This document shows positions 1 to 64,000 of a stretch of DNA of 64,000 bases, in pieces (the stretch's first letter is position 1; each line of letters opens with the position of its first letter). This DNA is from Planctomycetes bacterium MalM25. GTDB lineage: Bacteria; Planctomycetota; Planctomycetia; Pirellulales; Lacipirellulaceae. The DNA lies in the NCBI GenBank assembly GCA_007745835.1, contig CP036424.1:767001-831000 (forward strand). Direction: 5' to 3'. Both the position numbers and the translations under genes were made by a program. The notes under the pieces are model-generated. The model saw only the letters and a program-made list of their open reading frames with translations. It was not told the origin of the DNA and did not search any database.

Positions 1-89
1 CCTTCGGCGCCGACCCGCCGGTCCTGCCGGACGCCCAGGGCCGCTACCCGGTCCCGGTCCCCGGCGACAAGCCCGCCGCCAACGCCTGA
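1..89 (+). CDS. C-terminal end of an unidentified protein (partial)
   Basis: An open frame runs in from the left edge and stops at TGA 87-89. The 28 visible residues are rich in Pro, Ala, Gly and Asp and end in PGDKPAANA. Nearly every codon ends in G or C, as in the real genes nearby. Nothing in this tail identifies a family. It lies about 110 nt upstream of tRNA-Leu on the same strand. Confidence 0.55.
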   Translation, partial: FGADPPVLPDAQGRYPVPVPGDKPAANA

Positions 90-197
90 CCCGCTCATTC
101 GGCCCGGTTTGACGCTTCTGGGTGACCCGCCGCGGGTCGCGTGGTAAAGTTGGTCTGTGCTGTTGGTCGATCAGCAATCGACATGGCGGCCGCGATC

Positions 198-279
<82 letters not shown>

Positions 280-349
280 TTAGCAACGCAAGAAGAGGGC
301 CCGGGCGGCCGGCGAACGATCGCCGCCCCCCTCCCGGGAGCGGACCACC

Positions 350-769
350 ATGATGATTTGGCAGCGAATCGCCCTGCTGATGATCGCTCTCGCCGCGGCG
401 CCGGCGGGGGCGCACCCGGAGTACCAGCGGGCCTTTCTCGACCGATACACGAAGGGCGTGGGAGCGGATAAGGACTTCCGCAAGCTGGCCCGGAAAGCCA
501 AATGCAACGTCTGCCACCAAGGCAAAGAGGATCGGACCAATTACAATCGTTACGGCGAGGCGTTCCTCAGCCGACTCGCCGAGGCGGATCGGCTCTCCGA
601 AGAACATAAGAAGGACAAGGAGAAGGTCGCCGCCGCCATCGAGCTGGTTGCCGGATTGTCCACCGACCCCGACGACCCCGCGGCGCCCACCTTCGGCTCC
701 CTGATCGCCGAGGGCACGCTCCCGGGCGGGCCTCTCGACGAGGTCAAGAAGGAACCGGCGGAAAACTGA
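350..769 (+). CDS. Small secreted protein with one CXXCH haem-type motif (tandem copy 1)
   Basis: A 139-aa protein with a signal peptide (about residues 1-21, ending in AGA) and a mature part that starts HPEYQ. It carries one CNVCH motif (Cys52, Cys55, His56), as for covalent haem c attachment in the periplasm. The rest is charged, with many Lys and Glu, and no methionine ligand is obvious. The next gene encodes a clear paralogue with the same layout, so this is a tandem duplication. Start is ATG 350, with ATG 353 equally possible. Function is unknown; an electron-transfer or haem-binding role is inferred from the motif only. Confidence 0.8.
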   Translation: MMIWQRIALLMIALAAAPAGAHPEYQRAFLDRYTKGVGADKDFRKLARKAKCNVCHQGKEDRTNYNRYGEAFLSRLAEADRLSEEHKKDKEKVAAAIELVAGLSTDPDDPAAPTFGSLIAEGTLPGGPLDEVKKEPAEN

Positions 770-838
770 CCCGGCGCGAACCGAACCACTCACCGCGACG
801 TACTTGCTTCGACCCGTTTAACCCCACTGGAATCCGAC

Positions 839-1225
839 ATGCTCCGCAGCCTCCTCGCCCTGGCGGTCGCCGCTTGCTTCGCGACGCCGAGCTTGGCCAT
901 CAAGCAGTTCCAAGACCAGTACTTCGAGAAGTACGCCGACGGTTCCGACGAGGGCTTTAGCGAGCTCGCCAAGGAAGCGAAGTGCTACAACTGCCACCAG
1001 GGCAAGAAAAAGAAGAATCGCAACGCTTACGGTCAGGCGCTCGCCGAGCACCTCTCCAAGAAGGACAAGAAGGACGTCGAGAAGATCGTCGCCGCGTTGG
1101 AGAAGGTCGCCGAGGAATCCTCGAACGCCGATGACCCCGACGCCCCGACCTTCGGCGAGTTGATCGCCGAGGGCAAGCTTCCCGGCGGCACGCTCGAAGA
1201 GTCCAAGGAAGAGCCGGGCGCCTGA
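839..1225 (+). CDS. Small secreted protein with one CXXCH haem-type motif (tandem copy 2)
   Basis: A 128-aa paralogue of the preceding gene. It has a signal peptide (residues 1-20, ending SLA), then FQDQYFEKYADG, then CYNCHQGK (Cys49, Cys52, His53), followed by a Lys-rich stretch. The C-terminal segments of the two genes match closely (PTFGELIAEGKLPGG here, PTFGSLIAEGTLPGG there). The gap of 69 nt and shared strand suggest co-transcription, ending at the terminator at 1253. The conserved CXXCHQGK and PTFG...LPGG blocks define the family better than the haem motif alone. Physiological role unknown. Confidence 0.8.
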   Translation: MLRSLLALAVAACFATPSLAIKQFQDQYFEKYADGSDEGFSELAKEAKCYNCHQGKKKKNRNAYGQALAEHLSKKDKKDVEKIVAALEKVAEESSNADDPDAPTFGELIAEGKLPGGTLEESKEEPGA

Positions 1226-1252
1226 TCCGCTCGCGCACGGCTTCGTGAAACC

Positions 1253-1294
1253 AAAGAGGCCCCGATCGCCATCGCGATCGGGGCCTCTTTTTCT
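1253..1294 (+). terminator. Rho-independent terminator after the CXXCH gene pair
   Basis: A perfect 16-bp stem (1254-1269 with 1274-1289) with a CATC loop is followed by TTTCT. It lies 28 nt after the second CXXCH gene. It also sits just past the stop of the convergent epimerase gene and may work weakly in that direction. Confidence 0.9.
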
Positions 1295-1307
1295 ACGTGG
1301 TTGGCTT

Positions 1308-2264
1308 CTAAGCGGTCAGCGCTTCGAGATCGATCACCGTCCGGTACGTCTCGCCCGGACCGAGCGTGATCAGGCCCGCCTCAACGCCCCGGGCGGTCAT
1401 CGCGATCGCGTCGGGCGTGCCGGTGTAGGGCTCGAGGCAGATCGCTTCGCGGTGCTCGGGCGTGTAGATCACGCAGCACTTCATCGAGTCGTCGAACGTC
1501 TGCACGACCCGCCGGCCGCTGTTCGGGTCGCTCACTTCGGTGGTGCTCGCTCCCGAGGCGAAGCGGTAGGGCGTGTCGAACTCGCGCCCGCCGAGCGGCC
1601 CGCCAGCCGGCAGCGTCTCGCCATTGGCCAGGGGCGCCAGCTCGCCGGTCGGGATCGCTTCGTTGGAGACCCACTCGCCATCGATCGGCGCTCGGATAAC
1701 CGTCGCCTCCGGATCGCCTCCCTCGGCGAGCGGCAGCCGGAAGTAAGCGTGCGAGCCGAAAGCGAACGGCATGCGGATCTCGCCCAGGTTCTCCGCCGAG
1801 AGCTCGAGTCGCAACCGATGGGCTTCGAGCGTGTAGGTCGCTTCGAGGCGGTAATCGCAGGGCCACTGCGGCAACGCCTCGGGGGCGTCGATCGACGGTT
1901 GGAACTGGGCGGTCACCCGGTCGTCGGCGCGGCTCACCTCACGCCACGCTTCGCGGACCGCGAATCCGTGGATCGCGTGCCCCGCGCCGGACGTGTCCTC
2001 CAGGTCGTAGGCCACACCGTCCCACTCGAACCGGGCGTCCTTGATGCGGCCCGCGAAGGGCGCCAGCAGGGGCGTGCCGCTCCGCGAGGGCCGCCCGTCG
2101 CACGCCTCGAACCCGGGCTCGGCCCACAGCAACTCGCGTGGTTCGCCGCCCGACTCGCCGGCGAAGGTTGTCCGCCAGCTGTAGCAGTTGAAGCCGAGGC
2201 CGAGGGCCACATCGGCCGTCGCGCCCGAGGCGGCGTGGGTGAGGCGAACCGTTTTCTCGGGCAT
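1308..2264 (-). CDS. Aldose 1-epimerase (galactose mutarotase) family protein
   Basis: A 318-aa cytoplasmic protein of the mutarotase family, which interconverts the alpha and beta anomers of aldoses. Family hallmarks are visible in order: an Arg-bearing segment (FAGRIKDARF, about 70-79), HGFAVREAW (His99), the GSHAYF motif with the catalytic-acid His172, and CLEPYTG with the catalytic-base Glu278. There is no signal peptide. It is a single gene convergent with the CXXCH pair. The substrate sugar cannot be told from the sequence, and a hexose-6-phosphate mutarotase-like role is possible. Confidence 0.88.
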   Translation of the reverse strand: MPEKTVRLTHAASGATADVALGLGFNCYSWRTTFAGESGGEPRELLWAEPGFEACDGRPSRSGTPLLAPFAGRIKDARFEWDGVAYDLEDTSGAGHAIHGFAVREAWREVSRADDRVTAQFQPSIDAPEALPQWPCDYRLEATYTLEAHRLRLELSAENLGEIRMPFAFGSHAYFRLPLAEGGDPEATVIRAPIDGEWVSNEAIPTGELAPLANGETLPAGGPLGGREFDTPYRFASGASTTEVSDPNSGRRVVQTFDDSMKCCVIYTPEHREAICLEPYTGTPDAIAMTARGVEAGLITLGPGETYRTVIDLEALTA

Positions 2265-2416
2265 CGTGTCTTCTCGCTGGTGGAGGGGCGGCTCAAGTGT
2301 GTTGGGCGAAGTATGCCCTCCGATCCGCGGGGCGTCACCCCGGCGCCCGATTGACTCGCCGCCCGATCGACCTACCCTGTTGGCATGTGTTCGTCGCCCG
2401 TGAGGGGCGGCGTCGC

Positions 2417-2492
<76 letters not shown>

Positions 2493-2577
2493 TGCGTCGA
2501 TTGTCATCCTGAGACGTCGATTGCTGTTGGGGTAATCGACGCCCCACGCGCGCCGAACCCCTTGCCTCGATCGATTG

Positions 2578-3150
2578 ATGAGCGAACCGGTTCTTGTCGT
2601 CTCGGGTTTGCCGCGTTCCGGCACCTCGCTGGTTATGCAGATGCTGGCGACGGGGGGCGTTGAGCCGTTGACCGACGGCGAGCGTGCCGCCGACATCGAC
2701 AACCCGCGCGGCTACCTCGAGTTGGAGGCCGTTAAACGCATGAAGGGGGGCGCCGAATGGATTCCGGATGCGCGTGGCAAGGTGGTGAAGGTCATCTCGC
2801 ATCTGCTAGGCGATCTGCCAGCTGGGGAGGATTACCGCGTGGTCTTCGTCGAACGCGACCTCGATGAGGTGTTGGCCTCGCAGGCGAAGATGATCGAGCG
2901 ACTCGGTCGGCCCGCCCCCCCGGAGGAGGCGGTCCGTCGGGCGTTCGAGGCGCACCTGCAGAACTTCGACCAATTAGCCCAAGGCTTTGAGGTCTTGCGG
3001 CTGCGCTACGTTGAGATCATCGCCGAACCGGCGGAGGCGGCCCGGAAGCTAGCCGATTTCGCCGGGGTCGACCGGAGCGAGCCGCTCGACCTTGAGGCGA
3101 TGCAGCGGGTGGTTGAGCCGGCTCTCTACCGCAATCGGCGAAGCGGCTAA
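2578..3150 (+). CDS. Sulfotransferase-like P-loop protein
   Basis: A 190-aa protein opening with a strand and the P-loop GLPRSGTS (residues 10-17), the 5'-phosphosulfate-binding loop of PAPS-dependent sulfotransferases. A later VVFVERDLDEVLASQ segment fits the 3'-phosphate-binding region of the family. An in-frame TTG lies one codon earlier; ATG 2578 is the more likely start. The protein is short for a full sulfotransferase (usually 250-300 aa), so it may be a compact member acting on a small acceptor or carrier. It stands alone 87 nt after tRNA-Val. Acceptor unknown. Confidence 0.75.
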   Translation: MSEPVLVVSGLPRSGTSLVMQMLATGGVEPLTDGERAADIDNPRGYLELEAVKRMKGGAEWIPDARGKVVKVISHLLGDLPAGEDYRVVFVERDLDEVLASQAKMIERLGRPAPPEEAVRRAFEAHLQNFDQLAQGFEVLRLRYVEIIAEPAEAARKLADFAGVDRSEPLDLEAMQRVVEPALYRNRRSG

Positions 3151-3250
3151 CACGCCGCCGGCATGCGGTTCGCCAAGTCATTGCATGCACCAAGGGTCTC
3201 TACTAGCGTGGATGAGTCCAAACTCAACGACGCTTTCGCCCCGATAAGAC

Positions 3251-4723
3251 GTGCCTCGCCACCGCCTCGCCACGCTCCGCTTGCTCGTATTCTTCTGCTC
3301 GGCCGCGGCGGCGGCCGCGCAGGCGTACTTCAATAACGACCGTTGGTTTGAGACCGCCACCGACGGCCGGTTGGGGGCGATCGGCAGTGAGGCGACGATC
3401 ACCTGGGGGATCGCCACCGACGGGACGACCGTCCCCAACGTGCTGCCCGGCGTGAACCGCAGCAGCGATCTCGTCGCCTCGCTCGACGGCTGGTTCGGCG
3501 ATGCGGGGGGCGGCAGCGACCTGACGCAACGCCCCTGGTTTAGTTTTCTCGAGTCGAGCTTCGACCGATGGGCCGCCGTCTCGGGCGTGACTTTCATCTA
3601 TGAACCGGCCGACGACGGCGCTACGCACGGCTTGTCGAACGGGGTGCTCGGGACCCGCGCCGACATCCGGCTAGCGGGGGGGCGCTACGACGGGACGGTC
3701 GGGTCGAACGTCGGAACGCTCGCCTTCAGCATCGCGCCGGACAATGCTGATATCTTCCTCGACACGGACGACGTCGCCTACTACAGCAACCCAAGCGACG
3801 ACGCCTTCTCCCTGCGTCACACCTTGATGCACGAGATCGGGCACTCCCTCGGGCTCGGCCACCTGATCAGCAACAACTCAGCGATCTTGATGGAGCCCTT
3901 CCCGCAGACCGGCTTCGACGGTCCCCAACTCGACGACGTGCGCGGAGTGCAGTTCCTGTACGGCGACGCCTTCGAATCCGGGGGCGGTAACAACACGATC
4001 GAGACCGCTACTCCGCTGGGCACGCTCGACCCGGGGACGAGCCTGACACTCGGCGCCGATGGTGACTCGACCTTCTTCTTGACCGAGGCCGACACCGACT
4101 TCTTAAGCATCAGTCGCAGCAACGATACGGACGTCTTCGCCTTCCAGACCGCGGTCGCCACGACCCTGGAGATCAGCGTCACGCCCGTTGGTTTCAGCTA
4201 CCTTCAACAGATCACCGGTCCTGCGGTCACGATCGACTCGTCCGCGGTGGGAGACCTCTCGCTCGAAGTGCGGCAGGACGGGGTCTCTCAAGGAGTGATC
4301 GACGTTAACGGCTTGGGGAACGCCGAGGCGATAGCGATCGAACTAGCCCCCGCCGATCTCTACACGCTCCACATCGCCGGTCGAGGCCAGGGGACGCAGC
4401 TCTATCAACTGGACCTGGAGGTCCAGGAGATCCCTCGGCAGGGTGACTACAACGGCGACGGCGTCGTCGATGCGGCGGATTATACGGTCTGGCGAGACAC
4501 CTTTGGCAGCCAGATCTTGCTCGACGCGGACGGTGACGGCAGTGGCCAGATCGACACAGCGGACTATAGCATTTGGAACAATGCCTATGGGGACAGCCAG
4601 TCTCCGGCGCCGACCGGCATTTTGGGCATCCCAGAACCTGGCACGGTGGTACTCCTGCTTGGCCACTTAGCGATCGCTAGCGCCAGCGCAAGAGTCTCTC
4701 GAAAAAACGCGGCGAAACGTTGA
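3251..4723 (+). CDS. Secreted matrixin-like zinc metalloprotease with dockerin repeats and PEP-CTERM tail
   Basis: A 490-aa secreted protein. Order of parts: signal peptide (about 1-25), metzincin-type catalytic domain with the zinc motif HEIGHSLGLGH (194-204) and a Met-turn at AILMEP (Met214), a beta-rich middle, then a dockerin type I pair (DYNGDGVVDAADYTVW and DGDGSGQIDTADYSIW, about 398-450). A PEP-CTERM sorting signal follows (IPEPG near 460, a hydrophobic run, then ARVSRKNAAKR). The protein should be exported, handled by an exosortase and held at the envelope. Start is GTG 3251 with no strong ribosome-binding site; no better start precedes the signal peptide. Substrate unknown. Confidence 0.87.
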   Translation: MPRHRLATLRLLVFFCSAAAAAAQAYFNNDRWFETATDGRLGAIGSEATITWGIATDGTTVPNVLPGVNRSSDLVASLDGWFGDAGGGSDLTQRPWFSFLESSFDRWAAVSGVTFIYEPADDGATHGLSNGVLGTRADIRLAGGRYDGTVGSNVGTLAFSIAPDNADIFLDTDDVAYYSNPSDDAFSLRHTLMHEIGHSLGLGHLISNNSAILMEPFPQTGFDGPQLDDVRGVQFLYGDAFESGGGNNTIETATPLGTLDPGTSLTLGADGDSTFFLTEADTDFLSISRSNDTDVFAFQTAVATTLEISVTPVGFSYLQQITGPAVTIDSSAVGDLSLEVRQDGVSQGVIDVNGLGNAEAIAIELAPADLYTLHIAGRGQGTQLYQLDLEVQEIPRQGDYNGDGVVDAADYTVWRDTFGSQILLDADGDGSGQIDTADYSIWNNAYGDSQSPAPTGILGIPEPGTVVLLLGHLAIASASARVSRKNAAKR

Positions 4724-4749
4724 GCTAGCCACGAGTTCCTGACTATATT
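4720..4749 (+). promoter_or_regulatory. Candidate sigma-70-type promoter for the first PEP-CTERM gene
   Basis: TTGAGC (4720-4725) and TATATT (4744-4749) are separated by 18 nt. The box overlaps the stop codon of the metalloprotease gene and would give a leader of about 200 nt before ATG 4956. This is one of few AT-rich -10-like boxes in the region. Planctomycete promoter rules are poorly known, so this is tentative. Confidence 0.35.
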
Positions 4750-4892
4750 TAGGGCGGTGCGTATGGTGAGCAGAGCTCGCATCATAGGCGGCGCACCAGC
4801 GACCCTACCTCGGCGGGGGATACCGAGCATCTCATCCATGCTTAGGCGTCCGTACCTACCCTCCCCGCCAAAGACATCCCGCCACTTCCGAT

Positions 4893-4912
4893 GCGAGAAG
4901 AAAGCTTCTCGC
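4893..4912 (+). promoter_or_regulatory. Perfect hairpin in the leader of the PEP-CTERM gene
   Basis: GCGAGAAG and CTTCTCGC form an 8-bp perfect stem around an AAAG loop, 43 nt before ATG 4956 and upstream of its AGGAG ribosome-binding site. There is no U-run, so it is not a terminator. It could stabilise the leader or bind a protein. Confidence 0.4.
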
Positions 4913-4955
4913 TTGCCAATCAAAGTCAGACCGAAACTGCACCAGGAGTACGCTC

Positions 4956-5582
4956 ATGAAGACCGACACTAAGAGTTCATCCGCTCGCAAGGCGGCGTAC
5001 ACGCTTGCCGCCGGCGCCGCGGTTGGAGCGGCCGGTTCGGCCGACGCCGCGATTGTTTACTCCGGCGTACAAGACATCCCGGTCGGCCAGTTCGGCTCGC
5101 AAGACCTCAACCTCGACGGCGACGCCTACAACGACATCCTGCTGAAGAACTACGTCTTCGGCGGCGGCAACTACCAAGGCGCGTATGTTAACTTCTTCCC
5201 CGGCAAGGTGGTCGGCTTTAGCGCGGGTCTGAACTACGCCTCGGCGCTTGCCGAAGGCGACCTGATCGATTCGACCACGACTGCGGGTGGGCCATTCTCT
5301 GCCTCGCTCGCTTACGGAGCGGCCAACCCGAACGCCGAGTTCAATAGCGCCGACGGCGCGTTCATCGGCCTCGAGTTCCCGATCAATGCCGTGAGCCACT
5401 TCGGCTGGGTCCGCGTCACGATCGACAACGCGGCCGGCTCGTTTGTCATCAACGACTGGGCGTACGAGAGTGAGCCCGGCGTGGGCATCACGGCGGGGGC
5501 TGTGCCCGAGCCCGGCTCGCTTGGGCTGCTGGCGGCGGGGGCGGCGGGCGTCGCCGCGCTGCGGAAGCGTCGCCGCGGCTGA
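4956..5582 (+). CDS. PEP-CTERM sorting domain protein (paralogue A)
   Basis: A 208-aa secreted protein with an Arg/Lys N-region and an Ala/Gly-rich signal segment ending near ADAAIVY. A roughly 150-aa beta-rich domain follows, containing LNLDGDAYND, LKNYVFGGGNYQGAYV and FGWVRVTIDNAAGSF. The C-terminus is a textbook PEP-CTERM tail: VPEPGSLGLLAAG, a hydrophobic helix and RKRRRG. An AGGAG box precedes the ATG. The gene 113 nt downstream encodes the same domain plus dockerin repeats. This is probably an exosortase-processed surface or matrix protein; the beta domain has no function I recognise. Confidence 0.87.
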   Translation: MKTDTKSSSARKAAYTLAAGAAVGAAGSADAAIVYSGVQDIPVGQFGSQDLNLDGDAYNDILLKNYVFGGGNYQGAYVNFFPGKVVGFSAGLNYASALAEGDLIDSTTTAGGPFSASLAYGAANPNAEFNSADGAFIGLEFPINAVSHFGWVRVTIDNAAGSFVINDWAYESEPGVGITAGAVPEPGSLGLLAAGAAGVAALRKRRRG

Positions 5583-5610
5583 AACGTTGGGATCAAGTGC
5601 AACCGACATT

Positions 5611-5637
5611 CGAGCGGGGCCCCCTTGGCCCCGCTCG
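5611..5637 (+). terminator. Hairpin after PEP-CTERM paralogue A
   Basis: An 11-bp perfect G+C stem (5611-5621 with 5627-5637) closes a 5-nt loop, 28 nt after the stop. What follows is CTGATTTAAG, not a clear U-run, so it could be a weak terminator or a 3'-end-stabilising structure between the two paralogues. Confidence 0.5.
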
Positions 5638-5695
5638 CTGATTTAAGTCAAGAGAGAACGACAACCGAGAAGACCATCAACGGACGGAACGAGGC

Positions 5696-6556
5696 ATGAG
5701 TAGCGAACGGGTGCAAGAGAAACGTCACGACGATCGAGCGTCTCGCCGCCGCGCCTATTCGGTCGCCGCCGGCGCGACGGCGGCCTTGGCCGGAGCTGAG
5801 GCAGACGCTCAGATCATCTGGTCGACACCGCAGGACATCTCCATCGATCAGTCCAATAGCCAGACGCTGAACCTGGACGGCGATATCTACTACGACCTGG
5901 TCTTGAAGAACTACGTGTTCAACGGCGGCAACTATCAGGGCGCGTACGTCGTGTACGGTCCGGGAAAGACCGTCGGCTTCCAGGCGGCGTTCGCTTACGC
6001 CAGCGCCCTGTTGCCGGGCGACTTGATCGACGCCTCGACCGTCGATTCGGGGTTCGCGACGACCTCGCTCGCTTACGGTGCGAACAACCCGAGTGCCGAA
6101 TTCAACGACGTTGAGAACGCCTACCTCGGGCTCGGGTTCCCGATCTCGGGCGAGATCCACTACGGCTGGGTGCGGGTCTCCATCGACAACGCCGTCGGCT
6201 CGTTCACGATCCATGACTGGGCGTACTCGATCACGCCGGGCCAAGGCATCGCCGCCGGTCAGAGGGCCGACTTCAACGGTGACGGCGTTACCGACGCAGC
6301 CGACTACACCATCTGGCGAGACACCTTGGGCACGATGCGGGTCGGGGACGAGTTCATCCCGGCGGACGTGGACCTGAGCAACGAGGTTGACAACCCGGAC
6401 TACGCGGTCTGGGCCGCCGACTACGGCCTGTCCGGCGGGCCAGCGCCCGCTTCGGCCGCTGTCCCCGAGCCGATGACCCTGGGCTTGCTCGCCGCCGGCG
6501 CCGCGGGGATCGCGGTCTTGCGCGACAGCCGCCAGCGGAGCACGCGCCCCTCGTGA
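5696..6556 (+). CDS. PEP-CTERM protein with dockerin repeats (paralogue B)
   Basis: A 286-aa paralogue of the previous protein. It shares the signal region and beta domain (LNLDGDIYYD, LKNYVFNGGNYQGAYV, YGWVRVSIDNAVGSF). A dockerin-type segment (FNGDGVTDAADYTIW, then a degenerate VDLSNEVDNPDYAVW, about 192-245) is inserted before the PEP-CTERM tail (VPEPMTLGLLAAG...RDSRQR). Paralogue A lacks the dockerin, so the pair shows domain gain or loss after duplication. The stop overlaps the GTG start of the phosphatase gene by 4 nt, implying translational coupling. Confidence 0.87.
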   Translation: MSSERVQEKRHDDRASRRRAYSVAAGATAALAGAEADAQIIWSTPQDISIDQSNSQTLNLDGDIYYDLVLKNYVFNGGNYQGAYVVYGPGKTVGFQAAFAYASALLPGDLIDASTVDSGFATTSLAYGANNPSAEFNDVENAYLGLGFPISGEIHYGWVRVSIDNAVGSFTIHDWAYSITPGQGIAAGQRADFNGDGVTDAADYTIWRDTLGTMRVGDEFIPADVDLSNEVDNPDYAVWAADYGLSGGPAPASAAVPEPMTLGLLAAGAAGIAVLRDSRQRSTRPS

Positions 6557-8553
6557 TATCCCCCGAGCGCCGAGTTACGGAACGCTCGCCGCGGCGGGTG
6601 CTGCTTGTCGGCTGGGACGCCGCCGATTGGCAGATGATCCACCCGCTGATCGAGGCCGGTCTCATGCCGACCCTGGCGGGCATGAGGCAGGCGGGCGTGT
6701 GGGGCAACCTCGCCACGACGCGGCCGATCCTCTCGCCGATGCTGTGGAACACGATCGCCACCGGCAAACGCCCGATCGATCACGGCGTGCACGGCTTCAC
6801 CGAGCCCGACCCGGACGGCGCCGGTGTCCGCCCGGTTCACAGCACCAGCCGAAGGTGCAAGGCGTTGTGGAACGTCTTCACCCAGTACGGCCTGCGATCC
6901 CACGTGGTCGGCTGGTACGCCTCGCACCCCGCCGAGCCGATCGACGGGGTGATGGTCAGCAATCAGTTCGAGCAGTTCACGCTGAAGGAGGGGGAGCTTT
7001 CGCCCCCGCCCGCGTCGTGCGTGTCGCCTCGCGATCGGCTTGAGGAACTCGCCGAGCTGCGTGTCTCGCCGCACGAGATCGACGCCGGCGCGATCTTGCC
7101 GTTCATCCCTAGCGCGGTTGAGCTAGCGAATCGTCAGGACCACCGGATCGGCAAGCTGCAGCAGCTGATGTCCCAGACGGCCACCGTGCACACTACCGCG
7201 ACGCACTTGCTCGCGCAGGACGACTGGGACTTCGCCGCGGTCTACTACGAAGGGATCGATCGCTTCGGACACGAGTTCATGGAGTTCCATCCGCCGAAGA
7301 TGGAGCAAGTCTCCGAAGAAGATTTCAACGCCTACCGCGAGTGCATGAACGGGGCGTACCGCTTCCACGACATGATGCTCCAGACGCTGCTCGACCTCGT
7401 CGGGGACGACACCGCGGTGCTGCTGATCAGTGATCACGGTTACTACAACAACCACCTTCGGCCCGATCCCCGCGAAGGCAAATCGAGCCCGGTCGAGTGG
7501 CACCGTCCGTTCGGCGTCTTCGCAGCGAAGGGGCCAGGAGTTCAGCAAGACGCGCGGCTCTACGGCGCCGGCATCCTCGACATCGCCCCGACCGTCCTGC
7601 AGCTGATGGGCCTGCCGGCCGCCTACGACATGCCGGGACGGGTGCTCGCCGAAGTGCTCGAAGAGACCAAACCACTCGATCGGATCGAGACCTGGGAGGA
7701 GATCGACGGCGATTGCGGGATGCACCCGCCAGAACTCCGCGTCGATCCCTTGGAATCCCGCGCCGCGATGGAGCAGCTCGTCGCGCTGGGGTACATCGAA
7801 GCCCCCGGCGAAGACACGGAGAAGACGGTCCGCGAGACGATCGCCAGCAACGAGTTCAACCTGATCCAGTCGCTGGTCGATAGCCTTCGTTACCAAGAGG
7901 CGATCGAGCGGCTCGACTCACTGGAGGCAGAGCACCGCGATTCGCTCTCCGCCCAAACGCTCTTGGTCTCCTGCTTGCTGGCGACCGATGAACGGGATCG
8001 CGCCCGCAAGGTGCTGACGGAGCTCGAAGAGAAGCGTCCCGATCTACCCCGCCGACGGATGATGCTGGGGGCCTTGGAGTTCGCCGAAGGCAACGCCGAA
8101 GCGGCCATGGAGCACTTGCAGGCTGTCGCCGAGGCGGAGCCACGCCTGCCGGGTTTACACAACAAGCTCGGCCAGGTGCTGCTGTCGATGAAGCGTTACG
8201 AGCCGGCGATCGCCGCCTTCGACAAGGCCCTGGAGATCGACGGCGACAGCCCACTCGCTTTCACCGGCCGCTCCCGAGGCCGGCTCGAATTGGGCGACGC
8301 TCAGGGCGCCCTGGACGACGCGATGATCGCGGCGGAGCTGGTTCACCATCTGCCGCGGGCGCACTACTTGATCGGCCGCGCGTTCGCCGCGCTCGGCCAG
8401 CCCCAGGACGCCGCCGAAGCCCTCGAACTGTGCGTCAAACAGGCTCCGGGCATGAAGGTGGCGCACCGCGAGCTAGCGAACGTCTACCGTCAGCTGGGAG
8501 AGGACGAGAAGGCCCGGATGGCGGAGTTGCGGGCACAGCGGATGCTGGCTTGA
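6553..8553 (+). CDS. Alkaline-phosphatase-superfamily phosphodiesterase with C-terminal TPR repeats
   Basis: A 666-aa protein. The N-terminal ~410 residues are a type I phosphodiesterase/nucleotide pyrophosphatase-like domain. It has a metal-site Asp in VGWDAADW (about 21-28), a nucleophile region at SPMLWNTIATGK, a second metal set at YYEGIDRFGHEFM and LLISDHGYYNNH, and a late His in EWHRPFGVFA. From about residue 430 onward TPR-like helices follow (for example YEPAIAAFDKALEIDGDSPLAF). No signal peptide is seen. GTG start, coupled to the PEP-CTERM gene by a 4-nt overlap. Substrate unknown; the partner gene suggests modification of envelope or surface components. Confidence 0.87.
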   Translation: MISPERRVTERSPRRVLLVGWDAADWQMIHPLIEAGLMPTLAGMRQAGVWGNLATTRPILSPMLWNTIATGKRPIDHGVHGFTEPDPDGAGVRPVHSTSRRCKALWNVFTQYGLRSHVVGWYASHPAEPIDGVMVSNQFEQFTLKEGELSPPPASCVSPRDRLEELAELRVSPHEIDAGAILPFIPSAVELANRQDHRIGKLQQLMSQTATVHTTATHLLAQDDWDFAAVYYEGIDRFGHEFMEFHPPKMEQVSEEDFNAYRECMNGAYRFHDMMLQTLLDLVGDDTAVLLISDHGYYNNHLRPDPREGKSSPVEWHRPFGVFAAKGPGVQQDARLYGAGILDIAPTVLQLMGLPAAYDMPGRVLAEVLEETKPLDRIETWEEIDGDCGMHPPELRVDPLESRAAMEQLVALGYIEAPGEDTEKTVRETIASNEFNLIQSLVDSLRYQEAIERLDSLEAEHRDSLSAQTLLVSCLLATDERDRARKVLTELEEKRPDLPRRRMMLGALEFAEGNAEAAMEHLQAVAEAEPRLPGLHNKLGQVLLSMKRYEPAIAAFDKALEIDGDSPLAFTGRSRGRLELGDAQGALDDAMIAAELVHHLPRAHYLIGRAFAALGQPQDAAEALELCVKQAPGMKVAHRELANVYRQLGEDEKARMAELRAQRMLA

Positions 8554-8582
8554 GAATACAACGGAACGGAACGGAGGAAACC

Positions 8583-9707
8583 ATGCGCTCGAAGAAGAGA
8601 CCGCCGAGAGGCTTCACCCTCGTGGAACTGCTGGTCGTGATCGCGATCATCGGCATCCTGGTGGCGATCTTGCTGCCCGCCGTGCAGGCCGCCCGCGAAG
8701 CGGCGCGTCGCAACGCGTGCACGAACAATATGAAGCAGCTCGGCCTGGCGGCGTTGAACTACGAGTCGGCTCGCGGGGTGCTGCCGCCGGGGTATCTGGG
8801 CAGCACCAACTTCACTTTGCCACAGAGTAATAACGGCCCCAACCAGGGCGTCGGGGTCCTGGTTTTTCTCTTGCCGTACATGGAAGAGTCCGCGATCTAC
8901 GATCGGTTTACGGACTTTGGCTACAAGTTGGGCGTCGATTCACTCGACGACTTCTACTGCAATGCTTGCCCGGGTGGCTTGAGTGGGCCCTCCACGGATG
9001 AAGACGACGTCAATCGTTGGCAGACCGCGCAAAGCGTCATCCAGAGCTATCTCTGTCCGTCGGCGCCGGGTGATGTTCCCGAACGCGCCTACATCGATAA
9101 AGTTTTCATCCGAGACGCAGGCAATTTCCTGTTCACGTCGGTTGGCCAAGCTCCTGAAGCGAATCTCGGCCTGGCCCACTACGCGGGGGTGACCGGCGTC
9201 GAAGGATCGGCTGGTCCTAACACCTTTGTCCTCAGCGGACATCCTGGTCTCGATATCAATCCTCAGCTGCTAGACCGGAACATCCCCGATGAGCTGATCG
9301 GCGTGTTCGGTCGTCGCACGAAGACTCGACTTGCGAAGGTGGTCGACGGAACGAGCAACACCTTCATGTTCGGCGAATCGATCGGCGCCGTTGGCCTCAG
9401 TGTGACGCACACTTTTCCGAATATGGACAACTCGCCCGCGAACGGCTTCGCGATGGGATTCGCGTGGGCCGGTTGGTCCTGTCTGCCCACACTGCAGGGA
9501 CTCGATCCGTCTAGCCTGAACGGCACGCCCAACCCCGACGCCGTTTATACCGCCCACTGGAAGACCTACGGGTCGGCCCACTCCGGTGGAGTCGTCCAGT
9601 TCACCCTGGTGGATGGCTCGGTGCATGCGATCACGCGTGACATCGACGTGAATCTCTACCACAACCTCTCGACGATGAAGGGCGAGGAGGTTGTGACTCT
9701 CCCCTAG
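8583..9707 (+). CDS. DUF1559 protein with prepilin-type N-terminal methylation signal
   Basis: A 374-aa protein of the large planctomycete DUF1559 family. The N-terminus is Arg/Lys-rich, then G10|F11TLVELLVVIAIIGILVAILLPAVQAAREAARR, a prepilin peptidase cleavage site and pseudopilin helix. The remainder is the usual DUF1559 body with NNMKQLGLAALNYES, an IGVF..RTKTRLAKVVDGTSNTFMFGES block, and near the C-terminus HSGGVVQFTLVDGSVHAI. ATG 8583 is chosen because GGAGGAAA precedes it and the signal starts there; the frame is open further upstream. It probably forms part of a pseudopilus or type II secretion-like assembly. Confidence 0.92.
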   Translation: MRSKKRPPRGFTLVELLVVIAIIGILVAILLPAVQAAREAARRNACTNNMKQLGLAALNYESARGVLPPGYLGSTNFTLPQSNNGPNQGVGVLVFLLPYMEESAIYDRFTDFGYKLGVDSLDDFYCNACPGGLSGPSTDEDDVNRWQTAQSVIQSYLCPSAPGDVPERAYIDKVFIRDAGNFLFTSVGQAPEANLGLAHYAGVTGVEGSAGPNTFVLSGHPGLDINPQLLDRNIPDELIGVFGRRTKTRLAKVVDGTSNTFMFGESIGAVGLSVTHTFPNMDNSPANGFAMGFAWAGWSCLPTLQGLDPSSLNGTPNPDAVYTAHWKTYGSAHSGGVVQFTLVDGSVHAITRDIDVNLYHNLSTMKGEEVVTLP

Positions 9708-9743
9708 AGCCAACGTCCCAAAGGACGCGGGATCGGGGCGGGT

Positions 9744-10883
9744 TCACTGCCGCAGCGTCTCGGCCTGGGCAGCGGCGATCGGCACGAAGATCAGCAGCGG
9801 CAGCCAAGCGCCGAGCGCCGGCTTGATCCAGCCGCCAGACCCCAGGGCCTGGCCACCCAGGGAGAGCACGAAGAATCCGGTCACCACGAGGACCGCCAGG
9901 CCGATCGCGACGAACGGGCTGCTCGCTCCGCGCGACACCACCAGCGGCAGCCCGATCAGCAGGAGCGTCACGTCGAGCATCGGTTGCACGATACGCCCGT
10001 GGACGGCGACGCGGACGTCCGGCCCGAGGTCGGTGCTCGGGTTGCCGAGCTCTTGGATCAGGCTCGTGGTCGAGGCGAGGTCGCGCCACGCCGGGCCCGT
10101 GGCGAGCAACTCGAACGACACGCCGCTCACCACGAACGCTTGGCCCGGCTCGAGCCAGAGGGCGTCGTTCCGTGTGGCGACGACGATCTCGTTGTCACGG
10201 TTGGTCGCCGCGGGACGCTGGTCGATGTTCGTCGGCGTGTGCACGCCGTACAGGAGGTAACCCGCGGGCCGGTCGCCCTCGGCCGGCAGGTAGACGGCCC
10301 GCTCGGCGTTGAGCTGCTTCCCGTAGCCCGACGACAAGCGGGGCGGCAGCGTGAAGCTGACGTTCTCGATCGTCTGGGTCGCCAGGTTCGCCCGCTCTCC
10401 TCCCAGAAGCACGTCGGTCACGTTGTCGTAACGCGGCTTGAGATCGACCGTCCTGTCGCCGGCGAGGTCCTTCGAGTCGAGCGACAGCTCGTGGCGTAGC
10501 TCGGGCAGGATAAACTCGCGCATCCCCGCGGCGGCGATCGCCACGCCGACCGCGGCGATCAAGACGGGCCTCAGCACCTTGAGCCGCGGCACGCCGGCGG
10601 CCATGAGGGCAGTCATCTCATTGTGGCGTTGGATCCACGTGACCGTGAACATGGCCGCGATGAGCGTGAGCACGCCGCTGGTCTTGTTGAAGAAGCCGAG
10701 CGACTGGAACGCGTAGTACCGCCCCGCGGCCGCGGCGGCTTCACCGAGCGAGCGGTCGTCGCCGGTGAAATCGTCGAGCCGCCCGAAGGCGTCGATGATC
10801 GTGTAGAGGCCCGCGAGGCTTACGAAGCAGATCAGGAAGACCTGGACGAACTGCGTCAGCAAGTAGCGATCGATCTTTCGCAC
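9744..10883 (-). CDS. LptF/LptG-family (YjgP/YjgQ) permease
   Basis: An approximately 379-aa inner-membrane protein resembling the LPS-export permeases LptF and LptG. It starts with IDRYLLTQFVQVF, has three N-terminal membrane helices, a periplasmic beta domain (about 150-270 from the GTG), and three C-terminal helices with ARG-like DVTLLLIGLPLVVSRG. I chose GTG 10883, as family members begin with this helix. An in-frame TTG at 10979 would add a 32-residue Pro-rich leader with five consecutive prolines. It is transcribed divergently from comF. No ABC partner is in the window, and whether it moves LPS or another lipid is inference. Confidence 0.83.
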   Translation of the reverse strand: MRKIDRYLLTQFVQVFLICFVSLAGLYTIIDAFGRLDDFTGDDRSLGEAAAAAGRYYAFQSLGFFNKTSGVLTLIAAMFTVTWIQRHNEMTALMAAGVPRLKVLRPVLIAAVGVAIAAAGMREFILPELRHELSLDSKDLAGDRTVDLKPRYDNVTDVLLGGERANLATQTIENVSFTLPPRLSSGYGKQLNAERAVYLPAEGDRPAGYLLYGVHTPTNIDQRPAATNRDNEIVVATRNDALWLEPGQAFVVSGVSFELLATGPAWRDLASTTSLIQELGNPSTDLGPDVRVAVHGRIVQPMLDVTLLLIGLPLVVSRGASSPFVAIGLAVLVVTGFFVLSLGGQALGSGGWIKPALGAWLPLLIFVPIAAAQAETLRQ

Positions 10884-11016
10884 GGCGTCGCGGGTGCTAG
10901 CAGTGGGTGGTGGCGGAGGGGAGTCGCCGGGAGTCTGTCGCGACCGCCCCGGGGGGTCAACACGAGTGTCACCGGCCAAAGGTGCAGACGCGGTCCTCGG
11001 TGATTAGGGTGCAGCG

Positions 11017-11766
11017 ATGCCCGATCTCCGACAGCATGCTGGCGCCGTGTACGCGGCGCTGCTCGACGTGGCGTTCCCACCGGGCTGCGTTGCGTGTGCA
11101 GCGGGGACGGCGGATGCGCCGGCGGATCGCCGAGATTTCTGTGAGGGCTGCTGGGACGACTTGCCCCGGTTCAACGAACCGGTCTGCACACGCTGCTCCA
11201 CGCCCCTGGCCGCTGCCGATCGGGACGACCCCGATTGCCCCGCCTGTCGGCGCGAGGTCTGGGCGTTCGACGCCACCATCGCCCTGGGGGCCTACGACGG
11301 CCTGCTCCGCCGGTTGGTGCTCGCGACGAAGCGACGGGCGGGCGAACCGATCGCCGAGGCGCTCGGGAGGGGGCTCGCTCGCCAGGTCGCAGCGATCACG
11401 CCGGACGACGCCCTGATCGCGCCGATCCCGCAGCACTGGCGCCGGCGGCTCCTGAGGCGGGCTGACGGGGTGGCGGCCCTGGCCGGGGCCTTGGCCGAGC
11501 GGTCGGGGAGGCCCTTGGCGAGGCCGCTTGTCCGCCACCGGGCGACGCCCCGGCAGACACGCATCGCCCCCAGCGGGCGGGCAGCGAACGTGCGAGGGGC
11601 CTTCTCGGTCCCTCGGCCGGAGCGTGTCGCGGGGCGTACGATTCTCTTAGTGGACGATGTTCTCACCACGGGAGCGACCTGCCACGCGGCGGCGATGGCC
11701 CTACAAAAGGCGGGGGCCGAGCGGGTCGTGGCGGTTGTCGCGGCTAGGCGACTCGGCGGCTTGTAG
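11017..11766 (+). CDS. ComF-family phosphoribosyltransferase-like protein
   Basis: A 249-aa protein with an N-terminal zinc-finger-like set of cysteine pairs (CVAC, CEGC, CTRC, CPAC between about 24 and 76). A type I phosphoribosyltransferase fold with the PRPP motif ILLVDDVLTTGAT (about 209-221) follows. This is the ComF/GntX layout, linked to DNA uptake in some bacteria. The upstream basic stretch HWRRRLLRRADG and the ATPRQTR segment fit the family. Its role here is unproven, since no other competence gene is visible. It is followed 112 nt later by the DUF502 gene. Confidence 0.88.
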   Translation: MPDLRQHAGAVYAALLDVAFPPGCVACAAGTADAPADRRDFCEGCWDDLPRFNEPVCTRCSTPLAAADRDDPDCPACRREVWAFDATIALGAYDGLLRRLVLATKRRAGEPIAEALGRGLARQVAAITPDDALIAPIPQHWRRRLLRRADGVAALAGALAERSGRPLARPLVRHRATPRQTRIAPSGRAANVRGAFSVPRPERVAGRTILLVDDVLTTGATCHAAAMALQKAGAERVVAVVAARRLGGL

Positions 11767-11878
11767 GCCCCGGCGGCGTCGCTTCTGAGGGTGGGCCCGG
11801 TTGCTGAGTCGGGCCGATTCCGAAGAATGCTGGAACGCGAGGCCGCGGCCGCCCCCCTTCGCCCCACGCCCAAGCTGC

Positions 11879-12976
11879 ATGTCCAAACCCCATATCGAAG
11901 TCCCCGAGCAGACGAACCGCTCGCTCGACCCGTTCCGTCGGGCCGTGCTGCGCGGGCTGGGCGTGCTCCTGCCGCCGCTGCTGACGGTGGTCATCTTCCT
12001 GTGGGTGGGCGGGACCGTTTCACGCTACGTGCTGACGCCGCTCACCGAGGCGACGCGCTACGTCCTGGTCGAGTACCAGTCGGACATCCGCAAGCCGGAG
12101 GACTTCTCGGGCGCTACGAAGCCGTTCCCCGACAGCGTCACCGGCGACGACGGCCAGCAGTTCCGCAAAACGCCGGACGGGCTCTACATCCCGCTGAGCG
12201 TTTACAACCGGGTCGAGGAAGGGCTGACGCGCAACGAGGCCGACCCGGCGACCGCCCGCGAGTGGTACGGCCGGCACGTCGATGACGTGTGGTTGCGTCC
12301 CTGGATCGTGGTGCCGATCTTCCTGTCGGTCTTCCTGCTGCTGCTCTACACAATCGGCAAGTTCCTGGCGGCGGGCATCGGGCGCTTCTTCTACGGGCAG
12401 TTCGAGTCGCTGATCAACCGCGTCCCGCTGGTGAGCAACGTCTACTCGTCGGTCAAGCAGGTGACCGACTTCTTGTTCACCGATCCCGACCTCGACATCA
12501 CCCGCGTGGTCGCGGTCGAGTACCCGCGCAAGGGGATCTGGACGGTCGCCTTCGCCACGGGCGAGAGCCTCTTGGACGTTGAGTCGGCCGCGAACGAGCC
12601 GGTGATGACGGTCCTGATCCCGACTTCGCCGATGCCTTTCACTGGCTTCACCATCACGGTCAAGAAGAGCGAGACGGTCGACCTCAACATGACGATCGAC
12701 CAAGCGTTCCAGTTCGTTGTGAGCTGCGGCGTTGTGGTCCCCACTCAGCAGGTCACCCGAGAGGTGCTGGGGCGTGCCGGCGAAGTGAGCGAGCAAGAGA
12801 AGCCCGAAACCTCGGCAACCGGCGTGGAGCCGAACTTAGGGGACGGGCAGCCGAACGGCGCCGTTGGTTCGACAGCGGCGGAGGTTCGCCATCGGCTGAA
12901 CGAAGCGATCGAACGCCAAGCGCACGGCGACGCGCCCGAGGGCGAAGCCCGCAAGGATGACGATGGGGACGCCTGA
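11879..12976 (+). CDS. DUF502 membrane protein
   Basis: A 365-aa protein. Helix one (VLRGLGVLLPPLLTVVIFLWVGG, about 21-43) and helix two (WIVVPIFLSVFLLLLYTIGKFL, around 140-163) are followed by the DUF502 core: LINRVPLVSNVYSSVKQVTDF, VVAVEYPRKGIWTVAFATG, VLIPTSPMPFTGFTITVKKSE. A hydrophilic tail of about 80 residues follows. ATG 11879 is preferred over the upstream in-frame TTG because MSKPHIEV opens the conserved region. Its end overlaps hemC by 20 nt. The insertion of about 90 residues between the two helices is longer than in many family members. Function unknown. Confidence 0.85.
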   Translation: MSKPHIEVPEQTNRSLDPFRRAVLRGLGVLLPPLLTVVIFLWVGGTVSRYVLTPLTEATRYVLVEYQSDIRKPEDFSGATKPFPDSVTGDDGQQFRKTPDGLYIPLSVYNRVEEGLTRNEADPATAREWYGRHVDDVWLRPWIVVPIFLSVFLLLLYTIGKFLAAGIGRFFYGQFESLINRVPLVSNVYSSVKQVTDFLFTDPDLDITRVVAVEYPRKGIWTVAFATGESLLDVESAANEPVMTVLIPTSPMPFTGFTITVKKSETVDLNMTIDQAFQFVVSCGVVVPTQQVTREVLGRAGEVSEQEKPETSATGVEPNLGDGQPNGAVGSTAAEVRHRLNEAIERQAHGDAPEGEARKDDDGDA

Positions 12977-13919
12977 CCGAACCCGGAGACTCGGCACCCG
13001 CGCGAGCCAACTCGCGCGGTGGCAGGCCGATTGGGTCGCTGCGAGGCTGGCGGAGATCGGCCAGGCGGTCGAGATCGTCGAGGTGCGCACTCGTGGCGAC
13101 GCGCAGCAGAGCGGCCCGATCAGCGCCATCGTCGATGGCGACGCCGCCTCGACCGGGGGCCAAGGCGTTTTCACCAAGGAGATCCAGCGGGCCCTGCTGG
13201 AAGGCGAGGTCGATCTCGCGGTCCACAGCCTCAAAGACCTTCCAACCACCCCGGTCGAGGGCCTCACGGTCGCCGCCGTTCCGGAGCGGGCGCCGGTCGC
13301 CGACGTGCTCGTCTCGCCGCTAACGACGACCATCGACGGGCTGCCGCAGGGCGCGCGGGTCGGCACGGGCAGCTTCCGTCGGAAGGCGCAGCTCTTGCAC
13401 CGCCGGCCCGACCTGGTGATCGGCGACCTGCGTGGCAACCTCGATACGCGTCTTGCGAAGCTCGACGCCGGCGAGCACGACGCGATCCTGCTCGCCGAAG
13501 CGGGGCTGACGCGTCTCGGCTGGACCGACCGCCTCGCGGGCCGCATCCCCCCCGAGGAACTGCTCCCGGCGCCGGGGCAGGGGGCGCTCGGCATCGAGTG
13601 CCGCACCAACGACCCCGACACGACTGCCGTACTGGCTCATCTCGACCACTTCTCGACCCATGCGGCCGTGACCGCCGAGCGGACGGCGCTCAACCGGCTC
13701 GAAGGGGGCTGCCTCGCGGCACTCGGCGCTTTGGCAGTTCTGTCCGATGGGAGCATGTCGCTTTCGGTCGTTGTCTTGAGCGAAGACGGAAAGCAACGGC
13801 TGTCGAGTCAGCGGAGCGCAGAGGTTAGCGACTTAGGAACCGCTGTAGCCCTTGGCCGAACGGTGGCCGATGAGTTGCTAGCACAGGGCGCTGCCGAATT
13901 GCTTCGGCCCCGCGATTGA
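12957..13919 (+). CDS. hemC: Porphobilinogen deaminase (hydroxymethylbilane synthase)
   Basis: A 320-aa cytosolic enzyme that condenses four porphobilinogens into hydroxymethylbilane in tetrapyrrole synthesis. Visible motifs: RLGTRASQLARWQ, VFTKEIQRALLEGEVDLAVHSLKDLPT (substrate loop Lys and catalytic Asp), GTGSFRRKAQL, DLRGNLDTRLAKL, LPAPGQGALGIECR and LNRLEGGCLAALGA, where Cys252 carries the dipyrromethane cofactor. Start ATG 12957 has AAGGA just upstream; ATG 12963 is an alternative. It overlaps the DUF502 gene by 20 nt, so the two are probably co-transcribed. A palindrome follows the stop. Confidence 0.96.
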   Translation: MTMGTPDRTRRLGTRASQLARWQADWVAARLAEIGQAVEIVEVRTRGDAQQSGPISAIVDGDAASTGGQGVFTKEIQRALLEGEVDLAVHSLKDLPTTPVEGLTVAAVPERAPVADVLVSPLTTTIDGLPQGARVGTGSFRRKAQLLHRRPDLVIGDLRGNLDTRLAKLDAGEHDAILLAEAGLTRLGWTDRLAGRIPPEELLPAPGQGALGIECRTNDPDTTAVLAHLDHFSTHAAVTAERTALNRLEGGCLAALGALAVLSDGSMSLSVVVLSEDGKQRLSSQRSAEVSDLGTAVALGRTVADELLAQGAAELLRPRD

Positions 13920-13926
13920 CCTTATT

Positions 13927-13950
13927 CCCGACAAGCTTGGTCGGGGCTAT
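13927..13950 (+). repeat. Dispersed palindromic repeat, copy 1 (after hemC)
   Basis: CCCGAC-AAGCTTG-GTCGGG can fold as a hairpin. The 19 nt caagcttggtcggggctat recur exactly at 34650-34668, again just after a stop codon on the + strand. No U-run follows. It may be a REP-like element or a factor-dependent terminator. Confidence 0.6.
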
Positions 13951-14062
13951 CCGCGGGTCATCCGGTTTCTGATCCCGTACCTAGTCCGGTTTGTAGGTAG
14001 GGCTCAGCTTCTTGTGCACCAGCCGTGCTAGCGGCACGTTCTGCTCTCGGCTCAGCGGCACA

Positions 14063-14080
14063 AACTGCCGATCGGCAGTT
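14063..14080 (+). promoter_or_regulatory. 18-bp perfect palindrome upstream of the flagellar operon
   Basis: AACTGCCGATCGGCAGTT is an exact palindrome 117 nt before the flgF ATG, in the only sizeable non-coding stretch (13951-14197) ahead of the flagellar cluster. It looks like an operator for a dimeric regulator. I found no matching sigma-28 or sigma-54 promoter around it. Confidence 0.45.
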
Positions 14081-14197
14081 CTTGCGCGGTACGGATCGTC
14101 GTCTCCCCCGAGGAAAACGGGATCCCACGCTTTGGCGCCGCGTGTGCTTAGTGGGCTGCTGCTCGACGGGGGGGCTCCCGCTAGCAGAAGCTTCTCG

Positions 14198-14950
14198 ATG
14201 TCGTACGGCATGTACATCTCCGCCGAGGGCGCCAAGGCGCAGTCGCGTCGGCTGGAAGTGATCGCGAACAACATGGCCAACGTCGACACGGTCGGCTTCA
14301 AGCCGGACACCGCGTTGTTCCAGGCCCGCTACGCCGAGGCGATCCAGAACGGCGACGCCCTCCCCGGTTCGCGCGAGATGACGGACCTGGGCGGTGGCGT
14401 GAAGGTCATCGAGACCGTCACCGACTACGCCCCCGGTCAGCTGCGGCGGACCGGCAACCGGGGTGACCTCGCGATCCTCGGCGAGGGCTTCCTCGCCGTT
14501 CAGGGCGACGCGGGCGATCAGCCGCTCCTGACACGGGCCGGGGCCCTGCAAGTCGACGCCCTGAACCGCCTGGTCATGGAAGGAACCGGACGCCCCGTGC
14601 TGTCGGCCGGCGGGGGGCCGATCCAGATCGTCGATCCCGATTGGTCGATCGGCGCCGATGGGAGCGTCGAGCAGTCGGGAGAACGCACTCCGCTCGCCTT
14701 GGTCCGGCCCGATTCGCTCGACTCACTGGAGAAGATCGGCTCGAACCTCTTCCGCCCCGGTGCGGAGGTCTTCCCGGTCGCTCAGAGCGCCCGTGAGGTC
14801 CGGCAGGGCTACCTGGAGATGTCCGGCGCCAATTCGACCCAGCAGATGATGGCCATGATCGAAACGAACCGCGCCTTCGAGGCGAACACCCAGATGATCC
14901 GACACCAGGACACCGCCACGGGCGGCTTGATCAGCAGGATTCTTGGATAG
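14198..14950 (+). CDS. flgF: Flagellar basal-body rod protein FlgF
   Basis: A 250-aa member of the FlgB/C/F/G/E rod-hook family. The N-terminal rod signature is MSYGMYISAEGAKAQSRRL followed by VIANNMANVDTVGFK; the C-terminal rod helix is NSTQQMMAMIETNRAFEANTQMIRHQD. The size fits FlgF, the proximal rod protein, and it directly precedes flgG as usual. ATG 14198 is preferred; the frame is open back to 14012, but that extension has no family similarity. It is the first gene of a flagellar run lacking flgB, flgC, fliE, flgD and flgE, which must be elsewhere. Confidence 0.92.
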   Translation: MSYGMYISAEGAKAQSRRLEVIANNMANVDTVGFKPDTALFQARYAEAIQNGDALPGSREMTDLGGGVKVIETVTDYAPGQLRRTGNRGDLAILGEGFLAVQGDAGDQPLLTRAGALQVDALNRLVMEGTGRPVLSAGGGPIQIVDPDWSIGADGSVEQSGERTPLALVRPDSLDSLEKIGSNLFRPGAEVFPVAQSAREVRQGYLEMSGANSTQQMMAMIETNRAFEANTQMIRHQDTATGGLISRILG

Positions 14951-14954
14951 GCGC

Positions 14955-15056
14955 GAGTTGTGAGGCGTTAGGCGCGCGTTCGTGCTGAACCGCCCGAGTC
15001 TCACCGCCGCGTCGTTCCCACCAACTAGCGTCTCGCGCCTCCTAACTCCCAACTCA
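14955..15056. repeat. Intergenic imperfect inverted repeat of short iterated words, locus 1
   Basis: The left arm (14955-14978) contains GAGTTG then GTTAGG and GCGCG. The right arm (15029-15056), read on the minus strand, contains the same words in the same order: GAGTTG, GTTAGG, GGCGCG. Within each arm the words are variants of one another. The element fills the gap between flgF and flgG. Confidence 0.6.
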
Positions 15057-15061
15057 CCGCC

Positions 15062-15859
15062 ATGAGCTTCCAATCTCTCTACACCGCCGCGACCGGCATG
15101 CAGGCGATGGAGACCAAGCTGGACGTCATCGCGAACAACATCGCGAACAATTCGACGACCGCGTTCAAGAAGGACCGCGCGAACTTCGAGGACCTCCTCT
15201 ACCGCCAGCACCGCCTGCCCGGCACGCTCGACGCGGACGGCAACACGACGGCGACCGGCGTCGAGGTCGGCCTCGGCGTGCGGGTCTCTAGCACGCAGTC
15301 GAACTTCGAGCAGGGCGCTCTGCAGCAGACGGACAACCCCCTCGACGTCGCGATCGAGGGGGACGGTTTCTTTCAGGTCCAGACCTCTGAGGGCCCTCAG
15401 TACACCCGGGCCGGCAACCTGAACAAGAACGCGAACGGTCAGCTCGTGATCGGGTCCGCGAACCTCGGCTACCTCGTTCAGCCGACCGTCACGATCCCGC
15501 AGGACGCCACCGACGTTCAGATCTCGAACAACGGCCAAGTCTTTGTCCGGCAGCCGAACAACGAGAACCTCAGCCAGGTCGGCCAGCTTCAGCTCTCCAC
15601 GTTCATCAACCCGGACGGGCTGATGAAGCTGGGCGACAATCTCTACGCGGCGACCGATGCCTCGGGGCCCGCAACGCAGGGCAACCCGGGCGACCCGGGG
15701 ATCGGCGTGCTCGCGTCGGGCTCTTTGGAGGCCTCGAACGTTGATGCGACCACCGAGCTGATCGACCTGATCAACACGCAGCGGAGCTTCGAGCTCAACT
15801 CGCAGGTCATCCGCGCAGGCGACGAGATCATGGAACTGGTCGCGAACATCCGTCGGTAA
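15062..15859 (+). CDS. flgG: Flagellar distal rod protein FlgG
   Basis: A 265-aa protein of the usual FlgG length (about 260). N-terminal rod motif SLYTAATGMQAMETKLDVIANNIANNST; the FlgG-typical segments FEDLLYRQ, GVRVSSTQSNFEQGALQQTDNPLDVAIEGDGFF and YTRAGNL follow; the C-terminus is VDATTELIDLINTQRSFELNSQVIRAGDEIMELVANIRR. It polymerises as the distal rod in the periplasm, with the P- and L-rings around it. The genes for those rings follow directly. Confidence 0.97.
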   Translation: MSFQSLYTAATGMQAMETKLDVIANNIANNSTTAFKKDRANFEDLLYRQHRLPGTLDADGNTTATGVEVGLGVRVSSTQSNFEQGALQQTDNPLDVAIEGDGFFQVQTSEGPQYTRAGNLNKNANGQLVIGSANLGYLVQPTVTIPQDATDVQISNNGQVFVRQPNNENLSQVGQLQLSTFINPDGLMKLGDNLYAATDASGPATQGNPGDPGIGVLASGSLEASNVDATTELIDLINTQRSFELNSQVIRAGDEIMELVANIRR

Positions 15860-15902
15860 ACACTCACTTGCACACCTCCTTTAGCGGACTGTCTCGCTAG
15901 CC

Positions 15903-17066
15903 ATGCCCCGTCCCTTTGCACTCCTGCTGATCGCCCTCGCGTCACCGCTCGCCGGCGCCGCGGAGATCGCTTTGCGCGAGAACGCGACCGCGGCCGGCGG
16001 CGCGCTGGTCCGCCTGGGCGACGTGGCGACGGTCACCGGCGGCGACGCGGCGCGGCTCGAGCGGTTGCCGCTCTCGCCCAGCCCGACACCCGGCGAGCGC
16101 CAGTTCGTTTCGGCCGGCTCGATCCGAGCGATGCTCGCCGCCCAGGGCGAAGACCCGAGACGCCATCGCTTCACCGGCGCCTACCGGGTCCGCGTGCAAA
16201 CGCCATTGAGCGAGACGCCGCAGACCGCTCCCGAGCCGGATCGTCGGCGCTTGGCCGCGAGCCCCCGCGGCGGTGACCGCATGGCTTTTCGGGTCCGCAC
16301 CAGCGCCGCCGCCGTCGAATCGACGTACCCCACCCAACGTGTTGGCGTGCGGGCCAAGCAGACAGTCGAAGGTAACCTCGCCGCAGCCCTCCAAGCCGAG
16401 ATCGATCGAAGGCTCGACGGACAGGGCGAACGCCCCACGCGGCTCGCAGTGCGGAGCGTTAAGCTCTCAGCGACCGCCCTCCGCGAACTGGCTCAGTTGG
16501 GCGAGATGCCGTTGACGGTCGCCTTCCGCCCGAGCGATGAGCTGTCCGCCGGGCAGCTGACCGCCCGGGTCTGGCCCGAGTCGCGTCTCGGCGACGAGGC
16601 GTTCCGGGTGGTGGCTGACTTGGTCGAGCAGCCCATGCGAGCGGTCGCCGCCACGCCAATCGGCCGCGGCGAGATGATCACCACCTCCGCGGTGCGGATG
16701 GAGCCGGTTCCGCTCAAGGAGCTCGAACAGTCCCGGGCCTACGGCTACGCCACCGCCGAGCGAGCGATCGGCCGCGAAACCAAGCGGAGTGTCCGCCCGG
16801 GCGAGGTCCTGTCGGACGCCAACACGGCGCCCCCGTTGATGGTGCGTCGTGGCGAAGAGGTCGAGGTCGTCTCGGGAGGCGGCGGGGTGATGGTCAGCCT
16901 GCTGGCGATCGCGTCGCAGGACGGACGCCAAGGCGACCTGATCGCCGTCGAGAGGTTCGATAGCAAGGATAAACTCACCGCCCGAGTCGTCGGCCCCCGC
17001 CGGTTGGCGGTGCTGTCGGCCGGCTCGGCGTTGTCGAACGTGGTTCGCACCGGAGGCCTCCGATGA
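15903..17066 (+). CDS. flgA: Flagella basal body P-ring formation protein FlgA
   Basis: A 387-aa secreted chaperone for P-ring assembly. It has a signal peptide (about 1-19, ending AGAAE), an N-terminal wing region, and the C-terminal SAF/FlgA domain (VVADLVEQPMRAVAATPIGRGEMITTSAVRMEPV, then AIGRETKRSVRPGEVLSDANTAPPLMVRRGEEVEV). It is longer than the roughly 220 aa of enteric FlgA through an extended N-terminal half. Its last codons overlap the flgH start by 4 nt (ATGA), indicating translational coupling with the L-ring gene. Confidence 0.92.
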   Translation: MPRPFALLLIALASPLAGAAEIALRENATAAGGALVRLGDVATVTGGDAARLERLPLSPSPTPGERQFVSAGSIRAMLAAQGEDPRRHRFTGAYRVRVQTPLSETPQTAPEPDRRRLAASPRGGDRMAFRVRTSAAAVESTYPTQRVGVRAKQTVEGNLAAALQAEIDRRLDGQGERPTRLAVRSVKLSATALRELAQLGEMPLTVAFRPSDELSAGQLTARVWPESRLGDEAFRVVADLVEQPMRAVAATPIGRGEMITTSAVRMEPVPLKELEQSRAYGYATAERAIGRETKRSVRPGEVLSDANTAPPLMVRRGEEVEVVSGGGGVMVSLLAIASQDGRQGDLIAVERFDSKDKLTARVVGPRRLAVLSAGSALSNVVRTGGLR

Positions 17067-17734
17067 TCCGCACGATGACCCTCGCCGCCACGCTGCTCAC
17101 GGCCGCCTGCGCCGCCGCCCAAGAGGGCAGCCTGATCTACTCGCCGGTGCGGCAGCCGCAGCCCGGCGCGACCGTCATGAACAACAGCGCTTGGATCTAC
17201 CAGGCGCTCCCGCCGGAGGCGATGTCGCGTCCGCTGGAGAAAGAGAGCATCGTCACCGTACTGGTCGATTACCGTTCGGTCATGCTGAGCGAGGGATCGG
17301 GGGAGTCGATCAAGACCGGCAGCTTCAGCGCGGTGCTCTCCGACTGGATCAAGTTCGACGGCAAGGACCTCTTCCCCGCACCGCAGCGTCGCGGCGACCC
17401 GTCGGTCTCCGGCACGCTCAACAGCCAGCTGCGGGCCGAGAGCGAGATCGAACAACGCGAGTCCTTGACCTTCGCGATGGCGGTCAAGGTCGTCGACATC
17501 CGCCCGAACGGCAACCTCGTGCTGGAGGGGCGGTCGGAGGTTCAGAACAACGAAGAGATCTGGATGGTCTACCTGTCGGGCGAGGTCGCTCGCCAGCAGA
17601 TCGGGCCCGACTGGACCGTCCGCGACACGTCGCTCGCGAACAAGCGGATCAAGAAGTACGAGGTCGGCGCCGTCCACGACGGCTACGCCCGCGGTTGGCT
17701 CAACCAGTGGTACGGCAAGTACAAGCCCTTCTGA
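17063..17734 (+). CDS. flgH: Flagellar L-ring protein FlgH
   Basis: A 223-aa outer-membrane ring subunit. A signal sequence is followed by FlgH motifs: KESIVTVLVDYRSVMLSEGS, SVSGTLNSQLRAESEIEQRESLTFAMAVKVVDIRPNGNLVLEGRSEV, then GEVARQQIGPDWTVRDTSLANKRIKKYEVG. Unlike enteric FlgH it lacks a clean lipobox: the only early cysteine (Cys16 in LTAAC) has Thr at -3. It may therefore be an ordinary secreted protein. Its presence supports a true outer membrane in this cell. Coupled to flgA by overlap. Confidence 0.93.
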   Translation: MIRTMTLAATLLTAACAAAQEGSLIYSPVRQPQPGATVMNNSAWIYQALPPEAMSRPLEKESIVTVLVDYRSVMLSEGSGESIKTGSFSAVLSDWIKFDGKDLFPAPQRRGDPSVSGTLNSQLRAESEIEQRESLTFAMAVKVVDIRPNGNLVLEGRSEVQNNEEIWMVYLSGEVARQQIGPDWTVRDTSLANKRIKKYEVGAVHDGYARGWLNQWYGKYKPF

Positions 17735-17759
17735 GGCCGTGCTCAACGGAGACAGAACC

Positions 17760-18860
17760 ATGCATCACCAAGCACTCATCCTGCTGGCCCTCGTCGTCTC
17801 GCTCTGCTCGGGAGCCGAGGCCTGGGCGCAGGGCAAGACCCGTTTGGCGAACATCTCTCGCTTGAAGGGCCAGGAAGAGAACGTCCTGCGGGGCGTCGGC
17901 CTGGTGATCGGCCTCAACGGAACCGGCGAGGCCAACGACCCGGCGACGATGCGGGCGCTCAGCCGCGTGCTGGAGCTGATGGGCAACCCGGTTACCGCGA
18001 CCGGCCGCTTCGACGAGGACGCGCAGCAGGCGCTGCGGAACGTGAAGAACGTCGCGCTCGTCATGGTGACCGCCACCGTACCGCCGACCGGCTCGCGGAG
18101 CGGTGACAAGATCAACTGCACGGTCAGCGCCCTGAACGGCAAGAGCCTCGAAGGGGGCCAGCTCGTCTCCGCGGCGCTGCAAGGCCCCAACACGCAGGAC
18201 GCGAGCGTCTTCGCGTTGTGTGAGGGATCGGTGCAGATCTCCAACCCGACACAGCCGATGGTGGGGGTGATTCACCAAGGGTGTCAACTCACCCGCGATG
18301 TGACGACCCCGTTCGTTTCGGAGGACGGGTGGGTCACGATCGTGCTCGATCCGAACCACGCCGATTTTCATGTCTCCGAGGCGGTCGCCGACCAGATCGC
18401 CACGCGGTACCTCGACGACTTCTTGCCCAGCAAGATGCGCTTGGAGTACGAGGAAGTCCGCGAGCGTTTCGTTCACCCGGTCGATGCGGCCAACATCCGC
18501 GTGAAAGTGCCGGACAAGTTCTTGAACGACACGGTGGCGTTCGTCTCGCAGCTGATGGACGAGTCGATCTACGGCGCCGAGCCCGAGGCGCGTGTCGTTT
18601 GCAACACGCGGACCGGATCGGTCGTGATCTCCGGGGACGTAGAGATCGGTGACGTCGCCTTCACGCACAGCAACCTCACGATCGACACCGGCCAGTCCGC
18701 CGGCTTCTTGCCGCTCGCTCCGGACGAAACGCAACGGCCGAAGCTCGATCGTCTGGTGAAGTCCTTGAAGAACCTGAGGGTCCCTGGCCAGGACGTGATC
18801 GAGATCATCCGGAGCATCGATCGCCTCGGGAAGCTGCACGCCAAGCTGATCATCCTCTGA
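17760..18860 (+). CDS. flgI: Flagellar P-ring protein FlgI
   Basis: A 366-aa periplasmic P-ring subunit (usual length about 365). Signal peptide about residues 1-24, then ISRLKGQEENVLRGVGLVIGLNGTGEANDP, ARRLEL-like ALSRVLELMG, KNVALVMVTATVPP and GDKINCTVSALNGKSLEGGQLVSAAL. The C-terminal end is DRLVKSLKNLRVPGQDVIEIIRSIDRLGKLHAKLII. ATG 17760 has AACGGAGA ahead of it and opens the signal peptide; an in-frame GTG lies 21 nt earlier. The gene follows flgH by 25 nt and precedes the rod-binding gene by 22 nt. Confidence 0.96.
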   Translation: MHHQALILLALVVSLCSGAEAWAQGKTRLANISRLKGQEENVLRGVGLVIGLNGTGEANDPATMRALSRVLELMGNPVTATGRFDEDAQQALRNVKNVALVMVTATVPPTGSRSGDKINCTVSALNGKSLEGGQLVSAALQGPNTQDASVFALCEGSVQISNPTQPMVGVIHQGCQLTRDVTTPFVSEDGWVTIVLDPNHADFHVSEAVADQIATRYLDDFLPSKMRLEYEEVRERFVHPVDAANIRVKVPDKFLNDTVAFVSQLMDESIYGAEPEARVVCNTRTGSVVISGDVEIGDVAFTHSNLTIDTGQSAGFLPLAPDETQRPKLDRLVKSLKNLRVPGQDVIEIIRSIDRLGKLHAKLIIL

Positions 18861-18882
18861 ACGCCTCTCTCGGTACGAACCC

Positions 18883-19296
18883 ATGATTAGCCCGGTCAAC
18901 CCAACCCAAGCCTCCGACCTGTCGCCGGTGTCGAAGCCCGCGTCGCTGCAAGGCGCGCCGGCGACGCGTGGCGAGTCGGCCGTCGCTCAGGCACGCGAGT
19001 TGAAAGAGGCGTTCGGCCAGTTCGTCGGTGAGACGTTCTTCAGCCAGATGCTCAAGTCGATGCGATCGACGGTCAACGAACCGGCCTACTTTCACGGCGG
19101 GCACGCCGAGGAGCAGTTCCAAGCGCGGCTGGACCAACAGGTCTCGCAGGACCTGGCGGCTTCGGGTGGGGAATTCGCTGAGGACCTCTTCGAGTCGTCG
19201 TTTCCCCGCGAAGCGGCCTTGCTGAAACGAAACGAAACGAACACCGGCTCCGTCGAGTCGCCCCTCGCGGCGCTCGATATGCTACGCCGCCGCTGA
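18883..19296 (+). CDS. Rod-binding protein (FlgJ N-terminal domain type)
   Basis: A 137-aa protein matching only the N-terminal rod-binding half of FlgJ: ELKEAFGQFVGETFFSQMLKSMRSTV, followed by GGHAEEQFQARLDQQVSQDLA. No muramidase domain is present, as in many non-enteric bacteria, so peptidoglycan must be opened by a separate enzyme. It acts as rod scaffold in the periplasm. The position right after flgI is the standard place for flgJ. Confidence 0.87.
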   Translation: MISPVNPTQASDLSPVSKPASLQGAPATRGESAVAQARELKEAFGQFVGETFFSQMLKSMRSTVNEPAYFHGGHAEEQFQARLDQQVSQDLAASGGEFAEDLFESSFPREAALLKRNETNTGSVESPLAALDMLRRR

Positions 19297-19344
19297 GTTG
19301 CCGCCCCGATCGTGACACCGTCTCCCCTCAATCGCCCACGCGAC

Positions 19345-19878
19345 ATGAACCCGACCGCCAACGAAGCCACGACGGCCGCCGCGACGCCCGAGTCGATCGA
19401 CGGCTGGGAAGCCCCGCTGACCGAGCTGCTCACCGACCTGTCGCAGACGCAGACCGAGCTGCTCGAAGTGCTCGGCCGCAAACGCGATCTGCTGGTCGCC
19501 GGCGACCGGGAGGGGCTCGCCGCCATCGGCCCGGAGGAGGATCGCCTCGCCGGCCGGCTGGCCGAGTGCCAGCAGCGCCGGCAGGGCATGCTCGACGCGG
19601 CGGAAGAGCGAGGCTTGCCGCACGGCAACCTCCGCTCGCTAGCCGAGGCGATGCCGGACGGCGCCCGCCGGGCGCTGCGTCCGCAGATCCGCGAGGCGCG
19701 TTCGCGGGCGCGGCTCCTGCAGCACCAGAGCCTCACGAACTGGGTGCTGGTCCAACGGACGCTGCTGCACCTGTCTCAAATGATCGAGATTGTCGCCACT
19801 GGGGGTCAGAAACCGCCGACTTACGAGAAGAGCGGGCAGTCCGCCTCGGGCGGGGTGCTGATGGACCGCGCCGTCTGA
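19345..19878 (+). CDS. FlgN-like flagellar export chaperone
   Basis: A 177-aa, largely helical protein. Residues from about 20 form heptad-rich helices (LTELLTDLSQTQTELLEVLGRKRDLLVAGDREGLAAI, LAECQQRRQGML), and a later helix is SLTNWVLVQRTLLHLSQMIEI. This is the FlgN profile, a cytosolic chaperone for FlgK and FlgL, whose genes come next. ATG 19345 is preferred over GTG 19312. The assignment rests on helix pattern plus position, since FlgN sequences diverge widely. Confidence 0.75.
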   Translation: MNPTANEATTAAATPESIDGWEAPLTELLTDLSQTQTELLEVLGRKRDLLVAGDREGLAAIGPEEDRLAGRLAECQQRRQGMLDAAEERGLPHGNLRSLAEAMPDGARRALRPQIREARSRARLLQHQSLTNWVLVQRTLLHLSQMIEIVATGGQKPPTYEKSGQSASGGVLMDRAV

Positions 19879-19947
19879 TCGAACCCCCGTGCCCAGCTAG
19901 CACGCCAGCATCTCTCACGCGGCAGGAGGCCGCGTCGTCTCGACGCC

Positions 19948-21681
19948 ATGTCACTCTTCGGGTCGCTACAAACGGCGAGCAACACGCTTCAGGCCATGCA
20001 GATTGGCCTGCAAGTGGTGAGCAACAATATCGCCAACGCGAACACCGAAGGGTTCATCCGCGAGCAGGTGAACTACGCACCGGCGCCGGTGCAGAAGAAG
20101 GGGCGATTGAACATCGGCCTCGGCGTGATGGTCGACAGCATCACGCAGAAGGTCGATGATTTTCTCGGCGAGCAGCTCCGCGACGCGACCGGTGATCGCG
20201 TCAGCGCCGAGCTGCAGAACGACGCCTACAAGGACCTCGAGCAGCTGCTCGGCGAGCTGTCCGACAACGACCTGAGCTCGGCGCTGACCGGCTTCTTCGG
20301 CAGCCTGCAAGACACGACCAACGCCGTCGCGGGCGACGCCCTCTCGGTGCGCAACTTGGCGGTCCTGGAGGGCCGGCAGTTGACGTCCGAGATCCGTCGG
20401 ATCGAGGACCGCGCCCGCGAGCTGCGCAACAGCTACGACGACCGCATCGCCGAGTCCGTCGGGCAGATCAATAGCCTCGCGGACGAGATCACCAAGCTCA
20501 ACATCCGCATCACCCAAACCGAAGGGGGCTCGGCCGGATCGAGCGACGCCGGCGCCCTCCGCAGCGCCCGCAACGAGGCGGTCAACAAGCTGTCCGAGCT
20601 GGTGGGCGTGACGGTCGAGGAGCAGCCGAGCGGCGGGCTCGCGATCGCGGTGGGAGGAGAGTTTCTCGTGTTCGAGGGGCAACGCCGAGAGCTTTCTCTC
20701 GAGACGGCCGACCCGGACCTCGAAGCGGCCTCGCAGCTCGTCTTCGCCGATACGGGCAAGGCGATCGAACCCAGCAGCGGAAGCATCCACGGTTACACCG
20801 TCGCACGCGACGAGATCGTTGACGGCTTCCGCGACAACCTCGACGAGTTCGCCCAGACGCTGATCTTCGAGTTCAACAAGGTCTACTCGCAGGGGCAGGG
20901 GCTCGACGGCTTCCAGTCGTTAACCAGCTACGCGGGCGTCGACGACCCGAACGTGCCCCTCGCCGCGTCAGGACTGCCGTTCCCGATTGAGAACGGCGAG
21001 TTTAAGATCACGCTGCACAACGACAGCGGATCGGTCGAGACCACGACGATCTCCGTGAAGTCGCTCAACGAGGGCGGGGGCGACGACGCCACGCTCTCGA
21101 CCGTCCGACAGCAGCTCGACGCCATCGACGGCCTGAACGCCTCGATCGGGGCCGATGGCCGTCTGTCGATCTCTGCCGACGCCTCGGATTCGCAGTTCGT
21201 TTTCTCGGACGACACCAGCGGTTTCCTCGCGGCGATCGGGCTCAACACGTTCTTCACGGGCGACGGATCGCTCGACATCAACGTGAACTCTGAGCTCGAC
21301 GGCATCCAGAACGCCGGCAAGCTCGCGCTGCGTCGGACCGACCCGACGAAGGAGACCGCCGGCCCCGGCGGAACGCAGGAGAACGCGGTGTTGCTTGCGG
21401 GCTTGCTCGACGAGCCGCTCGATTCGTTGGACGGCGCCTCGATCATCGAACGCTACGACCAAGTGGTGAACGACCTGGCTCAGAACTCGACCGTCGCCGG
21501 TTCGGTGCTCGACGGCCTCGGTGTCTTCGAGTCGACCCTCGCCAACGAGTTCCAGGCCATCAGCGGCGTGAACATCGACGAGGAGGCGATCGACATGATC
21601 TCGCTGCAGCGGATCTACCAAGCGACCGCCCGGGTGATCTCTACGATCCAAGAGATGCTCGACACCTTGGTGAATCTCTGA
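19948..21681 (+). CDS. flgK: Flagellar hook-associated protein 1 (FlgK)
   Basis: A 577-aa junction protein between hook and filament. N-terminus: SLFGSLQTASNTLQAMQIGLQVVSNNIANANTEGF (rod/hook family helix). The central FlgK core contains LGELSDNDLSSALTGFFGSLQD and ALRSARNEAVNKLSELVGV. C-terminus: FESTLANEFQAISGVNIDEEAIDMISLQRIYQATARVISTIQEMLDTLVNL. Length is close to the usual 450-650 aa, so FlgK is not inflated like its neighbours FlgL and FliD. Secreted through the flagellar export gate with FlgN-type help. Confidence 0.96.
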   Translation: MSLFGSLQTASNTLQAMQIGLQVVSNNIANANTEGFIREQVNYAPAPVQKKGRLNIGLGVMVDSITQKVDDFLGEQLRDATGDRVSAELQNDAYKDLEQLLGELSDNDLSSALTGFFGSLQDTTNAVAGDALSVRNLAVLEGRQLTSEIRRIEDRARELRNSYDDRIAESVGQINSLADEITKLNIRITQTEGGSAGSSDAGALRSARNEAVNKLSELVGVTVEEQPSGGLAIAVGGEFLVFEGQRRELSLETADPDLEAASQLVFADTGKAIEPSSGSIHGYTVARDEIVDGFRDNLDEFAQTLIFEFNKVYSQGQGLDGFQSLTSYAGVDDPNVPLAASGLPFPIENGEFKITLHNDSGSVETTTISVKSLNEGGGDDATLSTVRQQLDAIDGLNASIGADGRLSISADASDSQFVFSDDTSGFLAAIGLNTFFTGDGSLDINVNSELDGIQNAGKLALRRTDPTKETAGPGGTQENAVLLAGLLDEPLDSLDGASIIERYDQVVNDLAQNSTVAGSVLDGLGVFESTLANEFQAISGVNIDEEAIDMISLQRIYQATARVISTIQEMLDTLVNL

Positions 21682-21732
21682 CCCCTCGCCCCCCGCCTCG
21701 ACCCGCCCTAACGCCACACCCCCGACCCGCCC

Positions 21733-24375
21733 GTGGCCACGATTCAGCCCATCGCAACCAGCCGCGTGACCGACGCCATGACGCGCGGCCGGCTGACTGC
21801 GCAGATCCAGAACGACCAGCGCGAGCTGTTCCGTCTTCAGAACCAGCTCAGCACCGGCTTTCGCATCTTCCTGCCGAGCGACGACGCCTCCGCCGCGCAG
21901 CGGGCGATGGCGTTGCAGCGGACGCTGGAGCGCAAGGAGCAGGCCTTCACCAACATCAACGGCGCGGTCGCTTCCCTGGCCACGACCGAGTCGGCGCTGT
22001 CCGGGGTGGGGACCAGCCTCAACGAACTGAAATCCCAAGCGCTATCGGTCGTCGACTCCATCACGGACGAGAACGACCGACAGGCGGTGATCAACGCGAT
22101 CGACGGCTTGCTGTTCGACCTGACCCGCGCCGGCAACTCGACCTTCGCCTCGAACTACCTGCTCGGCGGCGCCGAGCGGGCGAGCGAGGCTTACCAAGGG
22201 GTCCAGACCTACGTCGAGTACTTGGGCGACGAGTCCAGCCCCCAGACGTTTGTTGATATCGGTCAGCTCTTCGACACGGGCGTGGCGGGCGACGAGGTGC
22301 TGGGAGGCCTCTCCGAGTCGATTCGGGGCGTTTCGGACCTGAACGTACAGCTCACTCCCGAGACGCGGCTCAGCGATCTGAACGACGGTGTGGGCGTCAC
22401 GCCCAACGGGTCGATCGAGATCACCTACACGCCGACCACGCCAACGGAGCCGACGACGAGCTCTATAGTCGACCTGTCGAACGCCAAGACAATCGACGAC
22501 GTGGCCCGACTCATCGAGACCAGCGCTCCCGAAGGCTCGGTCGTCACGGTCTCGATCGAGAACAACGCGCTGCGTCTCGACACGTTCGATGGCGGCTTGC
22601 AGATCGAAGAGGTTGCGGGCGGCGTGGCGGCGAGCGAGTTGGGAGTCCTCTACGACGGCGCTCCGGCGACCTCGGTCAACGGAACGGACCTCGACCCGAT
22701 CCTCCGCCAAACGACCCGCCTCGACGACTTGGCGGGGGCGAAGGCGCGCGGCCGCCTCGAGCTGCCCGGCGCGAACAACGACCTGGTGCTCACGGCGAAC
22801 GCCAACGGGGCTTCGCTCAACAGCGTGAACGTCGAGTTCGTCGACGGCGCCACGGCCGGCTCGGAGAGTGCGACGTACGTTAGCGGAACGAACACGCTGA
22901 CGGTCACGATCGCCGCGAGCGAGTCCAACACAAACCAGATCGCCGCGGCGATCACGGCCGAAGGGACCTTCACGGCGGAGCCCGACTACTTCGACCAGAC
23001 CGCTTTCGCGGCCCGCGGGACCGGAGATGTTAGCGCCGCCGTTTACGCAGCGGCGACCGCGGGAGGTGTTGATGGTCCGGGCGGGGCGGCGAACGGTGAC
23101 ATCGACCTGGCGTCCGGCTTGCAGGTCACGAACGGCGCCGAGACTTACGTCATCGACACGTCCCGTGCGGAGACGCTCGAGGACCTGATGAGCCTGCTCA
23201 ACGATCCCAACTACGGGATGGTCGCGCGGATCAACGACACGGGCGACGGCATCGACGTCCGCACCCGCCGCAGCGGCGCCGACTTTTCCATCGGCGAGAA
23301 CGGGGGGACGACGGCCACGGACCTCGGCATCCGCTCGTACACGGAAGAGTCGCGGCTCGTCGATTTCAACCGCGGCGTCGGGGTGGTTGAGCAGTTCCCG
23401 ACCGATACCGAGACGCGTGCTCAGAATGAGTTGATTATCTCGGGTCAGGACGGCGGGACGACATTCTCTTACAGCATCGATCCGGTCGAGCTCTCGACCG
23501 TGGAGGACCTGTTCGATCGCATCGCGACGGACACGGGCGGCGCGTTCACGGCAGACCTAGCGACGACCGGCAACGGGATCGTGCTCACCCGCAACGATGT
23601 GGTCGATCCCGCGGTGACGGCGACCGGCACGGTCGGCCTCGGCGGCGACACGCTCACCTTCACGGCGAACACGCCCGGCGCGGCGGGGAACAACCCGGAC
23701 TTCACGATCGAGGTCGTCGATAACGCCTCGGGTGGCCTGAGCACCACGGTCAACGGCGACGTGATCACGGTCGATCTGGGCGGCTCCGCGACCGAGACGA
23801 GCGCAACGGTCGCCGCCAGTATCACAACCGCTTTGCCCGGCTACACGGTGACCGAGGGGCTCGCCGCCCCGGTGACCGTCCCTGAGGGGCCCAACCCGTT
23901 TGCGGTGGCCGGCGGTTTCGACGCGGATACTTTCACGGTAACCGGCGACATGGCCGAGCGGCTCGGCTTCCTCCCGGAGGGGGAGTCCTCGGTCACCTCG
24001 ACCGGCGCCTCGGTCACCTCAGCCGATCGCAACCCGCACGAGGTCGACAGCGTCTACACGACGCTCATCCGCATGCGCGAGGCGCTCGAGATCGGCGATT
24101 CGGAGGCGCTCGGCCGTGAGATCAACCGCCTGGAGGAAGACATCGACCGCGTCACGGCGGGGCGTGCGGAGGTCGGCGTGCGGCTGCGGAACCTCGAATC
24201 GATTGAGCAGCGGCTGACGGACGAGGAGGTGACGCTCCGCGAGGCGCTCTCCGACGAGATCGACGCCGACCTCGTCGAAGTGATCTCCGACTTCACCGCG
24301 AAGCAGGCTTCTCTGCAAGCGTCGTTGCAGACGTCGGGCGCTCTGCTGGGCCTGTCGATCCTCGACTTCATCTGA
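21733..24375 (+). CDS. flgL: Flagellar hook-associated protein 3 (FlgL), greatly enlarged
   Basis: An 880-aa protein, against roughly 300-400 aa for typical FlgL. Residues 1-160 carry the flagellin-like N-terminal helices (SRVTDAMTRGRLTAQIQNDQRELFRLQNQLSTGFRIFLPSDDAS); the last 130 carry the C-terminal helices. Between them are beta-rich modules, including two FlgIN-type blocks (LSDLNDGVGV near 213, LVDFNRGVGV near 541) and stretches resembling the flagellin insert (LGGDTLTFTAN...). Start is GTG 21733. It joins FlgK to the filament. The insert should project from the filament base. Confidence 0.92.
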   Translation: MATIQPIATSRVTDAMTRGRLTAQIQNDQRELFRLQNQLSTGFRIFLPSDDASAAQRAMALQRTLERKEQAFTNINGAVASLATTESALSGVGTSLNELKSQALSVVDSITDENDRQAVINAIDGLLFDLTRAGNSTFASNYLLGGAERASEAYQGVQTYVEYLGDESSPQTFVDIGQLFDTGVAGDEVLGGLSESIRGVSDLNVQLTPETRLSDLNDGVGVTPNGSIEITYTPTTPTEPTTSSIVDLSNAKTIDDVARLIETSAPEGSVVTVSIENNALRLDTFDGGLQIEEVAGGVAASELGVLYDGAPATSVNGTDLDPILRQTTRLDDLAGAKARGRLELPGANNDLVLTANANGASLNSVNVEFVDGATAGSESATYVSGTNTLTVTIAASESNTNQIAAAITAEGTFTAEPDYFDQTAFAARGTGDVSAAVYAAATAGGVDGPGGAANGDIDLASGLQVTNGAETYVIDTSRAETLEDLMSLLNDPNYGMVARINDTGDGIDVRTRRSGADFSIGENGGTTATDLGIRSYTEESRLVDFNRGVGVVEQFPTDTETRAQNELIISGQDGGTTFSYSIDPVELSTVEDLFDRIATDTGGAFTADLATTGNGIVLTRNDVVDPAVTATGTVGLGGDTLTFTANTPGAAGNNPDFTIEVVDNASGGLSTTVNGDVITVDLGGSATETSATVAASITTALPGYTVTEGLAAPVTVPEGPNPFAVAGGFDADTFTVTGDMAERLGFLPEGESSVTSTGASVTSADRNPHEVDSVYTTLIRMREALEIGDSEALGREINRLEEDIDRVTAGRAEVGVRLRNLESIEQRLTDEEVTLREALSDEIDADLVEVISDFTAKQASLQASLQTSGALLGLSILDFI

Positions 24376-24459
24376 CGGATCGGCTGTCGGATTGCGGTTC
24401 GATGTGGATTGGCTAATCCCGCAACGCGGAGTCAGCCGATGCGTCCTAAACAGGACCAT

Positions 24460-24480
24460 GCCGGCGCGATCTGCGCCGGC
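24460..24480 (+). promoter_or_regulatory. Perfect hairpin in the fliW leader
   Basis: GCCGGCGC and GCGCCGGC pair around a GATCT loop, between flgL and fliW, ending 22 nt before the fliW ATG. An ACAGGA-like CsrA core (AACAGGA) sits just 5' of it, and the ribosome-binding site AGGAGGG follows it. The arrangement resembles a CsrA-controlled leader, but no GGA is in the loop itself. Confidence 0.45.
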
Positions 24481-24502
24481 GACGTGCGCCAGGAGGGCGA
24501 CG

Positions 24503-24943
24503 ATGCAGATCAACACGACGCGATTCGGGGCGGTCGAGATCCGTCCCACCGACGTGCTCGAGTTCCCACTCGGGCTGATTGGCCTAGAGCCATGGCGGGA
24601 GTGGGTGGTGCTGGCCGACGGCCAGAACACCGGTCTCGGCTGGCTGCAATCGACCGAACGCGCCGAGCTGGCGTTGGCGGTCGTGAGCCCCCGCCGCTTT
24701 GTGCCCGACTACAAGGTGCGGCTCTCGTCGCGCGATCTGTCGCCGCTCGAGGCGCCCGAGGGCGTCGCGCCGCAGGTGGTGGTCGCGGTCAGCTGCCACG
24801 GCGGCGAGGCCCTGTCGGTCAACCTGAAGGCGCCGATCCTGGTCTGTCTCGAGTCACGCCGCGGCCGACAGGTCGTCGCCAAAGACGACCACCCGGTGCA
24901 GCATTGGCTCGGCGGTCAGCAGGCGCTGCGTCGCTCCGCCTGA
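24503..24943 (+). CDS. fliW: Flagellar assembly factor FliW
   Basis: A 146-aa cytosolic protein. FliW hallmarks: MQINTTRFGAVEI, VLEFPLGLIGLEPWREWVVL, then GWLQSTERAELALAVVSP and the C-terminal VNLKAPILVCLESRRGRQVV. FliW binds CsrA and relieves translational repression of flagellin; free flagellin displaces it, closing a feedback loop. The ATG has AGGAGGG upstream; the frame is open back to 24392 but that part is non-conserved. csrA follows 199 nt downstream and flagellin after that. Confidence 0.95.
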   Translation: MQINTTRFGAVEIRPTDVLEFPLGLIGLEPWREWVVLADGQNTGLGWLQSTERAELALAVVSPRRFVPDYKVRLSSRDLSPLEAPEGVAPQVVVAVSCHGGEALSVNLKAPILVCLESRRGRQVVAKDDHPVQHWLGGQQALRRSA

Positions 24944-25142
24944 CGGGGGTGCAGGTTGTGGCGGTCGCAACGACCGACGCCCCCCCATCGCCAGCGGGGC
25001 GAACGAAATAACCGGAGCCTTACCGCCGCCAGTCGAGATTCTGCTAGCTCGCTACCGATAGCATACCCATGCCGGGGATTCGTCCGCGGCGCCGTCCTTT
25101 CACCACGCACCACCGCGCTCGCCTAGCCGAGGGAACCCCCGC

Positions 25143-25370
25143 ATGTTGGTCCTATCACGCCAACGAGACGAGAGCATCATCATCGGCGACAACGTGGTGA
25201 TCACGGTTGTCGATGTGCGGGGCGACAAGGTCCGGCTGGGCATCGACGCCCCCACCGAGATCCCGGTCCACCGCCGCGAGGTGTACGAGGCGATCCAGCG
25301 CGAGAACAACCGCGCGAGCCAGATCAACGCCGACCAGGCCCGCCAGGTGGGCGGCGATTCGGCTTCTTGA
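25143..25370 (+). CDS. csrA: Carbon storage regulator CsrA
   Basis: A 75-aa RNA-binding translational regulator (usual length 60-75). MLVLSRQRDESIIIGDNVVITVVDVRGDKVRLGIDAPTEIPVHRREVYEAI is the canonical CsrA fold, with the RNA-contact residues Arg6/Arg8 near the start and the IPVHRREV strand with its conserved Arg. It binds GGA-bearing leaders, classically blocking flagellin translation unless held by FliW. The position between fliW and the flagellin gene is the conserved arrangement in flagellated non-enteric bacteria. Confidence 0.97.
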   Translation: MLVLSRQRDESIIIGDNVVITVVDVRGDKVRLGIDAPTEIPVHRREVYEAIQRENNRASQINADQARQVGGDSAS

Positions 25371-25385
25371 GATCGCTTAGCGATC
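25371..25385 (+). terminator. Hairpin directly after csrA
   Basis: GATCGC and GCGATC pair around TTA immediately after the csrA stop, followed by CAATTCCTCTCT. This could be a weak intrinsic terminator separating csrA from the flagellin unit. A second 6-bp hairpin (GGCCGC/GCGGCC) follows at about 25399-25415. Confidence 0.4.
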
Positions 25386-25415
25386 CAATTCCTCTCTCGG
25401 CCGCATCTCGGCGGC

Positions 25416-25909
25416 CACCCGTGCGGCGTTCTCTTGAGCCGCGCGTTGGATCCGGGCCCGATGCTTCGGCCCGAGGCGTCGTTCGTTTCGCAGAACGCCC
25501 CTTAGGTTTGACGAAACCGACCCCGTTGCAACGCCTGTAACGGTCGTGCGGACGGGTTGCGGCTAGGCACTCTAGGAAAGCGCGGGTAAGTCTCAGGCGC
25601 GCACCGCTAGCAGACGATACGTTCGCGTAGGCCCGGGTTCTCAACGTGAGAGCTCGGGGCCATGGAACCAACTCAATGGATCGCTCGCCAGGCTTGTGAG
25701 TGTGTGAGGCGCGTGGACGCACGCCCCGGATGCACGATCGGCCGTCCGAGAGACCGCACCAAGGAAGACAACACCGCGACGGCGATCGGAACTCGGGGTT
25801 CCGTCCACCTCGCCACGTCACCGAGCCGCACTCTCCGCGTGGGGTGTGCGGATTGGCGACGAACGAACCGCTTACCTTAGAAGGGGCCCTCTAACCGAGG
25901 GAGAGTTCG
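25416..25909 (+). promoter_or_regulatory. Long non-coding stretch upstream of flagellin
   Basis: About 490 nt hold no gene I can support; codon-position bias is absent in all frames. The stretch should contain the flagellin promoter and leader. I see no convincing sigma-28 or sigma-54 box. Just before the gene there is a G/C-rich near-palindrome (around TAGAAGGGGCCCTCTA, 25878-25893), then GAGGGAGAG as ribosome-binding site. That GGGAG is the expected place for CsrA to bind. Confidence 0.4.
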
Positions 25910-28030
25910 ATGACACGCATTAACACGAACGTCAGCTCGCTGGTCGGCAGGAACAACCTGCAATCAGCGAACGCCGACCTCTCGCAGAGCCTGACGCGGC
26001 TCTCGACCGGTCTGCGGATCAACACCGGTAAGGACGACCCGGCCGGTTTGATCGCGAGTGAGAACCTGCGGAGCGACATCACGTCGATCAAGCGGGCGAT
26101 CAGTAACACCGACCGGGCCAACCAGGTCATCGCGACCGCCGACTCGGCCCTCGGCCAGGTCAGCTCGCTGCTGAACGACATCCGCGGCCTGGTCACGGAG
26201 TCGGCCAACTCGGGCGCCCTGTCGGACGAGCAGATCTCCGCCAACCAGCTGCAGGTCGATTCGTCGCTCGAGGCCCTCAACCGGATCGCCCAGACGACCG
26301 AGTTCCAGGGTCGCCGCCTGCTGAACGGCAGCCTCGACTTCACGGTCTCCGGCGGCGCCAACTTCTCGAACATCTCCGATCTGTCGATCGACCAAGCCAA
26401 CCTCGGCGCCACGGGTGAAGTGGCCGTCGAAGTCGATGTCCAGACGGCCGCCACGCAGGCCTCGGTTGAAGTGACCGGCATCGATCTGGATTCCGCCGCC
26501 GCCCAGGGCGTTTCGACCGTCGGCCTCACCGCCGTGGTCGATGGCGCCAACGGCACCATCGAGATCGGTGGCGACACGCTCACACTGGAAACCGTCGACC
26601 GCACCGGCGCCACGCTGGACGGCACGTACACCATCAACATCACCGACAGCGGCTCGGGCGGTTTGGCGGTGACGGGCTCCGGCACCGACATCGACGTCGA
26701 CCTCGGTGGAGCCACCTCGACATTCGCCCAGCTCGCCACGGCGATCCAGGGCGACTCTCGCTTCTCCGCCGTTTCGGCCGCTACCGGAACCGGTAACGTA
26801 GCGATCGGCGATGACGGCGCTACGGGTGATCTCGTTGGTTCGCAGGTTGCGAGCACCGACACGATCACGCTGACCACCGTTGGTGACACCAACGACTACA
26901 ACGCGACGACGCTCGACATCGTCTACGACGAAACGATCTCGGCGAACTCGTCTGAGGCCGCCTACGATGCCGACAGTGATACCATCACGGTCAGCGTCAA
27001 CGGCGACCAGACGTACGCTCAGATTGCCACAACGATCTCGACCGACCTGAGCGACACGTTCACGGCGGCCGCCACGACGGGCACCGGCACCGTCAACGGC
27101 TCCTCGCAAGCCGCGGCGGCTTCCAACTTGGTCGCTGCGGCTCCGTCGTTCGTCACCCCCGGTAACCCGGGCGGTCTGTCCGAAGACATCGTCTTCGAGC
27201 TGGCCGGCGCCACGGGAGCCGAGGTGTTCAGCTTCCAGGCGGGCACGTCGCTTGAGGACGTGATCTCGTCGATCAACCTGTTCACCGACTCGACCGGGGT
27301 CGAGGCCGCCGAGTTCACCACGGGCGACACGACGCTGACTCTACAGTCGGCGGATTACGGCTCGAACGCGTTCGTCGACGTGAATGTCGTTACCGAAGGC
27401 CAGGGCACCTCGGCCAACGGCGACTTCACCACGGCGATCGGCTCGGGCGCCCGCGACATCGGTTCCGACGTGGTCGCCACGGTCAACGGCCTGCTGGCCA
27501 ATGCCGACGGCAACAGCCTGTCGATCAACACCGCGTCGCTCGACCTGTCACTCGACTTGGTGGCCGGCACAACCGGCACGGTCAACTTCGACATCACCGG
27601 CGGTGGCGCCCTGTTCCAGCTCGGCGCCGACGTGGTGTCGAACCAGCAGGCCCGCCTCGGCATCGGCAGCGTGAACACGGCCAGCCTCGGTGGTGTGAGC
27701 GGCCTGCTGTACCAGCTCGGCTCGGGCCAAGCGTCGGACCTGGCCAGCGACCCGACGACCGCCTTCCAGATCGTCGACCAGGCGATCGACCAGGTGACGT
27801 CGCTCCGTGGTCGTCTGGGCGCCTTCCAGCGGACGTCGCTTGAGACGAACAAGAACGCCTTGAACGACACGCTCACGAACCTCACCGAGGCCGAGAGCAG
27901 CATCCGCGACGCCGACTTCGCCGAAGAGACCGCGAACCTCACCCGTTCGCAGATCCTCGTCCAGTCGGGCACCCGGGTCTTGGCGATCGCCAACCAGAAC
28001 CCGCAGAACGTCTTGGCCCTGTTGGGTTAA
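25910..28030 (+). CDS. fliC: Flagellin
   Basis: A 706-aa filament subunit, well above the 270-500 aa typical. The N-terminal D0/D1 (1 to about 155) is classic: MTRINTNVSSLVGRNNLQ, LSTGLRINTGKDDPAGLIASENLRSDI, TTEFQGRRLLNGS. The C-terminal D1/D0 (about 570-706) ends SQILVQSGTRVLAIANQNPQNVLALLG. The roughly 400-residue centre is a Thr/Ser/Gly/Asp-rich beta insert resembling modules in FlgL. It is the sole flagellin in the window, with its own upstream region and terminator, probably under FliW/CsrA control. Confidence 0.97.
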   Translation: MTRINTNVSSLVGRNNLQSANADLSQSLTRLSTGLRINTGKDDPAGLIASENLRSDITSIKRAISNTDRANQVIATADSALGQVSSLLNDIRGLVTESANSGALSDEQISANQLQVDSSLEALNRIAQTTEFQGRRLLNGSLDFTVSGGANFSNISDLSIDQANLGATGEVAVEVDVQTAATQASVEVTGIDLDSAAAQGVSTVGLTAVVDGANGTIEIGGDTLTLETVDRTGATLDGTYTINITDSGSGGLAVTGSGTDIDVDLGGATSTFAQLATAIQGDSRFSAVSAATGTGNVAIGDDGATGDLVGSQVASTDTITLTTVGDTNDYNATTLDIVYDETISANSSEAAYDADSDTITVSVNGDQTYAQIATTISTDLSDTFTAAATTGTGTVNGSSQAAAASNLVAAAPSFVTPGNPGGLSEDIVFELAGATGAEVFSFQAGTSLEDVISSINLFTDSTGVEAAEFTTGDTTLTLQSADYGSNAFVDVNVVTEGQGTSANGDFTTAIGSGARDIGSDVVATVNGLLANADGNSLSINTASLDLSLDLVAGTTGTVNFDITGGGALFQLGADVVSNQQARLGIGSVNTASLGGVSGLLYQLGSGQASDLASDPTTAFQIVDQAIDQVTSLRGRLGAFQRTSLETNKNALNDTLTNLTEAESSIRDADFAEETANLTRSQILVQSGTRVLAIANQNPQNVLALLG

Positions 28031-28061
28031 GCAACGACGCGGTTTCGATAGCGGTTTAACG

Positions 28062-28103
28062 ACGAGCCGGTCCGTCCCTCTGGGATGGGCCGGCTCGTTC
28101 TTT
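28062..28103 (+). terminator. Rho-independent terminator of the flagellin gene
   Basis: The stem ACGAGCCGG...CCGGCTCGT (28062-28070 with 28090-28098), extended by TCCC/GGGA, is followed by TCTTT. It lies 32 nt after the flagellin stop and would separate flagellin from fliD. Confidence 0.88.
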
Positions 28104-28257
28104 GCGCAAACGCGCGCTCTCCCCTCACGGTTTGCTCAAGCCGGAGACGACGCCTAACCGAACTTAAGGAAGACGCTGCGCCCCGCTGCCATGACCTAGG
28201 GTGTTACTAGCGTGGGAATCCGCCCACGCCGCGTCGCCAGCCAGCTACGTCCCGCCC

Positions 28258-31200
28258 ATGTCCAGGATCTCCAGCACCGGTATCTCGACCAGCGCCGGCT
28301 TGGTATCGGGGATCCCGATCCAAGACACGGTCGATCAGCTCATGGCGCTCTCCGCGCGCCCTCGCGATCTGCTCATCAACCGCACCGGCGGTCTGCAAGC
28401 GGAACGCACGGCGGTCGATCGGCTCTCCTCGCTCGTGCTGGGCTTTCAGTTCTCACTGAACTCGCTGAGCAGCGCGTCGGCCTTCTCGGGCCGGTCGGCC
28501 ACGTCGAGCAGCGAGGCCGTGTCGGTCTCGATCCCTAGCGGAGAGAACCCGGCGCTCGGTTCGTACACCTTCACCCCGCTCAAGTCCGCCGCTTCGCATC
28601 AAGTCGTGAGCGGCGGGGTCACGAACCTGAGCGACTCGCTCGGCACGGGCACGCTTCGCATCCGTAACGGGGGGCAGGTCGATAAGGGGGTATCGCTCTC
28701 ACAGCTCAACGGGGGCAGTGGCTTCCAACCCGGTCGCATCCGCCTGACCGACCGCGACGGCGCCACGGCGACGATCGACCTGCGCGCGGCCACCACGGTG
28801 GACGATGTGCTGTACGAGATCAACCAGAACGACGACGTCGCGATCACGGCGTCGACCAGCGGCGACCAGTTCGTGCTGACCGACACCTCCGGCGGCGCGG
28901 GGACGCTGGCCGTGGAGGACCTGAGCGGCGGCTCGTCCGCGACGAGCCTCGGCCTCACGGGCGTGTCGGCGGTGGGCGACACGCTGACCGGCGCCGATGT
29001 CTTCGGCCTAACCACCTCGACATCACTCGCCTCGCTGAACGACGGCCGCGGCGTGGACGCGAACGGCACAGCGGTCACGGACCTGAAGGTCACCGCGCGC
29101 GACGGCACGACCGCCGAAATCGAGCTGGATGGCCTCTCGACGCTCGGTGAGGTGATCGACGCGATCAACAACAACGAGACACTCGATGGCAAGGTCGAGG
29201 TCGCCATCGCCGCCGATGGATCACGCCTCGAAGTTACAGACACTTTCGGTGGGTCGGGCAATTTAACGATCGAGAACGCTCAAACCGTAGACAGTCTGAT
29301 CTCGTCAGCGGTGGACGATCTGGGGTTGGCGATTGACGTTGCGAGCAACTCGGCGACCGGCGGACGCTTGGTCTCGGGCCTGAGCGACACGCTGCTGTCG
29401 AGCCTCAACGGCGGATCGGGCATCGACGCCGCTTCGATCGACATCACCGACCGCGATGGCGACGCCGCCACGGTCGATCTCTCTACCGCCGAGACACTCG
29501 GCGAGGTGATCGACGCGATCAACGCCGCGGGGATCGACCTCACGGCAGCGTACAACGACAGCCGCAGCGGAATCGTTATTGAGGCGACCGGCTCAGGCAC
29601 GGGCTCGCTCACCATCGCCGAGAACGGTGGCACGACGGGGGCCGACCTGGGCATCCTTGTCGACGACACGGTCGCTTCGATCGACAGCGGCACGCTCAAC
29701 CGGGCGACGGTCGCCGGCTCGACGCGGCTCTCCGACCTGAACGGCGGGGAGGGCGTCTCCCTGGGCAGGATCCGGATCACCGGCTCCGACGGCGGCACGT
29801 CGGACATCGACCTCCGCTTCACTGGGCAGGACGAGCCGACCCTCGGCGACGTGATCCGAAGTATCAATCTGCGTACCGGCGACACGGGCGTTGAGGCGAG
29901 CCTCAACGCCACCGGAGACGGCCTGTTGCTCACCGACACCGCGGGCGGCTCCGGCACGCTGACCGTCAGCGAACTCTCTGGTGGGAGCACCGCCGAGGGC
30001 CTGCGGATCCTGGGCGCGTCGACCACGACCAACGAGTCCGATCAGCAGACGATCGACGGCACGACCAGCTTCGCCCTCGATCTCGCCGAGCTGAGCGGCT
30101 CGGGCGCCGACACCCCGCTGAGCGCGTTGAACGACGGCGAAGGGGTGGCGGCGGGCGTGATCCAGATCCAGGATTCCTCCTACGACGAGGACGCCGGCAC
30201 GGGCGAGGCCTTCATCGACCTGACTGGCGCCGAGACGCTGCAAGACGTGATCGACGCGATCAACGCCTCCGCGGAGGTGTCGGTCAATGCGGAGCTCAAC
30301 GACAACGGCAATGGCATTAAGATCACCGACGAAGCCGGGGGCGCCGGCGACCTGGTAATCGATAATCTCGGCGCTAGCGGCACGACCGCTTCCGACTTGG
30401 GCATCGAGGGAACGTTCTCGACGACCAACTCGGAAGGAGAGATCGTCGCCAACGGCTCAGCGGTCCTCACGACCGACGGCGGCCTCGAACAGCTCGCCCA
30501 ACGCATCAACAACCTCGACGCCGGCATCACGGCGGCGGTGGTGTTCGACGGTTTCGGCTACCGGCTGTCGATCGCATCGGATCAGACGGGCTCGCCGAAC
30601 GAGCTGCTGATTGACGACTCGGAGGTCTCGCTCTCGTTCACCCAGACCAGCCGCCCGAGCGACGCGGTCGCTCTCTACGGCACGGAGGGTCAGGGCGGCT
30701 TCACCGTGGTCTCGCAGGACGGCACGTACAACGAGATCGTCGATGGCCTGGACATCAGCGTGAATCAGGCGACCGGCGAGGCGGTGACGCTCGACGTGGT
30801 CTCCGACGACGACGGGCTCTTCGAATCGATCCAATCGTTCGTCGATTCGTACAACTCGCTCCGCGATAACCTCGACGCGGTCACCGAGTTCGACGCCGAG
30901 GCGGAGACCACCGGCATCCTGTTCGGCCGCAACGAGGCGAACCGGGTCGACACCGAGCTGGGGCGCGTCCTGTCGGGGCGTTTCACGTTCGGCACGAACT
31001 ACACGTCGCTCGAGTCGGTCGGCATCAGCCTCGACCGCGACGGCAAGCTCTCCCTCGACGAGTCCAAACTGCGCGACGCGCTCACCGACGACCGGACCGC
31101 CGTCGAGGACTTGTTCTCGAACGAGGACCGTGGTGTGGTCGCCCAGGTGACCGCGGTCACCGAGCGCCTCGCCGGGGACAACTCGCTGCTGTCGTCCCGC

Positions 31201-31395
31201 TCCGAGGCGCTCGCCGACACGATCGAGATCAACAACCAGCGCGTCTCCGATTTCAACGATCGGCTCGACCGTGAGCGCGAGACCCTCTTGCTGCAGTTCA
31301 TCCAGCTCGAAGAGACGATCGCTCTGCTGCAATCCAACACCAGCTTCTTGAGTGGCATCGTGCCGGTGACCTCTTCCGGTTCCAGTAACCAGTAA
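28258..31395 (+). CDS. fliD: Flagellar filament cap FliD (HAP2), giant form with five FlgIN-type repeats
   Basis: A 1045-aa protein, against about 450-700 aa in most bacteria. N-terminal FliD domain: SRISSTGISTSAGLVSGIPIQDTVDQLMALSARP. C-terminal domain: LFESIQSFVDSYNSLRDNL, VGISLDRDGKLSLDESKLRDAL, and a final coiled coil. Between them is a chain of five repeats beginning near residues 145, 257, 378, 490 and 619, each with L..LNGG.G, an ITDRDG..A.IDL strand, then T(L)GEVIDAIN. ATG 28258 is chosen; the frame is open to 28201. It caps the filament and folds incoming flagellin. Confidence 0.94.
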   Translation: MSRISSTGISTSAGLVSGIPIQDTVDQLMALSARPRDLLINRTGGLQAERTAVDRLSSLVLGFQFSLNSLSSASAFSGRSATSSSEAVSVSIPSGENPALGSYTFTPLKSAASHQVVSGGVTNLSDSLGTGTLRIRNGGQVDKGVSLSQLNGGSGFQPGRIRLTDRDGATATIDLRAATTVDDVLYEINQNDDVAITASTSGDQFVLTDTSGGAGTLAVEDLSGGSSATSLGLTGVSAVGDTLTGADVFGLTTSTSLASLNDGRGVDANGTAVTDLKVTARDGTTAEIELDGLSTLGEVIDAINNNETLDGKVEVAIAADGSRLEVTDTFGGSGNLTIENAQTVDSLISSAVDDLGLAIDVASNSATGGRLVSGLSDTLLSSLNGGSGIDAASIDITDRDGDAATVDLSTAETLGEVIDAINAAGIDLTAAYNDSRSGIVIEATGSGTGSLTIAENGGTTGADLGILVDDTVASIDSGTLNRATVAGSTRLSDLNGGEGVSLGRIRITGSDGGTSDIDLRFTGQDEPTLGDVIRSINLRTGDTGVEASLNATGDGLLLTDTAGGSGTLTVSELSGGSTAEGLRILGASTTTNESDQQTIDGTTSFALDLAELSGSGADTPLSALNDGEGVAAGVIQIQDSSYDEDAGTGEAFIDLTGAETLQDVIDAINASAEVSVNAELNDNGNGIKITDEAGGAGDLVIDNLGASGTTASDLGIEGTFSTTNSEGEIVANGSAVLTTDGGLEQLAQRINNLDAGITAAVVFDGFGYRLSIASDQTGSPNELLIDDSEVSLSFTQTSRPSDAVALYGTEGQGGFTVVSQDGTYNEIVDGLDISVNQATGEAVTLDVVSDDDGLFESIQSFVDSYNSLRDNLDAVTEFDAEAETTGILFGRNEANRVDTELGRVLSGRFTFGTNYTSLESVGISLDRDGKLSLDESKLRDALTDDRTAVEDLFSNEDRGVVAQVTAVTERLAGDNSLLSSRSEALADTIEINNQRVSDFNDRLDRERETLLLQFIQLEETIALLQSNTSFLSGIVPVTSSGSSNQ

Positions 31396-31440
31396 TCGCA
31401 ACCAACCGCCGGCGACCGGCAACAACTACCAGGCGACACG

Positions 31441-31920
31441 ATGAGCCATCAGAACCGCGAGTACCTCGAAGCGAAGGTCCAGACCGCCAACTCGGCGCAG
31501 CTGCACCTGATGCTCATCGACGGAGCCCTCCGCTTCGGCCGCGAGGCGGAGAAGGGCGTCCTCCGCCGCGACGAGGTCGCCTACCAGCCCCCCCTCATGC
31601 GGGCGATGGATATCGTCGGCGAGCTGCTCGCCGGCGTCCGGCACAACAAGACCGACCTGAACGCCAAGCTGGCCCAGCTGTACGCGTTCGTCTACGCCCG
31701 GATGACGAGCGCCTACGTGAACGCGGACAAGGCGGCCATGGCCGAGGCGTTGCAAGTCCTGGAGATCGAGCGAGAGACCTGGCGCCAGGCGGTCGAGAAG
31801 CTCGGCGCCGAACAGGCCGCCCAGCCGGGGGTCCAGTCCCGCAAGAAGCCCGCCCCCAAGCCCCACCTGGGCTCAGCCCCCGCCGCGACGCCGGCGACCG
31901 GCCTATCGCTAGAGGCCTGA
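31441..31920 (+). CDS. fliS: Flagellar export chaperone FliS
   Basis: A 159-aa cytosolic helical chaperone that binds the flagellin C-terminus before export. Motifs: EYLEAKVQTANSAQLHLMLIDGALRFGREAE, MRAMDIVGELLAGVRHNKTDLNAKLAQLYAFVYARMTSAYVNADKAAM. The final 35 residues are an extended Pro/Ala/Lys tail beyond the usual FliS length of about 125-135 aa. It follows fliD by 45 nt, the standard fliD-fliS order, and closes the flagellar run. Confidence 0.92.
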   Translation: MSHQNREYLEAKVQTANSAQLHLMLIDGALRFGREAEKGVLRRDEVAYQPPLMRAMDIVGELLAGVRHNKTDLNAKLAQLYAFVYARMTSAYVNADKAAMAEALQVLEIERETWRQAVEKLGAEQAAQPGVQSRKKPAPKPHLGSAPAATPATGLSLEA

Positions 31921-31926
31921 GGGGGG

Positions 31927-32035
31927 AGAGGGTAGATGGCGGCGGGCAGATGGTAGAAAATGCGGATTCTCGCTCCGAGCGTGAATCCGCAAGCCGAGGC
32001 ACGGTTAACCCCCTGCCACCCACCATCTAACCCCT
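31927..32035. repeat. Intergenic imperfect inverted repeat of short iterated words, locus 2
   Basis: The left arm (31927-31956) reads ...GGTAGATGGC...GGCAGATGGT; the right arm (32006-32035) on the minus strand reads ...GTTAGATGGT...GGCAGGGGG, about 21 of 30 positions matching. At the centre is a separate hairpin (31961-31991; 9-bp perfect outer stem TGCGGATTC/GAATCCGCA and inner CGCT/AGCG). It fills the fliS-mqnD gap. Confidence 0.65.
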
Positions 32036-32049
32036 GACAGCTCCCTCAG

Positions 32050-32916
32050 ATGCCCGCCACCAAGCAGCTCATCCGCGTCGGTCACTCGCCCGATCCCGAC
32101 GACGCGTTCATGTTCTACGCCCTGGCGAAGGACCTCCTGCCGACCGGCGACTACGAGTTCACTCACGAGCTGGTCGACATCGAGACCCTCAACCAGCGGG
32201 CGTTCAGTGGAGAACTCGAGCTGACCGCCGTCAGCATCCACGCCTACGCCTTCCTGCAGGACAAGTACCTGCTGTGCAACTGCGGGGCGAGCATGGGGGA
32301 CGGCTACGGCCCGATGGTCGTCGCCCGCGAGCGGCTCAGCGTCGACGAGCTCAAGAAGAAGCGGATCGCCATCCCCGGCAAGCTGACCAGCGCCACGCTC
32401 TCGCTGCGGCTCTTCCTGGAGCAGGACTTCGACCACGTCCTCGTGCCGTTCGACGAGATCATCCCCGCGGTCGCCGCCGGCGAGTACGAGGGCCAGCCGA
32501 TCGACGCCGGCCTGCTGATCCACGAGGGCCAGCTCACCTACGGTGACCAGGATCTCAAGCTTATCGTCGATCTCGGCGTGTGGTGGGGCGAGGAGACCGG
32601 CGGGCTGCCCCTGCCGCTGGGCGCCAACGCCATCCGTAAGGACCTCGGCGAGGAGACGATCCTCGAGGTCGAGAAGCTGCTCGGCGAGAGCATCAACTAC
32701 GGCCTCGACCACCGCCAACCGGCGCTCGACTACGCGTTGCAGTACGGCCGCGACCTGGACAACGCGAAGGCGGACAAGTTCGTCGGCATGTACGTGAACG
32801 ACTGGACCCGCGACTTCGGCGAGAAGGGCCGCGAGTCGGTCCGCCTGTTCCTCGAACGGGGCCACCAAGCGGGCGTGCTGCCCGAGCTGGTCACGCCGGA
32901 GTTCGTCGGGCGGTGA
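32050..32916 (+). CDS. mqnD: 1,4-dihydroxy-6-naphthoate synthase (futalosine pathway)
   Basis: A 288-aa periplasmic-binding-protein-fold enzyme that cleaves cyclic de-hypoxanthine futalosine to 1,4-dihydroxy-6-naphthoate, a late step of menaquinone synthesis by the futalosine route. The N-terminal signature GHSPDPDDAFMFYAL is diagnostic for MqnD; AVSIHAYAFLQDKYLLCNCGASMGDGYGPMVV and GLLIHEGQLTYGDQDL follow. It is cytosolic, with no signal peptide. The stop overlaps the next small gene by 4 nt. No other mqn genes are in the window. Confidence 0.93.
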   Translation: MPATKQLIRVGHSPDPDDAFMFYALAKDLLPTGDYEFTHELVDIETLNQRAFSGELELTAVSIHAYAFLQDKYLLCNCGASMGDGYGPMVVARERLSVDELKKKRIAIPGKLTSATLSLRLFLEQDFDHVLVPFDEIIPAVAAGEYEGQPIDAGLLIHEGQLTYGDQDLKLIVDLGVWWGEETGGLPLPLGANAIRKDLGEETILEVEKLLGESINYGLDHRQPALDYALQYGRDLDNAKADKFVGMYVNDWTRDFGEKGRESVRLFLERGHQAGVLPELVTPEFVGR

Positions 32917-33296
32917 GCGCCGACTTCGAGCCGCCTTGGGTCAACGATCCAGTCGCAGAGGTTAGCTTTGACTGTCTTGCTGAAGACGGTTCGAGTGTTG
33001 CGGTCTCGGTGAAGGTCCATCGACCACGTCGGAAGTCCGCGGACGATCCGTACGCCTGTGGTGTCGAGTCGCGAGGGCTGAGCCTGCATCAGAAGCTAAC
33101 GCCTGGTGGAGTCAGCACCTACAACATCTACGGCAACGACTCATGGCAAGCCCTCTCGTTGGCAATACAGTTCGCTAACTCTGGAATGGTCCACGCCAGC
33201 GAGAAGGGCGTTGTGTTTCAGTGGGAGGGCGAGACACTCAAGATGGGCACGCTGTTCCCATGGAACACCGCGGCTTTGCAGCAAGACAAGCAGTAG
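32913..33296 (+). CDS. Small hypothetical protein coupled to mqnD
   Basis: A 127-aa protein starting with GTG that overlaps the mqnD stop (GTGA). It has a beta-rich first half (VAEVSFDCLAEDGSSVAVSVKVHRPR), a GVESRGLSLHQKLTPGG segment, then YGNDSWQALSLAIQFANSGM, which resembles small single-domain proteins of the DUF6968 type. Codon third positions are less G/C-biased than in mqnD (for example gtt, act, tct), hinting at later acquisition. Function unknown; the overlap makes a link to mqnD expression likely but not necessarily to its pathway. Confidence 0.65.
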   Translation: MSADFEPPWVNDPVAEVSFDCLAEDGSSVAVSVKVHRPRRKSADDPYACGVESRGLSLHQKLTPGGVSTYNIYGNDSWQALSLAIQFANSGMVHASEKGVVFQWEGETLKMGTLFPWNTAALQQDKQ

Positions 33297-33393
33297 ATGT
33301 TTGTGTCGGTCGTAGGCGGCTGGTCTTCCACGATCTGCGGCCGATCCGCCATAACTAGGCCAAGATCGTCCCCTCCCCGGCGAATTGGCCCCC

Positions 33394-34638
33394 ATGAACG
33401 ACTCTTCTGCTGCGCCCCCGACGGGGTTGTTAGGCCGTTGGAACGCGATGCCGCTCTACGTGCGGATCGTCATTGCGTTGGTGCTGGGAGTGTTCACCGG
33501 GCTTCTCCTGGGCGAGCGGGCCGAGATCATGGAGGGGCCGAGCCAGGTCATCCTCCAGCTGCTGGGCGCCCTCGCGCCGCCCCTCATCCTGGTCGCGGTG
33601 ACGCACGTCCTGATGACAACCGAGATCCAGGGCCACCAGGCGCTGCGGCTCTTCCTGCTGCTGCTGTTGAACACGACGGTCGCCATCGTCATCGGCCTGA
33701 CGATCGCCAACGTGTTGCGCCCCGGCGAGGGCTGGTCCCAGCCGGAGGCGGAAGCCCCCGGTCACGAAGAAGCGGCCCTCGAAGGCCCCGACCCGCTCGG
33801 CCTGCTGGTCGAGAACGTGCCCAAGAGCCTGCTTGGCCCACTGGGCGATAAGCAGAACATCATCGGCGTGATCTTCATCGCGGTCGCGTTCGGCGTCGCG
33901 ATGCGCGGCGTGAAGTCGCGTCCGCTCAGCACCGTGCAGGACTTCGTGGAGATCGCCTACGAGACGCTCCTGGTCGTGCTCCACTGGATCATCCAGCTGG
34001 TGCCGATCGGCGTGTTCGCCATTGTCGCCAAGGTGGTCGGCACCGAGGGCTTCGAGCCGTTCAAGGCGATGGGCATGTTTGTCCTGGCGGTGCTGATCGC
34101 CCTGGCGATTCAGACCGCCTGGTACCTGCTGCGGATCAAGTTCTTCAGCTGGGTGAAGCCGCTCGACGCCCTCCGCGGCGTCCGCGACGCGCTGGTGATG
34201 GCCTTCAGCACGGGCAGCTCGACCGCCACGATGCCGGTCACCTACGCGGCGCTCAAGGACAAGGTCGGCCTCCGCGAGGAGTCGGCGAGCATGGGATCGC
34301 TGGTCGGCGCCAACTTCAACAACGACGGCACCGCCCTGTACGAGGCGATGGCCGCGCTGTTCATCGCGCAGATGATCGGCCAGGACCTGACGCTCACTCA
34401 GCAGCTGATCATCGTCTTCACGTCGATCATCGCCTCGGTCGGCGCGGCCGGCATCCCCGAAGCGGGCATCGTCACGATGACGTTGGTCTTCGGCGCCGTG
34501 GGCCTGCCGATCGAGAGCATCCCGCTGCTGCTGACCGTCGACTGGTTCCTCGACCGCTGCCGCACCACGATCAACGTGCTGGGAGACGTGAACGTGAGCT
34601 GCCTGCTGGACGGCCGCGTGAAGCCCACCGCTTCGTGA
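33394..34638 (+). CDS. Dicarboxylate/amino acid:cation symporter (DAACS family)
   Basis: A 414-aa integral membrane protein with about eight helices and two re-entrant loops. The core motif AFSTGSSTATMPVTYAAL (serine-rich hairpin) and GANFNNDGTALYEAMAALFIAQ (cation site) identify the GltP/DctA family, which moves glutamate, aspartate or C4-dicarboxylates with Na+ or H+. ESIPLLLTVDWFLDRCRTTINVLGD is the conserved last helix with the substrate-binding Asp and Arg. ATG 33394 is preferred to TTG 33385. Substrate not assignable from sequence. Confidence 0.9.
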   Translation: MNDSSAAPPTGLLGRWNAMPLYVRIVIALVLGVFTGLLLGERAEIMEGPSQVILQLLGALAPPLILVAVTHVLMTTEIQGHQALRLFLLLLLNTTVAIVIGLTIANVLRPGEGWSQPEAEAPGHEEAALEGPDPLGLLVENVPKSLLGPLGDKQNIIGVIFIAVAFGVAMRGVKSRPLSTVQDFVEIAYETLLVVLHWIIQLVPIGVFAIVAKVVGTEGFEPFKAMGMFVLAVLIALAIQTAWYLLRIKFFSWVKPLDALRGVRDALVMAFSTGSSTATMPVTYAALKDKVGLREESASMGSLVGANFNNDGTALYEAMAALFIAQMIGQDLTLTQQLIIVFTSIIASVGAAGIPEAGIVTMTLVFGAVGLPIESIPLLLTVDWFLDRCRTTINVLGDVNVSCLLDGRVKPTAS

Positions 34639-34642
34639 GTCA

Positions 34643-34668
34643 CCCCGATCAAGCTTGGTCGGGGCTAT
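34643..34668 (+). repeat. Dispersed palindromic repeat, copy 2 (after the symporter gene)
   Basis: CCCCGATCAAGCTTGGTCGGGG folds on itself with a single mismatch pair, and 34650-34668 are identical to 13932-13950. It begins 5 nt after the symporter stop, the same context as copy 1 after hemC. Confidence 0.6.
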
Positions 34669-34804
34669 CGGGTCTGGGGCTATCGGTTGGAAGTTGGCTG
34701 TTGAATGCCTTCTCAGAAGAGCCAATCGGCCCCTGATGGGTCAGTCTCCGTGAGCTAAGCTATTGGGGCTGATCCCCTCCGTACGCAAACGCCCCGCCGA
34801 CGCC

Positions 34805-36373
34805 ATGCTCTGCCGACTCGCCACGCTGCTGTTGCTGCTCGCCCTCGCCACGCCGAGCCTCGCCGACCACCACGAGGGGTCGGAGAAGGAGAAGCCCACG
34901 GCTGAAAAGGCCGACAAGCAGGACGACGGCAAGGAGCAAGCGGATGATGACGAGCCCGAACGTTCGGTCACGACCGGCTCGGTCACGATCGACGGCCAGC
35001 TGATCGAGTACGTCGCCACCGCGGGCAAGCTCGTCCAGAAGGACGACTCGCTCGATGAGAAGGCCGAGGTCTTCTTCACCGCCTACACGGTCGGGACGAA
35101 GGACGAGGAGGGAGAGCCGATCAGCGACCCGGATCGTCCGATCACCTTCTGCTTCAACGGCGGCCCCGGCTCGGCGAGCCTCTGGTTGCACCTCGGGATG
35201 CTCGGGCCGAAACGCGTGAAGCTCCCGGACGACGCCTCGTTCCCGGCGCCGCCTTACGGTGTGGTCGAGAACCCGTACTCGATGCTCGACGTCACGGACC
35301 TCGTGATGATCGACCCGGTCAGCACCGGCTACAGCCGTCCCGCCGAGGGAGAGAAGAAGTCGCAATTCCACGGCCTCAACGAGGACGTGAAGAGCGTCGC
35401 CCAGTTCGTGCACGACTATGTGACCGAGTACGGCCGCTGGCGGTCGCCCAAGTTCGTGCTCGGCGAGAGCTACGGCGGCATCCGCGGCGCCGCGCTCGCC
35501 GACGAGCTGCAAGACCGCTACCGCATGTACCTCAACGGCGTGGTGTTCATCTCCGCCGTGTTCGACTTTTCGACGCTCCACTTCGCGCCGAACAACGACC
35601 TGCCGTACCTGCTCTTCATGCCCGGTTACGCCGCCACCGCGTGGCGGCACGGGGCGCTCGACGAGGAGCTGCAGGGCAAGTCGCTCGAGGAGGTGATCGC
35701 GCTGGCCGAGGAGTTCGCCTACGGCGACTACGCCGACGCTCTCCTCCAGGGCGCCGCGATGCCCGAGGCGAAGCGTGAGGAAGTCACCCAAGAGCTCTCC
35801 CGCCTGACCGGCCTGTCGGTCGAGTACCTCCAGGCGTGCGACCTGCGGGTCAGCATGTGGCGGTTCTCCAAGGAGCTGCTCCGCGACCAGAACCTGCTGA
35901 TCGGCCGCTTCGACAGCCGCTACACCGGCCCGGACAAGAACCGCTCGGGCGACTCGATGGGCTACGACCCGAGCGGCACGGCGATGACCGGCCTGTTCAG
36001 CGCCGCGATGAACGCCTATCTCAAGGAAGAGCTGGAGTACGAGGACGAGCGGGTCTACGAGGTCTTCGGCTCGGTCCACCCGTGGAGCTACAAGTCGCAC
36101 CAGAACCGCTACGTGACCACCGCCGAGCGGCTCCGCGAGGCGATGACCGCGAACCCGAGCCTCGAGGTCTTCGCCGCGTGCGGCTACTACGACCTCGCGA
36201 CCCCCGCTTTCGCGATGAAGCACACCCGCGACCACGCGCTGCTGCGTAAGGATCTCCGCAACCGCTTCACGATCGATTTCTACGAAGCGGGCCACATGAT
36301 GTACATCCACGAGCCGTCGCACGTGAAGCTGCGTGACGACCTGGTCGAGTGGTACAAGAGAGCGACGCCGTGA
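34805..36373 (+). CDS. Secreted S10-family serine carboxypeptidase
   Basis: A 522-aa exported peptidase. Signal peptide residues 1-20 (ending SLA), a highly charged Lys/Glu/Asp linker to about 55, then the alpha/beta-hydrolase core: oxyanion region FCFNGGPGSASLWLHLGMLGP (about 115-135), nucleophile GESYGG (Ser222), Asp in FAACGYYDLATP and His in EAGHMMYIHEPSH. It removes C-terminal residues from peptides, probably outside the cytoplasm. The acidic/basic linker is not part of the family core. ATG 34805 starts the signal peptide; the frame is open to 34763. Confidence 0.91.
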   Translation: MLCRLATLLLLLALATPSLADHHEGSEKEKPTAEKADKQDDGKEQADDDEPERSVTTGSVTIDGQLIEYVATAGKLVQKDDSLDEKAEVFFTAYTVGTKDEEGEPISDPDRPITFCFNGGPGSASLWLHLGMLGPKRVKLPDDASFPAPPYGVVENPYSMLDVTDLVMIDPVSTGYSRPAEGEKKSQFHGLNEDVKSVAQFVHDYVTEYGRWRSPKFVLGESYGGIRGAALADELQDRYRMYLNGVVFISAVFDFSTLHFAPNNDLPYLLFMPGYAATAWRHGALDEELQGKSLEEVIALAEEFAYGDYADALLQGAAMPEAKREEVTQELSRLTGLSVEYLQACDLRVSMWRFSKELLRDQNLLIGRFDSRYTGPDKNRSGDSMGYDPSGTAMTGLFSAAMNAYLKEELEYEDERVYEVFGSVHPWSYKSHQNRYVTTAERLREAMTANPSLEVFAACGYYDLATPAFAMKHTRDHALLRKDLRNRFTIDFYEAGHMMYIHEPSHVKLRDDLVEWYKRATP

Positions 36374-36475
36374 CCCGCGAGGGGAATAGGCGATGTGAGT
36401 TTTAGTGTTGGGAAAGGAACTAAGGGGCCGTGAGCGTCGTCCCAGGGACCTATCCACCCAACCCAAGAGACCCTC

Positions 36476-37090
36476 ATGAAGGCAAAGACCAAGAAGAGAC
36501 TCCTGCTCGGCGTTTTCGTCCTTTCCCTGTTCGCCCTGGCCCCCGCGTTCGTCCGGGCGTACACGATCGCCGGGCCCTCGATGGCTCCGACGCTCTTCGT
36601 TGGCGACACGGTTCTCTGCAGTAACGCCGCCTACGACCTCCGCGTGCCGTACACCGATCGGGTGCTCTGCCGAACGGGCGAGCCGAGGCGGGGCGACGTG
36701 ATCGTTTACTTCGACACGGCCAAGGACTCGCCCGCGGTGAAACGGGTGGTCGGCCTTCCTGGCGACGAGATCGAGCTGCGAGACAACGTGCTGATGATCA
36801 ACGGCGTCGCCGCGTCGCAGTGGGAGCTGTCGAACCTTAGGCTGCCCGAAGGGAGCAAGGCGATCGTGGGCGAAGGCCTGCATGCCGAGCGACTTGATCG
36901 TGCCGAGCACGCACTCACGTACACACCCGGCTCCGGCGAGCGGAGAGATTACGGCCCGACGGCGGTCCCGGAAGGCGAGTACTTCCTGCTCGGCGACCAT
37001 CGCGACAACAGCGCCGATTCGCGCTACATCGGATGCATCGCCCGAGAGCAGATCCGAGGCCGCGTCTTCTACGGTCTGCGCCACCCCTGA
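36476..37090 (+). CDS. lepB: Signal peptidase I
   Basis: A 204-aa membrane-anchored serine protease that cleaves Sec and Tat signal peptides. One N-terminal helix (about 9-28) is followed by GPSMAPTL with nucleophile Ser35, then VKRVVGLPGD with the general-base Lys89, and box E GDHRDNSADSRYIG. The catalytic dyad is intact. It is compact compared with E. coli LepB (324 aa, two helices) and closer to Bacillus Sip enzymes. More than one copy is common in planctomycetes, so this may be a specialised paralogue. Confidence 0.92.
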   Translation: MKAKTKKRLLLGVFVLSLFALAPAFVRAYTIAGPSMAPTLFVGDTVLCSNAAYDLRVPYTDRVLCRTGEPRRGDVIVYFDTAKDSPAVKRVVGLPGDEIELRDNVLMINGVAASQWELSNLRLPEGSKAIVGEGLHAERLDRAEHALTYTPGSGERRDYGPTAVPEGEYFLLGDHRDNSADSRYIGCIAREQIRGRVFYGLRHP

Positions 37091-37100
37091 TGGCGCGCTG

Positions 37101-37655
37101 CTACGACGCCTTGGGCGGCTCGAAACCGAGCCACTCGGCGACCTCGGCGCCCAGCTTCTCCAGGCGTTGCTCTTGGCCGTTCTGGGTCTCGTCGAGCGTG
37201 ATCGCGCGGCGGGGTTTGGTGAGACGCAAGCGGAGCCGGCTCACCCTGGCGTCGAAGTTGGCGGTGTCGTTCGTCTTGTGACGGGCCTCGAACGTCGATT
37301 CGATCACCAGGCTGTCGATCGCCTTGAAGTGGAATCGGCAAGGTTTTCCCGCCTCGATGATCGGCGAGTTGACCTCGTACTCGCCGTGCTCGTGCAGCCG
37401 ATCGAGCGTGAGCTTCAGCCGCCCGACGATCAGAGTCGTCGCGCCCATCCAGGCGAAGACCAGGCCGAACAAGAAGCCGATCGCCAGCGGGAGGATCGGG
37501 ACGTAGTTGCCGGTCTCCACCGCCACGGTGTAGGCGAACCAGGCGCACATCGCCATCGCCGTCACGCCGAACAGCAGCATGAAGAACATCCAGTGCATGC
37601 CGCCGGGCGTGCCCTGCAGGACGAGACGATCGGCGGTGTTGTGAGTGACTCGCAT
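37101..37655 (-). CDS. Hypothetical membrane protein with two helices and a cytoplasmic tail
   Basis: A 184-aa protein. Two hydrophobic segments (about 22-46 and 53-76) are followed by a soluble beta-rich domain (GRLKLTLDRLHEHGEYEV, then CRFHFKAIDSLVIESTFEARHK). The tail includes RLRLTKPRRAITLDETQNGQEQRLEKLGAEVAEWLGF. The layout resembles PH-like membrane domains of unknown function. It ends 10 nt from the convergent signal peptidase gene and lies downstream of recJ on the same strand (54 nt after the recJ stop). No function recognised. Confidence 0.7.
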   Translation of the reverse strand: MRVTHNTADRLVLQGTPGGMHWMFFMLLFGVTAMAMCAWFAYTVAVETGNYVPILPLAIGFLFGLVFAWMGATTLIVGRLKLTLDRLHEHGEYEVNSPIIEAGKPCRFHFKAIDSLVIESTFEARHKTNDTANFDARVSRLRLRLTKPRRAITLDETQNGQEQRLEKLGAEVAEWLGFEPPKAS

Positions 37656-37709
37656 GGGAGCGTTTCGTCCGGCCGGCGTTGATCTTGCCGGGTTCCCGAG
37701 AGAAACACC

Positions 37710-39482
37710 TCAGTCGGACGGCTTCCAGTCCGTCAGGTGCATCTCGACCGAGCGGTAGCCGCGGAAGGTGTTGATCACGGGGCGGAAGGCGACCTCGATC
37801 GGTCCGTCGAGCCGCAGCAACTCCTCTTCGCGATCGCCGGCGCCGAACGCCACGGCGCGGAGCTTCACACCGTGCTGTTCGAGATCGACCGACAGGTGCC
37901 GGCCGGCGGCGCCCATCTTCCGCGGCGGACCGGCGAGGCGGACGCCCGTGGCGCAGAGCGTCGGCCGCTGGTTGCCGTGGCCGAACGGCGCGAGCCGCTC
38001 GATCTGGGTTACCGTCTGCTGCGTGAGCGAAGCGAGGGCCGCTTCGCCGTCGATCGTCAGCTCGACGTCGGCGCCCTCCTCGCCCAACCGACGCGCCGCC
38101 TCGGCGAGGAACTCGATGCGGAACGCCTCGACGTTCGACTCATCAACCTTCAGCCCCGCTGCCGCCGCGTGGCCGCCGTGGCTCAGCAGGTGCTCGTCCG
38201 CGGCGGCGAAAGCGGCGTGCAGGTCGAAGCCCGGAACGCTCCGGCCCGAGCCCGTGCCCGGTCTCGCGCCCAGCTTATCGAGCGCGATGACCACCACCGG
38301 CTTGCCGTACTGCTCGGCCAGCTTGCCGGCGACGATGCCGATCACGCCCGGGTGCCAGTCCCGATCGGCCAGCACGAGCGCCGGGTCGCTCTCCGGGTTG
38401 TGCTTCTCTTTCGCCTGCTTGCGGGCGGCGAGCAAGACCGAGCGCTCGACCGACTTGCGGGTCTCGTTGAGCTCGTCGAGGTAGGCGGCCAGTTCGGCGG
38501 CCCGTGTCGGGTCGTCGGTCGTCAGCAGCTCGACGCCCAGCTCCGCCTGACCGAGCCGGCCGGCGGCGTTCAGGCGCGGGGCGATTGAGAAGCCGAGGTC
38601 CTCGCCGCCGAGCTCGGGCTTCTTGGTGAGCTGAGCGACCTTCTCCATTTCGGCGAAGCCGACCACGGGCGAGTGCCTCAGGGCCGCCAGACCGTGGCGT
38701 ACCAGGATGCGGTTCTCGTCGACCAGCGGGACAACGTCCGCCACCGTGCCAATCGCCGCCAGGCCGGTCGCCTGGAGCAAGAACTTGCGCATCCGCGGGC
38801 TGACCTTCTGCCCGCCATCCGTTTGCCCCTCGCTGGATCGCTGGCAGAGGGCCCAGGCGAGCTTGAACGCGACCGCGGCGCCGCACAGGCCCTCGAACGG
38901 GTAGTCGCTGCCGTCGGCCATGGGGAGCTGCGGATGGACGATCGCCGCCGCGTCGGGCAGCCGCTCGGCCATCTTGTGGTGGTCGGTGACGATCAGCCGC
39001 AGGCCGAGTTCGCAGGCCGTGTCGGCTTCGTCGAGGCTCGCGACGCCGCAATCGACCGTGATGACGGTCTTCACCCCTTCACTGGCGAGGGAACGCAGGG
39101 CGTCCGAGTTGAGGCCGTAGCCCTCCTCAATGCGGTGCGGCACATAGAACCGGGCGTCGGCGCCCAGCAGCCGGAGGCAGCGGAGCAGGATCGACGCGGC
39201 GGTCATGCCATCGGCGTCGTAGTCGCCGTAGACGGCGATCCGCTCGCCCGCGGCGATCGCCTCGGTGACTTGATCGGCCGCCAAAGAGACGCCCGGCAGC
39301 TGCTCGGGCTCACGCAGGCCGGTGAGCTTCGGCTCGAGGAAGGCGCGGGCCTCGGCCGGATCGACGATGCCTCGGGCGACCAGCAGCTGGGCGACCACCG
39401 GGGGCGTGCCGGTCGCCTCCTGCAGCTCGGCGATGCGAGCCGGGTCGTGCGCCGCGATCCGCCATCGCTTGGCCATCGCCAT
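37710..39482 (-). CDS. recJ: Single-stranded-DNA-specific exonuclease RecJ
   Basis: A 590-aa 5'-3' ssDNA exonuclease of the DHH family used in recombination and mismatch repair. Motif I GDYDADGMTAAS (86-97), motif II VDCGV, motif III VTDHHKM, followed by the DHHA1 domain with ADRDWHPGVIGIVAGKLAEQYGKP and GRSVPGFDLHAAF, then SHGGHAAAAGL and an OB-like C-terminal region. Length agrees with E. coli RecJ (577). The start is ATG 39482, with ATG 39476 possible. It lies downstream of rpmG on the minus strand. Confidence 0.95.
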   Translation of the reverse strand: MAMAKRWRIAAHDPARIAELQEATGTPPVVAQLLVARGIVDPAEARAFLEPKLTGLREPEQLPGVSLAADQVTEAIAAGERIAVYGDYDADGMTAASILLRCLRLLGADARFYVPHRIEEGYGLNSDALRSLASEGVKTVITVDCGVASLDEADTACELGLRLIVTDHHKMAERLPDAAAIVHPQLPMADGSDYPFEGLCGAAVAFKLAWALCQRSSEGQTDGGQKVSPRMRKFLLQATGLAAIGTVADVVPLVDENRILVRHGLAALRHSPVVGFAEMEKVAQLTKKPELGGEDLGFSIAPRLNAAGRLGQAELGVELLTTDDPTRAAELAAYLDELNETRKSVERSVLLAARKQAKEKHNPESDPALVLADRDWHPGVIGIVAGKLAEQYGKPVVVIALDKLGARPGTGSGRSVPGFDLHAAFAAADEHLLSHGGHAAAAGLKVDESNVEAFRIEFLAEAARRLGEEGADVELTIDGEAALASLTQQTVTQIERLAPFGHGNQRPTLCATGVRLAGPPRKMGAAGRHLSVDLEQHGVKLRAVAFGAGDREEELLRLDGPIEVAFRPVINTFRGYRSVEMHLTDWKPSD

Positions 39483-39501
39483 CCCTGGAGTCGAAAGGGG
39501 G

Positions 39502-39574
39502 GAAGGCGGAAGGCGGAAAGGGGTAGCAACGAGCGTCTGGCTCGTCCGACTTCCCCACTCCGCCTTCCGCCTTC
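39502..39574. repeat. Intergenic inverted repeat of short iterated words, locus 3
   Basis: 39502-39516 (GAAGGCGGAAGGCGG) and 39560-39574 are perfect 15-nt inverse complements. Each arm is the unit GGCGGAA repeated about twice. A 43-nt spacer separates them. The element lies between rpmG and recJ on their transcript and could fold in the mRNA ahead of recJ. Confidence 0.75.
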
Positions 39575-39625
39575 GATCTGCGGACGGCGTCGCCTCAGCG
39601 AGCCGCCGGGCCTGACGGGCAGGCC

Positions 39626-39799
39626 CTACTTCTTCTTCTCGACGTGCAGAGTGTGCCGGCGAAGGCGGGGGCTGTAGCGCTTCAGACGCAACTTCTCACC
39701 ACCCGGCTTGCGGCGGATGGTGTAGTTGTAGTCGCCCGTCTCTTCACAGACGAGGAAGATGGTTTCGACCTTCTTCTTCCGCTTGCCGCTCTTGGCCAT
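39626..39799 (-). CDS. rpmG: 50S ribosomal protein L33
   Basis: A 57-aa basic ribosomal protein. It begins MAKSGKRKKKVETIFLVCEE, continues TGDYNYTIRRKPGGEKLRLKRYSPRLRRHTLHVEKKK, and shows the L33 pattern of a TI/VxLVCEExG strand, the Y.T.. strand, and an L.L.KY(S/C)P.LRRH.LH.E(K)K end. Only one cysteine (Cys18) is left of the usual CXXC pairs, so this is a zinc-free (C-minus) form. ATG 39799. It is transcribed toward recJ, 143 nt away. Confidence 0.93.
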   Translation of the reverse strand: MAKSGKRKKKVETIFLVCEETGDYNYTIRRKPGGEKLRLKRYSPRLRRHTLHVEKKK

Positions 39800-40039
39800 C
39801 GCCGCGCTCTGATGATCTGGGGATCTGCTTGTGGGAAGGCCCTAGGGCCGCTGTCGAGTCCCGCAGCTTATCGTCCCCGGGGCGGTCCGAAAAGAGCCGA
39901 AACGCCGGAAAAAGAGGCCCCGCCCGCCTCGCCGGCAATCATGATCGGACTCTGCTGAAGGGGAGGGGGCCCGCCGAACGCCCGGCTTTTGGGGGACACC
40001 AGGTCCGACGGGCCCCTCCCACAGCAGCTCAAACAGGGC
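39800..40039. other. Non-coding stretch upstream of rpmG
   Basis: No gene supported. It contains a long imperfect G+C hairpin (about 39961-39976 pairing with 40004-40020) between rpmG and the small minus-strand ORF at 40040. This would be the rpmG promoter region on the minus strand. No recognisable RNA family (SRP RNA, RNase P, tmRNA) was found. Confidence 0.4.
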
Positions 40040-40198
40040 TCAGGCCCCGCTGCCCGCCGGCTTCGCCGGGGTGGGGGCCGCGCTCGACTGGCGGGGTTTC
40101 GCCGTGTTGGGGGCCCGCATCAGGCGGGCGTCGGCCGAGATCGCGTAATCCCGGCTCCAGGCGGAGCGGGCCGACAGCGGGCAGACGGAGATCGTCAT
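40040..40198 (-). CDS. Candidate 52-aa small protein
   Basis: ATG 40198 to TGA 40040. All but two or three codons end in G or C, as in genuine genes of this genome, and the N-terminal half has a balanced composition (MTISVCPLSARSAWSRDYAI). The C-terminal half is a Pro/Ala/Lys/Ser tail ending AKPAGSGA. Upstream of the ATG this bias disappears, which supports the start. No ribosome-binding site is clear and no family is recognised. It could instead be a shadow effect in a G+C-rich stretch. Confidence 0.35.
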   Translation of the reverse strand: MTISVCPLSARSAWSRDYAISADARLMRAPNTAKPRQSSAAPTPAKPAGSGA

Positions 40199-40641
40199 CA
40201 GGAGCGTCCCGTGGCTAGAGAGAGCACGGGAAACCGCGGGGCGTCGAGCGCTGCCGGCGGCCTGGCGATCTGGAGCCGATCTGGCCCGAGACCCATGGCT
40301 TTGCGTCCCCGTCTCGCGACGGGTTTGCCTTTTTCGGGCGCCAGCAGACCCGGGGCTTCCGGCGAGGGCTGGCGGCCGTGCCCGGGAGCGTGTGTCCCAG
40401 GCGTAGCCAGATGAGGAGTCGTTTCGAGGAGCGTCGCCTGGGCAAGCCGCCCCGGCACTCAAGGAATAGGTCGCGTTTCGGGTGCACGCAAATCGGGGCG
40501 ACCAAAAAAGCCATGAATTTCGCGCCCTAGGGGAGGTTGCCCAATGGGGCGTAAGACTAAAGACTCATCTCGGGCCCGGTTGTGACGGTGAATCGGCCGA
40601 AGTCCCCACGGTTCCCCTCATGAACCTCGGTGATCTCAGAC
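40199..40641. other. Non-coding stretch upstream of the redoxin/cytochrome fusion gene
   Basis: About 440 nt without a supported gene in any frame. It includes a pair of short hairpins (for example CCGTCTCGCGACGG near 40303). The last 100 nt should contain the promoter of the + strand gene at 40642. I see nothing else identifiable. Confidence 0.4.
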
Positions 40642-42594
40642 ATGCTCGATGCCTCGACTAAAGCATTCCTCCTCGTAGCGCTGAGCTGCTGCTGTGCCTC
40701 CCGCGCAGGGACGGGCGGGGTGATTGGTGAGTTCTCGTTGCCGGACGCCTACGGCGAGCAACGTTCGCTGAGCGACTACGCCACCGCCGAGGCGGTGGTC
40801 GTCGTCTTCTTGGGAGTCGAATGCCCCCTGGCGAAGCTGTACGGTCCTCGACTGGCCGGACTGGCCGACGAATACGCCGACCGGGGTGTCGTGGTACTGG
40901 GCGTGAACGCCAACCGGCAGGACACGCCGACCGAGTTGATCGCCTACGCCCGCCGGCATGGCGTTGAGTTCCCGTTGCTCAAAGACAACGACGCCGCGGC
41001 TGTCGATCGATTCGGAGCCACGCGCACGCCCGAGGCGTTCGTGCTTGATAAGCAGCGCGCCGTGCGCTACCGCGGCCGGATCGACGATCAGTACGACGTC
41101 GGAGCCATCCGCGACCAACCGTCGGTTCGTTTTGTTCGCGATGCGCTCGACGCGGTCCTCGCCGGCGAAGCGGTCGCTGTCGAAGAGACCCGCGCCGTCG
41201 GCTGCTTCATCGGCCGCCCCAAGGAGCCCGACCCCGACGCGACGGTCACCTACAGCGAGCATGTGGCGCCGGTCCTGGAGAAGCACTGCGTCGAATGCCA
41301 CCGCGAGGGCGAGATCGCCCCGTTCGTGCTGCGTGGCTACGACGAGGTCGCCGGCTGGGCGGACACGATCGCCGAGGTGGTCCGCGACCAACGCATGCCC
41401 CCCTGGCACGCCGACCCGCAGCACGGCCACTTCGAGAACGAGCGGCTGATGTCGGCCGAGGACAAGCAAGTCCTCTACGACTGGGCCGAGGCGGGCGCCC
41501 CCGAAGGCGACCCGGCCGAGCTCCCCGCCGAACGGACTTTCACCGAGGGCTGGCGGCTGCCCCGCGAACCCGATCAGGTGATCGCGATGCGCGGCGAGCC
41601 GTACCGCGTGCCCGCCCAGGGGGTCATCGAGTATCAATACTTCGCCGTCGATCCTGGTTTCACCGAGGACAAGTGGGTGCAGGCGGCCGACATCGTGCCG
41701 GGCGATCGGTCCGTGGTGCATCACGTGATCGTGTTCGTCAGCCCGCCGCTCGAACGGGCGCAGCGGGGCCTCGGCTGGCTGACGGCGTTCGTGCCCGGGC
41801 AGAGCTCGATGGTCCTGCCCGAGGGGCAGGCGCGGCTCGTGCCGGCCGGTTCGAAACTCGTCTTCCAGATGCACTACACACCGACCGGACGCGAGGCGGA
41901 GGATCTCACGAAGATGGCCCTCTGCTACGCCGATCCGGAGACGGTCACTGAGGAGGTGGTGACGCTCGAAGCGCTCAACGCGAAGTTCGAGATCCCGCCG
42001 GGCGATCCGAACTACGAGGTCTCGGCCCGGCGTGATCGGTTCCCGGCGGGTGCGTCGCTCGTCGGCATGGCGCCGCACATGCACTTCCGCGGCAAGTCGT
42101 TCCGCATCACGGGCGAGTGGCCCGATGGCCGGCGTGAGGTGCTGCTTGACGTGCCCCGCTACGACTTCAACTGGCAGACCAACTACCGCCTCGCGGAGCC
42201 GATCTCGCTCCCGATGGGATTCCGTGTCGACTGTGAGGCTTCCTTCGACAACTCGGAAGGCAACCCGTTCAACCCCGACCCGACCGCCGCCGTCCGCTGG
42301 GGCGATCAATCGTTCGAGGAGATGATGATCGGTTTCTTCGGCGTGGCGGTTCCGAAGGGGAGCCTCAAGCAGGGGGTGCGCCGCGGGGAGACCAACGACG
42401 GAACGCGGGCCGAAGCCAAGGCGCTCGCGCAGCGTTTCTTTGAGAAGCACGACGACGGCGACGGGCGGCTCTCGCGCCGCGAACTGCCCGGGGCGTTCGC
42501 GATCTTCGCCTTCAACCGGTACGACCTGAACCAAGACAAGGTCATCACCGAGGACGAAGTGTTCAAAGCGGCGCTGGCCGATCTGCAGAGGTAG
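40642..42594 (+). CDS. Redoxin / c-type haem / copper monooxygenase-like / EF-hand fusion protein
   Basis: A 650-aa exported protein. In order: signal segment (1-26), AhpC/TSA-type thioredoxin fold (residues 30-175) with a single active Cys in GVECPLAKLY, a haem-binding CVECH (about 217) in a P460/cytochrome-like stretch ending MPPWHADP, then a PHM-like copper oxygenase region (HHVIVFV, FQMHYTPTGRE and the metal ligand run APHMHFRGKSF). Two C-terminal EF-hands follow (DGDGRLSRRE, DLNQDKVITEDE). Known planctomycete ascorbate-monooxygenase-like proteins share this plan. Substrate unknown. ATG 40642 is preferred to GTG 40630. Confidence 0.87.
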   Translation: MLDASTKAFLLVALSCCCASRAGTGGVIGEFSLPDAYGEQRSLSDYATAEAVVVVFLGVECPLAKLYGPRLAGLADEYADRGVVVLGVNANRQDTPTELIAYARRHGVEFPLLKDNDAAAVDRFGATRTPEAFVLDKQRAVRYRGRIDDQYDVGAIRDQPSVRFVRDALDAVLAGEAVAVEETRAVGCFIGRPKEPDPDATVTYSEHVAPVLEKHCVECHREGEIAPFVLRGYDEVAGWADTIAEVVRDQRMPPWHADPQHGHFENERLMSAEDKQVLYDWAEAGAPEGDPAELPAERTFTEGWRLPREPDQVIAMRGEPYRVPAQGVIEYQYFAVDPGFTEDKWVQAADIVPGDRSVVHHVIVFVSPPLERAQRGLGWLTAFVPGQSSMVLPEGQARLVPAGSKLVFQMHYTPTGREAEDLTKMALCYADPETVTEEVVTLEALNAKFEIPPGDPNYEVSARRDRFPAGASLVGMAPHMHFRGKSFRITGEWPDGRREVLLDVPRYDFNWQTNYRLAEPISLPMGFRVDCEASFDNSEGNPFNPDPTAAVRWGDQSFEEMMIGFFGVAVPKGSLKQGVRRGETNDGTRAEAKALAQRFFEKHDDGDGRLSRRELPGAFAIFAFNRYDLNQDKVITEDEVFKAALADLQR

Positions 42595-42727
42595 CCGGCA
42601 TGCCTGGGGCGGCGTTTTGACGCGGGGTCACGCAGCGGGCGAACATCTAGAAAGGGCTGCTGGTTGATGGCCGGCGCCCTATAGAGCCCGTAGCCATCTT
42701 TCGCTCTCCGCTCACCCCCGCGGCCCT

Positions 42728-44992
42728 TTGGACTACCTCGCCGATCTCTTCGTGCGCCACCGCAACGCGGTCGGCTGGATGCTGTTGGCGGTGACCGCCG
42801 TAGCGGCCGCCGGCTACCTGGCGCCGGGGAACGGCTACCACCCGCTCGAGCGCTACGAGCAACGCCTCGAAGAGGACCCGCCGACGACCACGGAGCGAGT
42901 CCAATCTCGGTTCAACCTCGCGTCGAGCGACGCTTTTTTGATCGTGGAGGCCGACGATCTCTTCACGCCCGAAGCGATCGCCGCGGTGCGTCGGACAGTC
43001 GCCGAGGTCGAGTCGCTCGAGTTCGTTGGCAGCGTCTTCTGGATCGACCGCGTGCCGATCCTCAACGTGTTCGGCATCGCCGACCCGCTCGTCCCGCCGA
43101 ACGACGCCTCGCCTGAGGCGTTCCGCCAAGCGGAGGAGCGGCTGCGGGCGCACCCGCTCGCCGGTCAGCTGATCTCCGACGACGGCCGTTCGCTGCTGAT
43201 GCCGATCGTTTACGACTGGCTGCGGATGGACTCGGCCCGCACCGCGACCGAGACGCTGCTCGCCACCGCCCGCGAGGCGGCGGGCGACAACCTCGCCGCG
43301 GTCCGGCTGACCGGCCGTGCGCCACTGTTCGCCGATCAGCAGTCGGCTTTTGATCGCAACCAGATCGTCTTCCAAGCGATCGGTTACACCCTCGCGCTGA
43401 TCCTCTCGGCGTTGATGTTCCGCGGCGTGGCGGCCGTCCTGGTGGTCGCCGGGGCGCCCTGCTTGGGCGTCTTCTGGACGTTGGGCATCGTGAAGTTGCT
43501 CGGCGTGCCGGCGAACCCGCTGGCGGAGGTCGTCATGCCGGTGATGCTCGCCATGATCGGCCTGACGGACGGCGTTCACTTGCTGGTGCAGGTCCGCCGC
43601 CGCCGGGCCGAGGGCGACACGCCGGTCGAGGCGGCCCGTGACGCGATCTCCCGCGTCGGTCTCGCCTGCTGGCTCACCTCGCTCACGACGGCGATCGGTT
43701 TCGGCTCGCTGCTCTTGGCCGAGAGCGACTACGTGCAGGACTTCGGTCGCATCTGCATGATCGGCGTGTTCATCGCGTTCCTCGCCGTGGTGACCTTCAT
43801 CCCCTGGGTCAGCAGCACCTGGGTCGGCCGCTACATCGACCGCGGGCACGACCGCGACGTCATCGGGCGGGGCGTCGAGGGGCTACGCGGCATGATCGGC
43901 TTGATGATGCGCCGGCGGTACGCGGTGAGCGCCGTCTCGATTGCACTGACGGTCGGTCTCGGCCTGCTGTCGTTGCGGCTCACGCCCGATAACCGCATGA
44001 AGACCGCGATGCCCGCCAGCAGCCAGTCGTACAAGGCGCTCGAGTACGCCGACGAGCACTTCGGCGGGGTCGAGTTCTTCCGCGCCGAGATTCACTGGCC
44101 CGAGACGATGGCCTCCGACGACCCTCAGGTGCTCGCCGCGGTGCGCGACGTGGAACGTCTGATCGAGAAAGAGTCGCTGCTGTCGAGGCCGCTGTCGATT
44201 CGCTCGATGCTCGCCTCGTTCCCCGGTGACCCGGACGACCTCCCGACCCAGGCGACTTTCCTCTCGCTCATGCCGCGCGAGCTGCGGGCGTTCTTCCACG
44301 ACGAAGGGGAGCGGCGGGCGATCGTCTCCGTGCGGATGCAGGACCGCGGCATCGCCGCCTACACGCCGGTGTTCAACCGCCTTGAAGCCGGCTTCGCCGA
44401 GATGCAGCCCGCCTACCCCGGCTTCGAGTTCCGCCTGGAAGGCCAGCCGGTGCTGATCTCGCGTGACCTCTACCAGATCGTGAGCGACTTGCGGGCGAGC
44501 CTCGGCGCCGCGTCAGCGATCATTCTGGTGGTGCTCGGGTTCGTCTACCGGTCGATCCGTATCGGCCTTCTGTCGGTCGTGCCGAACCTCTTCCCGCTCG
44601 TCTTCACCGCGGGGCTACTGCTGTGGACCGGGAGCCCGCTCGACATGTCGAGCGTGTGCGCGTTCGTGGTCTGCCTGGGTATCGCGGTCGATGACACGAT
44701 CCACTTCCTCTCGCGTTTCAAGCAGGAACTGGAAGTGGACGGCGACATCGAAGCCGCCATCCGCCGGGCCTTTGTGGGGGTTGGTTCGGCGTTGGTGATG
44801 ACGACCGTCATCCTCTGCGCCGGTTTCGGCTCGATGCTCTGGAGCGAGCTGCCCGGCCACCGCGCCTTCGCCGCCATGGCGTGCAGCACGATTGCGGCCG
44901 CGGTGATCGGCGACCTGATCGCGTTGCCGGCGCTGCTGACGTGCTTCCACCCGAAGCAGAGTAGCCAGACGTCGGGGACCCGTGGCCGGTGA
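42728..44992 (+). CDS. RND-superfamily exporter, HAE3/MMPL type
   Basis: A 754-aa inner-membrane protein with two copies of the pattern one helix, periplasmic loop, five helices. The first sterol-sensing-like helix block begins near AIGYTLALILSALMFRG and includes VMPVMLAMIGLTDGVHLLVQ; the second includes SVCAFVVCLGIAVDDTIHFLSRFKQE. These conserved GLTDG/GIAVDD segments hold the proton-relay Asp residues. The family exports lipids or hydrophobic compounds, hopanoids among them. Start is a TTG at 42728; the next ATG would remove the start of the first helix. Confidence 0.87.
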   Translation: MDYLADLFVRHRNAVGWMLLAVTAVAAAGYLAPGNGYHPLERYEQRLEEDPPTTTERVQSRFNLASSDAFLIVEADDLFTPEAIAAVRRTVAEVESLEFVGSVFWIDRVPILNVFGIADPLVPPNDASPEAFRQAEERLRAHPLAGQLISDDGRSLLMPIVYDWLRMDSARTATETLLATAREAAGDNLAAVRLTGRAPLFADQQSAFDRNQIVFQAIGYTLALILSALMFRGVAAVLVVAGAPCLGVFWTLGIVKLLGVPANPLAEVVMPVMLAMIGLTDGVHLLVQVRRRRAEGDTPVEAARDAISRVGLACWLTSLTTAIGFGSLLLAESDYVQDFGRICMIGVFIAFLAVVTFIPWVSSTWVGRYIDRGHDRDVIGRGVEGLRGMIGLMMRRRYAVSAVSIALTVGLGLLSLRLTPDNRMKTAMPASSQSYKALEYADEHFGGVEFFRAEIHWPETMASDDPQVLAAVRDVERLIEKESLLSRPLSIRSMLASFPGDPDDLPTQATFLSLMPRELRAFFHDEGERRAIVSVRMQDRGIAAYTPVFNRLEAGFAEMQPAYPGFEFRLEGQPVLISRDLYQIVSDLRASLGAASAIILVVLGFVYRSIRIGLLSVVPNLFPLVFTAGLLLWTGSPLDMSSVCAFVVCLGIAVDDTIHFLSRFKQELEVDGDIEAAIRRAFVGVGSALVMTTVILCAGFGSMLWSELPGHRAFAAMACSTIAAAVIGDLIALPALLTCFHPKQSSQTSGTRGR

Positions 44993-45053
44993 GTGTCGTT
45001 TCGCATTACGATGTGGAGACTGACCACCGGCCACTGTCTACCGACGACTCCCC

Positions 45054-45476
45054 ATGAAGTCCTACCGCAAAGAGCTCTGGTTCAATCTGCCGGAGCGCAT
45101 GGCGTTCGAGAACATCACGCCGACGATCGAGCGGTGCCTCGAAGAGAGCGGCGTCCAGGAGGGCTTGCTCCTCTGCAACGCGATGCACATCACGGCGAGC
45201 GTCTTCATCAACGACGACGAACCCGGCCTGCACCGCGACTACAGGAAGTGGCTCGAGGAGCTGGCCCCGTTCGACGCCTCGCCCGAGCGTTACCACCACA
45301 ACCGGACCGGCGAGGACAACGCGGACGCGCACCACAAGCGCCAGATCATGGGCCGCGAGGTCGTCGTCGCCGTGACCGAGGGCCGCCTCGACTTCGGCCC
45401 CTGGGAACAGATCTTCTACGGCGAGTTCGACGGCCGCCGGAAGAAGCGGGTGCTGGTGAAGATCATCGGAGAGTGA
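45054..45476 (+). CDS. YjbQ/UPF0047 family protein
   Basis: A 140-aa cytosolic protein of the secondary thiamine-phosphate synthase-like family. Family pattern: [34 protein letters not shown], then [52 protein letters not shown], with conserved His residues. The enzyme class has weak thiamine phosphate synthase activity in E. coli, but its true reaction is not settled. It is a single gene, ending 14 nt inside the convergent P-loop gene. Confidence 0.87.
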
Positions 45477-45999
45477 TCGCGTCGGCGTCTCGTGGCCGGC
45501 GGCAGTGGATCACGCGCAGATGGGCGTGCTCCGGCTTCGCCAAGTACGCCGCGGTCCGCTCGCGGATCTTCTTGTGCGTGCGGATCGCCCACAGCAGAAT
45601 CGAATCGCTCGACGCGAACGACTGACGCCAAGTCTCGCGGTTGCCGTTGCAGATTATTTCGCGACGAGCGGCGCGCCTCACGGTGCGTGGAACTAATCGC
45701 AGCAGGCATGTCGTCAAGGAATAGTCCAGCCAGATCAGAGTGGTCGCTCTCGGCCAGATCTGGTCACGAACCGCGGTGTAGTTGCCGTCGATAAACCAGG
45801 CTTCTTGACTGACCGTCTGCATGAGATCCTTGCGGAAGTCCTCGTCAGGCCGCGGCGTCCAGTTAGGCCCGTGGTACAGGTTATCGAGTTGGGTGTGCGA
45901 CGCCCCGATAAGCACGGCGAGTCTCGCCGCCAGCGTGCTCTTGCCCGCGCCGGTGCAACCGACGACGGCGATCCGGCGATCTAATTCGATGTCGAGCAC
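45463..45999 (-). CDS. Adenylate-kinase-like P-loop NTPase
   Basis: A 178-aa protein with Walker [10 protein letters not shown] (about 14-22), followed by a lid/substrate region [25 protein letters not shown] and [23 protein letters not shown]. This matches the small kinase-like proteins annotated as topology-modulation or FlaR-like. The start is GTG 45999. It overlaps yjbQ by 14 nt tail-to-tail. Likely a nucleotide-binding kinase of unknown substrate. Confidence 0.8.
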
Positions 46000-46019
46000 G
46001 AGGCGAACCCACCGTACAA

Positions 46020-46056
46020 AGAAAGCCGCCCCGGGTCGATCGACCCGGGGCGGCTC
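46020..46056 (-). terminator. Rho-independent terminator of the flotillin operon
   Basis: 46025-46054 form a perfect 30-nt palindrome (GCCGCCCCGGGTCG...). On the minus strand it is followed by TTTCTTTG. It lies 30 nt after the flotillin stop and upstream of the P-loop gene. Confidence 0.88.
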
Positions 46057-46083
46057 GTTGATACTCGATTGCCGGCTGTCGGG

Positions 46084-47784
46084 TTAGGCCTGATCGGCCT
46101 TCTCCAGCGTCGCCCCGTTCTCTTCGGCTTTGCCGGTCGGGGCTTCGCCCTTCGCGTCGCCCCCCATGAAACGGGCGAGGTTCTCGGGGACGTCGATGCC
46201 GCCGACGTCACGGAGCACCTGCATCATCGGGGGCAGCGTGCCGGTCATGCCGTGCAGGAAGTCGGCCGTGTTGGAGCGGCCGTCCTTGCCCGTGCCGTTC
46301 TCCCAGACAACGACCTTATCGAACTTGATGTTGCTGATCGCCTGAGCGGAGGTCTCCGCCAAGTTATCGAGGTGCTCGAGCATCATGAGCTGGAACGCCT
46401 CGCGGGCGCCGCCACAGGCGCCGACGATCTGCTTGAGGCCTTCGCCCTTCTTGGCGAGGATCTCGTACTGGCCGCGGGCCTCCGCTTCGAGTTTCGCGTA
46501 GATGGCCGACGCTTCGCCCTCGGCCTCGAGCCGACGCTTCTCGGCCTCCGCCTCGGCGTCGACGATGATGCGGGCCTTCTCGGCCTTGGCGACCGCCTCG
46601 AGCTCGGCCCGCTTCTCCGCCTCGACCCGCTCGGCCTCGGCGAGGGCCGCCTTGGCCAGGGCGCGGTTCTGGATCTCGACGACGGCGGCTTCCGCTTCGC
46701 GCTTGGCGCCCTCGCCCCGTTCGTAGGCCTCGGCCCGCTGGACGAGCAGTTCCGCCTGCGAGGTGGCGACCTTTGCTTCGGCGATGTTCTCGCCGTCGAC
46801 CGCCGAGGCGTTCGCTTCGGCGACGGCGACACGCTTCTCGCGCTCCGCGTCCTTGACCTGCACCTCACGCTGGAACTCGGCCTGGCGTTCGCCGACCGTT
46901 TGCTCTTTGAGCATGTTGGCGATCTGGACCGCCTTGTCTCGCTCGGCCGCCTTCTCGCCGACGGTCTGCTCTTTGAGCAGCTCGGCGATGCGGACCGCCT
47001 GCTCGCGTTCGGCCTCGCGAGTGCCGATCTCGCGGAGCTTCGTGGCGCCCGCGACCTCGACCGCCCGCTCGCGTTCGGCGTCGGCCACGCGGATGGCGCC
47101 CTTCTTCTCTTCGTCGGCCACGTCGCCGCGGGCCTGCTGGATCGCCTCGCTGGCCGCCTTCTGGCCGATGGCGTCGATGTAGCCCGATTCGTCCGTGATG
47201 TCCGTGATGTTAACGTTGATCAGCACGAGGCCGATCTTCTTGAGCTCCGGCTCGACCGAGTTCTGGATGTGCTGCAGGAAGGCGTCGCGGTCGCGGTTGA
47301 TGTCTTCGATCCCCATCGACGCGACCACCTGACGCAGCTGACCGAAGATGATCTCTTCGGCCTGCTTGCGGATCTCGTCGGTCGATAGTTCGAGCAGACG
47401 GATCGAGGCGTTGTTCATCAGCTCCGGATCGGTGCCGATCGCCACGGTGAACACGCTCGGCACGTTCACGCGGATGTTCTCGATCGACAGGGCGCCGCGG
47501 AGCGGGATCTCGATCTGGATCGGGTCGAGGCTCAGGTAGCGGAAGCCCTGCACGAAGGGGATCACGTACGTCGCACCGCCGTGGATGGTCTTCGCCGTCT
47601 GCCCTCCCCCGACCAGCATGCCGTACTTAACCAGCACCTGGTTGCTGCTGCAACGCTTGAGCGTCGACTTGATGAACGCGAAGAGGAAGCCCAAGAGGAC
47701 AACGATGGCCGCCGGGATGCCGACCGCGTAAAAGAGGCCTGGTATCTCGGATAACGGGAGCAGAACGGTGTCTAGGGGTTTCAT
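46084..47784 (-). CDS. Flotillin-family SPFH membrane protein (YqiK/FloT type)
   Basis: A 566-aa protein. An N-terminal helix (about 15-38) is followed by an SPFH/Band-7 domain (CSSNQVLVKYGMLVG, ATYVIPFVQGFRYLSLDPIQIEIPL, IRVNVPSVFTVAIGTDPELMNNA). A very long Ala/Glu/Arg coiled coil (about 210-440) precedes the flotillin C-domain (FQLMMLEHLDNLAETSAQAISNIKFDKVVVWENG). It should oligomerise into lipid-ordered membrane patches. The upstream gene encodes an NfeD-like partner, the usual pairing; gap 33 nt, shared terminator at 46020. Confidence 0.93.
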   Translation of the reverse strand: MKPLDTVLLPLSEIPGLFYAVGIPAAIVVLLGFLFAFIKSTLKRCSSNQVLVKYGMLVGGGQTAKTIHGGATYVIPFVQGFRYLSLDPIQIEIPLRGALSIENIRVNVPSVFTVAIGTDPELMNNASIRLLELSTDEIRKQAEEIIFGQLRQVVASMGIEDINRDRDAFLQHIQNSVEPELKKIGLVLINVNITDITDESGYIDAIGQKAASEAIQQARGDVADEEKKGAIRVADAERERAVEVAGATKLREIGTREAEREQAVRIAELLKEQTVGEKAAERDKAVQIANMLKEQTVGERQAEFQREVQVKDAEREKRVAVAEANASAVDGENIAEAKVATSQAELLVQRAEAYERGEGAKREAEAAVVEIQNRALAKAALAEAERVEAEKRAELEAVAKAEKARIIVDAEAEAEKRRLEAEGEASAIYAKLEAEARGQYEILAKKGEGLKQIVGACGGAREAFQLMMLEHLDNLAETSAQAISNIKFDKVVVWENGTGKDGRSNTADFLHGMTGTLPPMMQVLRDVGGIDVPENLARFMGGDAKGEAPTGKAEENGATLEKADQA

Positions 47785-47817
47785 GGTATTGGCTCCTGCT
47801 TTTGGTGCGGTGGTGCT

Positions 47818-48420
47818 TTATGAATTCTGACCGGCCGGAGTGACCCGGACGGTGTCGCTCGAAACGACCTCGCTCACGGTCACCTTCGCCCCGGTGGCGA
47901 GTGACGAATCGTGGTCCGTCACGGCTTGGTACTCAGCGGTGCGGCCCTGCAAGTAGAGGTGAACTTTGCCTGCGCGTTCGTTCCTCGCGGCGATCGGCAC
48001 GTAGACCTCCGCGGGCTTGCCAACGGCGTTGTGGATATCGGCATTGCCCGAGGTCTCGAGCTTGAACAGCTCCTTGAAGGCCCGGTAGACGGCGTACATC
48101 GCTCCGTAGCCGGCGACGCATCCCAGACCGATCGAAACGCCCGGGGGCTGATCCATCGAGTCGAGCAACCCGCCTATCAGTCCAAAGAAGGTCGCCGCCG
48201 CCGCGAGGGTGCGCAGCGAGAGCATCTCGAAGAACCAGAACCCGGATTGATCGGTCGATCCATCCGCATCGATCCCCTCCGCGTCGAGCCCGCCGGCATC
48301 GACGTCCATGCCGTCGCCGAGGCCGCCGTCGTCTCCTCCCAGGAGCATCATGGCGAACTGGGACAGCAGCAGAACGCCGCCACCGATCGCGGAGTACAGG
48401 TAGATGGATTCGAGCGCCAT
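47818..48420 (-). CDS. NfeD-like membrane protein, flotillin partner
   Basis: A 200-aa protein with a helix at the N-terminus (about 5-27), an acidic Gly/Asp-rich loop (LGGDDGGLGDGMDVDAGG), two more hydrophobic segments (FFEMLSLRTLAAAATFFGLIGGLL and VSIGLGCVAGYGAMYAVYRAF), and a C-terminal OB-type domain (VGKPAEVYVPIAARNERAGKVHLYL...GAKVTVSEVVSSDTVRV). This is the NfeD/YqiJ layout and genomic partnership with flotillin. It is the first gene of the operon, with its promoter somewhere in 48421-48708. Confidence 0.87.
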   Translation of the reverse strand: MALESIYLYSAIGGGVLLLSQFAMMLLGGDDGGLGDGMDVDAGGLDAEGIDADGSTDQSGFWFFEMLSLRTLAAAATFFGLIGGLLDSMDQPPGVSIGLGCVAGYGAMYAVYRAFKELFKLETSGNADIHNAVGKPAEVYVPIAARNERAGKVHLYLQGRTAEYQAVTDHDSSLATGAKVTVSEVVSSDTVRVTPAGQNS

Positions 48421-48708
48421 GGTTCACGCCTGGAGGCGGAAGGACGGAGAAGGAACGCCACGCGGCGGGTCGCCGGCGGTGGTCGCACGGGGCGGGGTTG
48501 AGCATAATTCGCCACCCCGCCGGCGATCTTGCCGACGAAACCGCATGAGCCGAGGAGAATCGCTTCGCCCGGTTGGCGGCGCGTATCCTCCCCCTTCTCC
48601 GGCCCAGAGTCAAAGAAAGGTAGCTCGTAGACGCGCGCCGCCGCGGCCGGTACGCTCACCCCCTCGCACACGCTGCTGCTGGTCCAATCCCTCCAAACCG
48701 ACTTACCC

Positions 48709-49317
48709 GTGGCCAAACGCCGCCCCCACAAGCCGAACCGCCGCCGAGGCGGGCCCCCACGCCAACAGGGCGGGGGACAACGGGGTGGGGGCTCTTCGGC
48801 CCTCAAGCTCCGCCAACTGCCCGGCGGGCGGGGCTGGGCCCTGGCGCCGCGGCCTTGCGCTGCGGAGCGGGCCGAGGACCTGGACGAGGTCCGCCAGATG
48901 GTCGAAGGGGGCGAGACCGAGATCGCCACCGAGGAGCTCCGCTACCTGCTGGCGGGGTGCCCCGAGCTGCTCGAGGCGCACGTGCTGCTCGGCCAGCTCG
49001 CGCTGTTGCCAGACGAGTCCTCGGCGTCGGACATCGAGCTGGCGCGGGGCCACTTCGGCTTCGCGTTCCAGCTCGGCGAGAAGGCGTTGAACGCCGCCGG
49101 CTGCCGCGGCCCCCTGCCCGGCGACGAGCCCGACAACGCCCCCTGGCACGAGGCGGCCCGCGGCCTCGCCTGGTGCTTCGAGAAGCAGCAGAACCCGAAG
49201 ATGGCCGATCAGGTCGCCGCGACCGTGAAGCGGTTCGACCCGAACGACCCGGCCGAAGTCGTTGTGATGCTCGACGAGCTACGAGCAGGCGGGCTGCCGA
49301 TCGTTGAGTTGGGTTAG
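48709..49317 (+). CDS. Hypothetical protein with basic Gly/Arg-rich N-terminus and TPR-like helices
   Basis: A 202-aa cytosolic protein starting at GTG 48709. Residues 1-30 are Arg/Lys/Gly/Gln-rich (RRPHKPNRRRGGPPRQQ), likely nucleic-acid-binding or disordered. From about 55 to the end come helix pairs of TPR type: ATEELRYLLAGCPELLEAHVLLGQLAL, FAFQLGEKALNAAG, WHEAARGLAWCFEKQQNPKMADQVAATVKRFDPNDP. A conserved planctomycete hypothetical in appearance; no function can be stated. Confidence 0.72.
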   Translation: MAKRRPHKPNRRRGGPPRQQGGGQRGGGSSALKLRQLPGGRGWALAPRPCAAERAEDLDEVRQMVEGGETEIATEELRYLLAGCPELLEAHVLLGQLALLPDESSASDIELARGHFGFAFQLGEKALNAAGCRGPLPGDEPDNAPWHEAARGLAWCFEKQQNPKMADQVAATVKRFDPNDPAEVVVMLDELRAGGLPIVELG

Positions 49318-49349
49318 CCGTCGCTTGGTCGATGCAGGCTTTTGTGTTA

Positions 49350-49946
49350 TTCGATTGAAACACAAAGGAACGAAGGAACGACGATCCGTTTGGCCGAGCT
49401 AGGTTGGCGGGTTCGAAGCGGTCTCGATATCGAACGCTTCCCAGAACTCGGCTTGATGGGAGCTGCCGATCTCAACGCCGACTTGGTAGATAGCGATTTG
49501 GATGGCGATCAAGGTGGTCAGCAGTAGTAGGCCGGTGAGTGAATAGTGTTTATGACTCGTGTCGATCGACTTCTTCCGTGCAACCATCCAGGCGGCGGCA
49601 GCTGAGAGGATAGAGAGAGTTCCGCAGAAGAACGGCAAGGCTAGTGAACTATCTACAGGAAAGACACCATTTCTAGCGGACTGAAGAAAAACGAGTCCTG
49701 TGAAGACAAACGCTCCTAACCCCAGTCCACTTGCGACGATCAACCATCGGTGCTGAGACGAGCGTTTTCCGAAGAGGGCGCTGAGCAGCAGAAGCAGGGT
49801 CAGGGGTAGCGATGCCAGGGTCATCCACTGCATCGCAAAGTAAACGCTGACCATACCTGCGTGGAACTCTACTGGATGCTGCTTGATGGTTTTGCTTTGA
49901 ATCGAGGGGGCGGCCGTCGTTCCTTTGTTCCTTCGTGTTTATCGAA
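49350..49946. repeat. Inverted-repeat-flanked cassette (locus 4 of the iterated-word family)
   Basis: The left arm 49350-49383 and right arm 49915-49946 are inverted copies. The inner 25 nt (49359-49383 versus 49915-49939) match at 23 positions, extended by TTCGAT after a 2-nt gap. Each arm contains GGAACGA/GGAACAA twice. They enclose one minus-strand membrane-protein gene of visibly lower G+C. Confidence 0.7.
49399..49854 (-). CDS. Hypothetical four-helix membrane protein inside an inverted-repeat cassette
   Basis: A 151-aa protein with four hydrophobic helices (about 5-28, 38-58, 70-90, 103-124) and a short acidic tail (QAEFWEAFDIETASNPPT). Its codons use A/T third positions far more than neighbouring genes, so it looks recently acquired. 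It sits alone between inverted arms at 49350 and 49915. No family recognised. Because no recombinase is present, movement would have to be provided in trans, if the structure is mobile at all. Confidence 0.65.
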   Translation of the reverse strand: MVSVYFAMQWMTLASLPLTLLLLLSALFGKRSSQHRWLIVASGLGLGAFVFTGLVFLQSARNGVFPVDSSLALPFFCGTLSILSAAAAWMVARKKSIDTSHKHYSLTGLLLLTTLIAIQIAIYQVGVEIGSSHQAEFWEAFDIETASNPPT

Positions 49947-49957
49947 CCCCAAGCAGG

Positions 49958-51343
49958 TCACGGCAGCTTGATCGGCCCCAGCTCCCACTTCACCGGCAGG
50001 GTGTAAACGCCCGTCGGCGACTCGTAGACCCAGGTCAGCTCCTTCGGATCAACCTCTTCGTCTTCGGCTTCCTCTTCTTCTCCTGCGATCGGCTCGTCGA
50101 ACGAGTAGAGCTCGCCTCCCGACAGATCGAACAGGTACGCGACCCCGATTTCATCGCCGGTCTGCATGGTGGTCTCGAAGCCGGCGTGCTCGATGCGTTC
50201 GCCGTTCGGCTTGAGCAGATAAGAGTGGTTCTGGAAGACCCACCCCCGGTGCGATGCGAGGGCGTCGCCCGCGTTGTGCAGCCGGACCCGCATGTGCAGC
50301 TCCCAGATGGCGTTCTGCTGTGTGAACTTGTCGAGCGTGACCGTTGACTCGCCGAATTCGAGCTCCACCGGCAGCTCAGCGGCGCCAACCCGCTTCACCA
50401 CGAACTCATGCTTCGCCGCGGGCACGAGAGCGGTGAGCTCGCCCGACACGGTTTCGATCCGTTCGACCGTGCGTGGTGGCGGCAGCAGCGAGAGGACCAT
50501 CTGCAACGCCTGCTCGCCGGGTGTCGCCTCGAGCTCGATCGATTGCTCTTCCATCCGGGGAGCGAGTTCCTGGCCTGACGAGTCGGTCACTGTCACCGCT
50601 CCGAGGGGCTGCGAGATCGCGATCGGCCGGAGCCTCGGTTCCCAGGCGACCTCGATCTGCACGTCGAGCCGCGATTCGGTCTCGTCCCGCAGGCCGCGCG
50701 TCGCCGCGAGGCTGAGCGCCTCGAAGCGGAACGGCCCGCCGTACGACGCGGCCCCGACACGGCGGCCCGCGCCCGGGTCACGCTCGACGAGCGTGAGCTC
50801 GCCCTCCTCGCCGTACGGGTAGACGCCCAGCTTGGCTTCGTCGAGCAGTTGATCGATGGCCGACCAGAAGGGCTCGTCCACCAACGCCAGGGTCACGAGG
50901 CGCTCGTCCCCCTCGCCGCCGAACGCTTCGCGGTTGTCGAGGAAGCGGTTGCCGGTCTGCTTCTCCAGTTCGGCGAGGACCTCGGTGATCGGCTGCTTGG
51001 TCACTTTCAGCGTAACCCGTGAGGCGCCGGTCGCCCGCCGGGCGATGCAGCGCTCGGCGCGGAGCTTGAGCCGCTCGAGCGCCATCCGCACGGGGATCGG
51101 GATCGCCTCGTTCGACTCGGGGATGAGCGCGAGCAGACGCTCGGCGGACTCGGTCGATTTTTCGGCGAGCTCAGAGAGTTCCCGCTCGGCGGCGACACGG
51201 ATCAGCGGTTCGTCCGACCCGAGGTTCTCGACCAAAGCCTCCAGACGCCCTTCGAGGGGGCTCGCCTCGTCGGCGCGGAGCGATCCCGCCAACGCGAGCA
51301 GGGCCAGGCAGAACGTGGCGACGCGGGTCGTGTGGGTCATCAT
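49958..51343 (-). CDS. Secreted hypothetical protein with an STN-like domain
   Basis: A 461-aa protein. Signal peptide residues 1-24 (ending LRA), then a HEAT-like helical stretch (LVENLGSDEPLIRVAAERELSELAEKSTESAERLLALIP). A short domain follows with VTLKVTKQPITEVLAELEKQTGNRFLD, the pattern of secretin/TonB short N-terminal (STN) domains, then WSAIDQLLDEAKLGVYPYG. The rest is beta-rich, with an acidic loop (EEEEAEDEEVD) near the C-terminus. Probably periplasmic and possibly a partner of a secretion or surface complex; function unknown. Confidence 0.72.
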   Translation of the reverse strand: MMTHTTRVATFCLALLALAGSLRADEASPLEGRLEALVENLGSDEPLIRVAAERELSELAEKSTESAERLLALIPESNEAIPIPVRMALERLKLRAERCIARRATGASRVTLKVTKQPITEVLAELEKQTGNRFLDNREAFGGEGDERLVTLALVDEPFWSAIDQLLDEAKLGVYPYGEEGELTLVERDPGAGRRVGAASYGGPFRFEALSLAATRGLRDETESRLDVQIEVAWEPRLRPIAISQPLGAVTVTDSSGQELAPRMEEQSIELEATPGEQALQMVLSLLPPPRTVERIETVSGELTALVPAAKHEFVVKRVGAAELPVELEFGESTVTLDKFTQQNAIWELHMRVRLHNAGDALASHRGWVFQNHSYLLKPNGERIEHAGFETTMQTGDEIGVAYLFDLSGGELYSFDEPIAGEEEEAEDEEVDPKELTWVYESPTGVYTLPVKWELGPIKLP

Positions 51344-51502
51344 GGCGCGAACGGGGCGGTTGGAGGGGTCGCTTTGATTCTAAGCGGGATCGGCCGGCGG
51401 GTCTGCAACGACTCGTCCTCCGACCCGCCCCAGTCCGCGGCATAGGTTTGCAAGGGGCGAAACGGCCCTCGCACGCCCTGCACCCGCTCCGAGCCGACTC
51501 CG

Positions 51503-52579
51503 ATGAAGCCGCACCCCGCGATCCTGGCGGCGACCCTCTGCCTGCTGGCGCCGGTTTCATCCAGCCAAGCCGCCGATTTCATGTTCCGCGCCATCGTCGG
51601 CGGGAAGACAATCGAAGGCCGGCCGCTCACCTGGTCAGACGCGACGATGACCCTGCTGGGCCGCGACGGCCGACTGCACGAGTTCGCCCCCAGCCAGGCG
51701 AAGCGGGCGAAGCGGACCGCGCCGACGTTCCGGGGCTACAGCAGCGAGGAGATGCGGCAGCGCCTTTACGAGGAGTTCGGCAGCCGTTTCGACTTCACCT
51801 CGACCAACCATTACCTGGTCGCGCACCCGCGTGGCGAACGTGAGGAATGGGCGGAGCGCTTTGAGGGGCTGTATCGCTCTTTCGTCCGTTACTTCCGAGT
51901 CCGCGGCTTCACGCCCACCGAGCCGCCCTACCCGATGTTGGCGGTCGTGTTCGGCAATCGTTCGGAGTACCAGCGTTACGTGGCGACCTCCTCGTCCGGC
52001 GCGCCGACCGGGGCGCTCGGGCACTACGAGCCGCGCAGCAACCGCGTCTACCTCTACGACCAAAGCTCCGCCGGCGGGGACGATCGTTGGGAGGAGACGG
52101 CCGCCACCGTGATCCACGAGGCGACGCACCAGACCGCGTACAACGTGGGCGTGCACACGCGCTTCGCCGTCGGGCCGCGCTGGGTCAGCGAGGGGCTCGC
52201 CACCATGTTCGAGGCTCGCGGCGTCCACGACGCCCGCAGCTACGACCGGGGCGACAGCCGCATCAATCGGGGACGGCTCTACGATTTCAAACGGGACGTG
52301 CTCCCGAACCAGCCGCTCGGGCCGGTCGTGTCGTACATCGCTTCGGACCAGGCGTTCGATCGCACGCCGATCCTCGCCTACGCGCAGGCGTGGGCGCTGA
52401 CCTTCTTCCTGAGCGAGACGCGGCCCCAGCAGTACGCGGAGTACCTGGAACTCACCGCGGCTCGGCCCCTGTTCTCTGACTATGCGGCGAACGAACGCGT
52501 CGCCGACTTCCGACGCGTGTTCGGCGACGACCTGGAGCTCTTCGATGCGCAGTTCTTGAGCTACCTGCGCAATCTGTGA
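51503..52579 (+). CDS. DUF1570 protein, putative secreted zinc peptidase-like
   Basis: A 358-aa exported protein. Signal peptide 1-23 (ending SQA). Domain one (about 25-70) is a small beta module with KTIEGRPLTWSDATMTLLGRDGR; the DUF1570 part has NHYLVAHPRGEREEWAERFEGLYRSFVRYF. A gluzincin-like zinc motif follows: VIHEATHQTAYN (HExxH) and, after 23 residues, WVSEGLATMFE with a possible third ligand Glu. The family is common in planctomycetes and peptidase activity is inferred from these motifs only. Confidence 0.85.
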   Translation: MKPHPAILAATLCLLAPVSSSQAADFMFRAIVGGKTIEGRPLTWSDATMTLLGRDGRLHEFAPSQAKRAKRTAPTFRGYSSEEMRQRLYEEFGSRFDFTSTNHYLVAHPRGEREEWAERFEGLYRSFVRYFRVRGFTPTEPPYPMLAVVFGNRSEYQRYVATSSSGAPTGALGHYEPRSNRVYLYDQSSAGGDDRWEETAATVIHEATHQTAYNVGVHTRFAVGPRWVSEGLATMFEARGVHDARSYDRGDSRINRGRLYDFKRDVLPNQPLGPVVSYIASDQAFDRTPILAYAQAWALTFFLSETRPQQYAEYLELTAARPLFSDYAANERVADFRRVFGDDLELFDAQFLSYLRNL

Positions 52580-52805
52580 TCGCCCCGTTGGGTGGTTGGA
52601 CAAGTTACGGCTGTGTCGATCGTGGGCGTTGGCGCGCTCGCTCGGGCAGCGGATCGCGTGATAGCGTTGAAAGCGGCCCTTCGACTTGGCCGGTCAGGCG
52701 GACCTCGCCGATAGCTAGCAGCAGGCAAGGCACGGATACTTTGCCGGTTGGCGGCGTCCCCCGACCAACGCTCCCGCCCGCGACGCTCAGTAAGGAGATC
52801 GAGCT

Positions 52806-53876
52806 GTGGCCGCGAACCATCGCGACGAGACGATTGCGCCCTCCCAGGCGAACCCGGGTTTCAATTGGGCCCCGCTGTTGGTGGCCCTCGTGGCTCCGGC
52901 GCTGATTCTGCAAGTGGCGGTGGTGCGCCCCACGTCGAACCAGCTGGCCCACCTGCGTGGGCAGATCGCCGGGCTCGAGGCGACCATCGACGGGCTGAAG
53001 GCTCAGGAGCCGACGGCGGGCCGCACGGCCGGCCTGCTCGCGAAGCTGGCCGAACAGCAAGACTGCCTCGCCGGCGCCGAGGCGTCGATCGACCGCTTCG
53101 CGAAGCTCGAGGCACGCCTCGCCCGCGGCGTAGCCGACGCGGACCGAGCCGCGGAGGCGCTCGATCGGTTGGAAGGGCTCGTTGAACGCGTCGAGAATCA
53201 GTCCGATCTGCTGAACGACGCGCACCTGGCGCTCAACTCGCTCGCCGACGCCCCCGCCGAGCTGCACGCGGCGATCGATCGCGCCGGCAGGATCGCTCCC
53301 TCGGTCGGACAGGTCGAGCGACTGGCGGCGGAGCTGGGGAGGGCGCGTGAGCTCACCGAGGAGTCGTTCCAGCGGGTCGAGAGCTTGGTTGCGGTGCAAG
53401 AGTCGCTCGGGCTCGAAGCGGAACGCATCGCCGCCGCCAACGAGAAGCTCGACGGACTGGCGCGGCTCGAGTCGCGTCTGAACGCGCCGCTGCTGGCGGT
53501 TGGGGCTTCCCACGAGCGGCTCGACGCGCTGCTCCGCCTGAAGGACGCCGTCCTCGCTCAGACCGACGACTTGCCCGAGGCGTACGAGACCTTTGAGTTG
53601 GTTGTCGATCTGCAAGCCGACTACCAGAAGGCCCGCACCGTCTTCCGCACGATGCAGCGTCTGCTGGCCGATCTGGTGCTGCTGGAGCCCTCGATCTCCC
53701 GGATCGCCGCGGTGGTCGACCCGATGATCGACCGGACGAGCCTCGGCCGGCTCGGCGGCAGCGAGCTGAGGATGGTGCTCCGCGAGATGCGTGACCGGCG
53801 CGCGGTCGCCCTCGCGGAGCTGGAGCAGAGCGAGTCAGAAGAGGTGGCCGCCTCGTCGTCGGCGACTATCAAGTAG
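52806..53876 (+). CDS. Membrane-anchored coiled-coil protein, unknown function
   Basis: A 356-aa protein with GTG start. One N-terminal helix (about 20-40, WAPLLVALVAPALILQVAVV) is followed by almost uninterrupted heptads (LAHLRGQIAGLEATIDGL, LDRLEGLVERVENQSDLLNDAHLAL, LLRLKDAVLAQTDDL) to about residue 290. A short helical end follows. The LLNDAHLALNSL and SLVAVQESLGLEAERI words recur along its length. Probably an envelope-spanning spacer. No partner gene is obvious; the RND pump genes 94 nt later may be a separate unit. Confidence 0.72.
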   Translation: MAANHRDETIAPSQANPGFNWAPLLVALVAPALILQVAVVRPTSNQLAHLRGQIAGLEATIDGLKAQEPTAGRTAGLLAKLAEQQDCLAGAEASIDRFAKLEARLARGVADADRAAEALDRLEGLVERVENQSDLLNDAHLALNSLADAPAELHAAIDRAGRIAPSVGQVERLAAELGRARELTEESFQRVESLVAVQESLGLEAERIAAANEKLDGLARLESRLNAPLLAVGASHERLDALLRLKDAVLAQTDDLPEAYETFELVVDLQADYQKARTVFRTMQRLLADLVLLEPSISRIAAVVDPMIDRTSLGRLGGSELRMVLREMRDRRAVALAELEQSESEEVAASSSATIK

Positions 53877-53970
53877 TTGCTGTGAGTAGCGTCGCGGGTT
53901 CGGGGCGGTTAGTCTGCGAGCATCCGCAGAGACGATCCTGCCGTCCCGAGTCCTCAGGTTGTGCGAAGCG

Positions 53971-55320
53971 ATGACTGACTCACGCTGGTTGTACAGGCTG
54001 CTCACCTTGCTGTGCTTGGCCGGGTGCGCCGGCCCGTCGGCCCCGCCCCAACAGCAGCAGGGGCCGGTTGAGGTGACCGTGGCGCAGCCGCTGGTCATCC
54101 AGAGCCTCGATTGGGATTCGTACACGGGACGCTTGGCGCCGATCGAATCGGTCGAAGTTCGGGCGCGAGTGAACGGCTACCTCAAGTCGCACCATTTCGA
54201 GGAGGGGCAGCTGGTCGAGAAGGGCCAGCTCCTCTTCGTGATCGATCCGCGTCCCTACGAGGCGTCGCTCGCCCAAGCGAAGGCGTCGCGCGAGGAGGCG
54301 GTCGCCATCAGCCGCCAGACCGAAGCCCAGATCGCCGCCGCCGAGGCCCGCAAACAGCAGGTCGCCGCCCGGCTGCAGCTCGCGCTCGCCCAGCTCCGCC
54401 GCGCGAAGCCGCTGGTGCCCAGCGGCGCGATCAGCCAGGACGAGTACGACGAGTACCTCAGCGAGGCCCGCCAGGCCGAGGCGGACGGCTTCGCCGCGGA
54501 CGCGGAGATCGAATCGGCCAAGGCGGCGCTCAGCGCCGCGCAGGCGGCGGTCGTAACGGCCGAAGCCGCGCGGGACGCGGCCGAGCTCGACCTGAGTTAC
54601 TGTCGCATCACCGCTCCGATCACAGGAAAGATCAGCCGGCGGATGGTGACCGAGGGGAACTTGATCACGGGCAATTCGTTCGGCGTCCCTTTGACGACGA
54701 TCATTTCGTTCAACCCGATCCACGCCAATTTCGATTTCAACGAGCAGGCGTTGTTGGGCTACATCCGGCTCGATCAGGCAAACAAACGCGACAAGTCGCA
54801 ACGGGGCGAGCTGCCCGTGTACATGGCCTTGGCCGATGAAGAGGGGCACCCGCACCGCGGCTACATCAACTTCTTCGACAACCGAGTCGACCAAACGACC
54901 GGCTCGATGCGCGCCCGAGCGATCTTCCCGAACGACGATGGCCTGTTCGTGCCGGGGGTCTTTGTGCGGATCCGGCTCCCGGGCAGCCTCCCCGGCGAGC
55001 GGGTCCATCTCCCGGAGTACGCGGTCGCCACGGACCAGTCGTCGAAGATCGTGTTCGTGGTCGGCGAGGGTGGCAAGATCGAGACGCGGCCCATCAAGGT
55101 GGGCCGACGCTCCAAGGGACTGATCGTCGTCACGGAAGGACTCGACGGGTCGGAATGGGTGGTGGTCCGGGGCCTCCAGCGTTGCCAGCCGGGGGTCGAG
55201 GTGAAAACGACCCAAGAGGTCATCGAGCCGCTGTTCGAGGACGGCTTGCCCAATCAGCTCGAGCTGGTGCCCCCTTCGGAGTTCCTCGAGTCGGAGCAGA
55301 CCGCGGGGGCTTCTGAATGA
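53971..55320 (+). CDS. RND efflux periplasmic adaptor (membrane fusion) lipoprotein
   Basis: A 449-aa AcrA/MexA-type adaptor. The lipobox LAGC gives Cys19 as the lipidated residue. The barrel-sandwich half motif GRLAPIESVEVRARVNGYLKSHHFEEGQLVEKGQLLFVIDPRPYEASL is followed by an alpha-hairpin (about 95-200), the returning half YCRITAPITGKISRRMVTEGNLI, and the beta-barrel plus membrane-proximal domain. The ATG 53971 is preferred to TTG 53959. Its end overlaps the permease start by 4 nt, so the two are coupled. No outer-membrane channel gene is present nearby. Confidence 0.95.
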   Translation: MTDSRWLYRLLTLLCLAGCAGPSAPPQQQQGPVEVTVAQPLVIQSLDWDSYTGRLAPIESVEVRARVNGYLKSHHFEEGQLVEKGQLLFVIDPRPYEASLAQAKASREEAVAISRQTEAQIAAAEARKQQVAARLQLALAQLRRAKPLVPSGAISQDEYDEYLSEARQAEADGFAADAEIESAKAALSAAQAAVVTAEAARDAAELDLSYCRITAPITGKISRRMVTEGNLITGNSFGVPLTTIISFNPIHANFDFNEQALLGYIRLDQANKRDKSQRGELPVYMALADEEGHPHRGYINFFDNRVDQTTGSMRARAIFPNDDGLFVPGVFVRIRLPGSLPGERVHLPEYAVATDQSSKIVFVVGEGGKIETRPIKVGRRSKGLIVVTEGLDGSEWVVVRGLQRCQPGVEVKTTQEVIEPLFEDGLPNQLELVPPSEFLESEQTAGASE

Positions 55321-58300
55321 GCTTCGCTCACTTCTTCATCGATCGACCGATCTTCGCGTCGGTGCTGTCGATCGTGGTCGTCATCATCGGCACGATCAGC
55401 TACTTCGTGCTGCCGGTCGCGCAGTACCCGGAGATCGCGCTGCCGACGGTCGTGGTGACCGCGAACTACTCCGGCGCGACGCCCGAGACCATCGCCGAGA
55501 CGGTCGCCACGCCGCTCGAGCAAGAGATCAACGGCGTCGAGGGGATGCTCTACATGCAGTCCCAATCGACGCCCGACGGCACGATGAAGCTGACGATCAC
55601 GTTCAAGCTCGGGACGGACGTCGATCAGGCGCAGGTCCTCGTGCAGAACCGGGTGTCGATCGCGCTGCCCCGGTTGCCGCAAGAGGTGCAGCAGGTCGGT
55701 GTGACGACCAAGAAGTCGTCGCCCGAGATCCTGATGGTGGTCCACCTGACCTCCCCCGACGCGAGCCGCGATCAGCTGTACATCGCCAACTACGCGTACC
55801 TGCAGATCCGGGACGTGCTCTCCCGCCTGGAGGGCGTCGGCGACCTGACGATCTTCGGAGCCGCCGAGTACAGCATGCGGGTCTGGCTCGACGTCGAGAA
55901 GATCTCCTCCCTCGACCTCACGGCGGGCGACGTGGTTAACGCGCTGCGTGAGCAGAACGTCCAAGTCGCCGCGGGTAAGATCGGCGAGCCTCCCCTGGAG
56001 AACCCGACCGATTTCCAGCTGATGATCTCCGCGCAGGGTCGGCTCAAGACGCCCCAAGAGTTTGGTGACATCGTCGTGAAGCGTGGCGACGACGGTCGGT
56101 TGACCCGGGTGCGCGACGTGGCACGGGTGGAGCTCGGCGCCAAGGATTACAGCGTCACCAGTTACCTGGATGGCGAGAACGCGATCGCGGTGTTGCTCTA
56201 CCAGCGCCCGGGGACGAACAGCGTCGCCACCTCGGCCGAGATCATCGAGACGATGGATCGGCTGAAGGAGAACTTCCCTCCCGGGCTCGATTATACGATC
56301 GCGTACAACCCGACGCAGTTCGTCAAGCAATCGATCGATGAAGTGTTTGTCACGCTTCTTCAATCGGCTGGGCTGGTGGTCCTGACGGTCTTCATCTTCC
56401 TGCAGCGTTGGCAGGCGACGCTGATCCCGGTTGTCGCGATCCCGATCTCACTGGTCGGCACGTTCATCGTGATGAACGCGCTCGGGTTCAGCCTGAACAA
56501 CCTTTCCCTGTTCGGCCTCGTGCTGGCGATCGGCATCGTTGTTGATGACGCGATCGTTGTCGTTGAGAGCGTCGAGCGGCTGATCGCGAACGGCCTCCGC
56601 CCCAAGGAAGCGACCAAGCAGGCGATGACCGAGGTCGGCTCGGCGCTCATCGCGACGACGCTTGTGCTGGTCGCCGTGTTCGTGCCCACGTCGTTCATGT
56701 CGGGCATCAGCGGGCAGTTCTACCAGCAGTTCGCGATCACGATCGCGGCGGCAACCGTGTTCAGCACGTTCGTTTCGCTCACTCTCACCCCGGCGCTGTG
56801 CGGCCTGCTGCTCGAGCCTGGCGACGCCAAGCCGGGGCCGATCTCCCGGTTCATGAACCTCGCGTTCGGTTGGTTCTTCCGTCCGTTCAACGCGGCGTTC
56901 GATTGGCTCAGCGGTCTCTACGCCGGCTCCATCCGCCGCATCGTGCGGCTGGGATTCATCATGCTCCTGTTTTACGGTGGAATGCTCTACGCCACACGCA
57001 TGAGCTTTGACATCGTGCCGACCGGGTTCATCCCGGAGCAGGACCAGGGCTACCTGCTGCTCACGGCGCAGTTGCCGGACAGCGCTTCGCTCGCTCGGAC
57101 CGACGACGTGGTCAAGCAGATGAACGAGATCGTGATGGGCACGCCGGGCGTGTCCCACTCGGTCGCGCTCGGCGGGTTCTCGGGCGCCACGATGGTGCAG
57201 GCCCCCAACGCGGCCACCTGCTTCGCCACGCTCACCGACGCGAAAGAGCGCGCCAGGCAGGGCCGCACCGTGGACGTCCTCGTGAAGGAGCTGCGAGAGA
57301 AGTTCCAGGAGATCCAGGAAGCGCAGACCGTCGTGCTCATGCCGCCGAGCGTGCCCGGGATCGGCTCGGGCGGCGGCCCCAAGATGTACGTGCAAGACGT
57401 CGGTGGCCGCGGCTACGACGCGCTCGGCCAGGCGACCATGGAGATGGTCGGCGAGGCGAACCGGCAACGCGGCCCGCAGTCCGGCTTGGCGGGGGCTTTC
57501 TCGTTCTACCGCCCCGCGACGCCGCAGCTCTACGCCGACATCGATCGGGTGCGCACGCAGCAGCTCGACGTGCCGCTCTCGAATGTCTTCGAGACGTTGC
57601 AGATCTACCTGGGGTCGCTCTACGTGAACGACTTCAACTACCTCGGCCGCACCTACCGTGTCACCGCGCAGGCCGAAGAGAAGTACCGGAACGAGCCCGA
57701 CGACGTGCTCCGTCTGAGGACCCGCAGCGCAAGCGGCGCGATCGTGCCCCTCGGCACGCTGGTGCAGATGAAGCAGCGCGTCGGCGCCGACCGCATCATC
57801 CGCTACAACCTCTACCCCGCCGCCGAGCTCCAGGCGGGCACGTTCCCCGGCGCGAGCACCGGGCAGGCGATCAACTCCCTGGAACAGATCGCCGGCGAGG
57901 CCTTGCCCCTCGGGTTCTCTTTTGAGTGGACTGACCTGGCCTACCAAGAGACCCACCAAGACGAGCAGGGCGGCATCCCGACGCTGCTGATTTTCCCGCT
58001 GTGCATCGTCTTCGTGTTCCTGACTCTCAGCGCCCAGTACGAGAGCTGGCTCTTGCCGCTGGCGGTCATCCTGATCGTGCCGCTCTGCCTGCTCTTCGCG
58101 ATGACGGGCGTCTTCTTGCGTGGGCTGGACAACAACGTCCTCACACAAATCGGTTTCGTCGTGCTGATCGCACTGGCGTGCAAGAACGCAATCCTCATCG
58201 TCGAGTACGCCAAGACGCTCGAGGATGAGGGCCGCAGCCGATACGAAGCCGCCGTCGAGGCGTGCCGCCTCCGCTTGCGGGCGATCCTGATGACGGCCCT

Positions 58301-58496
58301 GTCCTTCGTGCTTGGTGTCTTGCCCCTGCTGTTCGCTACCGGCGCCGGCTCGGAGATGCGCCGCGCGCTCGGCACGGCGGTCTTCGCCGGCATGCTGGGC
58401 GTGACGACGATGGGCCTCTTCCTGACGCCCGTGTTCTACGTGCTGCTCCGTTGGTTCGTCGCCCGAAGGCAAGCCAAGCAGGAGGAGGCGGCTTAG
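55317..58496 (+). CDS. RND multidrug efflux permease (HAE1, AcrB type)
   Basis: A 1059-aa proton-driven exporter. N-terminus MSFAHFFIDRPIFASVLSIVVVIIG, then IALPTVVVTANYSGATPETIAETVATPLEQEINGVEGMLYMQSQS. Helix 4 carries GLVLAIGIVVDDAIVVVESVERL with the two proton-relay Asp residues, the Lys partner lies in helix 10, and the F-loop GFIPEQDQGYLLL precedes the second pore half. Twelve helices and the docking domains give full AcrB length. Translationally coupled to the adaptor gene. Substrates cannot be predicted. Confidence 0.96.
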   Translation: MSFAHFFIDRPIFASVLSIVVVIIGTISYFVLPVAQYPEIALPTVVVTANYSGATPETIAETVATPLEQEINGVEGMLYMQSQSTPDGTMKLTITFKLGTDVDQAQVLVQNRVSIALPRLPQEVQQVGVTTKKSSPEILMVVHLTSPDASRDQLYIANYAYLQIRDVLSRLEGVGDLTIFGAAEYSMRVWLDVEKISSLDLTAGDVVNALREQNVQVAAGKIGEPPLENPTDFQLMISAQGRLKTPQEFGDIVVKRGDDGRLTRVRDVARVELGAKDYSVTSYLDGENAIAVLLYQRPGTNSVATSAEIIETMDRLKENFPPGLDYTIAYNPTQFVKQSIDEVFVTLLQSAGLVVLTVFIFLQRWQATLIPVVAIPISLVGTFIVMNALGFSLNNLSLFGLVLAIGIVVDDAIVVVESVERLIANGLRPKEATKQAMTEVGSALIATTLVLVAVFVPTSFMSGISGQFYQQFAITIAAATVFSTFVSLTLTPALCGLLLEPGDAKPGPISRFMNLAFGWFFRPFNAAFDWLSGLYAGSIRRIVRLGFIMLLFYGGMLYATRMSFDIVPTGFIPEQDQGYLLLTAQLPDSASLARTDDVVKQMNEIVMGTPGVSHSVALGGFSGATMVQAPNAATCFATLTDAKERARQGRTVDVLVKELREKFQEIQEAQTVVLMPPSVPGIGSGGGPKMYVQDVGGRGYDALGQATMEMVGEANRQRGPQSGLAGAFSFYRPATPQLYADIDRVRTQQLDVPLSNVFETLQIYLGSLYVNDFNYLGRTYRVTAQAEEKYRNEPDDVLRLRTRSASGAIVPLGTLVQMKQRVGADRIIRYNLYPAAELQAGTFPGASTGQAINSLEQIAGEALPLGFSFEWTDLAYQETHQDEQGGIPTLLIFPLCIVFVFLTLSAQYESWLLPLAVILIVPLCLLFAMTGVFLRGLDNNVLTQIGFVVLIALACKNAILIVEYAKTLEDEGRSRYEAAVEACRLRLRAILMTALSFVLGVLPLLFATGAGSEMRRALGTAVFAGMLGVTTMGLFLTPVFYVLLRWFVARRQAKQEEAA

Positions 58497-59059
58497 CCTT
58501 CCGCTTCGGCTGCCCACTTGGCGTTCACGTTGTGCGAGTGCCGCACCTGGCAGCGGATGCGGCTGGAGACCGCCGCGACGGGGCGGTGGCTCGGCGGGAT
58601 CGGCTCCACTTCGCCGTGGTAGCGGCAGGCGAGGTTCCACTGGTCGTCGTCCGAGGACCATCGCCAACGCAGGTCGTCGTCGTCACGGTAGACGCGCCCG
58701 TCGGCCATGACCGACGCGATCTTCTCGATCGCCACGGCGACCTCCGCCGGATCGGCGACGATGTGGCCGCCCTCAAGAACCAACCTCGCCGCCATGGCGC
58801 TCGCCGCTTTCACGATTGCTGGTAGGGGCGGCTCCTCCACCATCAGTTGCTCGTAGTCGGTGCAGCAGTCGTAGACCGCCTCGTGGCAGGAGACCCGCAC
58901 CCCGTACCAGTGCGGCCCGCGCCGTGTGTGCAGGTAGAGCGACTCGCTGTTGGGGGAGTGTTCCAGGTGGCAGACGATGCCCGCCCCCTCCGCCGACGCC
59001 ATGCCGGCTTGGGCGATAAGCCGCGTCGCGTCGTGACGGGTGTGCGGGTTGTCGGGCAT
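58493..59059 (-). CDS. Hypothetical protein
   Basis: A 188-aa soluble protein, ATG 59059. Segments: RLIAQAGMASAEGAGIVCHLEHSPNSESLYLHTRRGPHWYGVRVSCHEAVYDCCTDYEQLMVEEPPLPAIVKAASAMAARLVLEGG, then a C-terminal part rich in Trp, Arg and His (RWRWSSDDDQWNLACRYHGEVEPI). The conserved cysteines and histidines may bind metal, but this is speculation. The frame is open to 59587, but that extension is the antisense of the Pro/Ala/Glu region of the next gene and is rejected. Overlaps the permease stop by 4 bp, tail-to-tail. Confidence 0.68.
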   Translation of the reverse strand: MPDNPHTRHDATRLIAQAGMASAEGAGIVCHLEHSPNSESLYLHTRRGPHWYGVRVSCHEAVYDCCTDYEQLMVEEPPLPAIVKAASAMAARLVLEGGHIVADPAEVAVAIEKIASVMADGRVYRDDDDLRWRWSSDDDQWNLACRYHGEVEPIPPSHRPVAAVSSRIRCQVRHSHNVNAKWAAEAEG

Positions 59060-59183
59060 GCGTTGTCGTGAAGGATGCGAGGCGACGCGTTGTCGCACGG
59101 AGACGAGGCTGTCTCGGGTTTCCCGTCCGAGTACCATGGAGGCAGGCGGAAACCCCCTTAAGCCTTGCGTGGAGAGCGGTCCT

Positions 59184-60059
59184 GTGCAACGTATCAGCCT
59201 GTTGATGGTCCTGGCGATCGGCCTGTTCTTAGCCGGCACCCCCCTCATGGCCCAGGAGGCCGCGGCGCCCGAAGCTCCAGCCACGGCCCCCGCGGACGGC
59301 GTGCCCGCTACGCCCGAAGCTCCGCCCGAAACAACTCCCGACCCCCCGGCTCCCGAAGAACCCGTAGCCGAGGAACCCGCCGCTCCCGAGCCCGAGGCGC
59401 CCGCCGAGCCCACCCCCCCGTCCGCAGAAGCCACGACCGAAGAGGCGCCGGCCGTCGAAGAGGCTGATCCGACGGAGGCCGTGGCCGAAGAAGAATCGGG
59501 CGAGGCCGTCTCAGACGAGCTCGCCGAGGAACCGGTCGCCGAGACGACCGATTGGTCCGGGCTCATGGAACGCGCCCCGGCATTCATCGCTTTGACCCAC
59601 CACGCCGCGGTTCACCTCCCGATTGCGCTATGGCTGTTGGGCGCCTTCTTCGTGCTGGTCGGCCTGGTCGCGCCGTCGTGGCGCAACCAGGTGCCCATGG
59701 CTTGCCTGCTGGGTGGCACGGCGACTTCGATCGTCGCCGCCGCCAGCGGCTGGTGGTACGCCGCCTACGAATGGGGGGAAGAGTGGGCTTGGGGCGATGG
59801 CTTCTCGCTCGAGGAGCACCTTGATAAACACCGTTGGACGGGCGTCATGCTCGTGATTGCGTCTCTGATGCTCTCAATCCTCGCCCTCATCAGCCAAGCG
59901 AAGGAGGGCAAGGCGAAGAAGCTCGCTATCTTCTGGCGGCTCGGTTTGCTCGCGCTCGCGGCCGCGGTCGCCTGGGAAGGGCATATCGGCGGTGAGATGA
60001 TCCACGGCGAAGGCTTCCTTGAAGAGGCCTTCGACGTTTGGATCAATGGTGAAGAGTAG
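59184..60059 (+). CDS. Membrane protein with Pro/Ala/Glu linker and DUF2231-type domain
   Basis: A roughly 291-aa exported membrane protein. Signal-like segment 2-23 (ending MAQ), then about 105 residues of Pro/Ala/Glu/Thr repeats (EAPATAPADG, EPVAEEPAAPEPEAPAEPT). A four-helix DUF2231 block follows with ALTHHAAVHLPIALWLLGAFFVLVGL and, at the end, GHIGGEMIHGEGF. His-rich helices suggest haem or metal binding, as DUF2231 proteins accompany planctomycete cytochromes. GTG 59184 has GGAGAG upstream; ATG 59136 is an alternative. Tail-to-tail overlap of 17 bp with the next gene. Confidence 0.78.
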   Translation: MQRISLLMVLAIGLFLAGTPLMAQEAAAPEAPATAPADGVPATPEAPPETTPDPPAPEEPVAEEPAAPEPEAPAEPTPPSAEATTEEAPAVEEADPTEAVAEEESGEAVSDELAEEPVAETTDWSGLMERAPAFIALTHHAAVHLPIALWLLGAFFVLVGLVAPSWRNQVPMACLLGGTATSIVAAASGWWYAAYEWGEEWAWGDGFSLEEHLDKHRWTGVMLVIASLMLSILALISQAKEGKAKKLAIFWRLGLLALAAAVAWEGHIGGEMIHGEGFLEEAFDVWINGEE

Positions 60060-60900
60060 TCGAGTACGGCTCGGGTCCGTACAGCGGTTGGTCCGCCTCG
60101 ATCTGGTTCGCTTGGTAGCGTCCGATCACGTGCCCGACCGCGGCTCCGCCGATCGATAGCAGGGCGTCGCCCTGCGGGATGAACACCGCCGCCTGACCGC
60201 CGACCTCTTTTCCGAGTTGCGGGTGGAGCACTCGGCGGGCCTCGGCCTGCTCGGCGGTCGTGCCCGTTTCGTCGACATGCTCGAAGACGACCTCCTTGGA
60301 ACGCGCCTCGTGGACGAGCCCTACGAGGGGTAGCAGACGCATCGCGGAGTAGAGCCCGGGGTGCGACTTCTCGTGTGTGTCGTACGCCTGGGCGGCTTGC
60401 TCCATCGCGAGCGCCGGCACGTCGGAATAGACATGCACCGTGTCGGTGAACGGGTTGTACCAATCGCCACCGACCAGCCGGCCGGGGATGATCGAGTAAC
60501 CAAGCGTGTAGATCGCGCCGACGGTCGCCCGCCAGGGGAGCCCGACGCGGTCGTTCTCCGCTAGCCGTCGCCACTCGCCGATCGGGTCGTACTGGTTCAC
60601 CCGGACCATGACGCCGTCGACCCCCTTCGCAGAGAGGAAGTCGGTGGTCTCCTCGACCGTCTCGTACGAGACGTCGTGGTTGTCGGCACGGGGATCGAGA
60701 AGCAGCAGCTTGTTCGGCACGCCGATGACCCAGCCGACGCCGTCGAGGAACGGGCGCGGCTCCCCGTGCTCGACGTCGATCTCGATGCCCGGCCCGCCCA
60801 GCGTGACGGGGCCCTCGTCGATCACGATCGGATCGTTGGCCACGGCGGAAACCGTCGTCGAAGTTGCTAGCACCGCGAAGCAAGCGGACAGAATGCGCAT
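60043..60900 (-). CDS. Secreted hypothetical protein
   Basis: A 285-aa protein beginning with a signal peptide (MRILSACFAVLATSTTVSAVA). The mature part contains IVIDEGPVTLGGPGIEIDVEHGEPRPFLDGVGWVIGVPNKLLLLDPR, ATVGAIYTLGYSIIPGRLVGGDWYNPFTDTVHVYSDVPALAMEQAAQAYDTHEKSHPGLYSAMRLLPLVGLVHEARS. The DTHEKSHPG stretch could hold a metal site. ATG 60900 is chosen over TTG 60987 because the signal peptide starts there. No family recognised. Confidence 0.7.
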   Translation of the reverse strand: MRILSACFAVLATSTTVSAVANDPIVIDEGPVTLGGPGIEIDVEHGEPRPFLDGVGWVIGVPNKLLLLDPRADNHDVSYETVEETTDFLSAKGVDGVMVRVNQYDPIGEWRRLAENDRVGLPWRATVGAIYTLGYSIIPGRLVGGDWYNPFTDTVHVYSDVPALAMEQAAQAYDTHEKSHPGLYSAMRLLPLVGLVHEARSKEVVFEHVDETGTTAEQAEARRVLHPQLGKEVGGQAAVFIPQGDALLSIGGAAVGHVIGRYQANQIEADQPLYGPEPYSTTLHH

Positions 60901-61153
60901 CGCCCAAACCCCGTTCCAGTAGGTTGAGCCGGCCCGTGTGGCCAGCGCGCGCAGGGTAGGGGGGACGCCAACCCGGGCCAAGGCCATTCCCTGCGCTATC
61001 GGCTCTGGTAGCCACGCAATCGCGTGCTGGCGACGCAGGTCTGTCGTCTAAAAAATGCGGGCCCCAGAAGTACTGGTACTGAGGGTCCCACAGCATGAGA
61101 GGAGCTAGCACAGCTGGAAACCGCCAGCAACCAGTTAGCCCCGCGAGGCGAGG

Positions 61154-61172
61154 GTCTTGGCATAGCCAAGCC
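61154..61172. other. Short hairpin beside the tRNA fragment
   Basis: CTTGGC-ATA-GCCAAG forms a tight stem, bordered by GG and CC. It lies in the 290-nt stretch 60901-61190, which otherwise shows no gene. It would be just 3' of the tRNA fragment on the minus strand. No U-run. Confidence 0.3.
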
Positions 61173-61190
61173 GAGCCCGCCAGCAAGAAG

Positions 61191-61237
61191 TAGCGGCGGA
61201 GGGACTCGAACCCCCGACACGCGGATTATGATTCCGC
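61191..61237 (-). pseudogene. 3' half of a tRNA (anticodon CAU), likely attachment-site scar
   Basis: On the minus strand a complete tRNA 3' half is visible: anticodon arm GCGGA-ATCATAA-TCCGC (anticodon CAT), variable bases, T-arm GGGGG-TTCGAGT-CCCTC, acceptor strand CGCCGCT and discriminator A. The 5' half is missing: no D-arm or AGCGGCG acceptor partner lies upstream. Integrases commonly use tRNA 3' ends as attachment sites and leave such copies. It may derive from tRNA-Met or tRNA-Ile2. Confidence 0.65.
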
Positions 61238-61449
61238 CGGTGGGTGCCGTATCGCTCGGGTTTCAGGCAGGTTTGCCCGATGATGCAGCGCAAATGACAG
61301 TAGATCGGCCGCGAGATGAGATCGATCCTGAATTGCAGTACCTACTGATGGCTTGGAGTTCGCTCTCCGACGATGTTCGGCAGGCTCTTGCCAGCCTAGC
61401 GAGGGCGGCCAGAGCTGGAGACGGCAATGACGACCTGTGCCGCACGTAG
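61228..61449 (+). CDS. Small orphan ORF next to the tRNA fragment (possibly truncated)
   Basis: The frame encodes up to 73 aa; ATG 61294 would give 51 aa. The helical core DPELQYLLMAWSSLSDDVRQALASLARAA recalls short C-terminal helices found in small ORFs beside planctomycete integrases, though I cannot confirm this here. Codon use is less G/C-biased than the surrounding chromosome. Because the upstream ATG lies within the tRNA fragment, this may be the truncated end of a gene lost with a mobile element. Confidence 0.4.
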   Translation: MIPPVGAVSLGFQAGLPDDAAQMTVDRPRDEIDPELQYLLMAWSSLSDDVRQALASLARAARAGDGNDDLCRT

Positions 61450-61640
61450 ATCTCACCTCGGGTACTTGTAGGCATTTGAGGTTCTCCCTGGCAAGAAAAA
61501 GCCCTGTCTACCCGCCGCGAACAGCCACTATTTGGCATTTTTGTTACTGGATGACTAGCCCGACCCGTCCGTGGCGGGCGAGTCGCTGGAGGATCTCTGA
61601 ACCGGCATCTCGCTGCTTGTTCTCTGACAATCTGATTTAG
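61450..61640. other. Gene-free remnant between the orphan ORF and the IS element
   Basis: About 190 nt with no supported gene. It contains lower-G+C runs (for example TTTGGCATTTTTGTTACTGG) unlike the flanking chromosome, consistent with decayed mobile DNA. The IS target site TA is at its right end. Confidence 0.35.
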
Positions 61641-61643
61641 AGC

Positions 61644-62072
61644 CTATCCCAGAACTTCTGTGGTGCTGAGGGTGTTGTAGGCGAAGGCGAATTGGAGCAT
61701 GGCGAGGTAGTTGTTGGACTTCTTTTCCCATCGGACGAGGAGCCGGCGGAAGCGATTGATCCAGGAGTGGGTCCGCTCGACGACCCACCGCCTCGCCTTG
61801 AACCGTTTGTTCTTCTTCCGCTGCGAGGCTTCCTGGCCACGCGATTTGACGTGCGGCCGGTAGTGACGCCGCTCCAAGAACTTGCGGACGTCTTGCGAGT
61901 CGTACCCCTTGTCGAGGCAGACGTGCTGATGCCGATGACGAGTCGGCTGTGGTCGAGGGATTGGGACGCTGTCGAGTGTCGCCTTGAGGAGCCGGATGTC
62001 GTGCGTGTTGGCCCCGCTCACCGCGACGCCCAAGGGGACGCCGCGGGCGTCGGTGAGCACCGAACGCTTCAC
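61644..62072 (-). CDS. IS5-family transposase, C-terminal frame (orfB)
   Basis: A 142-aa frame holding the second Asp (VCLDKGYDS) and the catalytic Glu (RRWVVERTHSWINRFRRL) of the DDE domain, preceded by KRSVLTDARGVPLGVAVSGANTHD. Its own start would be GTG 62072, but it is normally expressed as a fusion with orfA through a frameshift near 62109-62118, where the coding strand reads GGGGAAAAAG. Reading of the other frame through that site (GKNPTDRGKLGVKRS) restores the family sequence. It ends within the left terminal repeat. Confidence 0.87.
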   Translation of the reverse strand: MKRSVLTDARGVPLGVAVSGANTHDIRLLKATLDSVPIPRPQPTRHRHQHVCLDKGYDSQDVRKFLERRHYRPHVKSRGQEASQRKKNKRFKARRWVVERTHSWINRFRRLLVRWEKKSNNYLAMLQFAFAYNTLSTTEVLG

Positions 62073-62079
62073 GCCCAGC

Positions 62080-62496
62080 TTACCGCGGTCGGTGGGGTTC
62101 TTGCCCGTCTTTTTCCCCGCCCAGAGGCGATTTGGTCATCGCTCCGTCGACGCTCAACCAATTCCACTGAATGCCTTTGAGCTGGTCGTACTCCACGAGC
62201 GAGGCCTTCCACAGCTTGCGGAAGACGCCCGCCTCGGTCCACTCTTGGAAGTAGCGGTGCAACGTGCTGCCCGAGCCGTACTCTTGGGGGACGGCCTTCC
62301 ACTGGCAGCCGGTCCGCAGGACGTAGAAGACGCCCCGGGCCACCTGCTTCAGGTCGGCCCGGGGACGACCGCCTCGGGGGCTCGCCTGGTAGCGTGGCAG
62401 CAGCGGCTGCATCCGCAGCCAGAGCGTTTCGGGCAGCTGCCACGAACGACGCGACTTGCGTTTCGCCTTACGGACTCTCCGCTTCTTCTTCGACAT
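62080..62496 (-). CDS. IS5-family transposase, N-terminal frame (orfA)
   Basis: A 138-aa frame: a very basic N-terminus (KKKRRVRKAKRKSRRSW), then the DUF4096-type DNA-binding part (LPRYQASPRGGRPRADLKQVARGVFYVLRTGCQWKAVPQEYGSGSTLHRYFQEW), then NWLSVDGAMTKSPLGG with the first catalytic Asp. After a short A-run the frame continues into a non-family tail and stops. Joining orfB needs a net +1 (or -2) shift; this may be programmed, or the element may be broken. ATG 62496, with GTG 62505 as alternative. Confidence 0.85.
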   Translation of the reverse strand: MSKKKRRVRKAKRKSRRSWQLPETLWLRMQPLLPRYQASPRGGRPRADLKQVARGVFYVLRTGCQWKAVPQEYGSGSTLHRYFQEWTEAGVFRKLWKASLVEYDQLKGIQWNWLSVDGAMTKSPLGGEKDGQEPHRPR

Positions 62497-62585
62497 CGAT
62501 CCCACCTCCGTGCTACCAAGTGAGTTCCACTCACTCGGCTCTAAGGACGTGGATCGATCCCGGTTCGGTTACGGGATAGGCTCTA

Positions 62586-62819
62586 AGCCTCGGTCTAGTC
62601 TAGCGAGCCGGGCCGGGGCGTGAGGCCAGACTGCACAGCATCGACGCCTCCTGTGCCGGTTAGCGGTCGGAAGGCACGGGCTCCGAATGGCGGCTCGAAT
62701 ACCCCGACCGCGACGCTCCAAACTCGCCGAGGTCTGCCGGACCGACGCGGGTTGGCGTTCGGCCGTAGTTGCGGCGGTTGGTCCAACCGACCGAACTTTG
62801 AGGGACCAGTAATTCGCGG
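62586..62819. other. Gene-free stretch right of the IS element
   Basis: About 230 nt without a supported gene in any frame. Direct or inverted repeats that would mark the other end of an island were not seen; no second copy of the tRNA 3' end is present here. Confidence 0.35.
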
Positions 62820-63866
62820 TCAGGAGGCATCCGACTCTGGCCACGCCACCTCAATCAACACCTTGTCAATCAGCTGTTTCGCCGTAGTAAGCCCACCCAG
62901 ATCATAGTCGATCTCACCCGCTGAGAGGTCTCCCACGCCGCCGTGCCCAATCAACTCCATCAGGTAGAAGCGGCGTTGGTCGCTGGGGTAGATCCGCGCT
63001 TCGTAGACGACCGAGGGCTGGCCGTTGCCGATTGGCCGATCGGGCGACTCGGAGCTCTGTTGATATGATGGGTTGGGGTCTTTGGCCGCGTTGATTTCGA
63101 CGTAAAGTGCGAATGGCAAGCCACCGGTTTGTAGGTGGCCGTCCATCGAGAAGTCGCGTGTCGGAGTCGCCGAGCTGACCGCGTCGACGTCTGGCGGTAG
63201 AGCTTCGCCGAGCAGCTTCTCGTACCGTGCTTGCCAGACGGGCAAGACCTCCTTCCTTCGCACTGTGCGTCCGCCCCACGTCATCGTGCCAGACGCCGCC
63301 GACGCCTCGGACACGTAGATGGTCTCTAGCACATCGCCTTCTTCGTTCTCAGCCCAAATGGCGAGCTGCGTCTGCAAGCCGCTCAAGTCGAGCTCGTCGA
63401 CGTCTCGGCCGAATGCCGGTCCCCAGTCGAACTCGATTCGCAGACCGGTATCGGCTGTATCGCCTCGGTGAACACGCAAGCCACTCTCGACTGGCAGATA
63501 GGCGACGCGACGGTGCGGTCGGAAAATCTCTTGCGTGTGTTGAGCCTCGTAGCCTTGGCCGATCAGTTGCGACACGGGCCACGCGTTCCAGATCGCTGCG
63601 ACGAGCGTTAGCGCCCACACCCCCGCAGCGCTAGCCGCCTGGAGCCACCCAGACGAACGGCCCTGCCCGGGCGCCGCGCGCAGCAGGTTGCGGAAGTACC
63701 GCCCCCGAGAACTCAGGTGCAGGCCCACCAGGATCGCCGTCGCGAAACCGAAGGCGATGTGGACCCGCGTCACGACCAGTGAGAACGGCTGAAAGAACCG
63801 CAGCAACCCACTAGCGAGGAGCGTGAGGAAGCAGAAAAGGAGGCCAACGTTGACGACGTGCTTCAT
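62820..63866 (-). CDS. Membrane protein with C-terminal DUF2271-like domain
   Basis: A 348-aa protein. Helices at about 4-24, 31-50 and 75-95; the first two include VTRVHIAFGFATAILVGLHLSSRGRY, with histidines placed as in small haem-binding membrane domains (DUF4405 type). The soluble part has GLRIEFDWGPAFGRDVDEL, LETIYVSEASAASGTMTWGGRTVRRKEVLPVW, SSATPTRDFSM and, near the end, PSVVYEARIYPSDQRRFYLMELIGHGG, which fits DUF2271. A redox-linked envelope role is possible. ATG 63866 is preferred to TTG 63875. Confidence 0.75.
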   Translation of the reverse strand: MKHVVNVGLLFCFLTLLASGLLRFFQPFSLVVTRVHIAFGFATAILVGLHLSSRGRYFRNLLRAAPGQGRSSGWLQAASAAGVWALTLVAAIWNAWPVSQLIGQGYEAQHTQEIFRPHRRVAYLPVESGLRVHRGDTADTGLRIEFDWGPAFGRDVDELDLSGLQTQLAIWAENEEGDVLETIYVSEASAASGTMTWGGRTVRRKEVLPVWQARYEKLLGEALPPDVDAVSSATPTRDFSMDGHLQTGGLPFALYVEINAAKDPNPSYQQSSESPDRPIGNGQPSVVYEARIYPSDQRRFYLMELIGHGGVGDLSAGEIDYDLGGLTTAKQLIDKVLIEVAWPESDAS

Positions 63867-63932
63867 GGAAGGCAAACGCGTTCCACCTACAGGGACTGGC
63901 GGCTGGGCAGCGGAATCCGGAGCGCGGGTGCG

Positions 63933-64000
63933 CTAGTTAGCGAGGCCGGCGGACGCCGCATCGCCTTCGCGATACAGCCGGACCTCATAGACGCGTGCCG
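63933..64000 (-). CDS. C-terminal end of a protein, possibly a DUF2271-like paralogue (partial)
   Basis: On the minus strand an open frame enters from the right edge and ends at TAG 63933-63935: ARVYEVRLYREGDAASAGLAN. The RVYEVRLYREGD words resemble VVYEARIYPSDQ of the downstream gene, so it may be the tail of a related protein in the same operon (66 nt gap to the next start). Confidence 0.55.
   Translation of the reverse strand, partial: ARVYEVRLYREGDAASAGLAN

Follow-up and report, generated by a model that had tools for sequence, protein, structure and literature searches.

An Ordered Array of D3-like Modules in the Flagellar Filament Cap Protein FliD of Planctomycetes bacterium MalM25 and Its Relatives

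Introduction

The filament cap protein FliD of Salmonella and Escherichia coli is composed of domains D0 to D3, of which D3 is present in one copy, and the E. coli protein is 468 aa long. In Pseudomonas aeruginosa FliD the equivalent of D3, called Head 2, is described as a single uninterrupted insertion within Head 1 (PMC5072837). An enlarged cap is known from Campylobacter (structures 9gsx, with a chain of 642 aa, and 6sih), in which the head is expanded outside the cavity and FlgL has a bulky D2 domain. The account given in PMC12221982 places the extra D4 domain of C. jejuni FliD between D3 and FlgL, far from the cavity, and names the hook-filament junction as the site of cap assembly. An outer expansion of a different filament protein is found in the giant flagellins of more than 1000 aa (PMC6248924); Planctomycetes are among the phyla listed there, but the report concerns the flagellin rather than the cap, and FliD is absent from its main text. 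The cap has been solved structurally in few bacteria, and the cap together with the junction in fewer.

Here we describe the fliD gene of Planctomycetes bacterium MalM25, which has a genome of 4.72 Mb. The window, that is, the whole stretch of DNA that was analysed, comprises 64,000 nucleotides of contig CP036424.1. The related records that are named below belong to Pirellulales and other Planctomycetota.

Results

The open reading frame at positions 28258-31395 (+ strand) codes for a protein of 1045 aa that was identified as FliD. Its start is consistent with those of relatives, a comparison for which the aligned methionine of L005 and L006 was picked by hand; an alternative upstream GTG is located at position 28201. 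The Pfam domains FliD_N and FliD_C were both detected above their gathering scores (47.5 bits, cut-off 24.8, and 132.9 bits, cut-off 25.4). FliD_N spans residues 17-111 (28306-28590, E 2.8e-12) and by analogy would include the D0/D1 entry and the start of D2, while FliD_C spans residues 814-1025 (30697-31332, E 1.6e-38) and would include the end of D2, D1 and D0. Between them, three stretches matched Flagellin_IN (PF07196; 38.9 bits, cut-off 22.7). The NCBIfam equivalog models for FliD gave lower values in relation to their thresholds, with the six that matched scoring 66-81 bits against cut-offs of 375-500, none of which was reached. In our view these models cover narrow groups, and the missed cut-offs limit the group to which the protein can be assigned and not the family. 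The gene is preceded by fliC, coding for a flagellin of 706 aa (25910-28030, +), and followed immediately 3′ by fliS (31441-31920, +; Pfam E 6.8e-23), in a cluster that also includes flgK (19948-21681, +; 577 aa) and flgL (21733-24375, +; 880 aa), which codes for the hook-filament junction protein. Two frames between flgL and fliC, at 24392-24943 and 25143-25370, resemble genes that we take to be fliW and csrA. The exact sigma-28 type consensus does not occur in the window, where no occurrence was expected either. The first-pass annotation had judged the protein to be about twice the usual length, a fair estimate considering the 468 aa of E. coli FliD and the 440-673 positions of the six matching NCBIfam FliD profiles, and had also rightly described FlgL and the flagellin of this genome as enlarged.

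A profile built from the modules in the window and those of relatives recognized five full modules, with scores of 73-95 bits each, and a half module with 7.6 bits. The full modules are p1 (residues 144-235; 28687-28962; 94.9 bits), p2 (residues 254-358; 29017-29331; 73.5 bits), p3 (residues 377-467; 29386-29658; 92.3 bits), p4 (residues 488-586; 29719-30015; 92.4 bits) and p5 (residues 618-719; 30109-30414; 94.1 bits), the last of which is nearest to p4. The pattern L..LN.G.G is found at residues 147, 257, 380, 491 and 621. The five Flagellin_IN-type repeats of the first-pass annotation were right; it had placed their starts near residues 145, 257, 378, 490 and 619 and had missed the half module (residues 739-788; 30472-30621). 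Several NCBIfam FliD profiles resume their alignment from residues 736-740, and for this reason the half module is probably the C-terminal remnant of the original, ordinary D3. Taken together, the anatomy is well supported: this is a genuine FliD with a multiplied D3 head domain. It has in common with the Salmonella and E. coli proteins the FliD_N and FliD_C ends, the downstream fliS and a D3-type fold at the corresponding place; however, where those proteins have one D3, the protein described here has five full modules and a half. It also differs from Campylobacter FliD, in which the head has a single extra domain and no ordered series of D3-like copies. When the whole protein was compared with the Campylobacter chains 9gsx and 6sih, the best sequence match covered residues 814-957.

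The fold of the modules was analyzed with a model of 119 residues around p3, linkers included, built from 17 module sequences (mean pLDDT 89.3). The order of elements in the model is strand-strand-helix-strand-strand-strand-helix followed by two more short strands. In a Foldseek search, the top 13 rows, representing seven entries, were all FliD or complexes containing FliD (best E 5e-3). A VIA search produced FliD chains in 11 of its 13 best rows, from E. coli, Serratia, Salmonella, Bdellovibrio and others, aligned within chain residues 112-229 with Z from 7.7 to 6.4; the best FliD match had Z 7.7, rmsd 2.7 and 88 aligned residues. The first 13 rows also include two of Vibrio filaments, with Vibrio FlaA tied at Z 7.7, and all module matches are below Z 8, a range in which the score can reflect just a common arrangement. 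Full-length FliD, modelled with AlphaFold from four sequences, reached a mean pLDDT of 58 and a pTM of 0.29 and was left out of the fold search. At the sequence level, the module profile matched E. coli FliD at residues 125-195 with 17.8 bits. A module-only profile compared with solved structures gave weak matches, the best being an OTU1 ubiquitin-like domain (E 0.005), with FliD chains at E values of 0.2 and above. Fold and place in the sequence both put the modules with D3 (Head 2) of FliD, with modest scores. The position of the array agrees with the place of the D3 insertion, as Head 2 of the P. aeruginosa protein is a contiguous insert in Head 1 (PMC5072837). The predicted fold and the profile match to E. 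coli FliD support a resemblance of each module to this domain.

Parts of the array are repeated at the DNA level. The 18-mer GTGATCGACGCGATCAAC is present at 29152, 29506 and 30247, in agreement with the near-identical DNA previously noticed at three places, and short identical words of this kind could be taken as a sign that the array is an assembly artifact or the result of tandem duplication in recent times. However, codons for residues shared across module pairs are identical in 209 of 390 cases, while 208.2 are expected from the codon usage of fliD; the repeated words are therefore not the product of recent copying. Furthermore, similar arrays are present in many other genomes and in the named records L004-L006. 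A recent or artifactual origin is thus refuted.

Whole FliDs could be read in 27 of the 36 genomes of the same family, the other nine having no match or a weak one, a fragment or an internal stop. Repeat number does not vary at the level of strains: twenty-five of these proteins have five full modules, and the remaining two, G025 and G034, have four full modules plus a half module that was taken as the fifth. Across the 27 proteins, modules at the same position in different species share a mean identity of 0.54, compared to 0.39 for modules at different positions, own protein included. Most FliDs read from other Pirellulales show p1-p4, and p5 is probably an addition within the family of the window. 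Among these other Pirellulales proteins, the six of greatest length (1142-1260 aa) have grown by inserts in p2 and not by extra full modules. Outside Pirellulales, the order p1-p2-p3-p4/p5 was found in 23 of 29 FliDs with at least four modules over 25 bits, and p1 comes first in all 29. When the labels were shuffled, the ordered arrangement was obtained in a mean of 1.4 proteins (maximum 6) and p1 came first in a mean of 6.4 (maximum 14). On this sequence evidence, the array is old and the order of its modules has been kept in distant relatives.

FliD_C is present in 148 of 294 genomes of the phylum. Among the matches listed, frame lengths go from fragments and about 440 aa up to nearly 2000 aa, with many each in two clusters at 450-610 and 910-1350 aa. 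P0001 is matched by 45 of the 59 relatives, and most frames of the same family have 1037-1078 aa. A large FliD is ordinary in the family of the window and frequent in the phylum. Universality of the size had been named beforehand as an outcome that would count against the first-pass reading; it does not hold, since large and small FliDs both occur in Planctomycetota. Among the matches listed from the open-licence PMC literature, no account of a planctomycete FliD or of such an array was found. Three FliD frames, of 1973 (G090:C103), 1808 (G286:C340) and 1471 aa (G152:C25), are longer than their module count explains. Another, of 1024 aa (G304:C1:2577800-2583500, L195), has just two modules, is enlarged otherwise and is accompanied by an FlgL of 300 aa.

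The FlgL encoded in the window includes modules of the same family. Three of type A are located at 22360-22647 (60.2 bits), 23113-23334 (60.0 bits) and 23347-23598 (31.5 bits), all on the + strand, and there are two of type B, a type also found in flagellins; that at 22777-23037 (+) scores 82 bits with a profile that the stretch itself seeded. We then compared FliD and FlgL in the 84 genomes in which both could be read, which were hand-picked for spread and assembly from the matches among relatives and in the phylum and exclude E. coli and L004. All 56 genomes with at least four FliD modules, a threshold for an array that was chosen after the counts were seen, have an FlgL with at least two modules of the family (three in 48 of them), while none of the 28 with three or fewer FliD modules has modules in FlgL. 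Splitting by FliD length instead gave FlgL modules in 56 of 57 long and 0 of 27 short, with G304 as the exception. The numbers of modules in the two proteins do not rise together (Spearman −0.40, 42 array genomes). A colinear copy of p1-p3 as the source of the FlgL modules was considered and discarded because there is no position-for-position match.

Flagellins were read where they lie inside the fetched stretches, and the full type A module was present in 0 of 80. The flagellin of the window, at 706 aa, is below the giant class of more than 1000 aa, which some relatives enter with up to 1429 aa. It is devoid of type A modules, matches type B weakly twice (14 and 22 bits) and has one Flagellin_IN match over the cut-off, at 27197-27310. 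The decorated filament that had been proposed earlier is not seen as far as the full module is concerned, even though this one Flagellin_IN stretch is there. Copy numbers of the type B module in FlgL and FliC are correlated (Spearman 0.64, n = 42), as counted by a two-round profile in competition with type A. FlgL was told from FliC by the ratio of the two C-terminal scores, at a cut set by eye. The flagellins read have from zero to eight type B copies, and the longest, of 1429 aa, is that of G048. FlgK was compared in 30 genomes (L339-L368); it has 569-600 aa in 15 of the 17 of the array type, with 664 and 683 aa in the other two; the 13 of the classical type have 657-942 aa.

An RpoB tree of 80 genomes, which leaves out the array genomes G002, G003, G015 and G020, calls for six or more changes of the array state. 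This tree includes a row that fills 46% of the columns (G271), two partial rows (G188 and G044) and a long branch (G118). It provides four well-supported independent pairs, all concordant (sign test, p 0.125). On the trees of the FliD ends and of the FlgL ends, by comparison, the state changes once each. For this reason the idea that the 56 of 56 genomes represent as many independent joint gains was rejected. FlhA and FlgK trees were built for 30 hand-chosen genomes, with the broken FlhA frame of G146 left out of the former. One change suffices for FlgK; FlhA needs two, because three genomes of one family, f21, that are otherwise of the classical type have an additional flhA, which falls with the array-type flhA found in that family. 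The second FlhA of G194 has a very long branch and groups on the classical side. AU tests, which followed sight of the earlier trees and excluded the second FlhA of G194, rejected f21 as one clade for FlgL, FlhA and FlgK (p 1e-7, 9e-31 and 2e-10, respectively). The N-terminal part and tail of FliD (32 rows) required two changes, and a single f21 clade was not rejected (p 0.12). In the 32-row FlgL tree, the support for the array side is just 60. Comparison of the gene trees with the RpoB tree suggests that two flagellar lineages have spread against the species tree, and the simplest account would be two flagellar gene lineages with at least one joint replacement of several flagellar genes.

Discussion

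The arrangement found in MalM25 may have arisen by multiplication of D3 near its own insertion point in D2, producing five full copies followed by the probable remnant of the original. In a pentameric cap, the star of head domains would grow outward through these copies, clear of the folding cavity, into a canopy with about 25 full D3 domains. At the start of the filament, when the cap would first assemble on the FlgL ring, the module-bearing FlgL and FliD may fit each other there, in a way modelled on Campylobacter, where the extra D4 of FliD meets the bulky D2 of FlgL. By this analogy, the enlarged outer cap could be matched to a module-bearing junction ring and have a role in starting the filament, a reading in which our confidence is evenly divided. 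The argument from contact between FliD and FlgL is weakened by the trees, because the match in modules may be inherited and not repeatedly selected; joint inheritance of whole flagellar systems, with one change of state, could explain why the two proteins carry modules in company even if they do not touch.

Other roles have to be weighed against this one. A larger cap could be needed as a chamber in which larger flagellin subunits fold, as the first-pass annotation had supposed, and FliD and FliC lengths are indeed correlated in 66 genomes of both types (Spearman 0.69). This value reflects the split between the two types, however, and within the large type (FliD of at least 900 aa, n = 43) the lengths are unrelated (Spearman −0.003). 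Moreover, the longest flagellin read is of 481-521 aa in 9 of 42 array genomes, and the extra domain of C. jejuni FliD sits away from the cavity (PMC12221982), all of which makes the chamber very unlikely. The array might instead be an exposed organ at the filament tip, used for adhesion or glycan binding as the swimming cell settles on a surface. Adhesin repeats vary in number, unlike the distinct and ordered modules of a protein whose length is near constant in the family, and modules of the same type are found in FlgL, at the opposite end of the filament; this function is therefore unlikely. A third proposal assigns the array no special task: it would have come with one ancient flagellar lineage and been kept by joint inheritance. 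The single change of state on the FliD-end, FlgL-end and FlgK trees and the replacement of flagellar genes within one family are in its favor. Nonetheless, p1-p4 remain distinct and ordered, and array FliDs keep at least four modules where the 28 others have three or fewer, a separation that free decay would hardly give, and we consider this proposal quite unlikely as well.

The preferred reading, a cap matched to the junction ring, can be joined to the two lineages in a more specific and only tentatively held picture. If each of 11 FlgL subunits, the number in Salmonella and Campylobacter, contributes three modules, a ring of about 33 would be met at the start of the filament by a cap with about 25 to 30 D3-like domains through like-to-like contacts, in one of two planctomycete flagellar lineages between which an exchange would have left part of one family with the classical type together with the flhA of the other lineage. 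A multiplied cap head that coexists with a domain-sharing junction protein offers a natural test of the role of the outer head and of how the cap is seated on the ring. In addition, the number of FliD modules is a simple marker that splits two flagellar gene lineages among the planctomycete genomes examined.

The second flhA of the classical-type f21 genomes is located at L369:8357-10435 (G163), L370:9231-11558 (G347) and in L371 (G145). It appears to be left over from a system that was replaced. The 10 proteins scanned around the second flhA in each of L369 and L370 included no other flagellar family. A sigma factor gene adjoins it in L369, and in L370 it is followed by a gene for an SRP54-type GTPase, which by its position would be flhF.
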